From Sphingopyxis sp. 2PD (GTDB lineage: Bacteria > Pseudomonadota > Alphaproteobacteria > Sphingomonadales > Sphingomonadaceae), in assembly GCF_005503695.1 (NCBI RefSeq), contig NZ_SCMU01000004.1:1-64000 (forward strand): a stretch of 64,000 nucleotides of DNA, in the 5' to 3' direction. The notes beneath the pieces are model-generated. The model ran no database searches, was not told where the DNA came from, and saw nothing but the letters and a program-made list of their open reading frames with translations. This document shows, one piece after another, positions 1 through 64,000 of the stretch. Positions within the stretch are counted from its first letter, which is position 1. Each line of letters opens with the position of its first letter. A program made the translations under genes and the position numbers.

Positions 1-146
1 CGCCTCTAGCGGCCCCCACCTTCGCGGGGGTGGTAAATTGGCAACAATATGTCCGTCGCCCCCGCGAAGGTGGGGGCCGCTAGAGGCGCTTCTCGGCGTG
101 GCTGCGCAATGACGACAGCGGCCCCCGCCTCCGCGGGGGCGACGGT
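1..146. repeat. REPIN-like palindromic repeat cluster
   Basis: Positions 1-30 and 59-88 form a perfect 30-bp inverted repeat around a 28-nt loop. A third copy of the core lies at 118-146. The core reads GTCGCCCCCGCGAAGG...GGGGGCCGC and recurs in inverted pairs at 9534-9624, 18606-18698, 48405-48495 and 52321-52399. Paired, intergenic and palindromic, it resembles REP doublets (REPINs) mobilised in trans by a RAYT transposase. No such transposase is in the window. Confidence 0.8.
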
Positions 147-151
147 CTATC

Positions 152-724
152 TCACCCCCGCCACATCGCCACCATCTCGAACGCAAACGCGCCGAAAGTC
201 AGCGTCAGCCCGACGACGAACAGCCGGTATGCATAAGCCAGATACCGATACTTCCGCCGCGCCAGCACGATGCCGTTCTGATAGGTGTCGCGCAGCATCG
301 TTTCATAAAGATCTTCCTCGGTGCGCAGCCGCGCCTTGACCGCGTCGATGAACTCATCCTCTTCCATCTGGGCAAAGCGGCCGAAGAACAGGATGTTGCT
401 ATGGTCCTTGCCGTCCTTGTACACGATCGGCGGCGCCTTGCCGACGCGCGGCAGCACCGCCGAGACCGCGAGCAGCGCCGACAGGAAGGAAAAGGTCGCG
501 AGGATCGTCAGCGGCATCGCGAGCGCCCCTGCCCCGGCGCGCGCCTGCCCCACCGCGAGCGTGAACACGACAAAGGTCGCGCCCATCAGGATCGACGCCT
601 TTTGGTCGGCCATCTGCGACAATTGCATCGTCAATTGCTGGTTGGTGCGCACCAGATGCACGGCGTTCGGCGGGAAGGACACCGCTGGCGGCGGCGCCGG
701 TGTCGATGCGTTTTCGCTGCCCAT
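152..724 (-). CDS. DUF5706 (Pycsar effector-like) membrane protein
   Basis: This encodes about 190 residues. A polar N-terminus leads into a stretch reading NQQLTMQLSQMADQKAS, then two hydrophobic segments (about residues 45-90). A charged middle carries FFGRFAQMEEDEF, and a third membrane segment lies near the C-terminus. This order (QxxDxKAS helix, TM pair, cytosolic loop, TM) matches DUF5706, the family that includes PycTM effectors of Pycsar anti-phage systems. I chose the ATG at 724 because GGGGGA precedes it; an in-frame TTG lies at 745. No pyrimidine cyclase gene is adjacent, so a defence role is not shown. Stand-alone DUF5706 proteins may do something else at the membrane. Confidence 0.65.
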   Translation of the reverse strand: MGSENASTPAPPPAVSFPPNAVHLVRTNQQLTMQLSQMADQKASILMGATFVVFTLAVGQARAGAGALAMPLTILATFSFLSALLAVSAVLPRVGKAPPIVYKDGKDHSNILFFGRFAQMEEDEFIDAVKARLRTEEDLYETMLRDTYQNGIVLARRKYRYLAYAYRLFVVGLTLTFGAFAFEMVAMWRG

Positions 725-886
725 GCCATTCCCCCGCGTTCGCAATGCGTCAGCGACCCGTCACAGCGATGCCATGAAGTGCCGCCAGCGGCAAGATGCT
801 GCCCTGTTCCCGCCGCATTCGCTTGCCAATCGGGCGGGAGCGCGGCATTCCCGCGCGCAACTTTATGCCTTTATGGGACGCACCAC

Positions 887-1123
887 ATGAGCACCGCCCT
901 CACCGACCAGATTTACGGCCTGATCGCCCCCTTCAACAAAAAGGGGGTCGAACTGACCGATGCGACGACCTTTGCCGGCGACCTTGAATGGGACAGCCTG
1001 ACGGTGATGGATTTCGTCGCCGAGGTCGAGGACACGTTCGACATCATCATCAGCATGAACATGCAGGCGGAGATCGAAACCGTGGGGCAATTGGTCGCCG
1101 CGGTCGAGAAATTGCAGGGATAG
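887..1123 (+). CDS. Acyl carrier protein for sphingolipid synthesis
   Basis: A 78-residue acyl carrier protein. The phosphopantetheine site is Ser37 in EWDSLTVMDFV, followed by the usual acidic helix (EVEDTFDI). It lies about 110 bp upstream of the serine palmitoyltransferase gene on the same strand. That is the arrangement known for sphingolipid-producing Alphaproteobacteria, where a dedicated ACP supplies the acyl chain. It is therefore more likely the sphingolipid ACP than the housekeeping fatty acid ACP, which normally sits in a fab cluster. The start is an ATG directly after the TTATGGGACGCACCAC leader. Confidence 0.85.
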   Translation: MSTALTDQIYGLIAPFNKKGVELTDATTFAGDLEWDSLTVMDFVAEVEDTFDIIISMNMQAEIETVGQLVAAVEKLQG

Positions 1124-1136
1124 TTTCTTTTTTTCC

Positions 1137-1217
1137 CGTTCGTGTCGAGCGCAGTCGAGACACCCATCGGGGCAGCGCAAGTTCGAGGGGCATCTCGACT
1201 TCGCTCGATGCGAACGG
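1137..1217. repeat. Intergenic inverted repeat between acp and spt
   Basis: TTCGTGTCGAGCGCAGTCGAGA at the left and TCTCGACTTCGCTCGATGCGAACGG at the right form an imperfect hairpin. This is another dispersed sphingomonad repeat type, related to the TGTCGAAGGGC repeats elsewhere in the window. Its stem could reduce read-through from acp into spt, which is an inference. Confidence 0.6.
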
Positions 1218-1233
1218 ATTTTGGACGTTTGAT

Positions 1234-2436
1234 ATGACCGACCTCTTTTCGAAATTCGATCCGCTGATCCAGCAGCGCGAAACGCTGCTCGCGACCGGGG
1301 TCACCGATCCCTATAATCTGGTGATGGAAAAGGTGATCTCGCCGACCGTCGCGATCTGCAACGGGCGCGAGACGATCCTGCTTGGCACCTATAATTATAT
1401 GGGCATGACCTTCGACGAGGATGTCATCGCCGCAGGCAAGGATGCGCTCGACAAATTCGGCAGCGGCACCACCGGCAGCCGCGTGCTCAACGGCACCTAT
1501 CAGGGGCACAAGGAGTGCGAAGAGGCGCTGAAGGAATTTTACGCCATGGATCATGCCATGGTGTTTTCAACCGGTTATCAGGCGAACCTCGGGATCATTT
1601 CGACGATCGCGGGCAAGGGCGACTATGTCATCCTCGACATCGACAGCCATGCGTCGATCTATGACGGGTGCAAGATGGGCGACGCCGAAATCGTCGCCTT
1701 CCGCCACAATGACGTCGACGCGCTAGAGAAAAGACTGAAGCGCCTGCCCGCAGACGCGGGCAAGCTCGTCGTGCTCGAAGGCGTCTATTCGATGCTCGGC
1801 GACGTCGCGCCACTGAAGGAGATGATCCGCGTTTCGAAGGAAGCCGGCGCGATGGTGCTGGTCGACGAGGCCCATTCGATGGGCTTTATCGGCGAGAACG
1901 GCCGCGGGGTTGCCGAGGCGCAGGGCGTTTTGGACGATGTCGATTTCGTCATCGGCACGTTCAGCAAGAGCGTCGGCACCGTCGGCGGCTTTTGTGTGTC
2001 GAACCATCCGAAGTTCGAGATCATGCGGCTGGTCTGTCGTCCCTATGTGTTCACCGCGTCGCTGCCGCCCAGCGTCGTCGCGACCGCGGCGACCAGCATC
2101 CGCAAGCTGATGCACGGGTCGAACAAGCGCGCGCATCTGTGGGAAAATTCCAAGGTGCTGCACAAGGGGCTGCGCGATCTGGGGTTCCAGCTCGGCACCG
2201 ACGAGCCGCAGTCGGCGATCATCGCGGTGATCATGCCCGACCTCGAGCAAGGCGCGATGATGTGGGAGGCGCTGCTGGAGGAAGGGCTGTACGTCAACCT
2301 GGCGCGCCCGCCCGCGACCCCCGCGGGCATGACCCTGCTGCGCTGTTCGCTCTGCGCCGAGCACAGCATCGAGCAGGTCGGCGAAATCCTCGGCCGTTTC
2401 GAACGCGCGGGCAAGCGCGTCGGGATTATCGGCTGA
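1234..2436 (+). CDS. spt: Serine palmitoyltransferase
   Basis: A 400-residue PLP-dependent alpha-oxoamine synthase. It condenses serine with a palmitoyl thioester to 3-ketodihydrosphingosine, the first step of sphingolipid synthesis, in the cytoplasm. The Schiff-base lysine is K245 in GTFSKSVGTVGG. H139 (DSHASIYDG) stacks on PLP, and D211 and H214 lie in LVDEAHSMG. These correspond to H159, D231, H234 and K265 of the soluble Sphingomonas paucimobilis enzyme with a constant offset of 20, so this protein has a shorter N-terminus. There is no membrane segment, as expected for the bacterial homodimer. The adjacent acp is the probable acyl donor partner. Confidence 0.95.
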   Translation: MTDLFSKFDPLIQQRETLLATGVTDPYNLVMEKVISPTVAICNGRETILLGTYNYMGMTFDEDVIAAGKDALDKFGSGTTGSRVLNGTYQGHKECEEALKEFYAMDHAMVFSTGYQANLGIISTIAGKGDYVILDIDSHASIYDGCKMGDAEIVAFRHNDVDALEKRLKRLPADAGKLVVLEGVYSMLGDVAPLKEMIRVSKEAGAMVLVDEAHSMGFIGENGRGVAEAQGVLDDVDFVIGTFSKSVGTVGGFCVSNHPKFEIMRLVCRPYVFTASLPPSVVATAATSIRKLMHGSNKRAHLWENSKVLHKGLRDLGFQLGTDEPQSAIIAVIMPDLEQGAMMWEALLEEGLYVNLARPPATPAGMTLLRCSLCAEHSIEQVGEILGRFERAGKRVGIIG

Positions 2437-2549
2437 ACCGAGCCGCTGCGCCGACCAGCGGATTCCTTTTTGCGCCGAACCGAAGCCGGGCAGCAGCGAC
2501 CGGGCCTTCGGCGCTTTGCGGCGCCGCGCATGTCCGGTAAGACACAGGC

Positions 2550-4520
2550 GTGTTCGAGCGGGATAGCGATACCGAAACCGAGACGCGGCGCGAGCGATTA
2601 CGCTTTTGGCTGACGATCGGCATGGCGACGATGCTGACCGGCATCGTGGGCGCGCTTGTCATGCTGCTCGCGCGCGCCAGCGACAATTACGACCAGTCGC
2701 TCGGCTGGCAGACGCAAAGCCTGGAAGTCATTTCGCAGACGCGCTCGCTCGACGCCTCGCTCGCGCGCGCCGAGGCGGCGCTCGGGCGCTTTGCGGTGGG
2801 ACTGCAAAAAGAGGACGGCCGCGTTTACGAACAGCAATGGGGGCTGGCGCGGCAATATCTGACGCGGCTCGACCGCAGCGTCCGCGACAACGCGACCCAG
2901 TCGAAGCTGGTCGATGACCTGACGCGCGAAATGGACAGCCGCGGACGCCAGCTTGGCGACGCGGCGCTGAGCGCCAATTACAGCCAGACCGTCGCCGCGA
3001 TTTCGAAATATCATGCCGCGGGGCACGACGCCGGGCTCAGCCGCATCGACGATCTGCTCAACCAGATTATTGCCAATGAACGCGCGCTGCTGCGCGAACG
3101 CATTCGCACCGCCGCCGCCGATCGCGCCAGCCTGAACCAGGCGATGTTGCTGTTTGCCCTGCTCGGCGCGGCGATCGCCGCCGTGGCGATCGGCACGACA
3201 TTCTCGTTCGTCCGCGCCGAGGCCGAGCGCCGGGTCGCGCGGCGCGAGCAGGTGGCGGAAAGCGAACGCGCCATGCAGCTGGAGGAGGCCGTCGAAGCGC
3301 GCACCGCCGAGCTGGAACAGGCCAATATCGCGCTGCGCAGCGAGATGAGCGAGCGCGCCGCGGCCGAAGCCCAGCTTCGCCAGGCGCAAAAGATGGAAGC
3401 CGTCGGCCAGCTGACCGGCGGCATCGCGCATGATTTCAACAATATGCTGGCGGTTGTTGTCGGCGGACTGGAACTGGCGCAGCGCTGGCTGCCCGGCACC
3501 CCGGAAAAGGCCGAACGCCACCTTGCCAACGCGCTCGACGGCGCTAATCGCGCCGCCGACCTGACGCGGCGGCTGCTGACCTTTGCCCGATCCGAACCTG
3601 CACGCCCCGAAACGACGCCGATCGACGCCTGCATTACGGGGTTTGCCGAGCTGATCGAACGGACGATCGGCGACAGGATCGCGCTGACGCTCGACCTCAA
3701 TGCAGACCATCTCGCCTGCTGGCTCGACCGGCAGCAGTTCGAAAATGCGCTGCTCAACCTGGCGGTCAATGCGCGCGACGCGATGGACGGCCATGGCGCG
3801 CTGACCATCCGCACCCTCGACGATGGCGACGGCAAGGCGCTGGCGGTGCAGGTGATCGACACCGGTTGCGGCATGTCGCCCGAGGTATTGGAACGCGTGT
3901 TCGATCCCTTCTACACCACCAAGCCCGCGGGTCAGGGGACCGGACTGGGCATGAGCCAGGTCTTTGCCTTTTGCCGCCAGTCGGGCGGCGAGGTCCAGAT
4001 TTCCTCGACCGAAGGCGAAGGTACGAGCGTCGCGATGCTGTTGCCGGTCGCCAAGCCGGAGGATGTCGCAGCGGCGGCCAGCGACGGCGATGGCGATCCC
4101 GCCGACTGCGCACCCGCCGAAGCGCTGAACATCCTGGTGATCGAGGACGACCAGCGCGTCCTCGCGGCGACGGTCGATGCGGTCGAGGAACTGGGCCATA
4201 GCGCGGTGGCGTGCGGCAATCCGCTGGAGGCCGAGCAGCTCGTCGAAGGACGGCTGGCCGACGGCGGCCGGTTTGACCTGGTGCTATCCGATGTGCTGAT
4301 GCCCGAACTGACCGGCCCCGAACTGGTCGCGCAGCTCAAACAGCGCTGGCCCGAACTGTCGGTGCTGTTCGTCACCGGCTATGCGGGCGACGCCGGCGAG
4401 GCCGAAAGTTTCGGCGACCATGACGTGCTCCGCAAACCCTTCACCCTCAACGCGCTCGATCAGGCGATCCGCCGGTGCGGCGAAGCCCGGGCGGGCATGG
4501 GACAGCGGCTGGCGAGCTGA
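2550..4520 (+). CDS. CHASE3 hybrid sensor histidine kinase with receiver
   Basis: A 656-residue protein starting at GTG. TM1 is about residues 20-42, and a CHASE3-like extracytoplasmic helical domain runs to about 195. TM2 is about 197-220, followed by a coiled coil rich in Ala and Glu. The HisKA H-box has H294 in GGIAHDFNNML, then a HATPase domain with N and G boxes (LNLAVNARDAMDGHG, DTGCGMS, GQGTGLGMS). The C-terminal receiver has phospho-acceptor D581 in LSDVLMPE and a KPF lysine motif. It follows spt by 113 bp on the same strand. Its ligand is unknown. The stand-alone Hpt protein at 42.0-42.4 kb could accept phosphate from its receiver, which is speculative. Confidence 0.9.
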   Translation: MFERDSDTETETRRERLRFWLTIGMATMLTGIVGALVMLLARASDNYDQSLGWQTQSLEVISQTRSLDASLARAEAALGRFAVGLQKEDGRVYEQQWGLARQYLTRLDRSVRDNATQSKLVDDLTREMDSRGRQLGDAALSANYSQTVAAISKYHAAGHDAGLSRIDDLLNQIIANERALLRERIRTAAADRASLNQAMLLFALLGAAIAAVAIGTTFSFVRAEAERRVARREQVAESERAMQLEEAVEARTAELEQANIALRSEMSERAAAEAQLRQAQKMEAVGQLTGGIAHDFNNMLAVVVGGLELAQRWLPGTPEKAERHLANALDGANRAADLTRRLLTFARSEPARPETTPIDACITGFAELIERTIGDRIALTLDLNADHLACWLDRQQFENALLNLAVNARDAMDGHGALTIRTLDDGDGKALAVQVIDTGCGMSPEVLERVFDPFYTTKPAGQGTGLGMSQVFAFCRQSGGEVQISSTEGEGTSVAMLLPVAKPEDVAAAASDGDGDPADCAPAEALNILVIEDDQRVLAATVDAVEELGHSAVACGNPLEAEQLVEGRLADGGRFDLVLSDVLMPELTGPELVAQLKQRWPELSVLFVTGYAGDAGEAESFGDHDVLRKPFTLNALDQAIRRCGEARAGMGQRLAS

Positions 4521-4529
4521 GCCTTGTTT

Positions 4530-4556
4530 CGTCATTCCGGCGAAGGCCGGGATGAG
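4530..4556. repeat. CCGGCGAAGGCCGG intergenic palindrome
   Basis: A single copy of the second dispersed palindrome family (TCATTCCGGCGAAGGCCGGGATGA). It lies between convergent genes and may act as a two-way terminator-like hairpin. Other copies are at 9425-9506, 54024-54103 and 56379-56405. Confidence 0.7.
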
Positions 4557-4566
4557 GACTCGCATT

Positions 4567-5427
4567 TTACCGGATCGCGCCGCCCTTGATCAGCCGCGGT
4601 ACCAGCGTGACCGCGGCGATCAGCGGCCAGCGGCGCTGCCACGGCTTGATTTCGATCTTGGTCCCCGCATGGCGATTGATCTTCCACGCCAGATAATCGA
4701 TCCCACCGGCATAGGTCAGGCTGGCCTTGGCCAGCCGCGCGATGCTGAGCGCCTTGCCCTCGATCCGCCGCCGCGCCCATGCACCACTGCGCGCGGCCGC
4801 CGGGATCGCGGCGATCGCGGGGGCGCTGAAACGCTGGTAGCGGTCGGCGTCGGCATCGACCACCGACTGCGCGCGGCCCGCCCGTTCGGCGCGCAGCTCG
4901 ACCGAATAGGTGAGCGCAAAGGCCCGCCGCCACCAGTCGAGCGGCGCCTCGCCATCGACCTTGCCCGCTGCCGCCAGCAAGGTCGGCGCGGCGCGCGCGA
5001 CGGCGGCGATGGCGCGGTCGCGCGCCGTATCGTCGACCGCCCATACCAGCCGCGACGGCTGCGCAAAGCGCGCCCACACCGACACATTGCGTGTTTCCGG
5101 CCCGTTCAGGCGGTGAAAGTCGCTTTCCGACAGCACCGCATATTTCGCGATCAGCCCGCGGTGCGCGAACGGAAAGACATTGGGCGGGATCAGCCGATTG
5201 GCGGCGGCCATCCACCGCTTGGGATACGCATCGCCATAATCGGACACGATCAGGTAGAAATCGAGCATCAGCCCGTCGAGTTCGCTCATCCTGAGGCAGC
5301 TGCCGTAAAACAGCACAGCGCGCGCGCTACCCGGATATTCGGCGGCGATCGCCTGTGCCATGGCGGCGACGCGCGGGTCGACCGGAGTCGACAGTTCGGC
5401 GCGGACCAGGTCGATCAGGTCGGACAT
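4567..5427 (-). CDS. TAM41-like (Mmp37 family) nucleotidyltransferase
   Basis: A 286-residue protein that I align by eye with the mitochondrial CDP-diacylglycerol synthase TAM41. Shared blocks, in order, are FYGSCLRMSELDGLMLDF (G42-S43 and D56, the nucleotidyltransferase pocket), LIAKYAVLS near residue 95, an ALTYSVELRAE segment near residue 190, and a C-terminal SIARLAKASLTYAGG resembling the TAM41 SIRQSTKG segment. TAM41 makes CDP-DAG from phosphatidic acid and CTP. The gene starts 10 bp after the lipid kinase stop, so the two are probably translated together: the kinase would make a phospholipid and this enzyme would add CMP. Whether the substrate is phosphatidate or a sphingolipid phosphate cannot be told from sequence. 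Confidence 0.6.
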   Translation of the reverse strand: MSDLIDLVRAELSTPVDPRVAAMAQAIAAEYPGSARAVLFYGSCLRMSELDGLMLDFYLIVSDYGDAYPKRWMAAANRLIPPNVFPFAHRGLIAKYAVLSESDFHRLNGPETRNVSVWARFAQPSRLVWAVDDTARDRAIAAVARAAPTLLAAAGKVDGEAPLDWWRRAFALTYSVELRAERAGRAQSVVDADADRYQRFSAPAIAAIPAAARSGAWARRRIEGKALSIARLAKASLTYAGGIDYLAWKINRHAGTKIEIKPWQRRWPLIAAVTLVPRLIKGGAIR

Positions 5428-5437
5428 GCGCGAACGC

Positions 5438-6412
5438 TCAGGCGGCGAGGCGCAGGAACGGCACGGGCTGGGTCGAAGTCAGGATGATCGGCATGCCGTT
5501 CTTCGCCTGAAAAATCTCGCCATCGAGAATCACGTTCGACCGCTCGCCCTCGATCCGGATCTCGTCGCCCTGCTGGAAGTGGACGCCATCGAGCTGGCGC
5601 TGCCCCAGCGTCCCGCGCCAGGTGGCGCCCAGCATGCGGAACAGCGCGCCCAGGCCGCGCTCGACCGCGAGCAATTTCATCTGTCCGCTCTGCCCGGCGC
5701 TGTCGGTGGTGCGGATGCTGAGCAGCAGCTTTTCCAGCGTCGTCACGATCAGCAGCGAAAACTTGCCCTTGAATTCGCCCTGGCGGATCAGCGACACCGT
5801 CATCGCCTCGGGCTTGGGGGGCAGGCGCCCGCCACCGAGGCCGAACATCATCGCAAACAGCCCCAGAATCGCGGCCAGGAAATGCGAAATGCCGTTCGGC
5901 AGCCCGAGCGGATAGATGCGATTGCGGCAATAGAGCATCACATCGGCGAGATAGGCGCCGCCTAGGAACATGCCGAGCACCGGGCGCGTTTCGCCGCCGC
6001 TGTCGAGCGAGATCAGCTGGCGCTGAATCACATGATCCTCCAGCTGCCCCGAATTGACGAGTTCGATCACCCGCTGCAACGCCTTGATCGGATCGCCCGC
6101 GGCGCCAAGGTCGAGCGCGATCAGGTTGGTCTTGCCGTTCGGCAGCACCGCGACCGGCGGCGGCGAACCGCCGAAATGGCCGCCCGAATAAAGCTCGGTC
6201 AACGCGGCCTGCACCGTGCCGTCGCCGCCGTTGATGACGACAACGCGCGGCCCGACCATCGCGATGGTGCGGATCGCCTCGCCGATCTGGTCGACGTCCT
6301 CGACCTCATAATGAAAGATGTCGGGATGCGCCGCGCAATATTCGCGAACCCGCGGCAACAGGGCGCGGTTGCCGGTCGAACGCGGGTTGGAAAGGAGCGC
6401 GACGCTGGCCAT
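5438..6412 (-). CDS. Diacylglycerol/ceramide kinase-family lipid kinase
   Basis: A 324-residue DAGK-catalytic/LCB5-type kinase. The nucleotide loop is INGGDGTVQAAL with GGDGT at 62-66. The second conserved loop reads VLPNGKTN, a variant of the usual PxGTxN. The C-terminal beta-sandwich carries VILDGEIFQAKNG, equivalent to the DGE/DGE-like motif of the family. The family phosphorylates diacylglycerol, sphingoid bases or ceramide with ATP. It sits between a DUF2141 gene (7 bp upstream) and a TAM41-like gene (10 bp downstream), and about 3 kb from the serine palmitoyltransferase gene. That context makes a ceramide or sphingoid substrate attractive, but diacylglycerol remains possible. Confidence 0.75.
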   Translation of the reverse strand: MASVALLSNPRSTGNRALLPRVREYCAAHPDIFHYEVEDVDQIGEAIRTIAMVGPRVVVINGGDGTVQAALTELYSGGHFGGSPPPVAVLPNGKTNLIALDLGAAGDPIKALQRVIELVNSGQLEDHVIQRQLISLDSGGETRPVLGMFLGGAYLADVMLYCRNRIYPLGLPNGISHFLAAILGLFAMMFGLGGGRLPPKPEAMTVSLIRQGEFKGKFSLLIVTTLEKLLLSIRTTDSAGQSGQMKLLAVERGLGALFRMLGATWRGTLGQRQLDGVHFQQGDEIRIEGERSNVILDGEIFQAKNGMPIILTSTQPVPFLRLAA

Positions 6413-6419
6413 CTGGTCC

Positions 6420-6926
6420 CTATTCGACCGGGTCGAACGACAAGCCGTTGACGTAGTTCAGTACGATCGGCACGCGCTTGGTGGCGCCGCCGACGGCAAA
6501 GCTGACCGTCGCCAGTTTCGGCTTCCGCTTGAAGATGAAATCGCTGACCTTCATGTCGGGGTTGCCCGACAGGCCGGCGCCGTCGCTGCGGTCCGATTTG
6601 CCGTTGCCGTTCATGTCGTGGCGAACCGACACGACATAATTGCCCGGCTGCTTGACCGGGACGCACACCGACATCGTCCCGGTGCGCGAGACGGGAACGT
6701 CGACGCGCTCGATCCACTTGCGCTTTTCCAGATAGCTGCTGTTCGCGCTGTAGATCTGGACCCGCACCGTGCCGGTGCGCGCCTTGAATCCGCGCACATC
6801 GACCTGCACAGCGGTCGCATTGCTGTTGCACAGGGCGGCTGCCGGACCCAGCGCAGCACCCTGCGCCGCGACGGGCGCAATCAGCGCTCCGGCGGCGAGC
6901 ATACCGGCGAGAATAATTTTCGACAT
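6420..6926 (-). CDS. DUF2141 secreted protein
   Basis: A 168-residue protein with a signal peptide (MSKIILAGMLAAGALIAPVAAQ). The body carries a DUF2141 signature, including VRVQIY and a calcium-binding-like HDMNGNGKSDRSDGAGLSGNP loop rich in Asp and Asn. It is predicted to be periplasmic or outer-membrane associated. A GGAGG ribosome site lies at 6937-6941. It is the first gene of a leftward operon with the lipid kinase and the TAM41-like gene. DUF2141 proteins have no settled function; the context suggests a role in envelope lipid handling. Confidence 0.7.
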   Translation of the reverse strand: MSKIILAGMLAAGALIAPVAAQGAALGPAAALCNSNATAVQVDVRGFKARTGTVRVQIYSANSSYLEKRKWIERVDVPVSRTGTMSVCVPVKQPGNYVVSVRHDMNGNGKSDRSDGAGLSGNPDMKVSDFIFKRKPKLATVSFAVGGATKRVPIVLNYVNGLSFDPVE

Positions 6927-7060
6927 GACCTCAATTCCTCCAGAGGTTATAGCCACGCCGACAAACGCATGATGCACCTGCCGACACGGGCCCCTGTCGC
7001 CCTTGAATCGGCATATCGGAAACAACTGCGGCCAAATCATGGTGATGGGGCGACGAAAGA

Positions 7061-8281
7061 TTGAATAAGCTGCCTGCCATCGACCGCTACATCGCGCGGC
7101 TCATCTTTTTTCCCATGCTGGGTACGCTGGTCCTGTCGGCGATGCTGCTCGTGCTCGAAAAGATGCTGCGGCTGTTCGATTTTGTCGCCACCGAGGGTGG
7201 GCCGGTCAGCATCGTGTGGCGGATGCTCGCCAATCTCATCCCCGAATATCTTTCGCTGGGCATTCCGATCGGCCTGATGCTGGGGATTCTTCTGGCTTTC
7301 CGCAAGCTTGCAACGACCAGCGAGCTCGATGTGCTGAAGGGCGTCGGGATGAGCTTCGGGCGGCTGATGCGCATTCCTTTCGCCTACGCACTGGCGTTGG
7401 CCGCGCTCAATCTGGCGATCGTCGGCTTCATCCAGCCCGTCGCCCGCTATGCCTATGAAGGCTTGCAGTTCGAACTGCGCTCGGGCGCGCTGGGGGCGTC
7501 GATCAAGGTCGGCGAATTCACCAAGCTGGGCGACCGCATGACGCTGCGCATCGAAGAAAGCTATGACGACGGCAAGTCGCTGCGCGGCATTTTCGTGCGC
7601 GGCGACAATCGCGATGGCCAGCGCGTGTCGGCGACCGCCGCGCGCGGGCAGTTCCTGGCCACCGACGACCCCAACACGATCATCCTGCGATTGTCGCAGG
7701 GCGTGCTGATCCACGAATCGCCCAAATTTGCGGTGCCGCGCGTGCTGACCTTCGACAATCACGACCTGCCGATACCATTGCCCAAGATCGAGGCGTTCCG
7801 CCTGCGCGGCGGCGCCGATCGCGAAATGACGATCCCCGAGCTGTTCGTCGCGGGCAAGGACGAGAGCCAGTCGGAACAGACGCGGCTCGAATCGCGCGCC
7901 AATTTCCATTTCCGCATCGTCGAAGTGCTGTCGATGTTCCTGATCCCGCTGATCGCGGTGGCGCTGGCGATCCCGCCCAAACGATCGACTTCCTCGCTCG
8001 GCGTCTTCCTGTCGATCGTGCTCTTGGTGACCCAGCATAAGATCAACCAATATGCCGAGGACATGGGCGCGCGCGGCGTCGTCGATCCGGTGATTGCGCT
8101 GTGGGTTCCCTTTCTGCTGTTCGCGGCGCTGGCGGTCTGGATGTATTATGTCGTCGCGCATGTGCCGGGCGGCCAGCCGATCGGCGCGCTCGAACGCGTG
8201 GCGGCGAAGTCGGCGCAAAAGATTCGCGGGCTGTTGACGATGTTCCAGCGCAAACCGCGGGGCGTGGAAAGCCTGACCTGA
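7061..8281 (+). CDS. lptF: LptF permease (LPS export ABC transporter family)
   Basis: A 406-residue YjgP/YjgQ-family permease with three N-terminal membrane segments, a large soluble jellyroll region (about 135-300) and three C-terminal segments. With LptG and the LptB ATPase it extracts lipid from the inner membrane and passes it to LptC/LptA. The start appears to be TTG at 7061, because an upstream ATG near 7040 runs into a stop. It is divergent from the DUF2141 operon and one base from lptG. Its place beside sphingolipid genes is notable because sphingomonads generally carry glycosphingolipid in place of LPS. Confidence 0.85.
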   Translation: MNKLPAIDRYIARLIFFPMLGTLVLSAMLLVLEKMLRLFDFVATEGGPVSIVWRMLANLIPEYLSLGIPIGLMLGILLAFRKLATTSELDVLKGVGMSFGRLMRIPFAYALALAALNLAIVGFIQPVARYAYEGLQFELRSGALGASIKVGEFTKLGDRMTLRIEESYDDGKSLRGIFVRGDNRDGQRVSATAARGQFLATDDPNTIILRLSQGVLIHESPKFAVPRVLTFDNHDLPIPLPKIEAFRLRGGADREMTIPELFVAGKDESQSEQTRLESRANFHFRIVEVLSMFLIPLIAVALAIPPKRSTSSLGVFLSIVLLVTQHKINQYAEDMGARGVVDPVIALWVPFLLFAALAVWMYYVVAHVPGGQPIGALERVAAKSAQKIRGLLTMFQRKPRGVESLT

Positions 8282-8282
8282 T

Positions 8283-9383
8283 ATGCACCAGCTTCATTTT
8301 TTCCCGTCGCGCACGATGGCGCTCTATGTCGGGCGGCTGTTCCTGATCCGCTCCTTCTCGATCCTGTTCGCGTTGGTGCTGATCCTGCAAACGCTCGACC
8401 TGCTCGGCGAAAGCGGCAAGATCCTGGCGGTCGCGGGCAACAGCGACGCCGATGTCTGGCGCTATGTCGGGATGCGGCTGCCGCAGATCATCGAAACCTT
8501 CCTGCCCTTTTCGGTGCTGCTTGGCACGATATTGACGATGGTGACGCTGAACCAGAACAGCGAGGTTATCGCGATGAAGGCGTCGGGGATGTCGGCGCAC
8601 CAGGTCCTTGCGCCGCTGTTCCTTGCCGCGCTGCTGGTCGCCGGGATCAGCTTTGCCTTCAACGAACGCATCGTCACCCGCTCGACCGCGGCGCTCAGCG
8701 CCTGGCAGAAGGTCGAGTATAAGCGGGTGCCCCCCGACAATGGCGTGCGCAGCAACATCTGGGTGCGCGACGGCAACAATCTGATCAACGCCGAAACGGT
8801 CGAAACCGGCGGACCAGCGATCGTGCTGCGCGGCGTCACCATCTATGAACGCACCGGCGGCGTGCTGTCGTCGATGCTGAAGGCCGACAGCGCGCGCGCG
8901 GTGGCCGGGGGCGGTTGGGAAATGACCAACGCGCGCCGCTTCATCCGCCGGTCGGGGACGCTGGAACCGCTGGGAACGATCGTCGCGGCAAAGTCGGTGC
9001 GCCCCGACCAGTTCACACTGGCGCAGGTCGACGGCGACGAGCTTCCCTTCCTGAAGCTGAAGGCAGCGATCGACGATCTGGAGGCCGCGGGCCGCCCGGT
9101 CGGGGCGCTGAAAGGCGTGTTGTGGCACAAGATTTCGGGACCGCTGTCGGCGATCCTGATGCCGCTGCTGGGCGCCGTCGCGGCGTTCGGCCTCGCGCGG
9201 TCGGGCAAGCTATTCATTCGCGCAATCGTCGGGATGGGGCTGGGGTTCGCCTATTTCGTCGCCGACAATTTCGCCCTCGCGATGGGGGATTTGGGCGCCT
9301 ACTCGCCGTTTCTGGCGGCGTGGGGGCCGTTTATCCTGTTCGCGCTGATCGGCGAGATGATTTTGATCCGGACCGAGGAATAG
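8283..9383 (+). CDS. lptG: LptG permease (LPS export ABC transporter family)
   Basis: A 366-residue YjgP/YjgQ-family partner of LptF with the same layout: N-terminal membrane helices, a periplasmic jellyroll (about 125-270) and three C-terminal helices. The coupling-helix region reads NQNSEVIAMKASGMS, which is typical of LptG and contacts LptB. The ATG follows the lptF stop by one base, so the two are co-translated. The substrate in this organism may be a glycosphingolipid rather than lipid A, inferred from lineage knowledge and gene context. Confidence 0.85.
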   Translation: MHQLHFFPSRTMALYVGRLFLIRSFSILFALVLILQTLDLLGESGKILAVAGNSDADVWRYVGMRLPQIIETFLPFSVLLGTILTMVTLNQNSEVIAMKASGMSAHQVLAPLFLAALLVAGISFAFNERIVTRSTAALSAWQKVEYKRVPPDNGVRSNIWVRDGNNLINAETVETGGPAIVLRGVTIYERTGGVLSSMLKADSARAVAGGGWEMTNARRFIRRSGTLEPLGTIVAAKSVRPDQFTLAQVDGDELPFLKLKAAIDDLEAAGRPVGALKGVLWHKISGPLSAILMPLLGAVAAFGLARSGKLFIRAIVGMGLGFAYFVADNFALAMGDLGAYSPFLAAWGPFILFALIGEMILIRTEE

Positions 9384-9424
9384 GATCAGCGTCGGCTCGC
9401 GACGAACAACCTGCCATCCATAAT

Positions 9425-9624
9425 GTCGTCATCCCGGCGAAGGCCGGGATCTCAACCTATCGTCCAACCGCACCGGCGAGATCCCGGCCTTCGCCGGGAT
9501 GACGAGTTAGAAACAGTCAGTGACGAAAACGAACCGTCGCCCCCGCGAAGGCGGGGGCCGCTGTCGGTTTACGCAGCAGCGTGGGACCAGGCAGCTAGCG
9601 GCCCCCGCCTTCGCGGGGGCGACG
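9425..9624. repeat. Two nested palindromic repeat doublets
   Basis: Positions 9425-9453 and 9478-9506 are an inverted pair of the CATCCCGGCGAAGGCCGGGAT family. Positions 9534-9562 and 9597-9624 are an inverted pair of the GTCGCCCCCGCGAAGGCGGGGGC family. They fill the space between lptG and the convergent desaturase gene and probably also stop transcription from both sides. Confidence 0.8.
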
Positions 9625-9633
9625 TTCCATTCC

Positions 9634-10740
9634 TCAGACCGCACCCCCCCGCGCCGAAACCGCCACCAGATTCGCCACCAGCTTCGGCAGGCTGTCGTAA
9701 TTCGCACCATGATATTGCGAATCGGCGGGCAGCACGTCCTTCAACCGGCGATGCGCCTCGGCGAGTGCATGATAGGGCACGCCCGGCAGCAGATGGTGCA
9801 GCGCATGATAGCGCAGCCCCACCGGCGCCCACAGCTCGGGCAGCAGGCCCGGCGGCGGCACGTTGACGCTGTCAAGGAACTGGCCGGTCACGGTCAGCAC
9901 TTCGCCGTCATTTTCCCAAAGGTGCGCCACCAAGGTGCGGATCTGGTTGAGCACCAGCGTCGCCGCCGCAATCGCGCCAAAGATCAACAGCGCGCGCAGC
10001 GGCACCCAGCCGAAGACGCCCGCGGCGATCAGCAGGCTCGACCACGCCCAGGCGCCGCCCTCCTGCCACGCCCACATGCGGCGAAACTCGCCGTCGGGCG
10101 CCTTACGGCGGAACAGCGGGTTGATGATCATCCCCGAATAGCGCTCGACGACGACGCGGCGCAGCGGCGGGATCAGGAACGACAGCGGGGTCAGCACCGC
10201 ATAGCGGAACAAGAGCGCCAGCGGCGCGAACGCCGCGGCGACCACGAACAGCGGCACCGTCCACGGCTTCATCAGCGCGAGCGGCAGATATTCGGGATCG
10301 TCGACCGTGCCATATTTGGTGCGATTGTGGTGCAGGCTGTGGATGCCTTCATACATGTAGGACGGGATCAGCAGCGGCACGCCGACGAGCAGGTTCCACG
10401 CGAAACGGAAGCCCGGCAGCGCGTTTTTGCGGATATGCGTCAGTTCGTGGATGAAACTGCCGGCGCGATAGAGCGCGAGGATCGCGATCAGCGCGGCGGC
10501 AAGCGACCAGGCGAGCGTCGGCGCCAAGATGGCGCCCGCGACACCCGCGTAACCGATGACGGTCGATGCCAGAAAATCGGTCCAATAGATGCGCGCTGAC
10601 GGCGTCACGAGGTCGCGCGTCAGCTCCGACGCGGCGCGGATCATCGCCATGTCGTCGGCGATCGCCGATTTGGGGATCCGGGCCGCCGCCTTGACCAGCG
10701 GTGTGTCGACCCGATCGGCAGAGGGGTTGATCGTCGTCAT
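9634..10740 (-). CDS. Membrane fatty acid desaturase family protein
   Basis: A 368-residue integral membrane di-iron desaturase or hydroxylase. The three histidine boxes are intact: HELTH at 98-102, HSLHH at 134-138 and HALHH at 312-316. Hydrophobic segments lie around 58-92, 118-130 and 165-190 and again near 230-265. The family introduces double bonds or hydroxyls into acyl chains or sphingoid bases at the inner membrane. The neighbouring lipid genes make a sphingolipid or acyl-chain substrate plausible. It is divergent from the GNAT-like gene at 10860. Confidence 0.8.
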   Translation of the reverse strand: MTTINPSADRVDTPLVKAAARIPKSAIADDMAMIRAASELTRDLVTPSARIYWTDFLASTVIGYAGVAGAILAPTLAWSLAAALIAILALYRAGSFIHELTHIRKNALPGFRFAWNLLVGVPLLIPSYMYEGIHSLHHNRTKYGTVDDPEYLPLALMKPWTVPLFVVAAAFAPLALLFRYAVLTPLSFLIPPLRRVVVERYSGMIINPLFRRKAPDGEFRRMWAWQEGGAWAWSSLLIAAGVFGWVPLRALLIFGAIAAATLVLNQIRTLVAHLWENDGEVLTVTGQFLDSVNVPPPGLLPELWAPVGLRYHALHHLLPGVPYHALAEAHRRLKDVLPADSQYHGANYDSLPKLVANLVAVSARGGAV

Positions 10741-10859
10741 AACGCTCGCTCTTCACCATGATTTCGTGGCAGCAAAATGGCCAAATGCGGGTCGCCAGCG
10801 CCGCGGCGATGCCCTAATGCGTCATCCGACATATAGGGTTGGCATTTCAGGAAACCAGT

Positions 10860-12029
10860 ATGAGCGGACATTCGGACGGACCGATCACCATCCACCCGGT
10901 CAAAGACAAGAACGACCGGCGCGAATTCGTCGAGCTGGCCTTTCGGCTCAATCGCGGCGATCCGGCGTGGGTGCCGCCGCTGAAGGGCGAGGTGTATAAC
11001 CTGCTGACTCCCGGCAAAAATCCGTGGTTCGAACATGGCAAGGCGCAATTGTTCCTGGCGCGGCGCAACGGCCGCACCGTCGGCCGGATTTCGGCGCATA
11101 TCGACGAACTGGCACTCGCGCAGCCCGCCGAACAGGGGATGGGACCGGGGACGGGCAACTGGGGGCTGCTCGAAGCCGAGGATGCGGAAACGACCCGCGC
11201 GCTGCTTGTCGCCGCCGAGGATTGGCTGCGCAATCAGGGGATGCACCGCGCGCTAGGCCCGCTGTCGATTTCGATCTGGGACGAACCGGGGCTGTTGATC
11301 GAGGGGTTCGACAACCGCCCGACGGTGATGATGGGGCACAACAGCCCACTCTATCGCGGCTGGATCGAGGACAGCGGTTATCGCCCGATCAAGCAGCTGC
11401 TGAACTACGACGTCCACGTCGCCGACGGTTTCCCGCCGCTGGTCAATCGCATCGTCGCCGCGGGCGAAAAGAACGCGCGCATTCGGATCCGCAAGATCGA
11501 CAAAAGCCGCTTCGATGCCGAAGCCAAGCTGATCATGGGGCTGCTCAACGATGCCTGGTCGGACAATTGGGGGTTCGTCCCGCTGACCGACAGCGAGATC
11601 GCCTTTGTCGGTAAAAAGCTGAAAACTTTGGTGTTCGAGGATCTGATCCGCGTCGCCGAAGTCGACGGCGAGCCCGTCGCTTTCATGATCGTCTTGCCGA
11701 ACATCAACGAGTTGCTGATCGACATGGACGGATCGCTGCTCCCCTTCAACTGGGCAAGGCTGCTGTGGTGGCTGCGCAAGCCGAAAAGCCGCACGCTGCG
11801 CGTACCGCTGATGGGGGTCGCCAAAAAGCTGCAGAACAGCCGGATGGCGAGCACCCTCGCCTTCATGATGATCGAATTCATCCGCCGCGACGCGGTGCGC
11901 GACTATGGCACCGAGCGCGGCGACATCGGCTGGGTGCTCGACGACAATCAGGGCATGAACGCGGTCGCCGAGGCGATCGATGCCAAGATCAACCGGGTGT
12001 ACCAGATTTACGACAAGCCTTTGGGCTGA
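10860..12029 (+). CDS. GNAT-fold acyltransferase, ceramide synthase candidate
   Basis: A 389-residue soluble protein. The N-terminal half reads like a GNAT domain (LARRNGRTVGRISAHIDEL, then a LEAEDAETTRALLVAAEDWL helix). A family-specific block follows: RALGPLSISIWDEPGLLIEGF and PTVMMGHN. A second GNAT-like half has RVAEVDGEPVAFMIVLPNI. The family is widespread in Alphaproteobacteria and often has only a generic annotation. From memory it resembles the GNAT-type protein reported as bacterial ceramide synthase in Caulobacter; I cannot confirm this without alignment. Its presence in the same 12 kb as spt and acp supports an N-acylation role. I chose the ATG at 10860 over an upstream TTG at 10839. 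Confidence 0.55.
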   Translation: MSGHSDGPITIHPVKDKNDRREFVELAFRLNRGDPAWVPPLKGEVYNLLTPGKNPWFEHGKAQLFLARRNGRTVGRISAHIDELALAQPAEQGMGPGTGNWGLLEAEDAETTRALLVAAEDWLRNQGMHRALGPLSISIWDEPGLLIEGFDNRPTVMMGHNSPLYRGWIEDSGYRPIKQLLNYDVHVADGFPPLVNRIVAAGEKNARIRIRKIDKSRFDAEAKLIMGLLNDAWSDNWGFVPLTDSEIAFVGKKLKTLVFEDLIRVAEVDGEPVAFMIVLPNINELLIDMDGSLLPFNWARLLWWLRKPKSRTLRVPLMGVAKKLQNSRMASTLAFMMIEFIRRDAVRDYGTERGDIGWVLDDNQGMNAVAEAIDAKINRVYQIYDKPLG

Positions 12030-12064
12030 ACTGCCGGAGCTGGAGCGCGGAGAGTTGCTGCTAA

Positions 12065-12202
12065 ATCCTCCCTGTCGCGAAGCGATGGGGAGGTGGCAGC
12101 GGCGCAGCCGCTGACGGAGGGGCGACAACACCGGCGTCGCGGCCCCTCCACCCCTCGCTTCGCGAGCGGTCCCCCTCCCCATGGCTTCGCCACAGGGAGG
12201 AT
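12065..12202. repeat. ~138-bp inverted-repeat element, copy 1
   Basis: It begins ATCCTCCCTGTCGCGAAGCG and ends in the near-reverse complement (CACAGGGAGGAT), with CTGACGGAGGGGC inside. Two further copies lie at 21043-21177 and 39031-39167, each between genes. It is a small non-coding element of MITE-like or REPIN-like type, with no open reading frame. Confidence 0.8.
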
Positions 12203-12250
12203 CAAAGGCGCCTGTTGCTCGTTAACCGCCGCTTTGCTTATGCCCGCGCT

Positions 12251-13021
12251 TCAAGCCAGCACCGCCCAGGTCGGCGCATGATCGCTAGCCTTCTCTCGCC
12301 CGCGGTGGTCCTTGTCGACCCCGGCGTCGATCAGCCGGTCGGCGAGCGCGGGGCTGAGCAGCAGATGGTCGATGCGAAAACCATGATCGCGTTGCCAGCC
12401 GCCCGCCTGATAGTCCCAGAAGGTCCAGACATGCCCGCTGGGGTGGCGGCTGCGGATCGCGTCGGTCCAGCCGTCGCCGAGCAGGCGGAACCACGCATCG
12501 CGCGATTCGGGCTGCATCAGCGCGTCGGTGGCCATGGCGCGCGGATCCCACACATCGTCGTCGTGCGGGATGACATTGTAATCGCCGGTCAGGATCGTCG
12601 GGATTTCGGCAGCAAGCAGGAATTTCGCCCGCTCGCGCAGCCGCGCCATCCAGCGCAGCTTGTAATCGAATTTGGGGCCGGGCTGCGGATTGCCATTGGG
12701 CAGGTAGATCGACGCGACGCGCACCCCGTGGACGTCGGCCTCCAGATAGCGCGACTGCTCGTCCTCGTCCTCACCCGCCAGCCCGCGCTGGATTTCGACC
12801 GGCTGGGCGCCTTTGGCGAGGATCGCGACGCCGTTGAAGCCCTTTTGCCCGTGATAGAGAAAACCGTAACCCGCCGCCTCGATCTCCTTGGTCGGCATCG
12901 TTTCATCGCTCGATTTCAATTCCTGCAGGCAGGCGACATCGGGCTGGGTTTCCTCGAGCCATTCGATCAGGCGCGGCAGGCGAGCCTTGATCCCGTTGAT
13001 ATTGAAGGTCGCGATTTTCAT
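12251..13021 (-). CDS. xth: Exodeoxyribonuclease III
   Basis: A 256-residue member of the exonuclease III/AP endonuclease family. Diagnostic motifs are MKIATFNINGIKAR at the start, ACLQELK with the metal-binding Glu, SIYLPNGNPQPG, LTGDYNVIPHDDDVW and the terminal KASDHAPTW with the catalytic Asp-His pair. It repairs abasic sites and trims 3' ends. The start is the ATG that begins the conserved MKIATFN. Confidence 0.93.
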   Translation of the reverse strand: MKIATFNINGIKARLPRLIEWLEETQPDVACLQELKSSDETMPTKEIEAAGYGFLYHGQKGFNGVAILAKGAQPVEIQRGLAGEDEDEQSRYLEADVHGVRVASIYLPNGNPQPGPKFDYKLRWMARLRERAKFLLAAEIPTILTGDYNVIPHDDDVWDPRAMATDALMQPESRDAWFRLLGDGWTDAIRSRHPSGHVWTFWDYQAGGWQRDHGFRIDHLLLSPALADRLIDAGVDKDHRGREKASDHAPTWAVLA

Positions 13022-13095
13022 GAGGCACCTATGGCAGCAAGATTGGTGCATAGACAAGCATCGGACCGTACAAACGCATCTCAATGCCTTGCACC

Positions 13096-13160
13096 GTGCC
13101 CTGAGCCTGTCGAAGGGCGCTTCTCGGTGAGGCGCCCTTCGACCGGCTCAGGGCTACGGT
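13096..13160. repeat. CCCTGAGC-TGTCGAAGGGC inverted pair
   Basis: Two inverted copies of the third dispersed family (GCCCTGAGCCTGTCGAAGGGC) flank a short spacer. Related pairs are at 15247-15364, 38189-38274 and 57619-57686. It lies upstream of xth and downstream of the A-type Fe-S carrier gene. Confidence 0.75.
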
Positions 13161-13185
13161 GACTATTGTCTCCGCGGTTTGAGAT

Positions 13186-13527
13186 CTAAATCGAGAAGCT
13201 CGACCCGCAGCCACAGCCCGACGCCGCATTGGGATTTTCGACCTTGAACGACGACCCGCCGAGCGAATCGACGAAATCGACGATGCAGCCGCGGACAAGG
13301 TCGATGCTCACCGGATCGACCACCAGTTTCACGCCATCGGTTTCGGTGACGATATCGTCACCCTCGATGCTCTCGGCGAGGCCGAAGCGATAGGTGAAGC
13401 CCGAACAGCCGCCGCCATCGACCGCGAGGCGCAGCGCCGCTTGCGTTTCGCCCTTGCGGTCGGCGATCCAGCGGACGCGCGCCGCGGCTGCGGGCGACAG
13501 GGTGATATCGGAAAGCTGCGTGGCCAT
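13186..13527 (-). CDS. A-type iron-sulfur cluster carrier (ErpA/IscA)
   Basis: A 113-residue A-type carrier protein with the three conserved cysteines C41 (GGGCSGF), C105 and C107 (SGCGCGSSF). It carries Fe-S clusters to apo-enzymes in the cytoplasm. The sequence fits ErpA or IscA, and the two cannot be separated safely by eye. The start at MATQLSD fits the family length better than the longer in-frame extension. Confidence 0.9.
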   Translation of the reverse strand: MATQLSDITLSPAAAARVRWIADRKGETQAALRLAVDGGGCSGFTYRFGLAESIEGDDIVTETDGVKLVVDPVSIDLVRGCIVDFVDSLGGSSFKVENPNAASGCGCGSSFSI

Positions 13528-13552
13528 GGGAGCTAGATAGGCGCTTTGTCTC

Positions 13553-13593
13553 AAATGAAAAGGGCGCCGCGACGGTTATCCCGCCTGGCGCCC
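13553..13593 (-). terminator. Terminator-like hairpin after the M23 peptidase gene
   Basis: Read leftward, GGGCGCC and GGCGCCC form a stem around an 18-nt loop, followed at once by TTTTCATTT. It lies 36 bp past the M23 peptidase stop and before the Fe-S carrier gene, so it would separate the two transcripts. Confidence 0.5.
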
Positions 13594-13628
13594 CTCCTCT
13601 CCGACCCAGGAAAGCTCGTCATTATTCT

Positions 13629-14366
13629 TTATTCGGGACCGCCCATCGCGACATCTTTGCCCGTGATTGCGGCGATCGCCATCTGATCCGACCGCACGAA
13701 CGGCATCGGATTGACCGGTGCGCCTTCGATACGGACTTCATAATGCAAATGGTTGCCGGTCGACCGGCCCGTCGAACCGACATAGCCCAGAATATCGCCC
13801 TTTTTGACCTGCTGGCCGGGGCGCACAATGTAGGACGACATATGGCCGTAGCGCGTCTGGATCGCATTGCCATGTTCGACTTCGACATAATTGCCGTAGC
13901 CGCCGAGGCGCTGGGCGCGGCCGACGATGCCGTCGGCGGTCGCATAGATCGGGGTGCCGTGCGGCGCCGGAATGTCGATGCCATTGTGGCGCGCGACCTT
14001 GCCAGTCACCGGGTGGACACGCATGCCGTACGACGACGACAGCGACATCTGGTCGATCGGGCGACGCGACGGCACGGCAACGCCGAGCGAGGCGGTCAGG
14101 CCGGTGTCGAGACGCTTCCACGCCTGGAAAATCGCACGGGCTTCGCTGTCTTCGCCGACCGACGGAACGCCAGCGGTGAAGCTGTCGTCATCGGGTTCGT
14201 CCGGAACGATAATGCCGGCATCGGCGCTGGTTTCGGCAGCTTGAACGGCGGGCGTTGCCGTCATGAAACATGCTGCGGCGCAGAGCATTGCGACTTGATG
14301 CAACTTCTGCGTCAGAAGAGTGTTTATCAAAATACGACCCCGCGTGTGCCATGTCGCCAAAGTCAT
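13629..14366 (-). CDS. M23 family (LytM) metallopeptidase
   Basis: A 245-residue secreted protein. A signal-like hydrophobic stretch (about 22-45) ends in AVQAAE, followed by an acidic linker and a LytM domain. The zinc motifs are intact: HNGID (HxxxD, near residue 127) and HLHYE (HxH, near residue 207), with YGHMSS between them. It probably cuts peptidoglycan cross-links or activates amidases in the periplasm. I chose the ATG at 14366; a start further inside the N-terminus is possible. Confidence 0.88.
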   Translation of the reverse strand: MTLATWHTRGRILINTLLTQKLHQVAMLCAAACFMTATPAVQAAETSADAGIIVPDEPDDDSFTAGVPSVGEDSEARAIFQAWKRLDTGLTASLGVAVPSRRPIDQMSLSSSYGMRVHPVTGKVARHNGIDIPAPHGTPIYATADGIVGRAQRLGGYGNYVEVEHGNAIQTRYGHMSSYIVRPGQQVKKGDILGYVGSTGRSTGNHLHYEVRIEGAPVNPMPFVRSDQMAIAAITGKDVAMGGPE

Positions 14367-14443
14367 CAAAAGGCTTTGGCGCCGGTGTTTGTTGGTTTGG
14401 ATGATTGCTCATCCCCCGCGAAGCCTGTGTGCTATCCCAATGG

Positions 14444-15241
14444 TTAAGACGCAATAACACCATAGTATTCTTGCGTCAGACCGGCGTCGTGGCGCGCCGA
14501 GTCGTTGAACGGTGGCTTCAACGCCCCCCGAAATCGCGCTTTTACGAGGGTCTGCCACGTTTCGACGGCGTTGAATCCCCGTTCGTCGCACATCCAGCCG
14601 AACCATCGGGTGCCAGCGCGCACATGGCGCACTTCGTCGGTGTAGATTCGCGACAAGATCCGCGCCGATGCCTCGTCCCCCGCGTCCCGGAAGCGCGCGA
14701 TCGTCGGCGGCGTCACATCGAGCCCGCGCGCTTCGAGCACCATCGGCACGATCGCGAGCCGCGCCAGGACGTCGTCCGCCGTGGCCTGCGCCGCTTCCCA
14801 TAGTCCGGCATGCGCGGGCAACGCGCCATAATGGCTGCCGAGCGTGCGCAGCCGCCGGTCGAGCAGCGCGAAGTGCATCGCCTCGTCGGCGGCCACGCCG
14901 ATCCAGTCGTCGACAAACGCGCGCGGAAATTCGCCGCCAAAGCGGCCGACGAGATCGACCGCCAAGTCGATCGCGACGAATTCGATATGCGCCAGCGCGT
15001 GGAGCAGCGCGATTCGCCCGCGTTCGGAGCCGCCCTTGCCGCGCCGCGGCATCCGGCCGGGTTCGAGCAGTTCGGGCGCGGCGGGCCACGCGGGCTGGTC
15101 GGGCATCGCCGTATCGCAGCGATGATCGAGCCGCCCCTGTCGCCACGCGCGCGCCAGACCGCGCGCCGCGCGGCGTTTGTCGTGCGGATCAGGCGTCAGC
15201 AGGACCGCACGCGCGGCTTCGCCGATACTTTGCGTGGTCAT
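14444..15241 (-). CDS. DUF455 ferritin-like protein
   Basis: A 265-residue DUF455 protein. A helical ferritin-like core holds candidate metal ligands in LLHALAHIEFVAIDLAVD (H and E), DEAMHFALL, MVLEARGLD and YTDEVRHVRAG, spaced as in di-metal four-helix bundles. The family is related to MiaE-like tRNA hydroxylases, but the substrate is unknown. The start MTTQSI is followed by an Arg-rich segment. Confidence 0.8.
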   Translation of the reverse strand: MTTQSIGEAARAVLLTPDPHDKRRAARGLARAWRQGRLDHRCDTAMPDQPAWPAAPELLEPGRMPRRGKGGSERGRIALLHALAHIEFVAIDLAVDLVGRFGGEFPRAFVDDWIGVAADEAMHFALLDRRLRTLGSHYGALPAHAGLWEAAQATADDVLARLAIVPMVLEARGLDVTPPTIARFRDAGDEASARILSRIYTDEVRHVRAGTRWFGWMCDERGFNAVETWQTLVKARFRGALKPPFNDSARHDAGLTQEYYGVIAS

Positions 15242-15246
15242 ATTGC

Positions 15247-15364
15247 CGTTCGTCCTGAGGAGGGGCTGAGCCTTGGCGAAGATCCATCTCGAAGGACAGC
15301 AGCGCTCCGTCCGCGTCCTTCGAGATGCCATTTCGACAAGCTCAATGGCTCCTCAGGACAAACG
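15247..15364. repeat. Long hairpin repeat of the TGTCGAAATGG type
   Basis: TCGTCCTGAGGAG...ATCTCGAAGGACAG at the left and CGTCCTTCGAGAT...CTCCTCAGGACAA at the right form a nested inverted repeat of about 118 bp. It belongs to the same broad family as 13096-13160 and lies upstream of the DUF455 gene. Confidence 0.7.
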
Positions 15365-15384
15365 GATTGCATAGGCACCATATC

Positions 15385-15849
15385 CTAGAGCGCCTTCGCC
15401 GCCTCCAGCACCGCTTCGGCATGCCCTTTGACGCGCACCTTGCGCCACTCCTTCGCCAGCTTGCCGTCAGCCCCGAACAGAAAGGTCGAGCGTTCGATCC
15501 CCATATAGCTGCGCCCGTAATTCTGCTTCTCTACCCAGGTGCCGAACGCCTCGCACACCGCGCCGTCTTCATCGGACGCGAGGCGGACGGTCAGGCCATA
15601 TTTGTCGCGGAACTTGCACAGTTTTGCCGGGGCGTCGCGCGACACCGCGAGCACCTGCGCGTACAGATGCGCGAATTCGGGCGCAAGGCGGGTGAAATCC
15701 TGCGCTTCGACCGTGCAGCCCGGCGTATCGGCCTTGGGATAGAAATAGACGACCAGCGGCGCGCCGGTCATCGCGGCGAGATCGATCGTCGCACCATCGG
15801 CGTCGAGCAGCTTTACCGCGGGAATGGCATCTCCGATTGCGAGAGTCAC
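15385..15849 (-). CDS. bcp: Thioredoxin-dependent thiol peroxidase (Bcp/PrxQ type)
   Basis: A 154-residue peroxiredoxin. The peroxidatic cysteine is C45 in YPKADTPGCTVEAQDF. The usual PrxQ resolving cysteine five residues later is absent (Q or D there), so it is 1-Cys-like or uses another Cys (KLCKF or VCEAF). The GTG start overlaps the glnE stop by four bases (GTGA), so it is translationally coupled to glnE. It reduces hydroperoxides in the cytoplasm. Confidence 0.88.
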   Translation of the reverse strand: MTLAIGDAIPAVKLLDADGATIDLAAMTGAPLVVYFYPKADTPGCTVEAQDFTRLAPEFAHLYAQVLAVSRDAPAKLCKFRDKYGLTVRLASDEDGAVCEAFGTWVEKQNYGRSYMGIERSTFLFGADGKLAKEWRKVRVKGHAEAVLEAAKAL

Positions 15850-18554
15850 GGCTTTGTCTCCTGCTGGGCGGGGCGAATCGACGCCCACCAATTTGCGATC
15901 TCCTGCCGCGCCGCGTCATGCGCGGCAAGCAGTTGCGGCCAGCCCGGTTCGCCGCACTGACTGGCGACAAGTTGCCGCGCTGCCGCGGTCGGCGGCTCGC
16001 CATCGGGTGCGGTCAGGCGCAGCATCACGAGCATGCGCGCCAGCAAGCCATGCGCCGCGACAACCTCTGCCGGGACCAGCCCCGCGGCGTGCAGACAGCC
16101 GAGCGCCGCGGCGATATTGGGGTCGTGGCATTGGCCGCTGGCAAGCTGGGTCACCTGCATCGCGAATTCCATGTCGACGAGGCCGCCAGGGCCACCCTTG
16201 ATATCGAGCGCCCCCTGCGACGGCTTGTGCGCCGCGATCTTGGCGCGCATCTCCGCGGCGTCGGCCGCCAGCCTTGCCCGATCGCGCGGCATCGCGAGCA
16301 GTTCGGCGATGATCCGTTCGACCTCGGCACGCGCGCCGTCCGATCCATAGACCGGCCGCGCGCGCAGCAGCGCCATATGCTCCCACGTCCACGCCTCCTC
16401 GCGCTGATAGCGTTCAAAACTGTCGAGGGTGACCACCAGCGGCCCCTGCGCGCCCTGCGGCCGCAGCCGGGTGTCGACATCGTACAGCTTGCCCGCTGCG
16501 GTCGGCACCGACATCGCCGCGGTCACCCGCTGCGCGAGGCGGTTGTAATAGGTGGTCGCCCCGAGCGGGCGCGGCCCGTCGGATTCGGCCAGATGGTCGC
16601 CGGTGAACAAATAGATGAGGTCGAGGTCGGAGGCATGGGTCAGCGCCCTGCCCCCCAGCCGCCCCAGCGCAAGCACGACAAGCTCGCTGTCCGCGATCCG
16701 CCCGTGCGCCTGCACAAATTCGGCGACGGTCGCATCGGCGAGTACGGCAAGTGCCGCTTCGGCGAGTTCGGAATAGCCGCACGCGATCGCCAGCGGATCG
16801 GTCGCCCCCGCGACGAGCTGAACGCCATAGGCAAAGCGTCGCTCGCCGACATGATCACGCACGCGGTCGAGCAGTCGTTCATAGTCGAGCGCCGCCAGCC
16901 CCGGCAGCCATTCTGCGACCAATTGCGCCTTGTCCGCAGGCGCATCGAAGGCACGCTGGTCGATCAGCCCCTCGATCAGCTGCGCCCGCGCACCGAGCGC
17001 ATCGGCGAGCGTCGGGGCGAGCGCCAGGACGCGCGTCGCGATCCGCGCCAGCGCCGGTTGCGCTGCGAGCAGATGGAAGAAATTGACCGCGCTCGGCAAT
17101 CCCGCGACCAGCTTGTCGAAGCGCGTCAGCGTCGCTTGCGGATCAGGCGCCGCGCCCAGCGCCTTGACCAGTTCGGGCAGCATCGTTTCAAGCGCGTCGA
17201 GCGCCGCCGCGCTTCGCAATGCGCGAAGCTTGCCGCCGCGCCATTCGCCGATCGTCCGGACCGCGGCGTCGGGTGGGTCAAAGCCTGCTGCGATCAGCGC
17301 CGCCGCCAGCCCGTCATCATCGCGCGGCAGGCCGGTGGTCACCGCACGTTCGGCCACCAGCCGATCGTAGCAAGCGCCGACATCGGCGGCGACGGGTTCG
17401 AGCATGGCAAGCAGCGCCGCGCCGTCGGCGACGCCGTCGAGCCGCGCGACGCCATCGAGCGCCGCGGGCTGGACCGGCAGGCAGTGCGTCTGCTGATCCT
17501 CGACCATCTGCAACCGATGCTCGATGCGGCGCAGCGTGGCATAATGGCCCGACAGCCGCGCCGCGACATCCGCCTCGACGCGCCCCGCCGCCGCGAGCGC
17601 GGCCAGCGCATCGACGGTCGCGGGCACGCGCAGCGACGGATCGCGGCCGCCATAGATCAGCTGATGGACCTGCGCGAAAAATTCGATCTCGCGGATGCCG
17701 CCGCGCCCGCGCTTCAAGTCATAGCCCGGCCCGAACGCCTGACCCTGCGCAAAATGATCGCGGATCCGGTCGCTCATCGCGCCGATTTCCTTGAGCTGGC
17801 GGAAATCGAGACTGCGGCGCCAGATGAAGGGCTGGATCGCGGCAAGGAAATTTTCGCCCAATGCACGGTCGCCCGCCGAAGCGCGCGAACGAATGAAGGC
17901 GGCCTGCTCCCACGCCAGCGCTTCGGATTCATAATAGGAAATGGCGGCATCGACCGGCAGCACGATCGGCGTCACTTCGGGGTGCGGGCGCAGGCGCAGG
18001 TCGACGCGCAGCACATGACCGTCGCCGGTGCGCGCCGACAAAATCTCGGTCATCCGCCGCGCAATCCGGACCGCCGCTTCGGTCGGGTCGTCGCGTTGGC
18101 GGCGCGGCAGCGTGTCGGGATCGAAGATCAGGATCGGGTCGATGTCGGACGAATAGTTGAGCTCGTGGCTGCCAAGCTTGCCGAGCGCGATCACCGCCAG
18201 CCCGCGCGGTTCTTCGCCCGGAACGCGCTCGGCAAAGGCGGCGGCGAGCGCGGCGTCGCAGGCCTGATCGGCGAACTCCGACAACAGGCGGGTGGTGGTC
18301 GCTACGTCATGCTCGCCCGACAGGTCACCGAGTGCGAGCAGCAGCGCCATCCGCCCGCGCCAATGCCGTAGCGCCCGCATGATGTCGTCGGCGGCGGGCG
18401 GCGCCGACACGCTCGCAAGCGCGGCGTCGGCACCGTCGCCGAGAAAGCGCGTCACGTCGTCGGAATGAATGTCGGCAAGGCGCGCGAGGAACGGCGCGTT
18501 GGCGGTCAGACGGTTGAGCGCCGTCTGGCGGATGAGGGCGTCAGATGTCGTCAT
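15846..18554 (-). CDS. glnE: Bifunctional glutamine synthetase adenylyltransferase/deadenylylase
   Basis: A 902-residue GlnE. It has two nucleotidyltransferase domains, each with the G-x-G...D-x-D signature: an N-terminal adenylyl-removing domain (GKLGSHELNYSSDIDPILIFD region) and a C-terminal adenylyl-transferring domain (GRLGGRALTHASDLDLIYLF). They are separated by a helical regulatory region. It controls glutamine synthetase activity in response to PII state. The downstream peroxiredoxin overlaps it by four bases. Confidence 0.95.
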   Translation of the reverse strand: MTTSDALIRQTALNRLTANAPFLARLADIHSDDVTRFLGDGADAALASVSAPPAADDIMRALRHWRGRMALLLALGDLSGEHDVATTTRLLSEFADQACDAALAAAFAERVPGEEPRGLAVIALGKLGSHELNYSSDIDPILIFDPDTLPRRQRDDPTEAAVRIARRMTEILSARTGDGHVLRVDLRLRPHPEVTPIVLPVDAAISYYESEALAWEQAAFIRSRASAGDRALGENFLAAIQPFIWRRSLDFRQLKEIGAMSDRIRDHFAQGQAFGPGYDLKRGRGGIREIEFFAQVHQLIYGGRDPSLRVPATVDALAALAAAGRVEADVAARLSGHYATLRRIEHRLQMVEDQQTHCLPVQPAALDGVARLDGVADGAALLAMLEPVAADVGACYDRLVAERAVTTGLPRDDDGLAAALIAAGFDPPDAAVRTIGEWRGGKLRALRSAAALDALETMLPELVKALGAAPDPQATLTRFDKLVAGLPSAVNFFHLLAAQPALARIATRVLALAPTLADALGARAQLIEGLIDQRAFDAPADKAQLVAEWLPGLAALDYERLLDRVRDHVGERRFAYGVQLVAGATDPLAIACGYSELAEAALAVLADATVAEFVQAHGRIADSELVVLALGRLGGRALTHASDLDLIYLFTGDHLAESDGPRPLGATTYYNRLAQRVTAAMSVPTAAGKLYDVDTRLRPQGAQGPLVVTLDSFERYQREEAWTWEHMALLRARPVYGSDGARAEVERIIAELLAMPRDRARLAADAAEMRAKIAAHKPSQGALDIKGGPGGLVDMEFAMQVTQLASGQCHDPNIAAALGCLHAAGLVPAEVVAAHGLLARMLVMLRLTAPDGEPPTAAARQLVASQCGEPGWPQLLAAHDAARQEIANWWASIRPAQQETKP

Positions 18555-18605
18555 CGCGCGCCGCTATCGCCTGCGATGCCCTTTGAAGCAAGACGACTTA
18601 CTATG

Positions 18606-18698
18606 CCGTCGCCCCCGCGCAGGCGGGGGCCGCCACCGGCTTTATGCGGCGACGCCGCATGAAGGTATCGAGCGGCCCCGCCTGCGCGGGGGCGACGG
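18606..18698. repeat. REPIN-like doublet between glnE and phyR
   Basis: An inverted pair (18606-18632 and 18671-18698) of the GTCGCCCCCGC...GCGGGGGC family with a 38-nt spacer. It sits just beyond the phyR stop. Confidence 0.8.
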
Positions 18699-18705
18699 AT
18701 TGATA

Positions 18706-19500
18706 TCAGGCCGGAACCGTGCTTTCGTCGAAGAACAGGACCTGCGAAATCGCCGCGCGCAAGGTCGCGGGTTGATAGGGCTTGGTGAGCAGGAACGCCG
18801 GTTCGGGGCGGTCGCCGGTCAGCAGCCGCTCGGGGAAGGCGGTGATAAAAATGACCGGCACCTTCATGTCGGTCAGGATTTCCTGCACCGCCTCGATCCC
18901 CGAACTATTGTCAGCGAGTTGAATGTCGGCGAGCACCAGCCCGGGCTGATGCTTTTGCGCTTCGGCCACGGCTTCGCTATGCGTCGTGGCGACCGCGACG
19001 ACATCATGCCCCAGATCGCGGACGATCATTTCGATGTCCATCGCGATGATCGGTTCATCCTCGATGATTAGGATGCGCGCGCGGGTCTGGCGGTCGATTT
19101 CGTCGGTCGCTTCGGCAATCAGCGTTTTCACTTCGTCGGTGTCGCGGCCAATGATGCGGCCGGTGTCCTCGGCATTGAAGCCTTCGACCGCGGTCAGCAG
19201 TAGCGCCTGCCGCGCCAGCGACGGAATGCGGCGCAGGCGCGCGTCGGCGATCGCGATGTCGGTCAGCTGCGCGGCGTCATCGGCCGCCGCCGCGTCGGCC
19301 ATCAGGCCGAAATTATCGTGGACCATCCGGTAAAGCTGGATGCGCAGGTCGCTGGCGGTATCGACCGCCGCGGGGTTGGCAACCAATGTTTCGAGCAAAC
19401 GCGCGACCAGCGCGTCGCCATTCTGCTGGCTGCCCGAAATCGCCCGACCATAACGCCGCAGATACGGAAGATGCGGCGCGATCGCCTGACCCAATGACAT
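18706..19500 (-). CDS. phyR: PhyR, general stress response regulator (anti-anti-sigma)
   Basis: A 264-residue protein. Residues 1-130 form the sigma-factor-like decoy domain (sigma2/sigma4 type helices), and residues 138-260 form the receiver. The phosphorylation site is D192 in LVLADIQLAD. The receiver carries the FITAFPERLLTG and LLTKPYQP motifs typical of PhyR. When phosphorylated it binds NepR and frees the EcfG sigma factor. It is divergent from nepR, as in other Alphaproteobacteria. The start MSLGQAI matches the conserved PhyR N-terminus. Confidence 0.95.
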   Translation of the reverse strand: MSLGQAIAPHLPYLRRYGRAISGSQQNGDALVARLLETLVANPAAVDTASDLRIQLYRMVHDNFGLMADAAAADDAAQLTDIAIADARLRRIPSLARQALLLTAVEGFNAEDTGRIIGRDTDEVKTLIAEATDEIDRQTRARILIIEDEPIIAMDIEMIVRDLGHDVVAVATTHSEAVAEAQKHQPGLVLADIQLADNSSGIEAVQEILTDMKVPVIFITAFPERLLTGDRPEPAFLLTKPYQPATLRAAISQVLFFDESTVPA

Positions 19501-19588
19501 AATTTCCCTCCTGAAACGGGACTTAACCCGCCAAAAAACCAGCAAAAGCGGCCCAAAGCCGCGCCCGCCGACATAATTTCACCCCATG

Positions 19589-19613
19589 GGAACGATTTAG
19601 CCGCAAATTAGTT
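19589..19613 (+). promoter_or_regulatory. EcfG-type promoter for nepR
   Basis: GGAAC at 19589-19593, a 16-nt spacer, then AGTT at 19610-19613. This is one base off the GGAAC-N16/17-CGTT consensus of EcfG. It lies 84 bp before the nepR ATG, consistent with autoregulation of the stress response. Confidence 0.7.
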
Positions 19614-19614
19614 T
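19590..19614 (-). promoter_or_regulatory. EcfG-type promoter for phyR, on the same element
   Basis: Read leftward, the same bases give GAAAC-N16-CGTT: the -35 of one direction overlaps the -10 of the other. The -10 box is perfect and the -35 has one mismatch. It lies about 90 bp before the phyR ATG, so one 25-bp element may drive both genes. Confidence 0.6.
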
Positions 19615-19696
19615 CATGGGGAAGAACAAACGCGCCATTGCGGTTTGATAAATGCGCGGTTAGCAACGGGCCCCATGTTAAGCGAATGCTTCGATA

Positions 19697-19867
19697 ATGC
19701 CGTCTGAAACCCGCGCGCCACGCGGCGCCAATTCGGCAAAGGACGTGGAAAAGAAGGTTTCCACCAAGGGACAGGACGTCAATGGCGCCCTGCGCCGTGC
19801 GTATGAATCGACGGTCGATGAAACCATCCCGCAGTCGATGCTGGACCTTTTGAGCAAGCTCGATTGA
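19697..19867 (+). CDS. nepR: NepR anti-sigma factor
   Basis: A 56-residue protein. The C-terminal half reads LRRAYESTVDETIPQSMLDLLSKLD, of which ESTVDETIP and LDLLSKLD are the NepR hallmarks. The N-terminus is charged and probably disordered, as in the family. NepR binds EcfG and holds it inactive until phosphorylated PhyR takes it away. It is divergent from phyR and has an EcfG-type promoter. The next gene, tgt, is convergent, so no ecfG follows it here. Confidence 0.92.
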   Translation: MPSETRAPRGANSAKDVEKKVSTKGQDVNGALRRAYESTVDETIPQSMLDLLSKLD

Positions 19868-19869
19868 CC

Positions 19870-21003
<1,134 letters not shown>

Positions 21004-21042
21004 CTATGGCGGGCAGGAGGCAAAAAGTCGAGCGGCAGGCCG

Positions 21043-21177
21043 ATCCTCCCTGTCGCGCAGCGATGGGGAGGGGGACCGTCGCCGCTGGCGATGGTGGAGG
21101 GGCGGCGACGTTGCGCCCTGGCCCCTCCGTCAGCGCTTCGCGCTGCCACCTCCCCATCGCTGCGCCACGGGGAGGAT
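21043..21177. repeat. ~135-bp inverted-repeat element, copy 2
   Basis: This is the same element as at 12065-12202: ATCCTCCCTGTCGCGCAGCG to CACGGGGAGGAT with a GATGGTGGAGGGGC interior. It lies between tgt and the hemerythrin gene. Confidence 0.8.
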
Positions 21178-21187
21178 CGACGATCGC

Positions 21188-21676
21188 CTATTCCTTCGCA
21201 TCCTCGCTCGAAGGCTCGTCGGCCGCCGCTTTGGCTTTTTCCTTCGGCTTTTCCTTCTCGAAAATCGCCAGCAGTTCCTTCTTCTTCGCCTCCGACAGAC
21301 CTTCTTCGGCTTCGGGGAACATTTCTTCTTCCTCCTCCTCGATATGGTGGAGGTAACGGTCCTTCATCGTGCGAAAGCGAGTGAGCCAACCGGTCGAACC
21401 AAAATCCATCTCGTAAAGCTCGGTCAGCATGTCGTCGATTTCCTTATGCTCCGACACGCTGTGCTGCGCCTCTTCGCGCAGGTCGGGCTTGCCGAGCATC
21501 GTCGCATAAAGCGACATTTCTTCGGACGCCGCGTGCGCGGTCACTTCGACGCGAAAGGTTTCGAACAGCGTCTCGCGCTCGGGGCTGTCGCCCTTGGTCG
21601 CGTCGATCTGGTCGAGCAATTTGCGGTGGCGGTCGTGATCGGCCTTCAGCCGGGCAAAGATTTTCGTATCAGCCAT
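21188..21676 (-). CDS. Hemerythrin HHE domain protein
   Basis: A 162-residue protein with a hemerythrin-like four-helix bundle. Candidate iron ligands are in KADHDRHRKLLDQ, TAHAASEEMSLY, SEHKEIDDML and YLHHIEEEEEEMF. The C-terminus is a Lys/Glu/Ala-rich tail. Such proteins bind di-iron and have been linked to oxygen, NO or oxidative stress. A near-perfect EcfG promoter lies just upstream, which places it in the general stress regulon. Confidence 0.9.
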   Translation of the reverse strand: MADTKIFARLKADHDRHRKLLDQIDATKGDSPERETLFETFRVEVTAHAASEEMSLYATMLGKPDLREEAQHSVSEHKEIDDMLTELYEMDFGSTGWLTRFRTMKDRYLHHIEEEEEEMFPEAEEGLSEAKKKELLAIFEKEKPKEKAKAAADEPSSEDAKE

Positions 21677-21699
21677 GTTTGTCTCCTGTTCCGGAGCAA

Positions 21700-21724
21700 A
21701 ACGGGCGATCGCGCGGACGGTTCC
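21700..21724 (-). promoter_or_regulatory. EcfG promoter of the hemerythrin gene
   Basis: Read leftward: GGAAC (21724-21720), 16-nt spacer, CGTT (21703-21700), an exact match to the EcfG consensus. A GGAGAC ribosome site follows, and the ATG is 24 bp from the -10. Confidence 0.8.
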
Positions 21725-21734
21725 ACGCCGCCGA

Positions 21735-23924
21735 TCAGGCGGCTTTCCAGTCGTTCGTCGTGGTGAACAGCGGCAGCGCCATCGCCGCGGTCGATTGGGT
21801 TGCGGCGGCGATCAGATAGGGCGATACCCTGTGGCGCGTACACAGCCCGCCATTGCCGTCGCTGACCATCGTCTGTTCAAACTCGACGCCCTGTTGATGC
21901 TTCATCGACCGACGGACAGTTGCCGTGACCAGCTGCCCCTCGCCGAAATCGATCACGAACTGGGTGCCGAGCGGCACGTCCAATATCCCCTCGATAAAGG
22001 CGCCGGTCGACGACAGGTTTCGGATCACGACGTCGTAACGATGATTGTCGTGAATGGCGCCAACTTTCCGGAACAGCGAGAAGCGGTCGTTGCGCTGACG
22101 CGCCGGACCCGCGGGCTTGATCATCCACGATCCCGCTTCGGCATGCTCGAGCAGCTCGTCGTGCACCACCGGCTTGCTATAGACATAGCCCTGGACATGA
22201 CTGACGTTGAGTTTGCGGATCAGGTCGAGCTGGTCGAGCGATTCGATGCCCTCTGCCGTCGTCTCCATTTCCAGCGCTTCGGCCAGCGCGACGATCGCGG
22301 CGATGATCGCGCCGTTGCGCGACCCCGCCACCGTCGCGTCGCGCACGAAGCTCTGGTCGATCTTGATCTTGTCGAACGGCGCGGTCTGCAAATAGCTGAG
22401 CGACGAATAGCCGGTCCCGAAATCGTCGAGCGCCAGGCGGACACCCAGCGCCTTCAAGGCTTTGAACATCTTGGCGGTGTCGGCCGAATCGCCCAGAAAC
22501 ACGCTTTCGGTGATTTCGAGTTCGAGCCGATCGGGCGCCAGCCCCGTCGTCGCCAGCGCATTGGCGATAATCTTTGGCAAATCGGCATTGGCGAACTGGA
22601 TCGGCGACACATTGACCGCGACCCGCATGTCGCCCGGCCATTTTACCGCATCCTCGCACGCCTTGCGCAGCACCCATTCGCCGAGCGGCCAGATCAGATT
22701 GGCTTCCTCCGCGATCGGAATAAACACCGCGGGCGAGATCACCCCGCGGTCGGGATGGGTCCAGCGGACGAGCGCCTCGACCCCGGTCACCAGGTTCGAC
22801 TTGGCGTTGACGACCGGCTGGTACCGCAGCTCCATTTCGCCGCGCACCAAAGCGTCGCGCAGATCATCCTCGAGCGCGCGGCGATCCTCGGCCGCCTGAT
22901 GCAGGTCGCTCGAATAGAAGCTGAACCGGCCGCGGCCATTACCTTTTGCCGCATAGAGCGCGAGGTCGGCGTTGCGGACGAGATCGTCGCTGCTCAGCCC
23001 ATCGAACGGCGCGATCGCGACCCCGACCGACGCGCCGATGATGCAGCGGCTGCCTTCGACCGAATAGGGTTGCGACAGGCTGTTGATGATGTCGGCGGCC
23101 ATGTCGCCAAGTTTGCCGCGATCGTCGACGTCGGGAAGGATGATCTGGAATTCGTCGCCGCCAAGGCGGCTGACCATTTCCTTGTCGCCGACGATCTTGA
23201 GCAGCCGCTGGGCGACCTGTTTGAGCAGCGCGTCGCCGGCGGGATGTCCCAGCGTGTCGTTGACCTGTTTGAAGCGGTCGAGATCGAGCAGCATGATCGC
23301 GCACACGCGCTGTTGCTGGGCAAAGGCGGCGAGCGTGGTGTCCAGCTTTTTCGAAATGTTGAACCGGTTCGCGAGCCCGGTCAGCGAATCGTAAAGCGCC
23401 AGGCGCGATGCATCCTCGGCCGATCGGCGCTGCGCGGTGACGTCGGTGCCGCTGCCGCGATAACCGGTGAATTTGCCGCCGCCGTCGAACTGCGGGCGCC
23501 CCGAAATTGCCCACCAGCGATCGTCGCCTTCGAACGCGCTGCGTAAGGGCAGCTCGTCGAACTTCGATTGTTTGGTGAGCAGGAAGGGCAAGGTGCGTTG
23601 CCGTTCGCCATGGCTGTCGACGGGCAGGAACAGCTCGGTAAAGCTGGTCCCGAGCAATTGGCCGCTCGCTCGCCCCATCAGCCGCGCGACCGAATCGGTG
23701 ATATAGGTGAGGCGACCCTTGGCGTCAGTCGACCAGAACCAACCCTGGCCGCTTTCCTCGTAATTCTGGAGCAGCAGCAGTGCTTCGCGGGTGTGCAGAT
23801 TCGGCGCGGCGTCGCCGCGCGGTTTGCCGATGCGCGAACCGATCAGCCCGAAAAAGCCACGCTGGCCCTCATCGAGCGCATCACCCCCCTGCTCGCCGGA
23901 TTCGATCCGCGATGGCATTTCCAT
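21735..23924 (-). CDS. PAS-GGDEF-EAL-PilZ protein, c-di-GMP turnover
   Basis: A 729-residue protein: a PAS domain (about 35-150), a GGDEF domain with an intact GGDEF at 255-259, an EAL domain with EALVRW at 383-388 plus NVSPIQFA and DDFGTGYSS motifs, and a C-terminal PilZ domain with NLSSTGAFIEG. Both catalytic motifs look intact, so it may make and break c-di-GMP. The PilZ domain could give product feedback. No membrane segment is evident. I chose the ATG at 23924; the upstream in-frame extension has poor coding character. It is divergent from the pilin-like gene at 24174 and next to the chaperone-usher operon, whose output it may control. Confidence 0.85.
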   Translation of the reverse strand: MEMPSRIESGEQGGDALDEGQRGFFGLIGSRIGKPRGDAAPNLHTREALLLLQNYEESGQGWFWSTDAKGRLTYITDSVARLMGRASGQLLGTSFTELFLPVDSHGERQRTLPFLLTKQSKFDELPLRSAFEGDDRWWAISGRPQFDGGGKFTGYRGSGTDVTAQRRSAEDASRLALYDSLTGLANRFNISKKLDTTLAAFAQQQRVCAIMLLDLDRFKQVNDTLGHPAGDALLKQVAQRLLKIVGDKEMVSRLGGDEFQIILPDVDDRGKLGDMAADIINSLSQPYSVEGSRCIIGASVGVAIAPFDGLSSDDLVRNADLALYAAKGNGRGRFSFYSSDLHQAAEDRRALEDDLRDALVRGEMELRYQPVVNAKSNLVTGVEALVRWTHPDRGVISPAVFIPIAEEANLIWPLGEWVLRKACEDAVKWPGDMRVAVNVSPIQFANADLPKIIANALATTGLAPDRLELEITESVFLGDSADTAKMFKALKALGVRLALDDFGTGYSSLSYLQTAPFDKIKIDQSFVRDATVAGSRNGAIIAAIVALAEALEMETTAEGIESLDQLDLIRKLNVSHVQGYVYSKPVVHDELLEHAEAGSWMIKPAGPARQRNDRFSLFRKVGAIHDNHRYDVVIRNLSSTGAFIEGILDVPLGTQFVIDFGEGQLVTATVRRSMKHQQGVEFEQTMVSDGNGGLCTRHRVSPYLIAAATQSTAAMALPLFTTTNDWKAA

Positions 23925-24173
23925 CAAATCAAACTCTTGCTGGTCCCCACACTTGGTCCCGCTATGCGCGGAATGGATTGCGATAATGTAAATATATCGG
24001 AAGCCTTGGTGTAGGGCATCGGCGTCCAGAACTACAAAGCCGAAGCTTGTTGTCACCCGCTTTGGCCAAGAGGGCATTAAACGCAGTCCGTTCCGCGCTC
24101 GCACTAACAGCCGCGAGCATAATGCACCGGATTTTAACTCTTCACGGCCATAGTCGGTCTGGAGGAGAATGCC

Positions 24174-24578
24174 GTGCTTCGACATATCGCAATCATCGCT
24201 GCCATCGCTTTTCCTACGGCGGCGCACGCGAACTCTGACGGGTCGGCGGGAGCTCAGATTTCGCTCTCTGTGCCCGAAATCTGCCAGCTCGAGACGTCGG
24301 AAATTTTCGTCGATGCGAGCGGCGGGTCGGTAAGCGGGACCGTATTCGAAATGTGCAACAGCGGGCGCGGCTTTCGCGTGATGGCTTCCCACCGAACTCT
24401 CGTGGGGGGCGAACAGGTCCAGATCAATTACGATGGAGAGGTTCGTCAACTGGATAGTTCGGGAATTAGCGATATAGCGTATCGCAGCGGCCCGACCGTT
24501 GGCAACGTGCCCGTAACAATCCAGACAAGCGGCCTGGTTCAGAACATCGCTATCAGTCTGGGGCTTGCTGCAATCTGA
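24174..24578 (+). CDS. Small secreted pilin-like protein
   Basis: A 134-residue protein with GTG start and GGAGGAG ribosome site. It has a signal peptide ending in AHANS, then an all-beta-looking domain with two cysteines (EICQLE and EMCNSG) about 32 residues apart, as in chaperone-usher subunits. It converges on the tip-subunit gene (2 bp apart), opposite to the rest of the pilus operon. I do not recognise a named family. It may be an extra subunit or a secreted relative. Confidence 0.55.
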   Translation: MLRHIAIIAAIAFPTAAHANSDGSAGAQISLSVPEICQLETSEIFVDASGGSVSGTVFEMCNSGRGFRVMASHRTLVGGEQVQINYDGEVRQLDSSGISDIAYRSGPTVGNVPVTIQTSGLVQNIAISLGLAAI

Positions 24579-24579
24579 C

Positions 24580-25527
24580 TTACAAGGCCGTGACCGTTAC
24601 CGTAATCCGGTCGGAATAGCGACCTGCCAGCGCGACGACCGGCGGCACCACGACGCTCATGGACCGCCTGTCACCGCCTTTCGGCACGCGGTCGAAGTAT
24701 GGAATTTCGCTACCCCCGGTGAGATCGACCAAGGCGCCGTCGAAAAACAGCTTGTACGGGACTTTCTCGCGCCCCTGCTCATGCAACAGGTTGCCCAGAT
24801 TGACCGAATTAAACCTGACAGCATAGGGCGCCGTACTGAAAATGCGGGCCGCAAAGCGTTCCGACCGGGTCTCTCTGGAGCTCGACAAACTGCCTAAGTC
24901 TACCTGCGCGGGGCCGTTGCCGCCCGCTCCAACGACCGCGCCGACCAGCCGCAGTGACACAGCGGACGGGATGACGATGGTCAACGTCAACCTCGATCGA
25001 TCGACGACGGTGCCGTTCCGGTCGATCAGCGACAATTCCAGCTGCTCGATAAATGTTCCCGCCCGCAATCCCCATTCGGTCGGTACGCCGATCTGAAAGG
25101 GAACGGCGCGTCCTTGCGGACCTGCAGGCGCATTGGGGATGATGACATCGCTATCGGCGGTGCCCCCCGACGCCGGGTCCGGGAGGATTTCGATGTTCCG
25201 ATTGCCCGAAGCGCGCAGCGAATAAGACGGAAAATCGGGGTCCGGCGATGCGCCGATCCTTGCAATACGAATGGTCGCCCCGCACGATCCGGCACCCGCT
25301 TCGCCGGACGTGCCTGGCCGATCTCCGGGCGTTTCGCTCCGGGCCTCTGCCGCGTTCTGGATGCGGACCTGGAAGTCCTGAGTGGCGCGCCCGCCCGCCT
25401 CGATTTCGACGCCGTTGACGGTCAACGATTGGTCGCCGCCGACAAAAGCCGGCTGGCAGTCCGCCGCGTTGGCGGTTGCGGGAATGGCGAGAAGGAAGAT
25501 CGGAGCGATGAGTGTCGAGTGGCGCAT
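24580..25527 (-). CDS. Chaperone-usher tip subunit/adhesin (SCPU-like)
   Basis: A 315-residue secreted protein with signal peptide ending in ATANAADC. It appears to have two beta-rich halves. The C-terminal half ends GRYSDRITVTVTAL, the donor-strand type C-terminus of spore-coat-U family subunits. As the last gene of the operon and longer than the main subunit, it fits the two-domain tip adhesin of archaic (Csu-like) pili. It starts 8 bp from the usher stop. Confidence 0.75.
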   Translation of the reverse strand: MRHSTLIAPIFLLAIPATANAADCQPAFVGGDQSLTVNGVEIEAGGRATQDFQVRIQNAAEARSETPGDRPGTSGEAGAGSCGATIRIARIGASPDPDFPSYSLRASGNRNIEILPDPASGGTADSDVIIPNAPAGPQGRAVPFQIGVPTEWGLRAGTFIEQLELSLIDRNGTVVDRSRLTLTIVIPSAVSLRLVGAVVGAGGNGPAQVDLGSLSSSRETRSERFAARIFSTAPYAVRFNSVNLGNLLHEQGREKVPYKLFFDGALVDLTGGSEIPYFDRVPKGGDRRSMSVVVPPVVALAGRYSDRITVTVTAL

Positions 25528-25535
25528 GATGCCTC

Positions 25536-28019
25536 CTATTCGGCTTCTTTCTGGAGATTGATGGTCTCCAATCGATAGAGCCCCTTATTGTCCTCAGGTA
25601 CTTTGACTATGAACGTCCGGCCACTATCGTTCAGACGAATAGTATAGCTTCGGCCGGGGGCGAGGCCGATTATGCCGAAGCGACCTGCCGAGTTGGTGAA
25701 GAAGGGTTCGGGCTGGAAACCTTCGTCATCGTTGGACGTGATAAGTCCCACCGCAAGTGCGGCGGGGGCATCGTCTATGCGCAGGAAGCCGACAGCGCTG
25801 ACAAAACGGTCGGTTCCGACGATCAGGCCATAGCCGGAGCGAAATGGGGGTTCAACGCGAACCACACCCGAGCCGATGTCATAGCCGGCTTCGAGACGAT
25901 CGATATCATATTGGACGTCCTGGATGCTGTAGGATGACAGACGGTTGACCACGGCAGCGCCGAATGTTCCGCTCGACGCCTCATATTCGCCATCGCTCAG
26001 ACTACGGCCGGCGATGATGTCGGTGCCTTTCAGCGTGCGGTGCGGTCGGGCAAGCAGGAAGGAATCCTGAATCGGACGACCGATACCGAAAGCACCATCC
26101 GCGAACGCGAACGACGTTCCGATTTGCAGCCTTGCGGTCTGCTCGCCTGTGATGCTTCCGAAATTATTCCCCGAGGTCGCGAGCGACGCGCGCGCCTCGA
26201 AACGGTTGGCAATATAATCGACGACGCCATCGACCGACGTGCTTCCCGACGAATCCTGTACGTTGACCGTATAGCCCAGCGAGCCAACGTCGTTGCCGGA
26301 TCCGCGCGATACTGACGCCCGCGCCAGTTTGCGGCGGCTCTGGTATGTCGCGTCGCCTCTATGCCTGCCGCCGAACAGGACAGAAATGCCAGCGCGAACG
26401 CCGAAATTGGGACCGAAGGCCGACCCGGTGCCATATTCCACCCCGACAGTGGCGCGGATATTGTCTCTCAATTGATGATTGACGTCGGCGAAGAAGGTGC
26501 TCTGGTTGCCGCCGCCCGCGCGCGAGAAATAATTCGCACCGACAACAGCTGTGGTGCGCAGCGAAAAGGCCTGACTATATGTCGCGTTGACGGAAAGATT
26601 CTCGAGCCTGAATCCCGACAGATCGCCGACCGTACCGAAATTGTCGCTTTCATAATTGAATGTCGCGGCGAATCGTTTTGCATCCGCCCCGTTCCCTAAC
26701 GTCAGGCGATAACCGCCCCGCAGCGCAAATCCCGTGCCCCCGCCGGTACTCACCGCACCCTGAAAATCGAAACTGCCGGGGATCACCTGCGGCACGACCT
26801 GCGTTTCGAACGCGACAACCTGGAGGTCCTTGGCAATCTGCACGCCGCCACCGACGATCAGGATATCGCTCAGCGCTTTGCGGTAATTGCCGATGAATAC
26901 GGGGTCGCTGGAATATTTCGGTTGCAGGCTCAGTTCGGGGGCGATCACGCCGAGGGCGACGGTATATTCGTCTTCGCCTGATTCCAGCTCGATCGGATCG
27001 AAAAAATAATCGAACCGCGTTACCTGTTCCCGGCCCGACGCATCCCGAACCACCAACTGGACATCGTTCGATCCGATCTGAATGGGCAGGTCATCGAGGC
27101 TATAGGTGCCGGGCTGAAGATCCAGCGTCTGATGAGGCGCCCCGTTGACGATGACTTCGACCGTCGATGGCGACGCCACGAATATCTGGCGCCCCCCCAG
27201 ATTAACCGCCGACGTGAACGGATCGAAGGTGCGGCGGCTTTTTTCAAGCGCGACCCCACCGATGAAGGGGGTCCGCAGCAGACCCGTGTTTTCGATCTGC
27301 AGATCGCCTGCACTCCAACGCCGGTAACTCTCCGGTTCGTCATATATTGCCCGCACGGCGCGCCGGTAGAAGCGGTAGTCGTCATTTAGGCTTTGCGTAA
27401 AGCCGCCATCGAATTCGACAACGACGTTGCGATACCGCGCCGCCCCGAACAGAAAGACATCCGGCGGCACCACACCGTCCTCGTCACGGTAAAGGAGGTT
27501 CACGCTCGTGTTGAGATAGGCGCTGAACCCGGCGGGCTCAATCGAAGGGAGCAGCGGTTCACGGCTGTCGTTGCGCCCGCCCAATGGCTCGACGGGGCGG
27601 AACAGGGGATCGATCGCGTTTACCGACAACTCCAGTCGCGCCAGATCGAAACCGACGTCGAACCCCGCCACCTGCAGTTCCGCCGGGCTAACGAACGGAT
27701 CCCCGGCGATCGTCTCGTCCAGGCGACGTATGCCCGCGTCGTTCAACAGGCGGATCAGTTCCACCCGGAGCGACAGGCTCTCGATCACGGCCGATCCGTC
27801 GGGATCGACCTGCACGACCACATCGCGCAGAACCTGGCCGTTCCACGTCAGCGGCACCGCCATCGTGACCGTTCGCGACGGCTGCTGTGCCGCGGCAACG
27901 GCGGTGGGTAGCGCCACCTGGTCTGCCGCACGCGCAATCCCCGGCGCGCACAGAATGGCCGCCACAAATGCAAGTTTGCTGACCCCCTCGATCAGCGCGC
28001 CGGGTGCCCCCCTGTTCAT
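25536..28019 (-). CDS. Outer membrane usher (FimD/PapC family)
   Basis: An 827-residue protein with signal sequence ending at ARAADQ. Visible parts are an N-terminal chaperone-binding region, a long beta-barrel of alternating strands, a plug-like middle, and C-terminal domains (FGIIGLAPGRSYTIRL, then VPEDNKGLYRLETINL). It forms the outer-membrane pore through which subunits are assembled. The start ATG follows the chaperone stop by two bases (TGATCATG), showing tight coupling. Confidence 0.9.
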   Translation of the reverse strand: MNRGAPGALIEGVSKLAFVAAILCAPGIARAADQVALPTAVAAAQQPSRTVTMAVPLTWNGQVLRDVVVQVDPDGSAVIESLSLRVELIRLLNDAGIRRLDETIAGDPFVSPAELQVAGFDVGFDLARLELSVNAIDPLFRPVEPLGGRNDSREPLLPSIEPAGFSAYLNTSVNLLYRDEDGVVPPDVFLFGAARYRNVVVEFDGGFTQSLNDDYRFYRRAVRAIYDEPESYRRWSAGDLQIENTGLLRTPFIGGVALEKSRRTFDPFTSAVNLGGRQIFVASPSTVEVIVNGAPHQTLDLQPGTYSLDDLPIQIGSNDVQLVVRDASGREQVTRFDYFFDPIELESGEDEYTVALGVIAPELSLQPKYSSDPVFIGNYRKALSDILIVGGGVQIAKDLQVVAFETQVVPQVIPGSFDFQGAVSTGGGTGFALRGGYRLTLGNGADAKRFAATFNYESDNFGTVGDLSGFRLENLSVNATYSQAFSLRTTAVVGANYFSRAGGGNQSTFFADVNHQLRDNIRATVGVEYGTGSAFGPNFGVRAGISVLFGGRHRGDATYQSRRKLARASVSRGSGNDVGSLGYTVNVQDSSGSTSVDGVVDYIANRFEARASLATSGNNFGSITGEQTARLQIGTSFAFADGAFGIGRPIQDSFLLARPHRTLKGTDIIAGRSLSDGEYEASSGTFGAAVVNRLSSYSIQDVQYDIDRLEAGYDIGSGVVRVEPPFRSGYGLIVGTDRFVSAVGFLRIDDAPAALAVGLITSNDDEGFQPEPFFTNSAGRFGIIGLAPGRSYTIRLNDSGRTFIVKVPEDNKGLYRLETINLQKEAE

Positions 28020-28021
28020 GA

Positions 28022-28756
28022 TCAGGGCACCAAGTTTGCCTGTATCGTGCCCTCGACAAGAGGCTTTTCGGTGGGAATGAAAAAGATACGGGCGCGGCCC
28101 GGAGCGACGACGCCGACGCCGATCAATTTGGACATGTCCTCTGGCGGCAGGCGAAGATCCAGCGCGGTTCCATCCTCGGCGGTGCCGTTGATCTGCCATG
28201 GACGGGTTCCGGCGGTGAAATACCGCGTACCGCGATTGGACAGACGGACTTCGATACCGGGCACCTCAGCGCGAACGACCGGACGGATCGCTTCGACGAA
28301 AGGCTCGGGACTCGTGCCATCGGGGATCACATTGACCAGGACGTTGAAGTTCACGACGAGTTGAACCTGCGACTGGCCGGGAGCAATATCGACGGGAATC
28401 TGCCGTATCTGCATGTAATAGACTTCGGACGCCGCCAGGTCCGGTTCGCCGACATACTGGACGCGAAACACCTGTTGCGACCGGGCCGGCACCACCCTTT
28501 GGGCAGGAAACAGCAGGAAAAGCTCGTCGGCAGGGGTCAGTTCCAGTTCGCCCGCTTCGGTTATGACGCCGCGAAACATCTGGACTTCGACCGGAAACTC
28601 GTTCTGGCCGGGATTGCTCAGTTCGACACGGGCAACGGACCCGCGTCCCAGTGGCTTCACTTCGACGACCATCGGCGACACCCGCGCCGCTTCGGCCGCA
28701 ACCGGCAAGATGGCCAGCGCGACCGCTCCGTAAACGACCAGCAACTTCCTGAACAT
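28022..28756 (-). CDS. Periplasmic pilus chaperone (PapD-like)
   Basis: A 244-residue protein with signal peptide (ending VAAEAARVSP). It has two Ig-like domains. The N-terminal domain ends in an LFLLFPAQRVVPARSQQVFRV block, similar to the chaperone G1-strand and subunit-binding region. It folds and delivers subunits to the usher. It is preceded by the main subunit gene with a hairpin between them. Confidence 0.88.
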   Translation of the reverse strand: MFRKLLVVYGAVALAILPVAAEAARVSPMVVEVKPLGRGSVARVELSNPGQNEFPVEVQMFRGVITEAGELELTPADELFLLFPAQRVVPARSQQVFRVQYVGEPDLAASEVYYMQIRQIPVDIAPGQSQVQLVVNFNVLVNVIPDGTSPEPFVEAIRPVVRAEVPGIEVRLSNRGTRYFTAGTRPWQINGTAEDGTALDLRLPPEDMSKLIGVGVVAPGRARIFFIPTEKPLVEGTIQANLVP

Positions 28757-28831
28757 TTTGGCGCCCCCCGGGCCATTGCCGCTACGGCAAATCCCTCACC
28801 CCACCGTTGTGGGCATTACGTCTGAAATTAT

Positions 28832-28870
28832 AACGAAGAAGAAGGAGGGAACCCGAAGTTCCCCCCTTCG
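28832..28870 (-). terminator. Attenuator-like hairpin after the pilin gene
   Basis: Read leftward, GAAGGGGGGAAC and GTTCCCTCCTTC form a stem with a short loop, followed by TTCTTCTTCG. It stands between the main subunit and chaperone genes and would let more subunit than chaperone or usher be made, as in many pilus operons. Confidence 0.6.
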
Positions 28871-28893
28871 CCTAAATCGTATCGGGACCGGGA

Positions 28894-29454
28894 TTAGACC
28901 GGGCCGAGGGTCAGGACGGCCGTGTCGGTATAGACACCGGCAACCGGACGCTTCGCCGTGTCGTCGCGGTCGATGACGACACGAAGCAGTGCGTCGTCGT
29001 GGAACGCGCCACCGGCGTTCACCGAATCCGCAGCCTCAAGACGCGTCCGGAAGTCCAGGTTGGGGAAGCTGGCGTCGGTCGAATTGAGCAGGACGCGGTA
29101 TTCGATCTTGTTCGTAAAATCGAGCGGATCATTGGCCGCAAGCGCTGCGCCGGCTGCATTCAGCAGGCCGTCGTTCGTCGACGTCGCCGACAGCTTGGCC
29201 GCATAGTTGCAGCTGACATAGATGTTCTGCGACTGGCTTTGCGAACCGTTCTTGAGCAACAGGGCATTTGCACCCGGGGCTTCATTGATGTTGACTTCCG
29301 CGAAAACGACAGCCGTCGGATCTTCGATGCTGCATTCCTGATCGACCGTTGCGGTGACCGACAGGTCAGCCGAATCGGTGTTGCTCTGGGCAAATGCCGC
29401 CGTCGACATCAACGCGGTCGATGCGACCGCTGCCATAAGTAGTTTCTTCATCAT
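28894..29454 (-). CDS. Main pilus subunit, spore coat protein U-like
   Basis: A 186-residue secreted protein with signal peptide (MMKKLLMAAVASTALM...AFAQ). Two cysteines (QECSIED and VSCNYAAK) would form the subunit disulphide. The C-terminus AGVYTDTAVLTLGPV matches the spore-coat-U subunit ending (YxDTVxxTxxx). It is the first gene of the chaperone-usher operon and the likely major shaft protein. Two ATGs (29454, 29451) follow a GGGAAGAAG ribosome site. Confidence 0.85.
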   Translation of the reverse strand: MMKKLLMAAVASTALMSTAAFAQSNTDSADLSVTATVDQECSIEDPTAVVFAEVNINEAPGANALLLKNGSQSQSQNIYVSCNYAAKLSATSTNDGLLNAAGAALAANDPLDFTNKIEYRVLLNSTDASFPNLDFRTRLEAADSVNAGGAFHDDALLRVVIDRDDTAKRPVAGVYTDTAVLTLGPV

Positions 29455-30377
29455 CTTCTTCCCTCTATTATGCCGCTTCCGACCAAAAGCCGGGTAGCGG
29501 TTTGATAATTGCACCGGTTGGTCGGAGAACCGGGAGGGCATCGGTGCCTGCCCCGCCGGTTTGATCCGCCCGCGACAAACCCGCAGGCGAAAATTCAGGT
29601 CAGGGCGATCGGCATCACCCCCGAATAATTGCCAACCTGCGGATCGCGGCCCGGCAGTGCGGCCGTTTCAACAGACAATTGATTTTCAGCCGACGGGAAG
29701 CCGTGGGCGCCGTCGACGTCTGATTTTCAGCCGACGGGAAGCCGTGGGCGCCGTCGACGTCTGCGGCATCAAGGATCGGCGTTCGGCCCTTGGTATTCCC
29801 GGCAGTCGCGACCACCGACAACGGCAACAAAGCCGTGGCCCCGCTGGATCGCGCCACCTTTCGGCGAAGACGATATGCCAAAAAAAACCCCCAATGCCGG
29901 ACAAGATGCCTGAATTGCTCAAGGCACGTTGCCGGGCGCTATTCTTGTGTCTCTCACCACCCCCGTGGTCAAAGAATCATTCAAATCTGATAGAGAAAAT
30001 AAACATTCTATTTACATTAGCAATGCCGATACCACTCAGCTCGACCCATTTGAGGCGCCCGATCGCACTCTGTTCCCCTTTGAGACAGTGATCGACAACA
30101 CATTAATATCATGGAAAAAAGCGGAATCGCCGGATTCTCGTGGCTTTGGCGGTGCCGGATGGCGCGCGAATCGGATCGTTCCTGACAACGCTCGGCGTCA
30201 ACTGAGCGCGATAGGCAAACTAAACTTTTAACTTATCTGGTCTTTGCCGTGCGCTCCCCCGCCCGGCTGGGCACCGCCCGCAACGCCGCGCATCGCGCCT
30301 CGGCGGCCGTCGTCAAGCGCGCACGCATGGCCGCATATCGGTTCCGGTAACGCCGCCTTAACCCCAGAGCGCCGATC
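29455..30377. other. 0.9-kb gene-poor region between pilus operon and PilZ-XRE gene
   Basis: I see no supported gene. About 29.95-30.24 kb is clearly richer in A and T than its neighbours, including an AATAAACATTCTATTTACATT tract. A 100-codon open frame at 29929-30231 has no recognisable domain and unusual composition, so I do not call it a gene. The stretch must hold the promoter of the pilus operon at its left end. It also contains a 41-bp tandem duplication. Confidence 0.6.
29681..29762. repeat. Two exact 41-bp tandem copies
   Basis: Positions 29681-29721 and 29722-29762 are identical, starting GATTTTCAGCCGACGGG and ending GCGCCGTCGACGTCT. They are head to tail with no spacer. A recent slippage or unequal exchange event is likely. 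They lie about 230 bp upstream of the main pilin gene, so a regulatory effect is possible. Confidence 0.9.
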
Positions 30378-31046
30378 ATGGACGCGATGGCAATCCCGGC
30401 ATTTATCGAAAAAGCCCCGTCAGGCGGCACAGCGCGCAGTACGCGGCGGACCTTGCGACTGCGGCTGCAAGGCCGGGCTGGCGGCGGCGATTTGAACGTA
30501 TCGGTGCACAATATCTCGGCGACGGGTCTGTTGCTGGAAGGCGATGCCGCGCTGGCGGTTGACGACCGCATCGACATCGACTTACCGCATGCAGGGGTGA
30601 CCCGCGCGAGGGTCATCTGGGTCAGCGGCGCGCTCTATGGCTGTCAGTTCGAAACCCCGATCTCGTCCGCGACGCTGAGCGCGGCGCAGCTTCGCGCGGT
30701 CGTCAGCGGCGATCGCACGGAGGACGTCTCTGCAAACGAACCCACCGACGAGAGCTTTGGCGACCGGCTCCACCGCCTGCGGACCGCCAAGCGGCTGACG
30801 CAGCTGGAAATTGCTGGCGAACTGGGGGTGAGCGAGCAGTCGATCTCGGCCTGGGAGCAGAACAAGGCGCGGCCCAAGGCGGGACGGATCAAGGCGCTGG
30901 CGATCCTCCTGAACGTCGAAGTGACCGAATTGCTGGGAATCGACGAGGCGCATAGCCTGCGCGATGTCGTTGCGCGCGCCAAAGCGCAGGTCGCCGAAGC
31001 CGCCGCGATCAGCGCCGATAACGTCAAGATCATCATCGAAATCTGA
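30378..31046 (+). CDS. PilZ-XRE fusion regulator
   Basis: A 222-residue protein. Residues 20-100 resemble a PilZ domain: an Arg-rich RSTRRTLRLRL segment and HNISATGLLLEG (N-x-S-x-x-G, N45 to G50), the usual c-di-GMP contacts. Residues 128-187 form an XRE/Cro-type helix-turn-helix (TQLEIAGELGVSEQSISAWEQNKARPK). A helical tail follows. A c-di-GMP-responsive DNA-binding regulator is the simplest reading. It lies at the edge of the pilus region, divergent from it, and may control it. Confidence 0.75.
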   Translation: MDAMAIPAFIEKAPSGGTARSTRRTLRLRLQGRAGGGDLNVSVHNISATGLLLEGDAALAVDDRIDIDLPHAGVTRARVIWVSGALYGCQFETPISSATLSAAQLRAVVSGDRTEDVSANEPTDESFGDRLHRLRTAKRLTQLEIAGELGVSEQSISAWEQNKARPKAGRIKALAILLNVEVTELLGIDEAHSLRDVVARAKAQVAEAAAISADNVKIIIEI

Positions 31047-31082
31047 ACGGTTGCGCGACGCGCGCCGCGCGCGACGAAGGAG

Positions 31083-32120
31083 CTATCCCGCGCGGTTGGG
31101 CAGCAGCAGGCTGGCGTCGCCATAGCTGTAAAAGCGATACTCGCTCGCGATCGCATGGGCATAGGCCGCCTGCATCGTCTCCAGCCCCATCAGCGCACTG
31201 ACCAGCATGAACAAGGTCGACTTTGGCAGGTGGAAATTGGTCATCAGCCCGTCGATCGCCTTGAATCGGTAGCCAGGGGTGATGAAGATCGCGGTATCGC
31301 CCGCGAAGGCCGTGATCGTGCCGTCGTCCTGTGCGGCGCTTTCGAGCAGGCGCAGGCTGGTGGTGCCGACCGCGATGATCCGCCCGCCAGCGACGCGCAC
31401 CGCGTTGAGCCGCGCCGCGGTGTCGGGCTCGATCCGCCCCCATTCGGCATGCATCACATGATCGTCGGTGTCGTCGGCCTTCACTGGCAGGAAGGTTCCC
31501 GCGCCGACGTGCAGCGTCAGCGTTTCGGTCGCGACGCCCGCGGTTTCCAGCGCCGCGAGCAAGCCGGGGGTAAAATGCAGCGCCGCGGTCGGCGCCGCAA
31601 CCGCGCCATCCTTGGCCGCGAACATCGTCTGATAATCGGACCGATCGTCGTCGTCGGTCGCGCGCTTGCCCGCGATATAGGGTGGCAGCGGCATCGTCCC
31701 CGCGCGTTCGAGCAGCACTTCGACCGGTTCGTCGCCCGCGAAGGCCAGAATGAAGCTGCCGTCGGGCAGGCGCTCCTCGGCCACGGCCGCGACCTCCGCG
31801 CCGAAATCGACCGTCTCGCCAACGCGCAGCCGTTTTGCGTTGCGCACGAACGCCTGCCAGCGGCGCAGGTCGATCCGCTTGTGCAAGGTGGCGCCGATGC
31901 GTGCGTCGCCGCGCCGCCCTTCCAATTGCGCGGGAATCACGCGCGTGTCGTTGAACACCAGGCAGTCGCCGGGGCGCAGCCATGTCGGCAGGTCGCCGAC
32001 CGCTGCATCGATGATCGTCCCGCCATCGACCACCAGCATCCGCGCCGCATCGCGCGGTCGCGCCGGGCGCAGCGCGATGCGCTCGTTCGGCAGGTCGAAA
32101 TCAAAGGCGTCGACGCGCAT
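31083..32120 (-). CDS. queA: S-adenosylmethionine:tRNA ribosyltransferase-isomerase
   Basis: A 345-residue QueA making epoxyqueuosine from preQ1-tRNA. Motifs include [24 protein letters not shown] at the N-terminus, [34 protein letters not shown] and the C-terminal [17 protein letters not shown]. It follows the cyclophilin gene (14 bp) on the same strand. The next gene in the queuosine pathway, tgt, is 10 kb away downstream. Confidence 0.95.
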
Positions 32121-32134
32121 CGCGCGCGAATCCC

Positions 32135-32944
32135 TTAACGGATCGGGGCGTTGAGCTGGTCGGCGGTGATCTCGGCCGCAGGTGCCGGCGCCGGCACTGC
32201 TTCGACCAGCATCGACGCGGGCGGCATCGGCTTGTTGTCGGCAGCGACCGCCACCTGGACCATGCTCGACATCACCGCGGGCGGCTCGCCCTTCTGGATC
32301 GCATCGATATATTGCATGCCCGATATGACACGGCCGAACGCGGTGTAGCGGTTGTCGAGTGCGAAGCGCGGCTGGAACATGATGAAGAACTGGCTGTTCG
32401 CGCTGTCTTCGCTTTCGGCGCGCGCCATCGACACGGTACCGCGCAGGTGCGGGGTGACGTTGAATTCGGCCTTGAGGTCGGGCAGCTGCGAGCCGCCCTG
32501 CCCGGTCGCGGTCGGATCGCCCGTCTGCGCCATGAAGCCGTCGATCACACGGTGGAATTTGACCCCGTCGTAAAAGCCCGCGCGCGCCAGCTGCTTGACG
32601 CGATCGACATGGTTCGGGGCGACTTGGGGATAAAGCTGGATCACCACCCGCCCACCGGTCGAAAGGTCCAGGTTGAGCATAAATTCGGGGTTGTTGATGT
32701 ACTGATCGGGCGTCATCGTCGGGGCCGCCGGAGCCGCGGCGGCAGCGGGTGCGGCCTCCGCCGCAGTGCCGGCGTCGGGCGCGGGCGGAACATCGACCGG
32801 CGGCGGCGGAGCGTCCGTCGGCGGCGCGGGCTGCGCCGTTTCGGGCATCGGGTTCGGCGCGGGCGGCGCCTCTTGCGCGGCGGCCGAAGCCGCGAGACCG
32901 AACGCCATCGCCGTGAAGATCATGGGGCGGAAGGAAAATTTCAT
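32135..32944 (-). CDS. Secreted cyclophilin-type peptidyl-prolyl isomerase
   Basis: A 269-residue protein: signal peptide (ending SAAAQE), a Pro/Ala-rich linker (about 25-80), then a cyclophilin domain. Catalytic-site motifs are [37 protein letters not shown] and [11 protein letters not shown]. It should speed proline isomerisation in the periplasm. It belongs to the leftward run xseB-ispA-coaD-ppi-queA. Confidence 0.9.
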
Positions 32945-33030
32945 GCTGGATCGGCCTCTGTCAGAAAATCGGATCTTGCGCCCCGTTGGCGCGCCCTAGC
33001 GGGAAAAAGCTGAACGCTCAATGATCGGTA

Positions 33031-33537
33031 TCAGCGATCGCCCTGGAGCAGCCCGCGCTCGGCAATACGCCCGACGACGGCGTCGCGCACCGAAGGCGTC
33101 ACGAATTTGTGGATGTCGCCGCCAAAGATCGCGATTTCCTTGACCAGTCGCGACGCGATTGGTTGCAGGCTGACGTCCGCCATCAAAAAAACGGTTTCCA
33201 CGCGGGCGTTGAGCTGGCGGTTCATGCCCGTCAGCTGATACTCATATTCGAAATCGGTGACGCCGCGAATGCCGCGTACGACGATCGACGCCCCCTGCGC
33301 GTCGGCGAAGTCCATCAGCAGCGAATTGAAGCCGACAACCTCGATATTGCCCTCGATGTCCGCGACTTCGGCCTTCACCATGGCGATCCGTTCGTCGTCG
33401 TCGAACAAGGGCGATTTCGCGATATTGGTGGTCACCCCGATGATCAGCCGGTCGACCAGCTTCGCGCCGCGGCGGATGATGTCCATATGCCCCAGCGTGA
33501 TCGGGTCGAAGGTTCCGGGATAAACCCCAATGCGCAT
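33031..33537 (-). CDS. coaD: Phosphopantetheine adenylyltransferase
   Basis: A 168-residue CoaD, the fourth step of coenzyme A synthesis. Motifs are GVYPGTFDPITLGHMDII (T/HxGH nucleotide site), FADAQGASIVVRGIRGVTDFEYEYQ and MADVSLQPIASRLVKEIA. The ATG overlaps the ispA stop by one base (TGATG), showing coupling. Confidence 0.96.
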   Translation of the reverse strand: MRIGVYPGTFDPITLGHMDIIRRGAKLVDRLIIGVTTNIAKSPLFDDDERIAMVKAEVADIEGNIEVVGFNSLLMDFADAQGASIVVRGIRGVTDFEYEYQLTGMNRQLNARVETVFLMADVSLQPIASRLVKEIAIFGGDIHKFVTPSVRDAVVGRIAERGLLQGDR

Positions 33538-34457
33538 CAACGGTCCCTTTCCACGACATAGCGGGCGATGGCGCGCAGCAGCGTCGCCTCGTCGCCAAAG
33601 CTCGCCAGATGTCCGATCGCCTGGTCGACCAGCGCCGTCGCCTGTTCGCGCGCCCGCTCCAGTCCCATCAACGTGACAAAGGTCCCCTTGCCCGCCGCCG
33701 CGTCCTTGTGCAGCGCCTTGCCCGCCAGCGCCTCGTCGCCCTCGACATCCATGATGTCGTCGGCGATCTGGAAGGCGAGCCCGATGTCGCGCGCATAGGC
33801 GCGCAGCGCGGTGCGCCCCTCGGGCGGGATCCGCGCCAAAATGGCGCCCGCCTCGACCGAAAAGGCGATCAGCGCCCCGGTCTTGAGCTGTTGCAGCCGC
33901 GTCACCGTCGGCAGGTCGAAGTTCGATGTTTCGGCGGCGAGATCCATCATCTGGCCGCCCGCCATCCCGGCCGGCCCGGCGGCGCGCGCGAGTTCGCAGC
34001 ACAGCTCGCCGCGCACGAACGGATCGCTGCTCGTCGCTGGATCGCACAGCCATTCGAACGCCAGGGCATGGAGCGAATCGCCCGCCAGCACCGCGGTCGC
34101 CTCGTCGAACGCCTTGTGCACCGTCGGCTTGCCGCGGCGCAGATCGTCATCGTCCATGCACGGCAGATCGTCGTGGATCAGCGAATAGACGTGCATCGCC
34201 TCGACCGCCGCGCCGACGCGCAGGCTGAGCCCGCGATCGACATGGAACAGGTCGCCCGCGGCGCGCACGAGCAGCGGGCGCAGCCGCTTGCCGCCCGCAA
34301 TCGCGGCATGGCGCATCGCTTCGTAAAGCGGCGCGCGCGGGTCCTTGGGAACCGGCAGCAGCTGGTCGAACAGCCGGTCGATGCCCGCCATCACCTCGGC
34401 CTGGGTGGCAAGCAGCAACTGCGTTCCGCTCGAAAGATCGTCGCTGGGGGACGTCAT
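33537..34457 (-). CDS. ispA: Polyprenyl synthetase, farnesyl diphosphate synthase type
   Basis: A 306-residue trans-prenyltransferase. The first Asp-rich motif is DDLPCMDDDDLRRG and the second is QIADDIMDVEGD; GGKRLRPLLV and TGALI are also present. The length and the small residues before the first motif fit geranyl/farnesyl chain length. It makes C15 for quinones, hopanoids and carotenoids. The gene starts 6 bp after xseB and overlaps coaD. Confidence 0.93.
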   Translation of the reverse strand: MTSPSDDLSSGTQLLLATQAEVMAGIDRLFDQLLPVPKDPRAPLYEAMRHAAIAGGKRLRPLLVRAAGDLFHVDRGLSLRVGAAVEAMHVYSLIHDDLPCMDDDDLRRGKPTVHKAFDEATAVLAGDSLHALAFEWLCDPATSSDPFVRGELCCELARAAGPAGMAGGQMMDLAAETSNFDLPTVTRLQQLKTGALIAFSVEAGAILARIPPEGRTALRAYARDIGLAFQIADDIMDVEGDEALAGKALHKDAAAGKGTFVTLMGLERAREQATALVDQAIGHLASFGDEATLLRAIARYVVERDR

Positions 34458-34463
34458 GACCGT

Positions 34464-34739
34464 TCAGCTTTCGCCGAAGGGGGTGGTTCCCGCCGGTCGC
34501 CCGTCGGCGCCCAGGCTCACCTGCTCGATCCGCGCCTGCGCCGCGGCGAGCCGCGCTTCGCAATGGCTGCGCACCGCATGGCCGCGCTCATAAAGCGCCA
34601 CCGATTCCTCCAGGCTGACATCGCCGCTTTCCAGCCGCCGCACGATCGTTTCCAGCTCGTCCATCGCGGCCTCGAACGAAAGCGCGGTAATGGCAGGGTC
34701 CGGGGCGGGCGCGGCAGCGGCGTCGGGGGTGTCCGTCAT
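34464..34739 (-). CDS. xseB: Exodeoxyribonuclease VII small subunit
   Basis: A 91-residue XseB with the core FEAAMDELETIVRRLESGDVSLEESVALYERG. It pairs with XseA to degrade single-stranded DNA. The start chosen (MTDTPDA) gives an Ala/Pro-rich lead before the core. It is the first gene of the ispA-coaD operon. Confidence 0.93.
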   Translation of the reverse strand: MTDTPDAAAAPAPDPAITALSFEAAMDELETIVRRLESGDVSLEESVALYERGHAVRSHCEARLAAAQARIEQVSLGADGRPAGTTPFGES

Positions 34740-34850
34740 GGCCCTGCTTTGGCCCTTTCGCCCCCCAATGGTCAAGTGCGGTCAGGCTTGACGTCGCACC
34801 GCGTCCGCCTAGGCTGGCCCGCACCCGATCGCCAGGACGAAAGCTCCGTC

Positions 34851-35267
34851 ATGACCCTGCAAACCGTCGCTGCTTATTTCGCCACCGCGATCATCTTTGG
34901 CATTCTCGACGCGGTCTGGCTCCGTACGATGCTGACGAAAGTCTATCGTCCTGAAATCGGCGCGCTGCTGATGGATGGCTGGCGCCCGGCGCCGGCGCTG
35001 ATCTTCTATGCGCTCTATATGCTCGGTATCCAGATTTTCGCCGTCGCGCCGGCGCTGGCAGCGGGCAAATGGCAGGTCGCGGCGCAATGGGGGGCGATGT
35101 TCGGCTTTTTCTGCTACATGACCTATGACCTTACCAACCACGCGACGATGAAAATCTGGTCGACCAAGGTGACGTTGCTCGACATCGCGTGGGGGACGCT
35201 CGCGACGGGGTTTGCGGCGGGCGCCGCGGCGTGGCTGGTGCTGACCCTGCTGCCGCGACCCGCCTGA
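34851..35267 (+). CDS. DUF2177 membrane protein
   Basis: A 138-residue protein with four hydrophobic segments. It contains FGILDAVWLRTML, FYALYMLGIQIF, GFFCYMTYDLTNHATMKIWS and DIAWGTLATG, the DUF2177 signature. The function is unknown. It is a single gene, divergent from xseB. Confidence 0.85.
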   Translation: MTLQTVAAYFATAIIFGILDAVWLRTMLTKVYRPEIGALLMDGWRPAPALIFYALYMLGIQIFAVAPALAAGKWQVAAQWGAMFGFFCYMTYDLTNHATMKIWSTKVTLLDIAWGTLATGFAAGAAAWLVLTLLPRPA

Positions 35268-35288
35268 CCCCGCTTGGCCTTCAGGCCT

Positions 35289-35382
35289 TTCCTGTTCCCC
35301 GGCGAAACCCGGGGTCCAGAGCGCCATCGAGCAACGCCTGTTTTTTGGACGCCCTGGACCCCGGCTTTCGCCGGGGAACGTC
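35289..35382. repeat. TTCCCCGGCGAAACCCGGGGTCCA inverted pair
   Basis: TTCCCCGGCGAAACCCGGGG at the left and CCCCGGCTTTCGCCGGGGAA at the right form a hairpin of about 94 bp. It is a further palindromic family in the gap after DUF2177. Confidence 0.7.
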
Positions 35383-35545
35383 TTCTTGTCCTTCTCGAAG
35401 GGATAAACGCCACACCCGCTCCACTTTCGGCAATCACGATTCCGCTTTTTGCAATTGCCGAGCCGCGCATGGCCACGCATGCTGCACTGCACAAGAGAGA
35501 GGGGCGTAAAGGCAAGTTTTGTTCTGGTAAACAAGGACTTGCGTC

Positions 35546-35842
35546 ATGAAAAAATTCTTCCTCCCCGCCGTCGCATTGTTTGCGACCACCCCCGCCATCG
35601 CCCATGCCGATGAACCCGCAACGCAGCGTTTCGAGCACAAAGGCAGCAGCTACAGCTACACGGTGACGCAGGTCGGCGACGTCCGTGTCATCAGCGGCAT
35701 CGAAGAACGCACCGGCAAGCCTTTCACGTTGCGCGTCGGCGCCAACCGCGTCCGCGGCACCGTCGGGTCGCAGCAGGTCAGCTTTGCGCTTCGCGACGTT
35801 GAGCCACTGACCAAGCCCGCGACGACCATCGCCTCGCGCTGA
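35546..35842 (+). CDS. Small secreted hypothetical protein
   Basis: A 98-residue protein with signal peptide (MKKFFLPAVALFATTPAIAHA). The mature part is short and beta-prone (YSYTVTQVGDVRVISGIEERTGKPF). It has an AAGGA ribosome site. I recognise no family. It lies alone between DUF2177 and purL and is probably periplasmic. Confidence 0.7.
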   Translation: MKKFFLPAVALFATTPAIAHADEPATQRFEHKGSSYSYTVTQVGDVRVISGIEERTGKPFTLRVGANRVRGTVGSQQVSFALRDVEPLTKPATTIASR

Positions 35843-35922
35843 CGCAATCAACCGCAGGCTCCATGGTGCTTTTCGCATCATGGGGTCTGTTCGTTTTGCG
35901 CCTACATCGCTAAAGGCGCGCC

Positions 35923-38166
<2,244 letters not shown>

Positions 38167-38188
38167 GCCATAAGTTACCCCAAAAACC

Positions 38189-38274
38189 GTTTGCCCTGAG
38201 CTTGTCGAAGGGCCGTACTTTCTTTAGCCGTGGCTAGGAAAGAACGGTGCTTCGACAGGCTCAGCACGAACGGG
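38189..38274. repeat. TGAGCTTGTCGAAGGG inverted pair
   Basis: GCCCTGAGCTTGTCGAAGGGC at the left and GCTTCGACAGGCTCAGCACG at the right, around a 38-nt spacer. It lies between purL and the DUF72 gene and could act as a purL terminator. Confidence 0.7.
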
Positions 38275-38288
38275 ATAGGTGACAATTT

Positions 38289-39029
38289 ATGACCATCCAC
38301 ATCGGCATCGGCGGCTGGACCTACGAACCCTGGCGCGGCACCTTTTACCCGCCCAAGCACCCGCAGAAACGCGAACTCGAATATGCCGGCCAGCACCTGA
38401 CCGGGATCGAGATCAACGGCACCTATTACAGCAGCCAGAAGCCCGAGACGTTTGCAGGCTGGGCGGCGGCGGTTCCCGACGGCTTCAAGTTCAGCGTCAA
38501 GGCGTCACGTTTTTGCACCAACCGCAGGGTGCTCGCCGAGGGCGCCGGTTCGATCGAAAAATTCCTGACGCAGGGGCTGACGCGGCTCGGCGACCGGCTT
38601 GGCCCGATCCATTGGCAGTTCATGGCGACGAAGAAGTTCGACCGCGACGATTTCGCCAGCTTCCTCGACCTGCTGCCCGACCGCCAGGACGGCCTGCCGC
38701 TCCGCCACGCGATCGAGGTCCGCCACGAAAGCTTTCGCGACCCGGCGTTCATCGACCTGGCGCGCGAGCGCAACGTGGCGGTTGTGTTCGCCGACAGCGA
38801 CGAATTTCCGTGCATCGATGAACAGACCGCCGACTTCACCTATGCCCGGCTCCAGCGCAGTCAGGAGGATGTCGAGACGGGCTATGACAACAAGGCGCTA
38901 GACCGTTGGGCGGCCCAGGCAAAAGACTGGGCCAAGGGTGACCGCGACGTCTTTCTCTTCTTCATTTCGGGCGCGAAGGTGCGCAACCCAGCGGCGGCAC
39001 AGGCGCTGATCGCCAAGCTGGCGGGCTGA
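38289..39029 (+). CDS. DUF72 family protein
   Basis: A 246-residue DUF72 protein with a TIM-barrel-like pattern. Conserved pieces are IGIGGWTYEPWRGTFYPP, EINGTYYSSQKPETFAGW, FKFSVKASRF and GPIHWQFMATKKF, and DxFLFFISGAK near the end. The biochemical role of the family is unclear. The annotation is by domain only. Confidence 0.88.
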   Translation: MTIHIGIGGWTYEPWRGTFYPPKHPQKRELEYAGQHLTGIEINGTYYSSQKPETFAGWAAAVPDGFKFSVKASRFCTNRRVLAEGAGSIEKFLTQGLTRLGDRLGPIHWQFMATKKFDRDDFASFLDLLPDRQDGLPLRHAIEVRHESFRDPAFIDLARERNVAVVFADSDEFPCIDEQTADFTYARLQRSQEDVETGYDNKALDRWAAQAKDWAKGDRDVFLFFISGAKVRNPAAAQALIAKLAG

Positions 39030-39030
39030 C

Positions 39031-39167
39031 ATCCTCCCTGTCGCGCAGCGATGGGGAGGTGGCGGCGCGAAGCGCTGACGGAGGGGCTTTGGCGCCAACG
39101 GCGCGGCCCCCCACCACTGATCTGCGATGACCGGTCCCCTTCCCCATCGCTGCGCGACAGGGAGGAT
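39031..39167. repeat. ~137-bp inverted-repeat element, copy 3
   Basis: The third copy of the ATCCTCCCTGTCGCGCAGCG element; its right end is the reverse complement of its left end. It fills the gap between convergent DUF72 and coq4 genes. Confidence 0.82.
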
Positions 39168-39172
39168 CTGGT

Positions 39173-39955
39173 TCAGGCCGCCATCGCCTGCGGCGCCGCG
39201 AGGAAATTATACGGATCGATACCGCGGCTGCGGTAAGCGCGATGCGCTTCCTGATACAGCGTCGGCTCGCCGATCCCCAGCCGCGCGCGGGCGGCGTCGA
39301 GCGGCTCGGCGAGCAGCGCGCGGATGTCCTGTTCGATGATGGCCTTCGCCGCCTTGCCATGGCGCTGCCCCTGGCGGATCGCGCCGAACACGGGGGCATT
39401 GGCCTTGACGCTGCGCTTCACCTCGTAACCGCCGGCATAGGCGATGAAGAAATTGCCGTAATTTCCGGTCTGGCCATAGGTGAAGCCCAGCACGCACTGT
39501 TCGCCCAGCGCATCACGGCCATAGCCGGTCAGGATGTGGAACAAATCATGCGTGTCGCGCAGGCGATTGGCATACCATTGCACCTGATCGTCGAATTTCG
39601 GACGGCCCATCTTGTCGGCCTCGGCCACCAGACCCGCCGCCGACAGCCCTTCGCGGCGCATGAAGGTGACATAGGCGTGACCAACGCTGCCCTCGGGCAG
39701 CGCATCGATCCACGCATGATCGTCGAGCAGGTCGGGCAGATAGGGTTCGCTCGCCATCAACTGGCGACCCTTCTCGCTTTCGACAAAAGCGCGCGCGTCA
39801 TCCATGAAGCCCTTGCGCGGCAGGCTTTCAAAGATGTGGAACACCTGTTCGGTGTCTTCCTTGTCCTTGATCAGCTTGCGAAAATGCGACAGCGCCTTGA
39901 ACGGGCGAAAGGTCGGCATCTTGCGGTCGGGGTGGGAGAAGATGGTCGGGGTCAT
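39173..39955 (-). CDS. Coq4 family ubiquinone biosynthesis protein
   Basis: A 260-residue Coq4 homologue. The metal motif is HDLFHILTGYGRDALGE (HDxxH with the distal Glu). Coq4 supports ubiquinone synthesis; recent work on the mitochondrial protein assigns it a decarboxylation-hydroxylation step on the ring. The protein is soluble and helical. The upstream region holds a TGACA-N4-TGTCA palindrome at 40001-40014, suggesting repressor control. Confidence 0.88.
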   Translation of the reverse strand: MTPTIFSHPDRKMPTFRPFKALSHFRKLIKDKEDTEQVFHIFESLPRKGFMDDARAFVESEKGRQLMASEPYLPDLLDDHAWIDALPEGSVGHAYVTFMRREGLSAAGLVAEADKMGRPKFDDQVQWYANRLRDTHDLFHILTGYGRDALGEQCVLGFTYGQTGNYGNFFIAYAGGYEVKRSVKANAPVFGAIRQGQRHGKAAKAIIEQDIRALLAEPLDAARARLGIGEPTLYQEAHRAYRSRGIDPYNFLAAPQAMAA

Positions 39956-40000
39956 GGCGGGTCTCGTTAGGGTCGGTTGCGGATCGTCAGATAGCACTAC

Positions 40001-40014
40001 TGACACAAATGTCA
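40001..40014. promoter_or_regulatory. TGACA-N4-TGTCA operator-like palindrome
   Basis: TGACACAAATGTCA lies between the divergent coq4 and nitroreductase genes. The same 5-4-5 spacing occurs at 58667-58680 over the start of a tetR gene, so the same regulator may bind both. Confidence 0.5.
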
Positions 40015-40069
40015 ATAGACGGTAAACGGACGCTGGCGAGATCGTCGCATCGACGATAGACCGTCGATC

Positions 40070-40744
40070 ATGAAACCACACGCCACCATCCCCTATACCG
40101 CCCTGCCCTCGATCACCGACGCCGACCGCGTCGCCGCAGCGGAGGCGTTTCGCAATCATGTCGCGGCGCGTCGGACGTGCCGAATGTTCGCCGATACCCC
40201 GGTGCCGCGCGCAGTGATCGAAGCCGCAATCGCCGCCGCCGGAACTGCGCCGAGCGGCGCCAACCACCAGCCGTGGCACTTCGCCGCGGTTTCGAGCCCC
40301 GCCATCAAGCACCAGATCCGCATGGCCGCGGAAGCCGAGGAGCGCGAATTCTATGCGAGCCGGGCAGGACAGGAATGGCTGGAGGCGCTCGCGCCGCTGG
40401 GGACCGACGAGGACAAGGGCTTTCTCGATGTCGCGCCCTGGCTGATCGTCGTGTTCGGACAGCGGCGCGGCGGCATCGGACCCGGCGACACACGGCAAAA
40501 TTACTACGTCACCGAAAGCGTCGGCATCGCTTGCGGCCTGCTGCTCACCGCGCTGCACAGCGCGGGGCTCGCGACCTTGACCCACACGCCGTCGCCAATG
40601 GGTTTCCTGCGCGAGATTTGCGGGCGCCCTGCCGACGAAAAGCCGCTGATGCTGATCGTGACCGGCCACCCCGCGCCCGACGCCACCGTTCCCGTCTATG
40701 CGACACGGAAAAAGCCGCTCGACCAGATCACCACCTGGCTGTAG
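40070..40744 (+). CDS. Nitroreductase family flavoprotein
   Basis: A 224-residue FMN-dependent nitroreductase-fold protein. The N-terminal phosphate-contact region is RRTCRMFADTPVP, then GTAPSGANHQPWHFAAV. The C-terminal part reads GFLREICGRPADEKPLMLIVTGHP. The family reduces nitro compounds or quinones with NAD(P)H. The length and the KKPLDQI ending fit iodotyrosine-deiodinase-like nitroreductases, but the substrate is unknown. Confidence 0.87.
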   Translation: MKPHATIPYTALPSITDADRVAAAEAFRNHVAARRTCRMFADTPVPRAVIEAAIAAAGTAPSGANHQPWHFAAVSSPAIKHQIRMAAEAEEREFYASRAGQEWLEALAPLGTDEDKGFLDVAPWLIVVFGQRRGGIGPGDTRQNYYVTESVGIACGLLLTALHSAGLATLTHTPSPMGFLREICGRPADEKPLMLIVTGHPAPDATVPVYATRKKPLDQITTWL

Positions 40745-40760
40745 TATAGAACTAGTACAG

Positions 40761-42035
40761 ATGGAGAGCGGCGTGCGCGAAGATCAACCCGTTTTGCCCG
40801 GCCGCCTCGTCTCGCTCGACGCCATCCGCGGGGTTGCGGTGATGGGCATTCTGGCGATGAACATCGTTGCCTTTGCGCTCCCCTTTCCGGCCTATTCCAA
40901 TCCTGCCGCGGGCGGGCCGCCGAGCGACATCGACCTCGCGACCTGGTTCTTCAATTTCGTCTTTGTCGATTCCAAGATGCGCGGGATGTTTTCGCTGCTG
41001 TTCGGTGCCAGCACGCTGCTGGTGATCGACAGCGCGGCGATGGCCGGGCGCAATCCCGCCGGTGCCCATTATTCGCGCATGTTCTGGCTGGCGCTGTTCG
41101 GCCTCGCGCATTTCTATCTGGTCTGGTTCGGCGACATTCTGTTCCTCTATGCGATTTGCGGGCTGCTGCTGTTCCTGTTCCGTAACCTGTCGGCAAAGGC
41201 GCTGCTGCTCTGGTCGCTGCCGTTTTTCCTTGTCGGGATCGGCTTGCCGGCGAGCCTGTGGGCCATGTTGTCGATGGCGCAGGCTGGTGGGCTTCCTGCC
41301 GAGGCCGCGGCAGGGATGCAGGAAGCGCTGCGGCAGATGAACGCCGATATGGGTCCGTCGACGCCGACCTATGGCAAAGAGACAGCGCTCTACCTCGGCA
41401 GCTACGCCAGCATTGTCGGACATCGCACCAGCGCGATGGAGGGCGATCCGCTCTATTTCGTCGGCATGTTCCTGTGGGAGGCGATGGGGCTGATGCTGAT
41501 CGGCATGGCGCTGTTCAAATCGCGGATGCTGACCGGCGACTGGCCGATCGCGCGCTATCGCAAATGGGCGATCGCCTGCTTCCTGATCGCGATTCCGCCG
41601 CTGGTCATGCTGGCGCTGTACCAGATGCGCTCAGGCTATGATGCGGTGGCGATTTTCGGCGCGTCGCTCGCGCTATCGATCCCCTTTGACACGCTGATGA
41701 CGGTCGGCTGGATTGCGCTGATCATGCTCTTGATCAAGTCGGTGGCCAGCAACGCTGTGCGCGAGCGGCTCGCCGCCGCGGGCCGCATGGCGTTCACCAA
41801 CTATCTCGTCACCTCGATCGTGATGACGACAATCTTTTACGGCTATGGGCTGGGGCTGTTCGGCAGCGTCGGGCGCGCTGCGCTCTATCTTTTCTGCTTC
41901 GGCATGTGGGCGCTAATGCTGCTGTGGTCGAAACCCTGGCTCGACCGTTTTCACTATGGCCCGTTCGAATGGCTGTGGCGCAGCCTGTCGCGCGGTGCGG
42001 TTCAGCCGATACGGAAAGCGCCGCCGGTTCAGTAA
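40761..42035 (+). CDS. DUF418 membrane protein
   Basis: A 424-residue integral membrane protein with about 8-10 segments. The N-terminal signature is RLVSLDAIRGVAVMGILAMNI and the C-terminal DUF418 part contains AAAGRMAFTNYLVTS. The family is related to acyltransferase-3-like membrane proteins with unknown substrate. The start at MESGVRE precedes the first membrane helix. Its stop overlaps the convergent Hpt gene by 7 bp. Confidence 0.85.
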   Translation: MESGVREDQPVLPGRLVSLDAIRGVAVMGILAMNIVAFALPFPAYSNPAAGGPPSDIDLATWFFNFVFVDSKMRGMFSLLFGASTLLVIDSAAMAGRNPAGAHYSRMFWLALFGLAHFYLVWFGDILFLYAICGLLLFLFRNLSAKALLLWSLPFFLVGIGLPASLWAMLSMAQAGGLPAEAAAGMQEALRQMNADMGPSTPTYGKETALYLGSYASIVGHRTSAMEGDPLYFVGMFLWEAMGLMLIGMALFKSRMLTGDWPIARYRKWAIACFLIAIPPLVMLALYQMRSGYDAVAIFGASLALSIPFDTLMTVGWIALIMLLIKSVASNAVRERLAAAGRMAFTNYLVTSIVMTTIFYGYGLGLFGSVGRAALYLFCFGMWALMLLWSKPWLDRFHYGPFEWLWRSLSRGAVQPIRKAPPVQ

Positions 42036-42433
42036 CCGACCGCGCGGCCGAACCCGGTCGGGCGGCGTTGGACCAGCGGATTGGCCTCGCGCTCCAGCGC
42101 GCTCAGCGTTTCTTCGAACAGTTTGCGCAGTTCGACGACGCGCGGCAGATATTCCTCGGGGCTGATCTGACTTTCGACACAGTGGCGCGCGAACATTTCG
42201 ATGTCCTCGGCGACCGCACCCAGTCTTTCGCCGCCGAACTGGCGCGCTTCACTTTTCAGCGTATGCGCGGGCATGACCAGCCCGCGTGCGTCGCGGGCGC
42301 GCATCGCGTCCTCGATCGCCGCCACCGATTTGGTGCCGTCTTCGCGAAAATAGCCCAGAATCCGGACAAACGCGGCGCCCAGCTGGGTGCGCGTGGCGCG
42401 GAATTCATCCCAATCGACCAGCACTTCGTCCAA
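42029..42433 (-). CDS. Stand-alone Hpt (histidine phosphotransfer) protein
   Basis: A 134-residue protein with the Hpt motif MPAHTLKSEARQFGGERLG, where the His is the phospho-acceptor, and helical surroundings. The TTG start follows an AAGGGA ribosome site. It would shuttle phosphate between a hybrid kinase receiver and a response regulator. No partner gene is adjacent. The hybrid kinase at 2.5-4.5 kb ends in a receiver and is one candidate. Confidence 0.8.
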   Translation of the reverse strand: MDEVLVDWDEFRATRTQLGAAFVRILGYFREDGTKSVAAIEDAMRARDARGLVMPAHTLKSEARQFGGERLGAVAEDIEMFARHCVESQISPEEYLPRVVELRKLFEETLSALEREANPLVQRRPTGFGRAVGY

Positions 42434-42548
42434 TGTCGTGTCCCTTGGTATTCAAATTCGGTCGTGGTCCCGCCCGACACATGCCCAGTTTGGGTAAAAA
42501 AGACGTTACGACGGCGGGCCTTTGCCACCAAAGCCACCCCATTTTGGG

Positions 42549-42776
42549 TCAGCGGCGACGCACACGCCAGCACTGGGCATCGTCGGCCGCCGCCTCGACC
42601 TCGACCGTCCAGCCATGTTCGGCGGCCAGCGCCGCCACTTCGCGCCCGGCCTGCGGATCATCGGCGATCAACTGTACGTCGGCAGATTCGCGCATTGCGC
42701 GCGCCAGCCGCAGCGCGGGCCAGGGGCAGCGCATCCCCCGCGCATCGACGACCAGCGCCGACGCTTTAATCGTCAT
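42549..42776 (-). CDS. TusA-family sulfurtransferase
   Basis: A 75-residue TusA/SirA-fold protein. The motif VDARGMRCPWPALRLARAM carries the conserved CPxP (here C-P-W-P). It relays sulfur for tRNA thiolation or cofactor synthesis. It overlaps the der stop by 11 bp, so it is translated from the der mRNA. Confidence 0.88.
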   Translation of the reverse strand: MTIKASALVVDARGMRCPWPALRLARAMRESADVQLIADDPQAGREVAALAAEHGWTVEVEAAADDAQCWRVRRR

Positions 42777-44142
42777 AGGGGTTGCGCGAATTGCGGAAGT
42801 TGAGCCGCACGGGCACGCCCTGGAAGCCCAGTTCCTTGCGCATGCCGTTGACCAGATAACGGGTGTAGCTGCCCGGCAGGCTATCGGTCCGCGTGCCGAA
42901 CACGACAAAGGTCGGCGGCCGTGTCCGCGCCTGGGTGATGTAGCGCAGCTTGATGCGTTTGCCGCCCGGTGCAGGCGGCGGATTATTCTCGACAGCCGTT
43001 TCGAACCAGCGGTTGAGCTTTGCCGTCGAAACGCGGTTCGTCCAGATCGCCCGCTGTTCGAACGCGACACGCACCAATGTGTCGATACCCTTCCCCGTTG
43101 CGCCCGAAATAGTGAGCACGGGGACGCCCTTGACCTGGCTGAGCCCATCGTCGAGCGCGTTTCGCACACCGTTGAACAGCGCCGACGCCTCCTCGGCAAC
43201 ATCCCATTTGTTGAGCGCGACGATCAGCGCGCGGCCTTCTTGCAGCACCCGGTCGGCGATACGCAGGTCTTGCGCCTCCAGCCCCTTGGTCGCATCGAGC
43301 AGCAGCACGACAACCTCGGCAAAATCGACCGCATGGAGCGCGTCGGCGACCGACAATTTCTCGAGCTTGTCGACCACCTTGGCACGCTTGCGCATGCCCG
43401 CGGTGTCGAACAGCTGGATTTCGTGAACCTCGCCGTCATTTTCCCATTGCCAGTCGACGCGGATCGAATCGCGGGTGATCCCTGCCTCCGGGCCGGTGAT
43501 CAGTCGGTCTTCGCCGATCATCCGGTTGATCAGCGTCGACTTGCCGGCGTTGGGGCGTCCGACAATCGCCAGCTTCATCGGGCCGAGCGGGGCATCCTCG
43601 TCATCGCTGTCGGCGGCAACCTCTTTTTCGATTTCATCGAACGGCTCGACGATCGGGCGCAGCGCGTCGAACAGGTCGACGACGCCCTCGCCATGCTCGG
43701 CGCTGAGCGCGATCGGATTGTCGAAGCCGAGCGAATAACTTTCCATCAAGCCATTCTCGCCCTGCTTGCCCTCGGCCTTGTTGACCAGCAGGATGATCGG
43801 CGTGTCCTCGCTGCGCAGCCAGCGCGCGATTTCCTCGTCCAGCGGCGTGACCCCGGCGCGGCCGTCGATCATGAACAGCGCGGCATCGGCCTCGCGCACC
43901 GCCTTTTCGGTCTGGACACGCATCCGTCCGGGCAGCGTCGCAGCGTCCTCATCCTCGAACCCTGCGGTATCAACGATGCGAAATTCCAGCCCGAGCAGAT
44001 TGGCATCGCCCTCACGCCGGTCGCGCGTCACCCCGGGCTGGTCGTCGACCAGCGCCAGCCGCTTGCCGACCAGCCGGTTGAACAGCGTCGATTTGCCCAC
44101 ATTCGGGCGGCCGACAATGGCGATCGTCGCGAATCGCGACAT
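42766..44142 (-). CDS. der: GTPase Der (EngA), ribosome assembly
   Basis: A 458-residue double-GTPase. G1 motifs are GRPNVGKSTLFNRL and GRPNAGKSTLINRM; each has its DTAG and NK(W/A)D motifs, followed by a KH-like C-terminal domain. It is needed for 50S assembly. The ATG lies only one base from the end of a 270-bp inverted-repeat element, so its ribosome-binding region is inside that element. bamB and its TPR partner lie upstream in the same direction, as in other bacteria. Confidence 0.96.
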   Translation of the reverse strand: MSRFATIAIVGRPNVGKSTLFNRLVGKRLALVDDQPGVTRDRREGDANLLGLEFRIVDTAGFEDEDAATLPGRMRVQTEKAVREADAALFMIDGRAGVTPLDEEIARWLRSEDTPIILLVNKAEGKQGENGLMESYSLGFDNPIALSAEHGEGVVDLFDALRPIVEPFDEIEKEVAADSDDEDAPLGPMKLAIVGRPNAGKSTLINRMIGEDRLITGPEAGITRDSIRVDWQWENDGEVHEIQLFDTAGMRKRAKVVDKLEKLSVADALHAVDFAEVVVLLLDATKGLEAQDLRIADRVLQEGRALIVALNKWDVAEEASALFNGVRNALDDGLSQVKGVPVLTISGATGKGIDTLVRVAFEQRAIWTNRVSTAKLNRWFETAVENNPPPAPGGKRIKLRYITQARTRPPTFVVFGTRTDSLPGSYTRYLVNGMRKELGFQGVPVRLNFRNSRNPYDD

Positions 44143-44143
44143 G

Positions 44144-44413
44144 TTAGGGCCAGACCCTGCTCATAACGCCGTCGAGGCAGCGAAATGGCGAAGATATCAG
44201 ACATAAATGTCCGACAGGCATAGTGGTGCTATGTCCAAGGACATTTATGTTTGAGATCGAAGCCATTTCGCTGTCCCTGCGGGATTTGACCGATTTTGTC
44301 CACGGCTGCGTCGGCGCGGCTTGGAATATTCCAATATGCCAGCGCCTCGCCTCCTAGCCCTGAACAAAATCGCCTCAAACCTCGGCGGCGTTATGAGCAG
44401 GGTCTGGCCCTAA
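44144..44413. mobile_element. MITE-like element with perfect 27-bp terminal inverted repeats
   Basis: The ends are exact inverted repeats (44144-44170 and 44387-44413), beginning TTAGGGCCAGACCCTG. Inner pairs also match: CGAAATGGC (44181-44189) with GCCATTTCG (44262-44270), and ACATAAATGTCC (44201-44212) with GGACATTTATGT (44239-44250). TA at each outer edge could be the target duplication typical of Tc1/IS630-type elements. A 36-codon frame at 44247-44357 is inside. No transposase is present, so movement would need one in trans. It sits between bamB and der. Confidence 0.75.
44247..44357 (+). CDS. 36-codon frame inside the MITE-like element
   Basis: The frame begins MFEIEAISLSLRD and ends NIPICQRLAS, then TAG. 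It opens within the inner inverted repeat and has no clear ribosome site. No family is recognised. It may be a remnant of a lost transposase end or chance. Confidence 0.2.
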   Translation: MFEIEAISLSLRDLTDFVHGCVGAAWNIPICQRLAS

Positions 44414-44454
44414 ATCCCTGTTGTTACGCCGGGCCGCCCCGGCCCGGACGCTTG

Positions 44455-45789
44455 TCAGCGCCAGGCCGTGATCTGCCCGTCGTCCGCCAAAATATACAAA
44501 ATATTGTTCGCCACCACCGGCGCCTGCGACAGCGACGATTTGAATTCGGTCGATCCGAGCAGCGAGCCGTCGGTCGGCGAGAATTCCTGCAGCATCCCCT
44601 CGCTGTTGACCGCGATCAGGCGGCCACCGGCCAGGATCGGCCCGGTCCAGCGGATCGGGTCCTTCTTCTTCTTTTCGGTTTCGACGCGGAAGCGCGCGAG
44701 CTGTTGCAGCCAGCGCACCTTGCCGGTCGTGCGCGCGACGCACAGCAGCTTGCCGTCGTCGGTCATCGCATAGACCCATTCGCCGACCACATAAGGCGTC
44801 GAAATACCCGCGATCGAGATTTCCCAGCTGCGCTGGCCGGTGAGCAGCTCATAGCTTGCCATGCGGCCGCCCTGGCCCAGCGCAAAGACGCGGCCATTAT
44901 CGACGACCGGGTCGGCATCGACGTCGGTCAGCGTCGAAACCGACAGCGCCATCGACGTGCGCGCCAGCGCATCTTCCCACAGGTCGCGACCATTTTCGTA
45001 CCGATAGGCCTGGACTTCGCCCGACGAATAACCGGCGACGATCGTCCCTTGCCCCGCCGCGGGCGACGCCGCCCCGAACACGCTGCCCGGTTCGAGCGAC
45101 GCGGTCGCCTGCCACAGCACCGCTCCGTTCGCGGCATTCAGCGCGATGATCTGGTTGTCCTGGCTGATCACATAAACGCCGCCAAAGGCAATCGTCGGCG
45201 CGCCGCGCAGCGGCCCTGCGGGCTTCACCTTCCAGATCACCGATCCGTCGGCGGCATTCAGCGCCGCAACATCGCCGACGCCGCTGGTCGCATAGACGAC
45301 ATTGCCATCGACCCCGGCACCGCCGCCGAACAGCGAATCCTTAAAATCCTTGCCCGTGCTGCCGATCGAGGTGCGCCACAGCGGCGCCCCGGTGTCGGCG
45401 GCAAACGCCTGAACGACCGCTTCGGTGTCGACCGCAAACAGGCGGTTATCGGCAATCACCGGCGAAGCGGCCAGCCGCTGCTTCTTGTTGCTGCCCGCGA
45501 TATTCGCCTGCCACAGCTTGCTGCGCGTCGCGCCGAGCGCCGGGTGGCCCATCGATTTCGATGCGTTACCGCCCGACTGCGCCCAGGCGGCGTTGACCGC
45601 GGGTTCGGGCAGGACGACGGCGATCGCCGCGGTTGCCGGATCAACCTTGATGCTATTGTCGTTCGACAGGATCGACACCCGCTCGCCGACGGTCGGCGTC
45701 TTCGGGCCGCCGTCGCCCTTCAGCACGCCGCAACCCGCGAGCGGCAGCGCCAGCAGCGCCGCATAGAATCCGTAACGCGTCTTCCGCAT
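44455..45789 (-). CDS. bamB: Outer membrane assembly lipoprotein BamB
   Basis: A 444-residue beta-propeller protein with lipobox LALPLAGC at the N-terminus. PQQ-like repeats are visible as GAPLWRTSIG, GSVIWKVKPAG, GAVLWQATA, GRDLWEDAL, GQRSWEISI and GKVRWLQQL. It is a BAM-complex subunit at the inner face of the outer membrane. The ATG lies one base from the TPR gene stop. In many genomes der follows directly; here a MITE-like element intervenes. Confidence 0.92.
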   Translation of the reverse strand: MRKTRYGFYAALLALPLAGCGVLKGDGGPKTPTVGERVSILSNDNSIKVDPATAAIAVVLPEPAVNAAWAQSGGNASKSMGHPALGATRSKLWQANIAGSNKKQRLAASPVIADNRLFAVDTEAVVQAFAADTGAPLWRTSIGSTGKDFKDSLFGGGAGVDGNVVYATSGVGDVAALNAADGSVIWKVKPAGPLRGAPTIAFGGVYVISQDNQIIALNAANGAVLWQATASLEPGSVFGAASPAAGQGTIVAGYSSGEVQAYRYENGRDLWEDALARTSMALSVSTLTDVDADPVVDNGRVFALGQGGRMASYELLTGQRSWEISIAGISTPYVVGEWVYAMTDDGKLLCVARTTGKVRWLQQLARFRVETEKKKKDPIRWTGPILAGGRLIAVNSEGMLQEFSPTDGSLLGSTEFKSSLSQAPVVANNILYILADDGQITAWR

Positions 45790-45790
45790 A

Positions 45791-46564
45791 TTAATTGGCT
45801 TCCTCAACTGGGGCGGCTGCCGCTGCCTTCGGCGCGGCATTGCCTTTCTGGTCTTCTGCGGCGCTTTCGTCCGCGCGGTCGGCGACCGCATCGACGCCGA
45901 GCATGCCCGCCATCTGCACCGACCGTGACTGCAGAGACTTGGCAACGCCGGGCGATTTGGCGATGCGGCCATAAAGCGCGCCCGCCTGATCATATTGGCC
46001 GAGTTGGTAATGGGCGGTCGCCGACAATTCGGCGGCGCTGGCGAACCAGCTCGACACGGGATCCTTGGCGTCGACCAGCGGCTTCATGCGCGCGATCACC
46101 GCTTCGGGTTTCAGACTGTCATATTCGAACGCGGTCTGGCGGATCAGCGCAAGGTCGCGCAGTGCCTGATCGAGCTTGGTGTCGGCAGCGACTTTCGCCA
46201 TCAGCGCGGCAGCGGCTTTCAGGTCGCCGCCCTGCGCCTTGATATTTGCCTGCTGCATCATCGCGACCGCGCGGTAAGCGGGATCGCCCTCCGCCGCGAT
46301 CTTTTCAAGTTCGGCCGCGGCGGCACGCGGCTGGTTCGTCGACAGTTTCTGGAACGAGGCGATCAATTCTTCGGCCTGCTCCCCGCGCGCGGCGTCCTGG
46401 CGATGGTTCCAGTACAGATAACCGCCGAAGGCCAGCAATGCGGCGATTACCCCGCCGAAAATCCAGCGGCCATAGCGCTGCACGATCGTGTCCAGCCGGT
46501 CCTTGCGGACGGCTTCGTCGACTTCTTGCAACAGCGCGGCATCGTTGGTCGGGCTCAGGGCCAA
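45791..46564 (-). CDS. YfgM-like TPR membrane protein
   Basis: A 257-residue protein: a cytoplasmic N-terminus (VDEAVRKDRLDTIVQRYG), one membrane helix (WIFGGVIAALLAFGGYLYW), then a periplasmic TPR-like domain and an Ala-rich C-terminus. It belongs to the YfgM/tetratricopeptide family beside BamB and may help periplasmic folding. The TTG start has a GGAGG site 5 bp before it. Confidence 0.8.
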   Translation of the reverse strand: MALSPTNDAALLQEVDEAVRKDRLDTIVQRYGRWIFGGVIAALLAFGGYLYWNHRQDAARGEQAEELIASFQKLSTNQPRAAAAELEKIAAEGDPAYRAVAMMQQANIKAQGGDLKAAAALMAKVAADTKLDQALRDLALIRQTAFEYDSLKPEAVIARMKPLVDAKDPVSSWFASAAELSATAHYQLGQYDQAGALYGRIAKSPGVAKSLQSRSVQMAGMLGVDAVADRADESAAEDQKGNAAPKAAAAAPVEEAN

Positions 46565-46671
46565 TCAAACCTCCATTTGTCATTCATGGCTCTGGGGCCG
46601 CGGCTTCCTTAGCGACGGCGCGGAAAAAGGCCAAGCGATTCACTGTGCCTCGATCCGTACCGCGCGCCGTC

Positions 46672-47535
46672 TCAGCCCGCGTAGATCTGATCCTCGGTCG
46701 GGAATGAACGAGACCTGACTTCGTCGGCATAGTCCTTGACCGCGCTTTCGACCTCGCCCGCCATATTGCCGAAGCGCTTCACGAACTTCGGGACGCGTTC
46801 GAACATGCCGAGCATGTCGTCGGTGACCAGCACCTGCCCGTCGCACTGTGCCGACGCGCCGATCCCGATCGTCGGGCAATCTACCTTGTTCGTGATCTCG
46901 ATCGCGATCGATTCGAGCACGCCCTCGATCACGATCGAAAACGCCCCGGCCTGCGCCACCGCAACGGCATCCTCGACGATCGAGCGGGCTTCTTCCTCGC
47001 TCTTGCCGCGCACGCCATAACCGCCGAGGATGTTGACCGCCTGCGGGGTCAGCCCGACATGGCCCATCACCGGGATGCCGCGCTGGGTCAGGAATTCGAT
47101 CGTCGGCGCCAGCACCTTGCCGCCCTCGACCTTCACCGCGGCGGCGCCGGTTTCCTTCAGCAGCCGCGCAGCATTGTCGAACGCCTGTTCGGGGCTGCCC
47201 TCATAGCTGCCGAACGGCATGTCGACGATCACCGCGGCGTGATAGCTGCCGCGCACGACCGCGGCGCCGTGCAGCGCCATCATGTCCATCGTTACGCCGA
47301 CCGTATGCGGCAGGCCATAGATCACCTGCGCCAGCGAATCGCCGACCAGCAGCATGTCGCAATGCGGGTCGAGCAGCTGCGCCATACGCACCGTATAGGC
47401 GGTCAGCATGACGATCGGCTCACCACCCTTGCGCTGGCGGATACGCGGCACCGTCAGGCGCTTCATCGGCTGCGGCGTCGGATTGGCGCGGCTGGTGGAC
47501 GTGTCGAGGGTGAGCGTTTTGGGCAGCGTGGACAT
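46672..47535 (-). CDS. panB: 3-methyl-2-oxobutanoate hydroxymethyltransferase
   Basis: A 287-residue PanB, the first committed step of pantothenate synthesis. Motifs include MLTAYTVRMAQLLD, LLVGDSLAQVIYGLPHTVGVTMD, VKVEGG, VMGHVGLTPQAVN and TIGIGASAQCDGQVLVTDDMLGM with the metal ligands. It uses methylene-tetrahydrofolate. The ATG chosen gives a short lead before the core. It is a single gene here. Confidence 0.95.
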   Translation of the reverse strand: MSTLPKTLTLDTSTSRANPTPQPMKRLTVPRIRQRKGGEPIVMLTAYTVRMAQLLDPHCDMLLVGDSLAQVIYGLPHTVGVTMDMMALHGAAVVRGSYHAAVIVDMPFGSYEGSPEQAFDNAARLLKETGAAAVKVEGGKVLAPTIEFLTQRGIPVMGHVGLTPQAVNILGGYGVRGKSEEEARSIVEDAVAVAQAGAFSIVIEGVLESIAIEITNKVDCPTIGIGASAQCDGQVLVTDDMLGMFERVPKFVKRFGNMAGEVESAVKDYADEVRSRSFPTEDQIYAG

Positions 47536-47605
47536 AGGATGCGGGCTTAGCGGCTTATGGTGCGGTGCGAAAGCGGCAAAGCCCGGCCATGTCATTGGTG
47601 ATTGA

Positions 47606-47654
47606 CTCCATGTTAAAAATATTAGACATAAAGTTCGAATCATATGACATGGAG
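47606..47654. promoter_or_regulatory. CTCCATGT/ACATGGAG inverted repeat before a membrane protein-XRE pair
   Basis: CTCCATGT (47606-47613) and ACATGGAG (47647-47654) flank 33 A/T-rich bases. The right arm overlaps the ribosome site of the gene at 47663. It is a candidate operator or mRNA hairpin, possibly bound by the small XRE protein encoded two genes on. Confidence 0.4.
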
Positions 47655-47662
47655 TGGCAGGC

Positions 47663-48085
47663 ATGACCTTTCGTGAAAAGACACATTGGGTGGCACTGGT
47701 GGTGATGATCGCGGCCTTTGGCTGGTATTTCTTTCGCCTGCATACGGCGCTGCCGCATGGCCCCGGAAACATTGCGGCCAGCGGCAGCTTGCTGACCGTG
47801 GTCACCATCGGCATCATCGTGGCGATGTCGATCATCATCGGCGTGATCGCTGCGCGCAGCCCGAGCGAGGCCCATGCCGCCGCGGACGAACGCGAGCGCG
47901 CAATCCATTGGCGCGGCACTCACTATGCCTATTACCCGATTGTCCTCGGCGTCTGGCTATGCATCTGGATGATCTTTGCGGGCTATTCGATGCCGACCTT
48001 GCTCAACACCTTGCTGGCTGTGGTCGTGTCAGCCGAATTGGTTCGCATTGGCGCGCAGCTCTATCTCTACCGCCGGGACGGCTGA
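47663..48085 (+). CDS. Hypothetical four-helix membrane protein
   Basis: A 140-residue protein with four hydrophobic segments (about 11-27, 41-60, 88-110 and 115-132). It is basic at the ends. No named family is recognised. It is followed by a small XRE regulator (3 bp away), a pairing seen often for small membrane proteins and YozG-type regulators. Confidence 0.7.
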   Translation: MTFREKTHWVALVVMIAAFGWYFFRLHTALPHGPGNIAASGSLLTVVTIGIIVAMSIIIGVIAARSPSEAHAAADERERAIHWRGTHYAYYPIVLGVWLCIWMIFAGYSMPTLLNTLLAVVVSAELVRIGAQLYLYRRDG

Positions 48086-48088
48086 GCG

Positions 48089-48307
48089 ATGGCGCTCCCC
48101 TTCACCAACGACATCCGCACCCTGCGTTTTCTGGCGGGCGAGATGACACAGGGCGATCTTGGCGAGCGCGTCGGCGTGACGCGCCAGACGATCGCGGCGA
48201 TCGAACAGGGCAAATATTCGCCGTCACTGGAGGTCGCGTTTCGCATCGCCCATGTGTTCGGCAAGCCGCTCGAAGCGGTGTTCCAATGGGACGATGGCAC
48301 CGATTGA
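48089..48307 (+). CDS. Small XRE-family regulator (YozG-like)
   Basis: A 72-residue helix-turn-helix protein with TQGDLGERVGVTRQTIAAIEQGKYSPSLEVAFRIA. It is the single-domain type often paired with a small membrane protein, here the gene just upstream. It may repress its own operon through the inverted repeat at 47606-47654. Confidence 0.88.
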   Translation: MALPFTNDIRTLRFLAGEMTQGDLGERVGVTRQTIAAIEQGKYSPSLEVAFRIAHVFGKPLEAVFQWDDGTD

Positions 48308-48404
48308 AGACAGCGCGGCCGCGCGGCCCGGCCCACGCCTCTCCCCGGGGGCGTCGGGCCGGGTTTTGGGCAGCTTTGGTGTGGGAAGCGGGCACTCCAA
48401 TAGA

Positions 48405-48495
48405 CCGTCGCCCCCGCGAAGGCGGGGGCCGCTACCGGCCTTATTCTCCGCTGCTGCGTAAACCTCCAGCGGCCTCCGCCTTCGCGGGGGCGACG
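48405..48495. repeat. REPIN-like doublet
   Basis: An inverted pair (48405-48432, 48468-48495) of the GTCGCCCCCGCGAAGGCGGGGGCCGC family. It lies between convergent XRE and phosphodiesterase genes. Confidence 0.8.
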
Positions 48496-48530
48496 GCTGG
48501 TTCCGGTCGCAACCCGTCACTAGCGAACGC

Positions 48531-49604
48531 TCAGCGTTGTGCCACTTTCGTTGCCGCCACCGCCTCGCGCACATTGTCGCTGAACAGACCGTCGATCCCG
48601 GTCGCCAGATAGGCGGCGACCTCCGCCCCCAGGTCGCCATGCGCCGCCGGGTTCAGCCCGCCCTTGTCGCCGAGCGGCAGGAAATAATTCTCGCGCCGGA
48701 ACGTCCACGGGTTGACTTTCAGGCCTGCGGCATGCGCATCACGTACCAGGCCGGTCGGTTCGCCAAGCGAGCCGAGCGCCGCGCGCGGGATCACCATCGC
48801 CTTGTTCGGGCCGATCCCGTCGGCATAGCTGGCGATCCGCGTCAGCCCCGCAGGCGTCGCCATCACGGCATAGCTGGTTTCGGGCATATCGGGTGGCCCA
48901 CCTTCGCTATCCATCAGCTGAATCAGCGGCAGATCGCTCTTGGCGCGCAGGTCCATCAGGTTCCGCACTTCGAAACTCTGGATGAAAACCGGCGCCTTGC
49001 GCCCGCGATAGCCGAAGCGATCGAGCAGCGCGAGCAGCGGCGCTTCGTGCGGCAGGCCGATCGCGATGAAATGGCTGGGATGCTTGGTTTCGGGATAGAC
49101 GCCGACCGGCTTGTCGCGCCCGCGGTTGACCTCTGCCAGCAGCGCCAGGATTTCCTCGAACGTCGGAATATCGAACTGGCCGTCATAGTCGGTCGAGCGC
49201 AGTTTCGGCAGCCGTTCGCGCGCGCGCAGCGTCTTGAGTTCGGCGAGCGTGAAGTCCTCAGTAAACCAGCCGCTGACCTCGCTACCGTCGATCGTCTTGG
49301 TCGTCTTGCGGTCGGCGAATTCGGCGCGATCGGCGACGTCGGTGGTCTCCGAAATCTCATTCTCGTGCCGCGCGACCAGTACGCCGTCTTTGGTCAGCAC
49401 CAGGTCGGGTTCGATGAAATCAGCACCTTGCGCGATCGCCAGCCGGTAGGCGGCGATCGTATGCTCGGGTCGCTCGCCCGACGCGCCGCGGTGTGCGATG
49501 ACGATCGGCGGCTGGCCGTCGAGGGTCGGCTGCGTCGTCACCGGATCAGCCGCGCAGCCGGCGAGCAGCGGCACGGCGAGCGACGCCAGCAGCCAGCGGA
49601 TCAT
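48531..49604 (-). CDS. Glycerophosphodiester phosphodiesterase (lipoprotein)
   Basis: A 357-residue GDPD (GlpQ-type). It has a lipobox at the start (VPLLAGC) and the motifs IAHRGASGERPEHTIAAY, DFIEPDLVLTKDGVLVARHE and KVNPWTFRRENYFLPL. It hydrolyses glycerophosphodiesters in the periplasm. The ATG overlaps the stop of the ArsC-like gene by four bases. Confidence 0.92.
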   Translation of the reverse strand: MIRWLLASLAVPLLAGCAADPVTTQPTLDGQPPIVIAHRGASGERPEHTIAAYRLAIAQGADFIEPDLVLTKDGVLVARHENEISETTDVADRAEFADRKTTKTIDGSEVSGWFTEDFTLAELKTLRARERLPKLRSTDYDGQFDIPTFEEILALLAEVNRGRDKPVGVYPETKHPSHFIAIGLPHEAPLLALLDRFGYRGRKAPVFIQSFEVRNLMDLRAKSDLPLIQLMDSEGGPPDMPETSYAVMATPAGLTRIASYADGIGPNKAMVIPRAALGSLGEPTGLVRDAHAAGLKVNPWTFRRENYFLPLGDKGGLNPAAHGDLGAEVAAYLATGIDGLFSDNVREAVAATKVAQR

Positions 49605-49951
49605 GCCGCAAAACGCGCCTGCCAGTCGGCGGGCGAAAAACCGACGCTGATCGCGCCCGCGGCATCGACGACCGGGCGGCGGATCATCGCCGGTTGATCG
49701 AGCATCAGCGCCTTGGCCGATGCCGCATCGAGCCCGTCCTTTTGCGCATCGGGCAGCTTGCGAAACGTCGTGCCCGCCTTGTTGAGCAGCTTTTCCCAGC
49801 CTAGCGCATCGATCCAGCCTTGCAGCCGTTCAGCGTCCAGCCCGTCCTTGCGGACATCATGAAAGCGGTACGCGACACCCTGTTCGTCGAGCCAGCGCCG
49901 CGCCTTTTTCACCGTGTCGCAATTGGGAATGCCATAGAGAATCATCGTCAT
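49601..49951 (-). CDS. ArsC/YffB-family thioredoxin-fold protein
   Basis: A 116-residue ArsC-like (YffB) protein. GIPNCDTVKKARRWLD carries the single Cys, and the LDQPAMIRRPVVD motif (RP loop) follows. The family is related to arsenate reductase, but YffB proteins appear to be glutathione-dependent thiol reductases. The start may be 49951 or the ATG at 49945. It is coupled to the phosphodiesterase gene (ATGA). Confidence 0.88.
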   Translation of the reverse strand: MTMILYGIPNCDTVKKARRWLDEQGVAYRFHDVRKDGLDAERLQGWIDALGWEKLLNKAGTTFRKLPDAQKDGLDAASAKALMLDQPAMIRRPVVDAAGAISVGFSPADWQARFAA

Positions 49952-50009
49952 GGCGGCGGGATTAGCAGGCCGCGATGACAAGTTCGAGGCGTCGCGGCGG
50001 TTATCACTC

Positions 50010-50687
50010 TCACACGATCGGCGCCCGGTCGGCGATCCGGGTATTCGCGCTCGCCAATTTGCCGCGGAGCGCGCGCGCGAAACCCTCGTGCAGCGTGCTC
50101 GCGATGGCGGGATTGGCCGCCAGATAGGCGCGCAGCGCCGCTGCGGGGACGAACCACAACCGCGCATTGCTGCCCAGCAGCACGGTGCCGGTCGCGTGGG
50201 TGCCGTCGAGCACCGTCGCTTCACCGATCAGCGCGCCGTCGGTCAATTTGCCGACCTCGGTGCCATCGCGGAGAATCGCTGCCTGTCCTTCGGCCAGATA
50301 GAAGAGGCTGGGCGCCGCCTGATTTTCGCGGATCAGAATTTCGCCGCGCTTTGCCGAAATCCAATGCCCCTGATCGATCAGCCCGCGCGCAGCCACGGGA
50401 TTGAGGCCGTTGAAATGCTCGCGCCGCAGCGCCTCTTCCTCGGCCGAAAAGCTCACCTGGCGCTGGCGCAGCCACAGCCGCGCCAAAATGCCCAGGTTGA
50501 CGACCAGAATGGCGAGCACGAGCATGCCATAGCCGACGTCGGGTTCGCGGAACAAAACCAATGGTACCGCAACCAGCGCTGCCGCGGCCAACCCGATCCG
50601 GACATAATCGATGCGCACGACAAAGCTGGTCGCGAGCAGCAACAGCAATGCCCCATATACAAACCATGCGGACTCGAAATTCGCCAT
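50010..50687 (-). CDS. Membrane cyclic nucleotide-binding (Popeye-like) protein
   Basis: A 225-residue protein. Three hydrophobic segments (about 8-24, 31-45 and 52-68) precede a cyclic nucleotide-binding-fold domain (about 90-200; ILIRENQAAPSLFYLAEG, DGALIGEATVLDGTHATGTV). The layout, three helices then a cNMP domain, resembles the Popeye family. The phosphate-cassette Arg of classic cAMP sites is not obvious (GEATVLDGTHATG), so ligand binding is uncertain. It is divergent from the DAHP synthase gene. Confidence 0.75.
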   Translation of the reverse strand: MANFESAWFVYGALLLLLATSFVVRIDYVRIGLAAAALVAVPLVLFREPDVGYGMLVLAILVVNLGILARLWLRQRQVSFSAEEEALRREHFNGLNPVAARGLIDQGHWISAKRGEILIRENQAAPSLFYLAEGQAAILRDGTEVGKLTDGALIGEATVLDGTHATGTVLLGSNARLWFVPAAALRAYLAANPAIASTLHEGFARALRGKLASANTRIADRAPIV

Positions 50688-50840
50688 AGCCAGTCGCTTT
50701 GCGTGGAGACCCGGTATCGGGTCGTTGCATCCATAACGTCGCCGATAGCCAGATGCCTTGGATGCGCCGGTTGCATTCCAAAACCATGAAACAAACTATC
50801 AGTTTTTGGTCCCCAAGAAAAGCATAGGTGCGCAAATGTC

Positions 50841-50862
50841 ACGATAATGCTAATTTTATCGT
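50841..50862. promoter_or_regulatory. ACGATAA-N8-TTATCGT palindrome upstream of DAHP synthase
   Basis: A perfect 7-bp inverted repeat with an 8-nt spacer, 79 bp before the DAHP synthase ATG, in the gap shared with the cNMP-binding protein gene. It fits an operator for a dimeric regulator of either gene. Confidence 0.4.
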
Positions 50863-50940
50863 TCGCGAATTGGCATAGATTGCATCGACGCGACATTCGC
50901 GCCATGGCGGCGCCCGGTTTGAGGACAAGAAGACAGGCAA

Positions 50941-52314
50941 ATGACGAAGAATTGGCAACCGCATAGCTGGCGCTCGCACGACGCCCGCCAGCTGCCCACC
51001 TATCGCGACGCCGATGCGCTCGCGGCGGCCGAGCATGAGCTCAGCAATTATCCGCCGCTGGTCTTTGCCGGCGAAGCGCGCGACCTGACCGCCGACCTTG
51101 GCCGCGTCGCCGAAGGCAAGGCGTTCCTGCTGCAGGGCGGCGATTGCGCCGAAAGCTTTGCCGAATTTCATCCGAACAATATCCGCGACACCTTTCGCGT
51201 GCTGCTCCAGATGGCGGTCGTCCTGACCTTCGCCTCGAAAATGCCGGTGGTGAAGCTCGGCCGCATGGCGGGCCAGTTCGCCAAGCCGCGCTCGGCGGAC
51301 ATGGAAGATGTCGATGGCGTGTCACTGCCGAGCTATCGCGGCGACATCGTCAACGATATCGCGTTCGAGGAAGCGGGCCGCGAACCCGACCCCGCGCGCA
51401 TGGTCAAGGCGTATAACCAGTCGGCGGCGACGCTGAACCTGCTGCGCGCGTTCGCGAACGGGGGCTATGCCAATCTGCACCAGGTCAACGCCTGGACCCA
51501 CGACTTCATGGACCGCAGCCCGTGGGCCAAGAAATATCAGGAAACCGCCGCGCGGATTTCCGAAGCGCTTGCCTTCATGGAAGCGTGCGGCGTGACCCCC
51601 GAAACGGTGCCGCAGATCAAGGGCACCAGCTTCTACACGAGCCACGAGGCGCTGCTGCTCCCCTATGAACAGGCGCTCACCCGGCAGGACAGCCTGACCG
51701 GCGGCTGGTACGACACGTCGGGCCATTTCCTGTGGGTCGGCGACCGCACCCGTTTCGAAGGATCGGCGCATATCGAGTTTCTGCGCGGCATCGGCAATCC
51801 GGTCGGCATGAAATGCGGGCCGAGCCTGGAGCCCGACGTGCTGCTGCGCCTGCTCGACACGCTCAACCCCAATCATGTCGCGGGGCGCATGACGCTGATC
51901 ACGCGTTACGGCCATGACAAGATCGAGGCGCACCTGCCCAAGCTGGTGCGCGCGGTGAAGGAATCGGGCCACCCCGTCGTCTGGTCGTGCGACCCGATGC
52001 ACGGCAATGTCATCAAGACCTCGACCGGCTACAAGACGCGCCCGTTCGAGCGTATCCTCGCCGAAGTGCGCGGCTTCTTTGCCGTCCACCGCGCCGAGGG
52101 CACGCATGGCGGCGGCATCCATATCGAGATGACCGGCCAGAATGTCACCGAATGCACCGGCGGCGCGATGGATGTGACACAGATGGACCTCGCCGACCGC
52201 TACCACACGCATTGCGACCCGCGCCTGAATGCGGGGCAGTCGCTGGAGCTGGCGTTCCTGCTCGCCGAGATGCTCAATCAGGAAATGAGCGAGCGGGCGA
52301 AGCAGGCGGCTTAG
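50941..52314 (+). CDS. Class II 3-deoxy-7-phosphoheptulonate synthase
   Basis: A 457-residue plant-type (class II) DAHP synthase, the first step of the shikimate pathway. Motifs are [39 protein letters not shown] and the C-terminal [18 protein letters not shown]. It is monocistronic, with a repeat doublet after it. Confidence 0.95.
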
Positions 52315-52320
52315 TTTTTA

Positions 52321-52399
52321 CCGTCGCCCCCGCGAAGGCGGGGGCCGCTGGCAACCTTACGCAAGGCCGATAGCGGCCCCGGCCTTCGCGGGGGCGACG
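52321..52399. repeat. REPIN-like doublet
   Basis: An inverted pair (52321-52349, 52372-52399) of the GTCGCCCCCGCGAAGG family directly after the DAHP synthase stop. It probably acts as a two-way terminator for the convergent M28 peptidase as well. Confidence 0.8.
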
Positions 52400-52427
52400 C
52401 TATCATTCCGCCATTATTCGGCGAAGC

Positions 52428-53933
52428 TTACTTCCCCGGCCACGCCTTCACATCGGCGAACGTCCGCCCCAGCCCGACGTGCAGGTCGGCATCTTCCGCC
52501 GCGCCGCCGAGCGGGATCTTGTCGCTGAAATTGTCGTTGGGCCCATGATAGTCGCTGCTCAGAAACGCTTCGAGCAGCGGCATGTCCGAAAAGCTGCCGC
52601 CGACCATCAGCGACGTCACGCCCTTCGCGCCGAGTGCCCAACCGTCCTGACGCTGGATAAAGGCGTCGGCCTCGCCATCCTCGTCGAGCTTGCGGCCAAG
52701 CTTCGTCGCCACCTGGCGCACCACCGCGTCATAGGCGGGCTTGCCGCGGCCGATCGTCGCAACCGGGGTGCCGCGCGGCGAAATCGCGATCGTGTCGACA
52801 TTGAGCGCGACGGTGATGTCGGTGAGCGGGACGACCGGATGGTCGGCAAAATAGCGCGCACCCAGCAGGCCTTTTTCTTCGGCCGTCGTCGCCAGGAAAT
52901 AAATGTCGCGGTCGGGACGCGCGCCGGACGCCAGTCGCTTGGCAACCTCGATCAGCACTGCGATGCCGCTGGCATTGTCGACCGCGCCGTTGCAGATCCG
53001 GTCGGCGTCGCCTTCGTCGCCGCAAATGCCGAGATGATCCCAATGGCCAAGGAACAGCACCGCCTTGCCGTCGGGCTTGGCGCCGGGCAGCTTTGCGATG
53101 ACATTGTTGCTGATAAAGGGCCGGATCGCCGACTGCGTCGTCAGATCGGCGCTGACCGGCAGTACCACGCCGCGATAGTCGGGCGACTTTGCCGCCTCCC
53201 GCAGCGCGCCGCCATCCTGACCCGCCTTGGCGAGCAGCGCGTCGGCGGCTTCGAGCGACAGGAAGCCGCTGACCGGCGCCGCGGGCTTGGCATCGGCGAG
53301 CCGCATCGACGTAGCGCCCGCGCTGTCGCGCAGCTGCGCCCATGGCACCGCGTCGGTCGCTATGACCAGCACCGCCGCAGCGCCCGCGTCGGCAAGCAGT
53401 TGGCGCCGCTCGCGATACCGCGGCAGCTTGTCGCCAAACGGCGCATTGTCGAACAACATGATCGCCAGCTTGCCGGCCACATCGGCGTTGACCTTGCCCG
53501 TGCCATCGACCCCGTAGCCGACAAACACCGCGGGGACATTGGTCAGCGCCGCCGACGCTTCGCGCCCGGTCAGGATGATGCCGTCATCCTCGATCGCGAA
53601 ATCGCGACCATTCACCTTGAACTTGGCGGTGCCGCCGACCGCGCGACTTTCGACGAACGGGATCGGCTGCAACCACGGCGTCGTGCTGCCGGGCACGGCT
53701 TCGAGTCCGGCCTTGGCCCATTCAGCGACGATATAGGCGATGGTGCGATCCTCGCCGTCGGTCCCAGGCGCGCGCCCCTCGAACGCGTCGTCGGCGAGCA
53801 CTTTGATGTGCGCGGCAAGCTGCGCCTCAGTAACCGGCGGGTCGGCCTTGGCAGGCGCGGCCACCGCGGCAGACGGGACAGAGGCGACAAGGGCTACAGC
53901 CGCGATCGCGGCGCGGAAATGAATGATCTTCAT
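52428..53933 (-). CDS. Secreted M28 family zinc aminopeptidase
   Basis: A 501-residue protein: signal peptide (ending AVAAPAKA), a PA-type insert (about 130-250), and the M28 catalytic domain with GHWDHLGICGD (first zinc His), NGAVDNASGIAVL (bridging Asp), ATTAEEKGLLGARY (Glu pair) and a DYHGPNDNFSDKI-type His near the C-terminus. It should cleave N-terminal amino acids in the periplasm or outside the cell. Confidence 0.92.
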   Translation of the reverse strand: MKIIHFRAAIAAVALVASVPSAAVAAPAKADPPVTEAQLAAHIKVLADDAFEGRAPGTDGEDRTIAYIVAEWAKAGLEAVPGSTTPWLQPIPFVESRAVGGTAKFKVNGRDFAIEDDGIILTGREASAALTNVPAVFVGYGVDGTGKVNADVAGKLAIMLFDNAPFGDKLPRYRERRQLLADAGAAAVLVIATDAVPWAQLRDSAGATSMRLADAKPAAPVSGFLSLEAADALLAKAGQDGGALREAAKSPDYRGVVLPVSADLTTQSAIRPFISNNVIAKLPGAKPDGKAVLFLGHWDHLGICGDEGDADRICNGAVDNASGIAVLIEVAKRLASGARPDRDIYFLATTAEEKGLLGARYFADHPVVPLTDITVALNVDTIAISPRGTPVATIGRGKPAYDAVVRQVATKLGRKLDEDGEADAFIQRQDGWALGAKGVTSLMVGGSFSDMPLLEAFLSSDYHGPNDNFSDKIPLGGAAEDADLHVGLGRTFADVKAWPGK

Positions 53934-54023
53934 GGCGCCGCCGCATGGCATTTCCGCTTCGGTCAGGCAAGGCGCCTTCGTCGAACGACAAATGCCGTTG
54001 GGCGTTGCGCTGCCATTCTGGCT

Positions 54024-54103
54024 TCGTCACCCCGGCGAAGGCCGGGGTCTCACCATCGCATCCTAACGTACCGCCGTCATCCCGGCCTTCGCCGGGATGA
54101 CGG
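54024..54103. repeat. CCCGGCGAAGGCCGGG inverted pair
   Basis: Copies at 54024-54053 and 54074-54103 in opposite orientation. They lie between the M28 peptidase and lyase genes, upstream of one and downstream of the other. Confidence 0.75.
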
Positions 54104-54109
54104 ACATAT

Positions 54110-54913
54110 TCAGCGCCGTGCCAACAGCGCCCGCGCCGCCGCGACATGCATATCCTCGATCATCTGCCCCGCATGCCGCTGTGCGCCCCCGGTCGCCGCA
54201 GCGACCAGCGCCTCGGCGGCGGCGATCTCGCGCGCCGATGGGGCAAAGGCGGCGTTGCACGGATCGACCTGCGACGGGTGGATCAGCGACTTGCCGTCGA
54301 ACCCCAGCCGCCGCCCCTCGTCCGCTTCGGCGGCAAAGCCCGCCGCATCGTCGATCGCATTATAGACGCCATCGAACGCCCACACCCCGGCGGCGCGCGC
54401 CGCCAGTACGATCGCCTGAATCGCGTGGCTCATCGCTCCGCGGTCCATTCCGGCGGGCAGTTTCAATTCATGCGCAAGGTCGTTCAAGCCCGCGATCAGC
54501 CCCGCGACCGCCGGATCGGCGGCGATATCGCGCGCCGCGTAGATGGCCGTCGGCGTCTCGATCATCGCCAGCAGCGGCAGCCCCAGCCCGCGCGCGGGAT
54601 CAAGATCGGCGGGGGCATCGACCTTGGGCAGCACCAGCGCATCGAGCGTCAGGTCCGCGACCGCATCGATGTCGGCGGCCTGCTCCGCCGTCCCGGCTCC
54701 GTTGATCCGCACCGCGACGCGCTTGCCGGCAAAGCCCGCCGCCACCGCGGCGCGCATCGCGGCGCGCGCTTCGTCCTTGCGATCCGCGGGAACCGCGTCC
54801 TCCAGATCGATGATCAGCATCTCGGCGGCCAGCCCGCCTGCCTTTTCCAGCGCACGCGCGTTGGAGCCGGGAACATAGAGCAGCGAGCGGGGCGCGAACA
54901 TGTGTTGGGTCAT
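54110..54913 (-). CDS. HpcH/HpaI or CitE-type aldolase/lyase
   Basis: A 267-residue citrate lyase beta-like protein with motifs [31 protein letters not shown] (metal and substrate site), [14 protein letters not shown] and [13 protein letters not shown]. The substrate of CitE-like proteins outside citrate lyase operons is often malyl-, methylmalyl- or citramalyl-CoA; it cannot be assigned here. It is a lone gene divergent from the SPFH gene. Confidence 0.88.
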
Positions 54914-54995
54914 GCGCTTTTGTCTGGCGCAAGGCAGCGGTTCCCGCAATAAAGGAGTGCGGCCCGGGCGGCCTGCATCGCGGAGGGGATTTTCG

Positions 54996-55916
54996 ATGGA
55001 TTACTGGTTTCCGATCGCACTTGTCGTACTCGCGGCGGTGTTCCTGCTGTGGGCGCTGACCCCGGTTCGGCAGGGTTACAGCTATACGATCGAACGCTTC
55101 GGCCGCTACACCCACACTGCGCAGCCGGGCCTCAATTTCATCATGCCGATCTTCGACCGCGTCGGGCGCAAGGTCAACATGATGGAACAGGTGCTCGACA
55201 TCCCGGGCCAGGAAATCATCACCAAGGACAATGCGATGGTCGCGGTGGACGGCGTCGTCTTCTTTCAGGTGCTCGACGCGGCCAAGGCGGCCTATGAGGT
55301 CAGCGACCTTTACTTGGCGATCATGAACCTCACGACCACCAACCTGCGTACCGTGATGGGTTCGATGGACCTCGACGAAACGCTGTCAAAACGCGACGAG
55401 ATCAACGCCCGCCTGCTGCACGTCGTCGATGATGCGACAACGCCGTGGGGGGTCAAGATCACCCGCGTCGAAATCAAGGACATCCGCCCGCCCGCCGACA
55501 TATCGAACGCGATGGCGCGCCAGATGAAGGCCGAGCGCGAAAAGCGCGCCAACATCCTCGAAGCCGAAGGCATGCGGGCGTCGGAAATCCTGCGTGCCGA
55601 GGGCGAGAAGCAGGGCCAGATCCTGCAGGCCGAGGGCCGCCGCGAAGCAGCCTTCCGCGACGCCGAAGCGCGCGAACGCGAAGCCGAGGCCGAGGCCAAG
55701 GCGACGATGATGGTGTCCGACGCGATCGCCGGCGGCAACGCGCAGGCGATTAATTACTTCATCGCGCAAAAATATGTCGAGGCGGTCAGCCAGTTCGCGA
55801 CCAGCCCGAACAGCAAGACGATCCTGTTCCCGGTCGAAGCGACGCAGCTGATCGGCACGCTGGGCGGCATCGGCGAGCTGGCGCGCGACGCGATCGAACG
55901 CAAGACGGGAGCCTGA
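54996..55916 (+). CDS. SPFH/stomatin-like membrane protein (QmcA type)
   Basis: A 306-residue protein: one N-terminal membrane helix ([17 protein letters not shown]), an SPFH (band 7) domain beginning [24 protein letters not shown], and a coiled coil rich in Glu/Ala/Arg ([20 protein letters not shown]...). It oligomerises at the inner membrane. It is paired with the NfeD gene one base after it, the standard stomatin/NfeD operon. A GGAGGGGA site precedes the ATG. Confidence 0.93.
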
Positions 55917-55917
55917 C

Positions 55918-56364
55918 ATGCCCGATTGGCTGAACAATATGTCACCGCATTGGGCATGGCTGACGATCGGCGTGCTGCTGTGCGCCGCCGAAATCGTCGC
56001 GCCGGGATTCTTCCTCGTCTGGCTGGGCGTCGCCGCGATCGCCACCGGCGTCCTCGCCTTTCTGCTGCCGGTCGGGGTGCCGATGCAGCTCGGCATCTTT
56101 GCCGTGCTCGCCTTCATCGCGCTCTACAGCGCGCGGCGCTGGCTCAAGAACAACCCGATCGTGTCGACCGACCCGCTGCTCAACCAGCGCGGGGGGCGGC
56201 TAGTCGGCGAAGTGCTGACCTTGGTGACCGCGATCGAAAACGGCCGCGGCCGCGCCAAGGTCGGCGACGGCGAATGGCCCGTGCGCGGGCCGGATGCCGC
56301 CGAAGGGACAAGGGTCCGGGTGATCAGCGCAGACGGCGGGGTGCTGGTGGTCGAAGCGGCTTAA
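55918..56364 (+). CDS. NfeD-like membrane protein
   Basis: A 148-residue protein with two or three membrane segments and a C-terminal OB-like domain (LLNQRGGRLVGEVLTLVTAIENGRGRAKVGDGEWPVRGP). It is the short-type NfeD partner of stomatin-like proteins, with which it is co-transcribed (1-bp gap). Confidence 0.9.
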   Translation: MPDWLNNMSPHWAWLTIGVLLCAAEIVAPGFFLVWLGVAAIATGVLAFLLPVGVPMQLGIFAVLAFIALYSARRWLKNNPIVSTDPLLNQRGGRLVGEVLTLVTAIENGRGRAKVGDGEWPVRGPDAAEGTRVRVISADGGVLVVEAA

Positions 56365-56378
56365 GCTTCATTTTTCTT

Positions 56379-56405
56379 CGTCATCCCGGCGTTCGCCGGG
56401 ATGAC
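56379..56405. terminator. Hairpin of the CATCCCGG family after nfeD
   Basis: CGTCATCCCGGCGTTCGCCGGGATGACG is a perfect hairpin with a 4-nt loop. It lies 14 bp past the nfeD stop and 11 bp before the convergent GNAT gene stop, and would stop both transcripts. Confidence 0.6.
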
Positions 56406-56416
56406 GATAGTTTGGG

Positions 56417-56947
56417 TTAGCCGCCCTTTGGCCGCCCATAAATCGCCACCACATGCCCCAGCGCATCGCTCTCCCCGATCCGCCGGAACCCCAGCTTCGC
56501 CGCGACCCGCTCGGATGCGTCGTTGCCCGGATCGATGATGCAGCGCACTTCGGCGGCATCGAGATTGGCGTCGGCCCAGCCGAGCGCCGCGCGCATTGCC
56601 TCGGTCGCATATCCCGCGCCCCAATGGTCGGCGTCGAACGCCCAGCCCGCCTCGGGCAGCCCTTCCAGCTCGGGAATGCCGCGGCCGAAATAGCTTAGCC
56701 CCCCCATGCCGACGAGCGCGTCGCTCGCCTTGTCGGCGAATACCCAGTAGCCGAACCCCATCACCGGCCACAGCCCCGCCGAGCTCAGGAATTTTCCCCA
56801 GCTGACGTCGGGCGCGCGCGGTTCGCCGCCGATGAAGCGCGTCACGCGGTCGTCGGCCCACATCGTGATATGGACGTCCTTGTCGGACAGTCGGCCGGGG
56901 CGCAGGCGCAGGCGGTCGGTTTCGATGACGGGGGCGATATGGAACAT
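56417..56947 (-). CDS. GNAT family N-acetyltransferase (RimJ/RimL-like)
   Basis: A 176-residue acetyltransferase. Motifs are TDRLRLRPGRLSDKD, VGMGGLSYFGRGIPELEG, then GWAFDADHWGAGYATEAMRAALGWA with the acetyl-CoA loop (GxGYATEA), and NDASERVAAKLGFRRIGE. It probably acetylates a protein N-terminus or a small molecule. It is followed upstream by an unrelated methyltransferase-like gene. Confidence 0.9.
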   Translation of the reverse strand: MFHIAPVIETDRLRLRPGRLSDKDVHITMWADDRVTRFIGGEPRAPDVSWGKFLSSAGLWPVMGFGYWVFADKASDALVGMGGLSYFGRGIPELEGLPEAGWAFDADHWGAGYATEAMRAALGWADANLDAAEVRCIIDPGNDASERVAAKLGFRRIGESDALGHVVAIYGRPKGG

Positions 56948-56979
56948 GCGCCGGGGTGTGCCGAAGCGCACGCGGCGGG

Positions 56980-57540
56980 TCAATCGGGGATCAGATAATG
57001 ATCGAACAGGTCGTGCAGCACCGCCTTGCCATCGACCTGCTGCTTGGCGCGCATCACCGCGAGCGTGTCGACGCGGGTCAGCACATCGACATGTTTTTGC
57101 ACCACATGATAATGCGGACGGTCGGTGAAATCGTGGAACAGAAAGACGCATTCGGGCTTGCAGTGGATGATCGCCTGCAACAGGCACGCGACGCGAAAAC
57201 GCCCGTCGATCAGCACCGCATCGGGGCTGCCCCCCATCCCGCGCCAGATCTGGCTGTGATAGCGAGGCCAGTCGCGGAGGCGGCCTTCATCGGTCGGATA
57301 ACCCCAGTCGCCGACCGGGCCGATGTCGATATGTATGGGCGTGAATTCGACCGCGGCGCCCGCAAGATCGGCCTGCACCTTCGCCAGCCAGGCCGCATCG
57401 CTGTCGACGCTGACGATCCGCCGCACCTGCCGCGCCGCGATCAATGTGCTGCCGCCGCAGCCGAATTCGAGCAGCGACGACAGCCCCGCCAGTTGCAGCT
57501 CGAACTGTGTGACCTCGGCCGCCGTCATCTGTGGTTGCAT
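56980..57540 (-). CDS. SAM methyltransferase-like protein, uncertain
   Basis: A 186-residue protein with a Rossmann-like start (LLEFGCGGSTLIAARQVRRIVSVDSD, the usual SAM-binding loop E-x-G-x-G-x-S), then DAVLIDGRFR and FLFHDFTDRPHYHVV. It looks like a class I methyltransferase fold (O-methyltransferase or glycan-modifying relatives), but the target is unknown. It is on the same strand as the GNAT gene, 32 bp upstream of it. Confidence 0.65.
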   Translation of the reverse strand: MQPQMTAAEVTQFELQLAGLSSLLEFGCGGSTLIAARQVRRIVSVDSDAAWLAKVQADLAGAAVEFTPIHIDIGPVGDWGYPTDEGRLRDWPRYHSQIWRGMGGSPDAVLIDGRFRVACLLQAIIHCKPECVFLFHDFTDRPHYHVVQKHVDVLTRVDTLAVMRAKQQVDGKAVLHDLFDHYLIPD

Positions 57541-57618
57541 GGTCCCCTCCACTGGCAAGGGGATATGGGACGCGGGGCGCGGCGTCTAGGGCGGTCCTGT
57601 CATCCGGGTCGCCCGTCA

Positions 57619-57686
57619 CCGTAGCCCTGAGCTTGTCGAAGGGCGCCTCACCGAGAAGCGCCCTTCGACAAGCTCAGGGCTACGGT
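57619..57686. repeat. CCCTGAGCTTGTCGAAGGGC inverted pair
   Basis: A near-perfect long hairpin: CCGTAGCCCTGAGCTTGTCG at the left and CGACAAGCTCAGGGCTACGG at the right. This is the clearest copy of this family. It lies between the methyltransferase-like gene and the hydrolase gene. Confidence 0.82.
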
Positions 57687-57725
57687 AGAATATGATGCGA
57701 ACGAAATGGCGGGTAGCGGTCCAAA

Positions 57726-58625
57726 TCAGGCGGCCGCCGCGACCCGATCCGCCACCGACGCCTGGGCGGGCATCACCGCATCGGCATAATCGCTCTCATA
57801 CAGCTTGATCAGCGCGCGATCGTCATGGTTCCACGGGTGAAAGCCCGGCAGGAAATAGCTAAGCCACGGCAGGAAGCTCTTGCGCAGCACGCCAGGCTTG
57901 CCGAGCAGGTACCACCAGATGCGTAGCGTGACGCGCCACCCGGTCAGCCCGTCCTGTTTCAGCAGATTTTTCATGCCCTTGATCCGCTTCGGCCAGAAGC
58001 GGCTGGTGACGAGCAGCATCATGATCGACTTGGCGCGCCAGCGCTTGAACCGGCTCCAGTCCTTCGTCGCGTGCAGCCAGGTATCGTATGCGACGCCCTT
58101 ATGCTCGATCTCCTCGATCGCATGCCATTTCCACAACGCCGCCCATTCGGGTTCGGCGCCCGCATACATGCTCTCGTCGCGCAGCATCACGGCCGCCATC
58201 ATCGCGGTGTAATGTTCCAGCGCGATCGTCGCCATCAGGTTGACGATCTGCGGGCGCGTCTTGATCAGGTCGAGCACCTGATTGACGTCGGCTTCCAGCT
58301 CGGAAAGATCATAGCCCGCCTCCGCAGCTTTCTTGTTGAACACGACATGTTCGCGGCTGTGGATCACTTCCTGCTGCGTAAACGCGCGGATTTCGCGCGC
58401 CAGCTTCTCCGGAACCCCGTCGCGATGCGCCTTCACCGCCTCGATGAACATCGCTTCACCGCGCGGGAAGGTCACTGACAGCGCGGTGTGGAATGCCGAT
58501 GCGATCGGGTCGCCGTTCAGCCACCAGCGCCCCTGTTTGTCGTCGCGGCCAAAGCGCATGTCGCGCGGGCTGATCGACAGGTCGGCGGGGGTCGGGGAGA
58601 GGGAAAGGCTGGACATATGGTTCAT
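57726..58625 (-). CDS. Predicted metal-dependent hydrolase (PF10118 type)
   Basis: A protein of about 299 residues. Helical, with candidate metal ligands in FTQQEVIHSREHVVFNKKA, TIALEHYTAMMA and WKWHAIEEIEHKGVAYD, a pattern of histidines and glutamates on helices like the PF10118 family. A hydrophobic stretch near 255-275 may associate with membrane. The start could be 58625 (MNHM) or 58616. It is divergent from a TetR gene that probably controls it. Confidence 0.75.
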   Translation of the reverse strand: MNHMSSLSLSPTPADLSISPRDMRFGRDDKQGRWWLNGDPIASAFHTALSVTFPRGEAMFIEAVKAHRDGVPEKLAREIRAFTQQEVIHSREHVVFNKKAAEAGYDLSELEADVNQVLDLIKTRPQIVNLMATIALEHYTAMMAAVMLRDESMYAGAEPEWAALWKWHAIEEIEHKGVAYDTWLHATKDWSRFKRWRAKSIMMLLVTSRFWPKRIKGMKNLLKQDGLTGWRVTLRIWWYLLGKPGVLRKSFLPWLSYFLPGFHPWNHDDRALIKLYESDYADAVMPAQASVADRVAAAA

Positions 58626-58666
58626 ACCGTCGAAAAGGGGCGATGGGGTGGTTGAATAGGGTTTAC

Positions 58667-58680
58667 TTACATATATGTCA
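58667..58680. promoter_or_regulatory. TTACA-N4-TGTCA palindrome over the tetR start
   Basis: TTACATATATGTCA covers the tetR ATG (58675) and lies 42 bp from the divergent hydrolase gene. It has the same 5-4-5 layout as the site at 40001-40014. It is a likely TetR operator giving autoregulation. Confidence 0.55.
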
Positions 58681-59274
58681 ATAGTGAAGAAGCGCCTGAG
58701 TCCTGAGGAAAGCCGGTCCGCAGCGCTGCACGCGGCGCGGGAGATTTTGATCGAAACCGGGCCCGCGGCGGTGACATTGAAGGCGGTGGCGGCGCGCATC
58801 GACCGCACCCACGCCAATCTGCTGCACCATTTCGGCAGCGCGGCGGGGCTGCAAAAGGCGCTCGCCGCCTATCTTGCCGAAACCGTGTGCACGACGATCG
58901 GGCGAAAAATGGCCGAATCTCCGCCGGGCGAACGCAATGTCCGCGAGATCGTCGATCTTGCGTTCGACGCCTTCAACAGCGGCGGCGCCGGGGCGCTGGC
59001 AACGTGGATGGCGGCGACCGGTAACGAGGATGCGCTCGATCCGATCGTGGAAGCGATCCACCGCCTGATCGACGGCATGGCGCCCGATGCGCATGAAAAG
59101 CGGCTGATGCACGAAGACACGCTGGCGCTGGTGCTGATGGCGCTCGGCGACGCGCAGATGGGCGGCCCGATGGCCGAGGCGCTCGACCTGCCCCGCGATA
59201 CGTCGCGCGTGCTGGCATGTGAGCTGATCACCGGCCGCATCGCCCGCTTCTGGGCCGAGCAGAACGCCCGATAA
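58675..59274 (+). CDS. TetR family transcriptional regulator
   Basis: A 199-residue TetR-type repressor. The N-terminal helix-turn-helix reads AAREILIETGPAAVTLKAVAARIDRTHANLLHHFGSAAGLQKALAAYL. The C-terminal ligand domain is helical. It is divergent from the metal-dependent hydrolase gene, its most likely target. A terminator-like hairpin follows the stop. Confidence 0.92.
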   Translation: MSIVKKRLSPEESRSAALHAAREILIETGPAAVTLKAVAARIDRTHANLLHHFGSAAGLQKALAAYLAETVCTTIGRKMAESPPGERNVREIVDLAFDAFNSGGAGALATWMAATGNEDALDPIVEAIHRLIDGMAPDAHEKRLMHEDTLALVLMALGDAQMGGPMAEALDLPRDTSRVLACELITGRIARFWAEQNAR

Positions 59275-59276
59275 AA

Positions 59277-59309
59277 ACGGCGGCTCCGACGCTTCGGAAC
59301 CGCCGTCTC
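59277..59309. terminator. Hairpin between convergent tetR and DUF2383 genes
   Basis: ACGGCGGCTCCGA and TTCGGAACCGCCGT pair with one mismatch around a short loop. A CTCCATTCTTCTCC tract follows on the plus strand. It probably stops transcription from tetR and the opposite gene. Confidence 0.55.
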
Positions 59310-59339
59310 CATTCTTCTCCGGGAGGGCGGGAGAAGGTC

Positions 59340-59795
59340 TTAGCTGGCGTTCAGCTGATGCTTGAGCGCCGACATCTGGTCATGACCATCGCGAACCGAG
59401 GCAAAGCTGGTCTGGATCAGCAGCTGCACCGCCGGGTCGAGATCGCCGTCCTTCAGCGCGCTTTCGAACTTCGCCTTGATATGATCCTCGCCGCGCTCGA
59501 CCTCGGCGACCACCGCCGAATCGTCGCGATCGCCGGTCAGCGCATCGCGCAGACCCAGGAATGCGCGGTGTGCCGACGCCAGCACGGTGCCATCGTCCTC
59601 GGGATTACCGCCAAGTTCGCGGACCTTCGTCTGGAACGCAGACACGATGCTCTGGCGCTCGTTGGCGCGGCTCAGAAAAATTTCGCGGAATCGGGCTGCG
59701 TTGGCCTCTTCCGCGGCCTTGCGATAACCATCGACGCTGTCGAGCGTCGTTGCGATCAGCGAATTGAGCGTGCTCACATTCTTGTTGTCAAACAT
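59340..59795 (-). CDS. DUF2383 ferritin-like protein
   Basis: A 151-residue four-helix-bundle protein (PA2169/DUF2383 type): LNSLIATTLDSVDGYRKAAEEA, FLSRANERQSIVSAFQTKV, a middle helix with AHRAFLGLRDAL, and GEDHIKAKFESAL. Such proteins are often stress-induced and may bind metal or protect membranes. A possible EcfG promoter lies upstream at 59850-59874. Confidence 0.85.
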   Translation of the reverse strand: MFDNKNVSTLNSLIATTLDSVDGYRKAAEEANAARFREIFLSRANERQSIVSAFQTKVRELGGNPEDDGTVLASAHRAFLGLRDALTGDRDDSAVVAEVERGEDHIKAKFESALKDGDLDPAVQLLIQTSFASVRDGHDQMSALKHQLNAS

Positions 59796-59849
59796 TTGAA
59801 ATCCTTTCGGGAAATTAAGAGCAAGCGCTGCGCAGCGGCTTGTTCACTC

Positions 59850-59874
59850 AACGAGCGCCAGCGGGTAAAGTTGC
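59850..59874 (-). promoter_or_regulatory. Possible EcfG promoter of the DUF2383 gene
   Basis: Read leftward: GCAAC-N16-CGTT. The -10 is perfect and the -35 has one mismatch to GGAAC. It lies 55 bp before the ATG. It is weaker evidence than the hemerythrin promoter. Confidence 0.4.
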
Positions 59875-60024
59875 GTCGGCGTGGCGCTGGGTCAGCGCAT
59901 TTTATCGATCATGGCGTCGATGCATCACAAAACTGGCCATTTCGGCGCACTGCGACTAAGGGGAGCCAATCCGATCACATCGTTCGTCCCGAGCGACGTC
60001 GCCCAAGGTGACGCCGCGGCATGA

Positions 60025-61140
<1,116 letters not shown>

Positions 61141-61189
61141 GAACGAACCCGCCGCTGAAGAATTTCGTGCGGAACAACAAGGATTTCGC

Positions 61190-61986
61190 ATGACCCGACA
61201 CGCTCCCCTTGCCGCACTTTGCCTCGTCGTCGCCACCGCGCTTGCCGGCCCCGCCCACGCCCAGAATGACGGCGACAGCGGCGAAAAGCGCACCCGCATC
61301 ATTTTGGGCCCGCAACTGTCGCCATCCTGGCCGGGTTCGAAGGAGCTGTCGGTCGGCCCCTATATCGACGTTTCGCGCGAAGGCGTCGGCACCGAATTCA
61401 CCTTCGAGGCCGCCGACGAAAGCTTTGGCGGGCCGCTTATCCAGACGGGAGACTTTGCTTTCGGACCGTCGCTGGGCTTCATCGGCAAGCGCACCGCCGC
61501 CGACATCGGCGCGGACCTCCCCAAAGTCGGCTTTTCGTTCGAGGTCGGCGGGTTCGCGCAGGTCAACCTGACCCCGGCACTCCGCGTCCGCGTCGAAGGC
61601 CGCAAGGCGGTGAGCGGCCACAAGGGCTGGGCGGGTGAAGTCAGCGCCGACTATGTGCGCGCCAGGGCGACGACTGGCTGTTCTCGATCGGCCCGCGCGT
61701 GACGCTGGGTGACGCCAAATATAAAAACGCCTATTTCGGCGTCACCCCCGCCGCCGCCGCGACCTCCGGTCTTCCCGCCTATGACGTCGATGGCGGCATC
61801 CAATCGGTCGGGGTGACCGCAGGCTATCACCGGATGCTCGGCCGCCGCTGGGGCGTGGCGGTCTATGGCCGCTACGACCGGCTGGTCGGCGACGCCGCCG
61901 ACTCCCCGATCACGCGTGAGCTTGGCAGCCGCAGCCAGCCGTCGGTGGGGGTTGCGCTGAGTTATACCTTCGGGGGCGATCGCTGA
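61190..61986 (+). pseudogene. MipA/OmpV-family outer membrane protein, frameshifted
   Basis: Two adjacent frames make one MipA/OmpV-like barrel. The first (61190-61702) has a signal peptide (ending AHAQND) and reads normally to YVRA. It then runs into a short wrong-frame tail. The second frame, picked up near 61660, continues QGDDWLFSIGPRVTLGDAKYKNAYFGVTP to the barrel end VALSYTFGGDR. Restoring one C near 61661-61664 (GCGCCAGG to GCGCCCAGG) rejoins the whole protein, about 265 residues. It is either a real recent pseudogene or a sequencing error. The family forms outer-membrane barrels; MipA is a scaffold for peptidoglycan enzymes. Confidence 0.8.
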
Positions 61987-62032
61987 CGTAATAGCATTGG
62001 CGACGACCTTGCATCGCGCTATCGGCGGCGCG

Positions 62033-63139
62033 ATGAGCCTGTTTCCGCCCGCCGCCTGTCACCGCCTGATCGTCAAGATCGGGTCGGCGTTGCTCGTCGA
62101 TCCCGCGGGCGCGGTGCGCCGCGATTGGCTGGTCGGGATCGCCGCCGACATCGCGGAGCGGACGCGCGCGGGGCAGCAGGTCGCGGTCGTCTCGTCGGGC
62201 GCGATCGCGCTCGGGGCGCGGCGGCTCGGGCTGGCGAAGGGTGGGCGCGGGACGCTGGAGGATGCGCAGGCCGCCGCGGCCACCGGACAAATCGCATTGA
62301 GCCAAGTATGGGCCGAGGTGCTGGCCGCCGAAGGGCTGACCGCGGCGCAGATGCTCGTGACGCTCGACGATCTGGAAGACCGGCGGCGCTATCTGAACGC
62401 CGCCGCGACGCTCGACCGCTTGCTCACGCTGGGCGTGGTTCCGATCATCAACGAGAATGACAGCGTCGCGACCGAGGAAATCCGCTTTGGCGACAACGAC
62501 CGCCTCGCCGCGCGCGTCGCACAGGCGGCGGGCGCGGGCGGGGTCATATTGCTGTCCGACATCGACGGGCTGTACGACCGTAATCCGGCGCTGCCCGGCG
62601 CCACCCATATCGCGCGCATCGAGCGCATCGACGCGGGCGTCGAGGCGATGGCCGATACCGGGTCGGCATCGGGCATGGGATCGGGCGGCATGGTGTCGAA
62701 AATCGCCGCGGCGCGCATCGCCAATGCCGCGGGCGCGCACCTCGCCATCGCCTCGGGAAGGATCGACCGGCCGCTGTCGACCGCGGCGCGGCACAGCCTG
62801 TTCGTCGCCGAAAAGGGCGCCAGCGCTCGCAAGGCATGGCTGGCGGGCGGGCTGACCGCCAAAGGACGGCTGACCATCGACGCCGGAGCAGCAAAGGCGC
62901 TGCGAAGCGGCGCGAGCCTGCTCGCAGCGGGAGTCAGCGGCGTCACGGGCAGCTTTGCCCGCGGCGACGTGCTCGACATTGTCGGCCCCGATGGCACGGT
63001 GATGGCGCGCGGCCTGTCCGAATATCCCGGCGCCGACGCCGCGGCGATCGTCGGCCTTGGCCGCGACGCGCAGGAGGCTGCGCTCGGCTATTCACCGCGC
63101 AGCGCGATGGTTCACCGCGACCATATGGTGCTGCTGTGA
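62033..63139 (+). CDS. proB: Glutamate 5-kinase
   Basis: A 368-residue ProB, the first step of proline synthesis. The AAK kinase domain has VKIGSALLVD, VSSGAIALGARRL, PIINENDSV, FGDNDRLAARVA, LLSDIDGLYDRNP and GSGGMVSKIAAARIA. A C-terminal PUA domain follows (RGLSEYPGADAAAIVG). I chose the ATG at 62033 over a TTG at 61997. The next gene overlaps its stop by four bases (GTGA). Confidence 0.95.
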   Translation: MSLFPPAACHRLIVKIGSALLVDPAGAVRRDWLVGIAADIAERTRAGQQVAVVSSGAIALGARRLGLAKGGRGTLEDAQAAAATGQIALSQVWAEVLAAEGLTAAQMLVTLDDLEDRRRYLNAAATLDRLLTLGVVPIINENDSVATEEIRFGDNDRLAARVAQAAGAGGVILLSDIDGLYDRNPALPGATHIARIERIDAGVEAMADTGSASGMGSGGMVSKIAAARIANAAGAHLAIASGRIDRPLSTAARHSLFVAEKGASARKAWLAGGLTAKGRLTIDAGAAKALRSGASLLAAGVSGVTGSFARGDVLDIVGPDGTVMARGLSEYPGADAAAIVGLGRDAQEAALGYSPRSAMVHRDHMVLL

Positions 63140-64000
63140 CGCGGCGCGTGCTGGCGATGACCGGCGCGACCGGCTTTGTCGGCGGCGCCACGATGCGGCA
63201 GGCGATCGACGCAGGGTGGCATGTCCGCGCCCTCACCCGCCGCCCGCAACCCGACCGCGAGGGCGTGACCTGGATCGCGGGCGCGCTCGACGACACGGAC
63301 AGCCTCAACGAAATAGCCGCGGGTAGCGACGTCGTCATGCACATCGCCGGGGTGGTCAATGTCCCGACGCGCGCGGCGTTCGAGGCAGGCAATGCCACAG
63401 CGACCGCCAACGTCGTCGCGGCGGCGCGCGGCGCCGGGGTGACGCGCTTCGTCCATGTCTCGTCGCTCTCGGCGCGCGAGCCCGGCCTGTCAGATTATGG
63501 CTGGTCGAAAGAACGCGCCGAGGCCGCCGTGACCGCAAGCGGGCTCGACTGGACGATCGTCCGCCCACCCGCAGTGTTCGGCCCCGGCGATACCGAAATG
63601 CTCGACCTGTTCCGCATGGCGCGTCGCGGCATCGCGCTGCTGCCGCCCAAGGGACGCATGTCGGCGATCTATGTCGATGATCTGGCGCGGCTGCTCGTCG
63701 CGCTCGCCGCCGATCGCAGCGCGAGCATCGGCGCGATCTACGAACCCGACGACGGCCAGGCGGGCGGATGGTCGCACCGGGGCTTTGCCCACGCGATCGG
63801 ACGCGCGGTGGGGCGCCGCCGGATCGCAACGCTGGCGGTTCCTGGCGCGGTGCTGAAGGCCGGAGGTCGGATCGACAAGCTGGTGCGCCGCGGCGGCGCC
63901 AAGCTGACCCCCGACCGCGCGCGCTATATTGCGCATCCCGACTGGGTCGCGGCACACGGCGCCCAGCCCCCCGCCGCGCTGTGGCAACCCGAATGGGCGA
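63136..64000 (+). CDS. NAD(P)-dependent epimerase/dehydratase-type SDR (cut by window end)
   Basis: An extended or atypical SDR. The GTG start overlaps proB by four bases. The N-terminal nucleotide motif is TGATGFVGG, followed by VMHIAGVVNVP, VHVSSLSAREPG and YGWSK (YxxxK active site). It has at least 288 residues and continues past the right edge. The fold is NDUFA9/NAD-epimerase-like. Ceramide-pathway reductases of this type exist in related bacteria, so a lipid reductase is possible but not shown. Confidence 0.8.
   Translation, partial: MTRRVLAMTGATGFVGGATMRQAIDAGWHVRALTRRPQPDREGVTWIAGALDDTDSLNEIAAGSDVVMHIAGVVNVPTRAAFEAGNATATANVVAAARGAGVTRFVHVSSLSAREPGLSDYGWSKERAEAAVTASGLDWTIVRPPAVFGPGDTEMLDLFRMARRGIALLPPKGRMSAIYVDDLARLLVALAADRSASIGAIYEPDDGQAGGWSHRGFAHAIGRAVGRRRIATLAVPGAVLKAGGRIDKLVRRGGAKLTPDRARYIAHPDWVAAHGAQPPAALWQPEWA

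Follow-up and report, generated by a model that had tools for sequence, protein, structure and literature searches.

Two adjacent genes of Sphingopyxis sp. 2PD are very probably the cpgB and cpgC genes of the pathway by which bacteria make ceramide phosphoglycerate (CPG), coding for a predicted ceramide kinase and a putative nucleotidyltransferase that is distantly related to Tam41 in its predicted fold. The pair is real and well conserved, and it is a member of a pair already known from Caulobacter; what is new is the pattern of co-occurrence, together with the evidence from fold and residues for a kinship with Tam41. The genes lie in the window (the 64,000-nucleotide stretch of contig NZ_SCMU01000004.1 that was analyzed), 10 bp apart and near spt as the preliminary description had placed them, in a sphingolipid cluster with the following features.

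887..1123 (+): acyl carrier protein; NCBIfam acyl carrier protein models match at a best E of 5.4e-14, under their cut-offs; adjoins spt in relatives
1234..2436 (+): spt, serine palmitoyltransferase; passes the NCBIfam equivalog NF047603 (809.6 bits, cut-off 670)
2550-4520: hybrid histidine kinase, flanked by spt and cpgC
4567..5427 (-): cpgC-like gene, 286 aa; predicted CTP:ceramide-1-phosphate cytidylyltransferase and Tam41-like nucleotidyltransferase, from the frame, an AlphaFold model, and conserved residues
5428..5437 (-): intergenic gap from the cpgB stop to the cpgC start, 10 bp, read from the sequence
5438..6412 (-): cpgB-like gene, 324 aa; predicted ceramide kinase of the DAGK family (PF00781, GGDG), at most loci the gene next upstream of cpgC
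6420..7040 (-): DUF2141 gene upstream of cpgB (PF09912, E 5e-19); a likelier start is near 6926, before a signal-peptide-like stretch
7061..8281 (+): LptF-family permease (PF03739, E 9.4e-65), LptF2-like by position
8283..9383 (+): LptG-family permease (PF03739, E 6.3e-78), LptG2-like by position
9634..10740 (-): fatty acid desaturase/hydroxylase-family gene (PF00487, E 4.7e-29)
10839..12029 (+): acyltransferase-like gene at the ceramide synthase place; weak GNAT match (E 0.17), conserved in the clusters of relatives

The acyltransferase-like gene has no match in an NCBIfam search, and by its position we take it to be bCerS/CC_1154-like. The hybrid histidine kinase is kept between spt and cpgC in several Sphingomonadaceae and might be a regulator of the cluster, and the DUF2141 gene is again next to cpgB in several sphingomonad loci. 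A role of the LptF-family permease in sphingolipid transport is possible by analogy with PMC11324152, and the LptG-family permease is assigned a putative LptG2-like role by its position.

The kinase belongs to the DAGK/ceramide kinase family, as first proposed. It matches DAGK_cat (PF00781) at E 2e-13 with 50.5 bits (Pfam cut-off 23.6), contains GGDG, and with two cysteines in all is without the CxxxCxxC of eukaryotic CERK; it is thus of the CpgB type, for which PMC10331486 gives a DAGK catalytic domain and GGDG without CxxxCxxC as the marks of a bacterial ceramide kinase. The Caulobacter crescentus protein CC_1160 (CpgB, ccna_01218) is a ceramide kinase by assay (PMC10331486), and deletion of the neighboring CC_1161 (CpgC, ccna_01219) abolishes both CPG and CPG2, which are restored by complementation (PMC11324152). 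Orthologs of CC_1160 and CC_1161 are reported in S. wittichii and Z. mobilis, and the Sphingopyxis CpgC is most likely orthologous to CC_1161, judging from gene context and a BLASTP statement in the same paper (PMC11324152). Its nearest named genome record is that of Sphingopyxis microcysteis, at 99% over the protein.

The pair is more than a chance arrangement, because cpgC has a dN/dS of 0.12-0.16 against four congeners and a cpgB match lies upstream of it across most loci. A cpgB-profile match is directly upstream of cpgC and on the same strand in 50/50 loci of relatives (drawn from the 56 relative genomes with a CpgC match), 68/80 named loci, 21/22 phylum loci, and 14/16 class loci, some genomes sitting in two of these sets (e.g., G218). 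The loci with no adjacent upstream cpgB are 11 from Sphingobium, L097 (at a contig edge), L179, L234, and L236; the 12 misses among the named loci are the 11 Sphingobium loci and one contig edge, and all 11 Sphingobium genomes carry cpgB elsewhere, with 62-64% identity. At the Sphingobium loci L111, L116, L125, L127, and L131, cpgC has kept its neighbors (the histidine kinase, spt, and acp genes), with cpgB located elsewhere in the genome. Clustering of open reading frames in these neighborhoods is blurred by the shadow frames of GC-rich DNA.

CpgC homologs are present in 56 of 60 relatives, in 27 of the 398 phylum genomes searched, and in 21 of 190 genomes of the class (Alphaproteobacteria). 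CpgB homologs (E <= 0.001) were sought in a chosen set of 63 genomes, of which 39 have CpgC and 24, taken from listed non-matching genomes rather than at random, lack it; they are present in 39/39 and 8/24, respectively. A second search is positive in 32/32 CpgC genomes, a set that partly overlaps with the 39, and all 21 CpgC genomes of the class sample have a CpgB homolog. Five of the eight CpgB matches in CpgC-less genomes lie inside a sphingolipid cluster, one of them (G498) as a match in two pieces, and CpgA is found in 13 of the 190 class genomes, all 13 within the 21 that have CpgC. CpgB can thus exist without CpgC, while every CpgC genome searched for CpgB has it, as would be expected of a kinase that acts before CpgC, and the nesting of CpgA within CpgC within CpgB fits the order kinase, CpgC, CpgA.

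Some sphingolipid clusters with cpgB-like genes lack cpgC (L202, L203, L204, L205, and L206), and the final phosphosphingolipid may differ in them. Islands of sphingolipid and CPG-type genes are also carried on plasmids, including Diaphorobacter pDCB2 (L264, NZ_CP065408.1) and Pseudomonas pPNP1 (L262, NZ_CP073662.1); 17 plasmid records code for a CpgC relative, and two of these, including pDCB2, are typed as conjugative.

The second gene had been described as a TAM41-like CTP enzyme, and this stands for the predicted fold though not for the sequence profile. AlphaFold models of CpgC have pLDDT values of 88.0 (from 23 sequences) and 93.7 (from 51 sequences), and in a PDB fold search the first five ranks for both models are Tam41 chains (7ecd, 6ig4, and 6ig2; TM 0.47-0.53). 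The best-scoring model aligns with 7ecd, a Firmicutes Tam41 with CTP-Mg, at E 2.2e-7 over 274 columns (TM 0.51/0.53, rmsd 5.6 A, 15% identity), and the predicted structure has the nucleotidyltransferase domain and the C-terminal domain of the Tam41 fold. The next fold is 3c18 at TM 0.30, followed by aminoglycoside nucleotidyltransferases. A TM of about 0.5 with an rmsd of 5.6 A and 15% identity implies a distant kinship, and the fold therefore does not fix the substrate.

The CpgC protein of the window matches no model of Pfam or NCBIfam at E <= 1; the lack of an Mmp37 profile match, named at the outset as an outcome that would refute the Tam41 idea, thus holds for this protein. Among the 51 homologs selected for alignment, the Tam41/Mmp37 family profile PF09139 (cut-off 24) matches three, of which L234 (28.8 bits) exceeds the cut-off and L052 (23.1) and L173 (21.8) fall below it; NCBIfam gives stray weak matches to these 51 sequences (best E 0.0039), with aminoglycoside nucleotidyltransferases among them at E 0.05-0.07. 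Searches of PDB sequences with CpgC profiles or proteins did not find Tam41. With Tam41 chains as the top folds but profile matches in 3 of 51 homologs and no Tam41 in the PDB sequence searches, the modeled CpgC is a distant relative of Tam41 by fold and not a member of its family by profile. A true Tam41 in relatives was considered and rejected: of the 190 class genomes, 1 has a PF09139 match at E <= 0.001, and of the 398 phylum genomes, 31 have one at E <= 10, with every match below the cut-off. The quick first look of that search undercounts, however, and passed over the CpgC of G182 (L234), which is above the cut-off in a direct scan. The two genome hits below E 1e-3 are both CpgC genes (G183 and G337).

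The residues singled out at the outset are conserved (G42 in 51/51 homologs, S43 in 50/51, D56 in 51/51), and the alignment contains 17 invariant positions, G42, D56, and K95 among them; D56 is the predicted catalytic residue. In ordinary nucleotidyltransferases the first acid is followed by another two residues on, but the corresponding position in CpgC (residue 58) holds Y, H, C, or F in 51/51 homologs and is never acidic. Tam41 itself is reported to retain one acid out of three (PMC11646218, 2024). For comparison with the basic amphipathic C-terminal membrane helix of Tam41, the C-terminus of the window protein is basic, with a net charge of +12 in the last 70 residues, but its last helix (residues 268-285) has a modest hydrophobic moment of 0.33.

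Together these features suggest a route in which the CpgB-like kinase would convert ceramide to ceramide-1-phosphate (C1P), a step assayed in Caulobacter, and CpgC as a Tam41-type nucleotidyltransferase would transfer CMP from CTP to C1P, giving CDP-ceramide and pyrophosphate. A further transferase would then exchange CMP for glycerate in a CDP-alcohol-type transfer to give CPG, which CpgD- and CpgA-like enzymes could extend to CPG2, as partly shown in Caulobacter. From the model and the gene context, CpgC may well make CDP-ceramide from C1P and CTP. The proposal of a CDP-activated sphingolipid holds in part, since a sphingolipid cluster does contain a lipid kinase gene next to one for a Tam41-like nucleotidyltransferase, but the idea is not new: CC_1161 was noted in 2024 to have a CDP-DAG-synthase-type InterPro domain and an NDP-activated ceramide was suggested (PMC11324152). 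The mechanism of CpgC is termed unidentified in a 2025 paper and a 2026 preprint (PMC12275187 and PMC13228409), and the literature searched, which covers few subscription papers, yielded no enzyme assay of CpgC and no use of the term "CDP-ceramide."

A distinctly less probable reading is that CpgC is itself the CPG synthase and uses its nucleotidyltransferase-type site to link C1P with glycerate, either in a direct reaction or with a nucleotide-activated form of glycerate as donor, with no release of CDP-ceramide. Published models draw CpgC as a one-step conversion of C1P to CPG (PMC12275187 and PMC13228409), and no separate CPG synthase was found in the literature searched or among the candidates examined in this genome. 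However, the nearest fold, Tam41, produces a CDP-lipid (PMC7018664), and direct attachment is described as energetically little favored (PMC11324152). Moreover, Caulobacter CpgD makes CDP-glycerate yet is dispensable for CPG (PMC12275187), and since CPG is intact after loss of CpgD, its CDP-glycerate is not the donor in the first step.

It is improbable that CpgC instead takes phosphatidate as its substrate, like Tam41, and is a second CDP-diacylglycerol synthase. The fold match is to a CDP-DAG synthase and the CpgB of Caulobacter can phosphorylate DAG as well in vitro (PMC10331486), but deletion of cpgB in Caulobacter leaves phosphatidate levels unchanged (PMC10331486) and loss of CC_1161 removes CPG (PMC11324152). 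Furthermore, cpgC sits in sphingolipid clusters with cpgB, and the genome already has a normal cdsA, whose presence elsewhere had been raised as a point to check, as one PF01148 match (151 bits) on another contig. A non-catalytic CpgC that keeps the fold, for example as a scaffold or a presenter of C1P to another enzyme, is very unlikely; it would fit the single conserved acid of the nucleotidyltransferase part, but not the invariant positions given above, and the same one-acid pattern occurs in active Tam41 (PMC11646218).

Further candidate genes of the pathway lie outside the window (1-64 kb): a CpgA-/CpgD-like gene group is present at 84-91 kb of the same contig, about 80 kb from the pair.

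84-91 kb region: CpgA-like CDP-alcohol transferase (PF01066)
L165:2664-3425 (84-91 kb region): CpgD-like nucleotidyltransferase (PF00483)
84-91 kb region: CofC-like nucleotidyltransferase (TIGR03552, E 2e-5, under its cut-off)
L165:2248-2676 (86.2-86.7 kb): HIT-family gene, overlapping the end of cpgA
84-91 kb region: second lipid kinase
84-91 kb region: metallophosphoesterase-like gene
84-91 kb region: TagF-like gene (weak match, PF04464, E 0.035)

Two candidates for the glycerate-adding enzyme (CPG synthase) in this genome, CpgA and one orphan CDP-alcohol transferase (L136:1345-2067), were examined and neither was retained. The orphan does not track with CpgC, matching at E < 1e-30 in 3/39 genomes with CpgC and 2/24 without, with two more weak matches, both in CpgC genomes. 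CpgA is present at E < 1e-50 in 14/39 CpgC genomes and in 0/24 others (best 1.0e-17), and it is dispensable for CPG in Caulobacter (PMC11324152). Because glycerate resembles serine, a phosphatidylserine-synthase-like enzyme could be guessed at as the glycerate transferase.

The HIT-family gene recurs in CpgA clusters, in 7 of 14 cpgA loci of at least 10 kb (with pDCB2 entered a single time; the profile was built from three of the seven), and in none of the examined loci without cpgA; further copies are at L264:31231-31674 and L266:7852-8295. By gene order it may correspond to CC_1157, which is regarded as probably unrelated in PMC11324152. Some CpgA genomes have a second CpgA-like CDP-alcohol transferase (L167:14124-15335 and L264:27752-28960), and a further CpgA-like match below E 1e-30 is present in 5 of the 13 CpgA class genomes; this second transferase perhaps serves a longer or different headgroup.

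In Caulobacter, CPG lipids aid survival when LPS is absent. Should CpgC produce CDP-ceramide, these bacteria would add headgroups to their sphingolipids by the logic of glycerophospholipids, through a Tam41-type enzyme. The preliminary description also raised an alphaproteobacterial origin of the mitochondrial enzyme. A far-reaching reading, of very low probability, is that CpgC is a ceramide-specific branch of the Tam41 superfamily making CDP-ceramide and that mitochondrial Tam41 derives from this alphaproteobacterial sphingolipid toolbox; were it so, the mitochondrial cardiolipin pathway would have adopted a headgroup-activation enzyme of bacterial sphingolipid synthesis.

Among known systems, the closest is the CpgB/CpgC pair of Caulobacter. 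In both, genes for a kinase and a nucleotidyltransferase-like protein accompany spt and LptF/LptG in one sphingolipid cluster; the window differs in having spt and cpgC separated by a hybrid histidine kinase gene, and the Sphingopyxis cpgA/cpgD-like genes are about 80 kb away. CpgD, the CTP:phosphoglycerate cytidylyltransferase, is a CTP-using nucleotidyltransferase of the same pathway, but it is of another family (PF00483 type) and has its own counterpart in the Sphingopyxis genome. CdsA (PF01148) uses CTP to turn a lipid phosphate into a CDP-lipid, as predicted for CpgC, but is an unrelated integral membrane family (PMC7018664) and is separately encoded in Sphingopyxis. Tam41/Mmp37 (PF09139), the mitochondrial and Firmicutes CDP-DAG synthases, shares with CpgC the predicted overall fold across the aligned columns, the YGS motif, a nucleotidyltransferase part in which one Asp is conserved, and, by net charge, a basic C-terminal region, whereas CpgC diverges from 7ecd in sequence, has no match to the Pfam profile in the window protein, and is encoded in a gene context of ceramide rather than cardiolipin.
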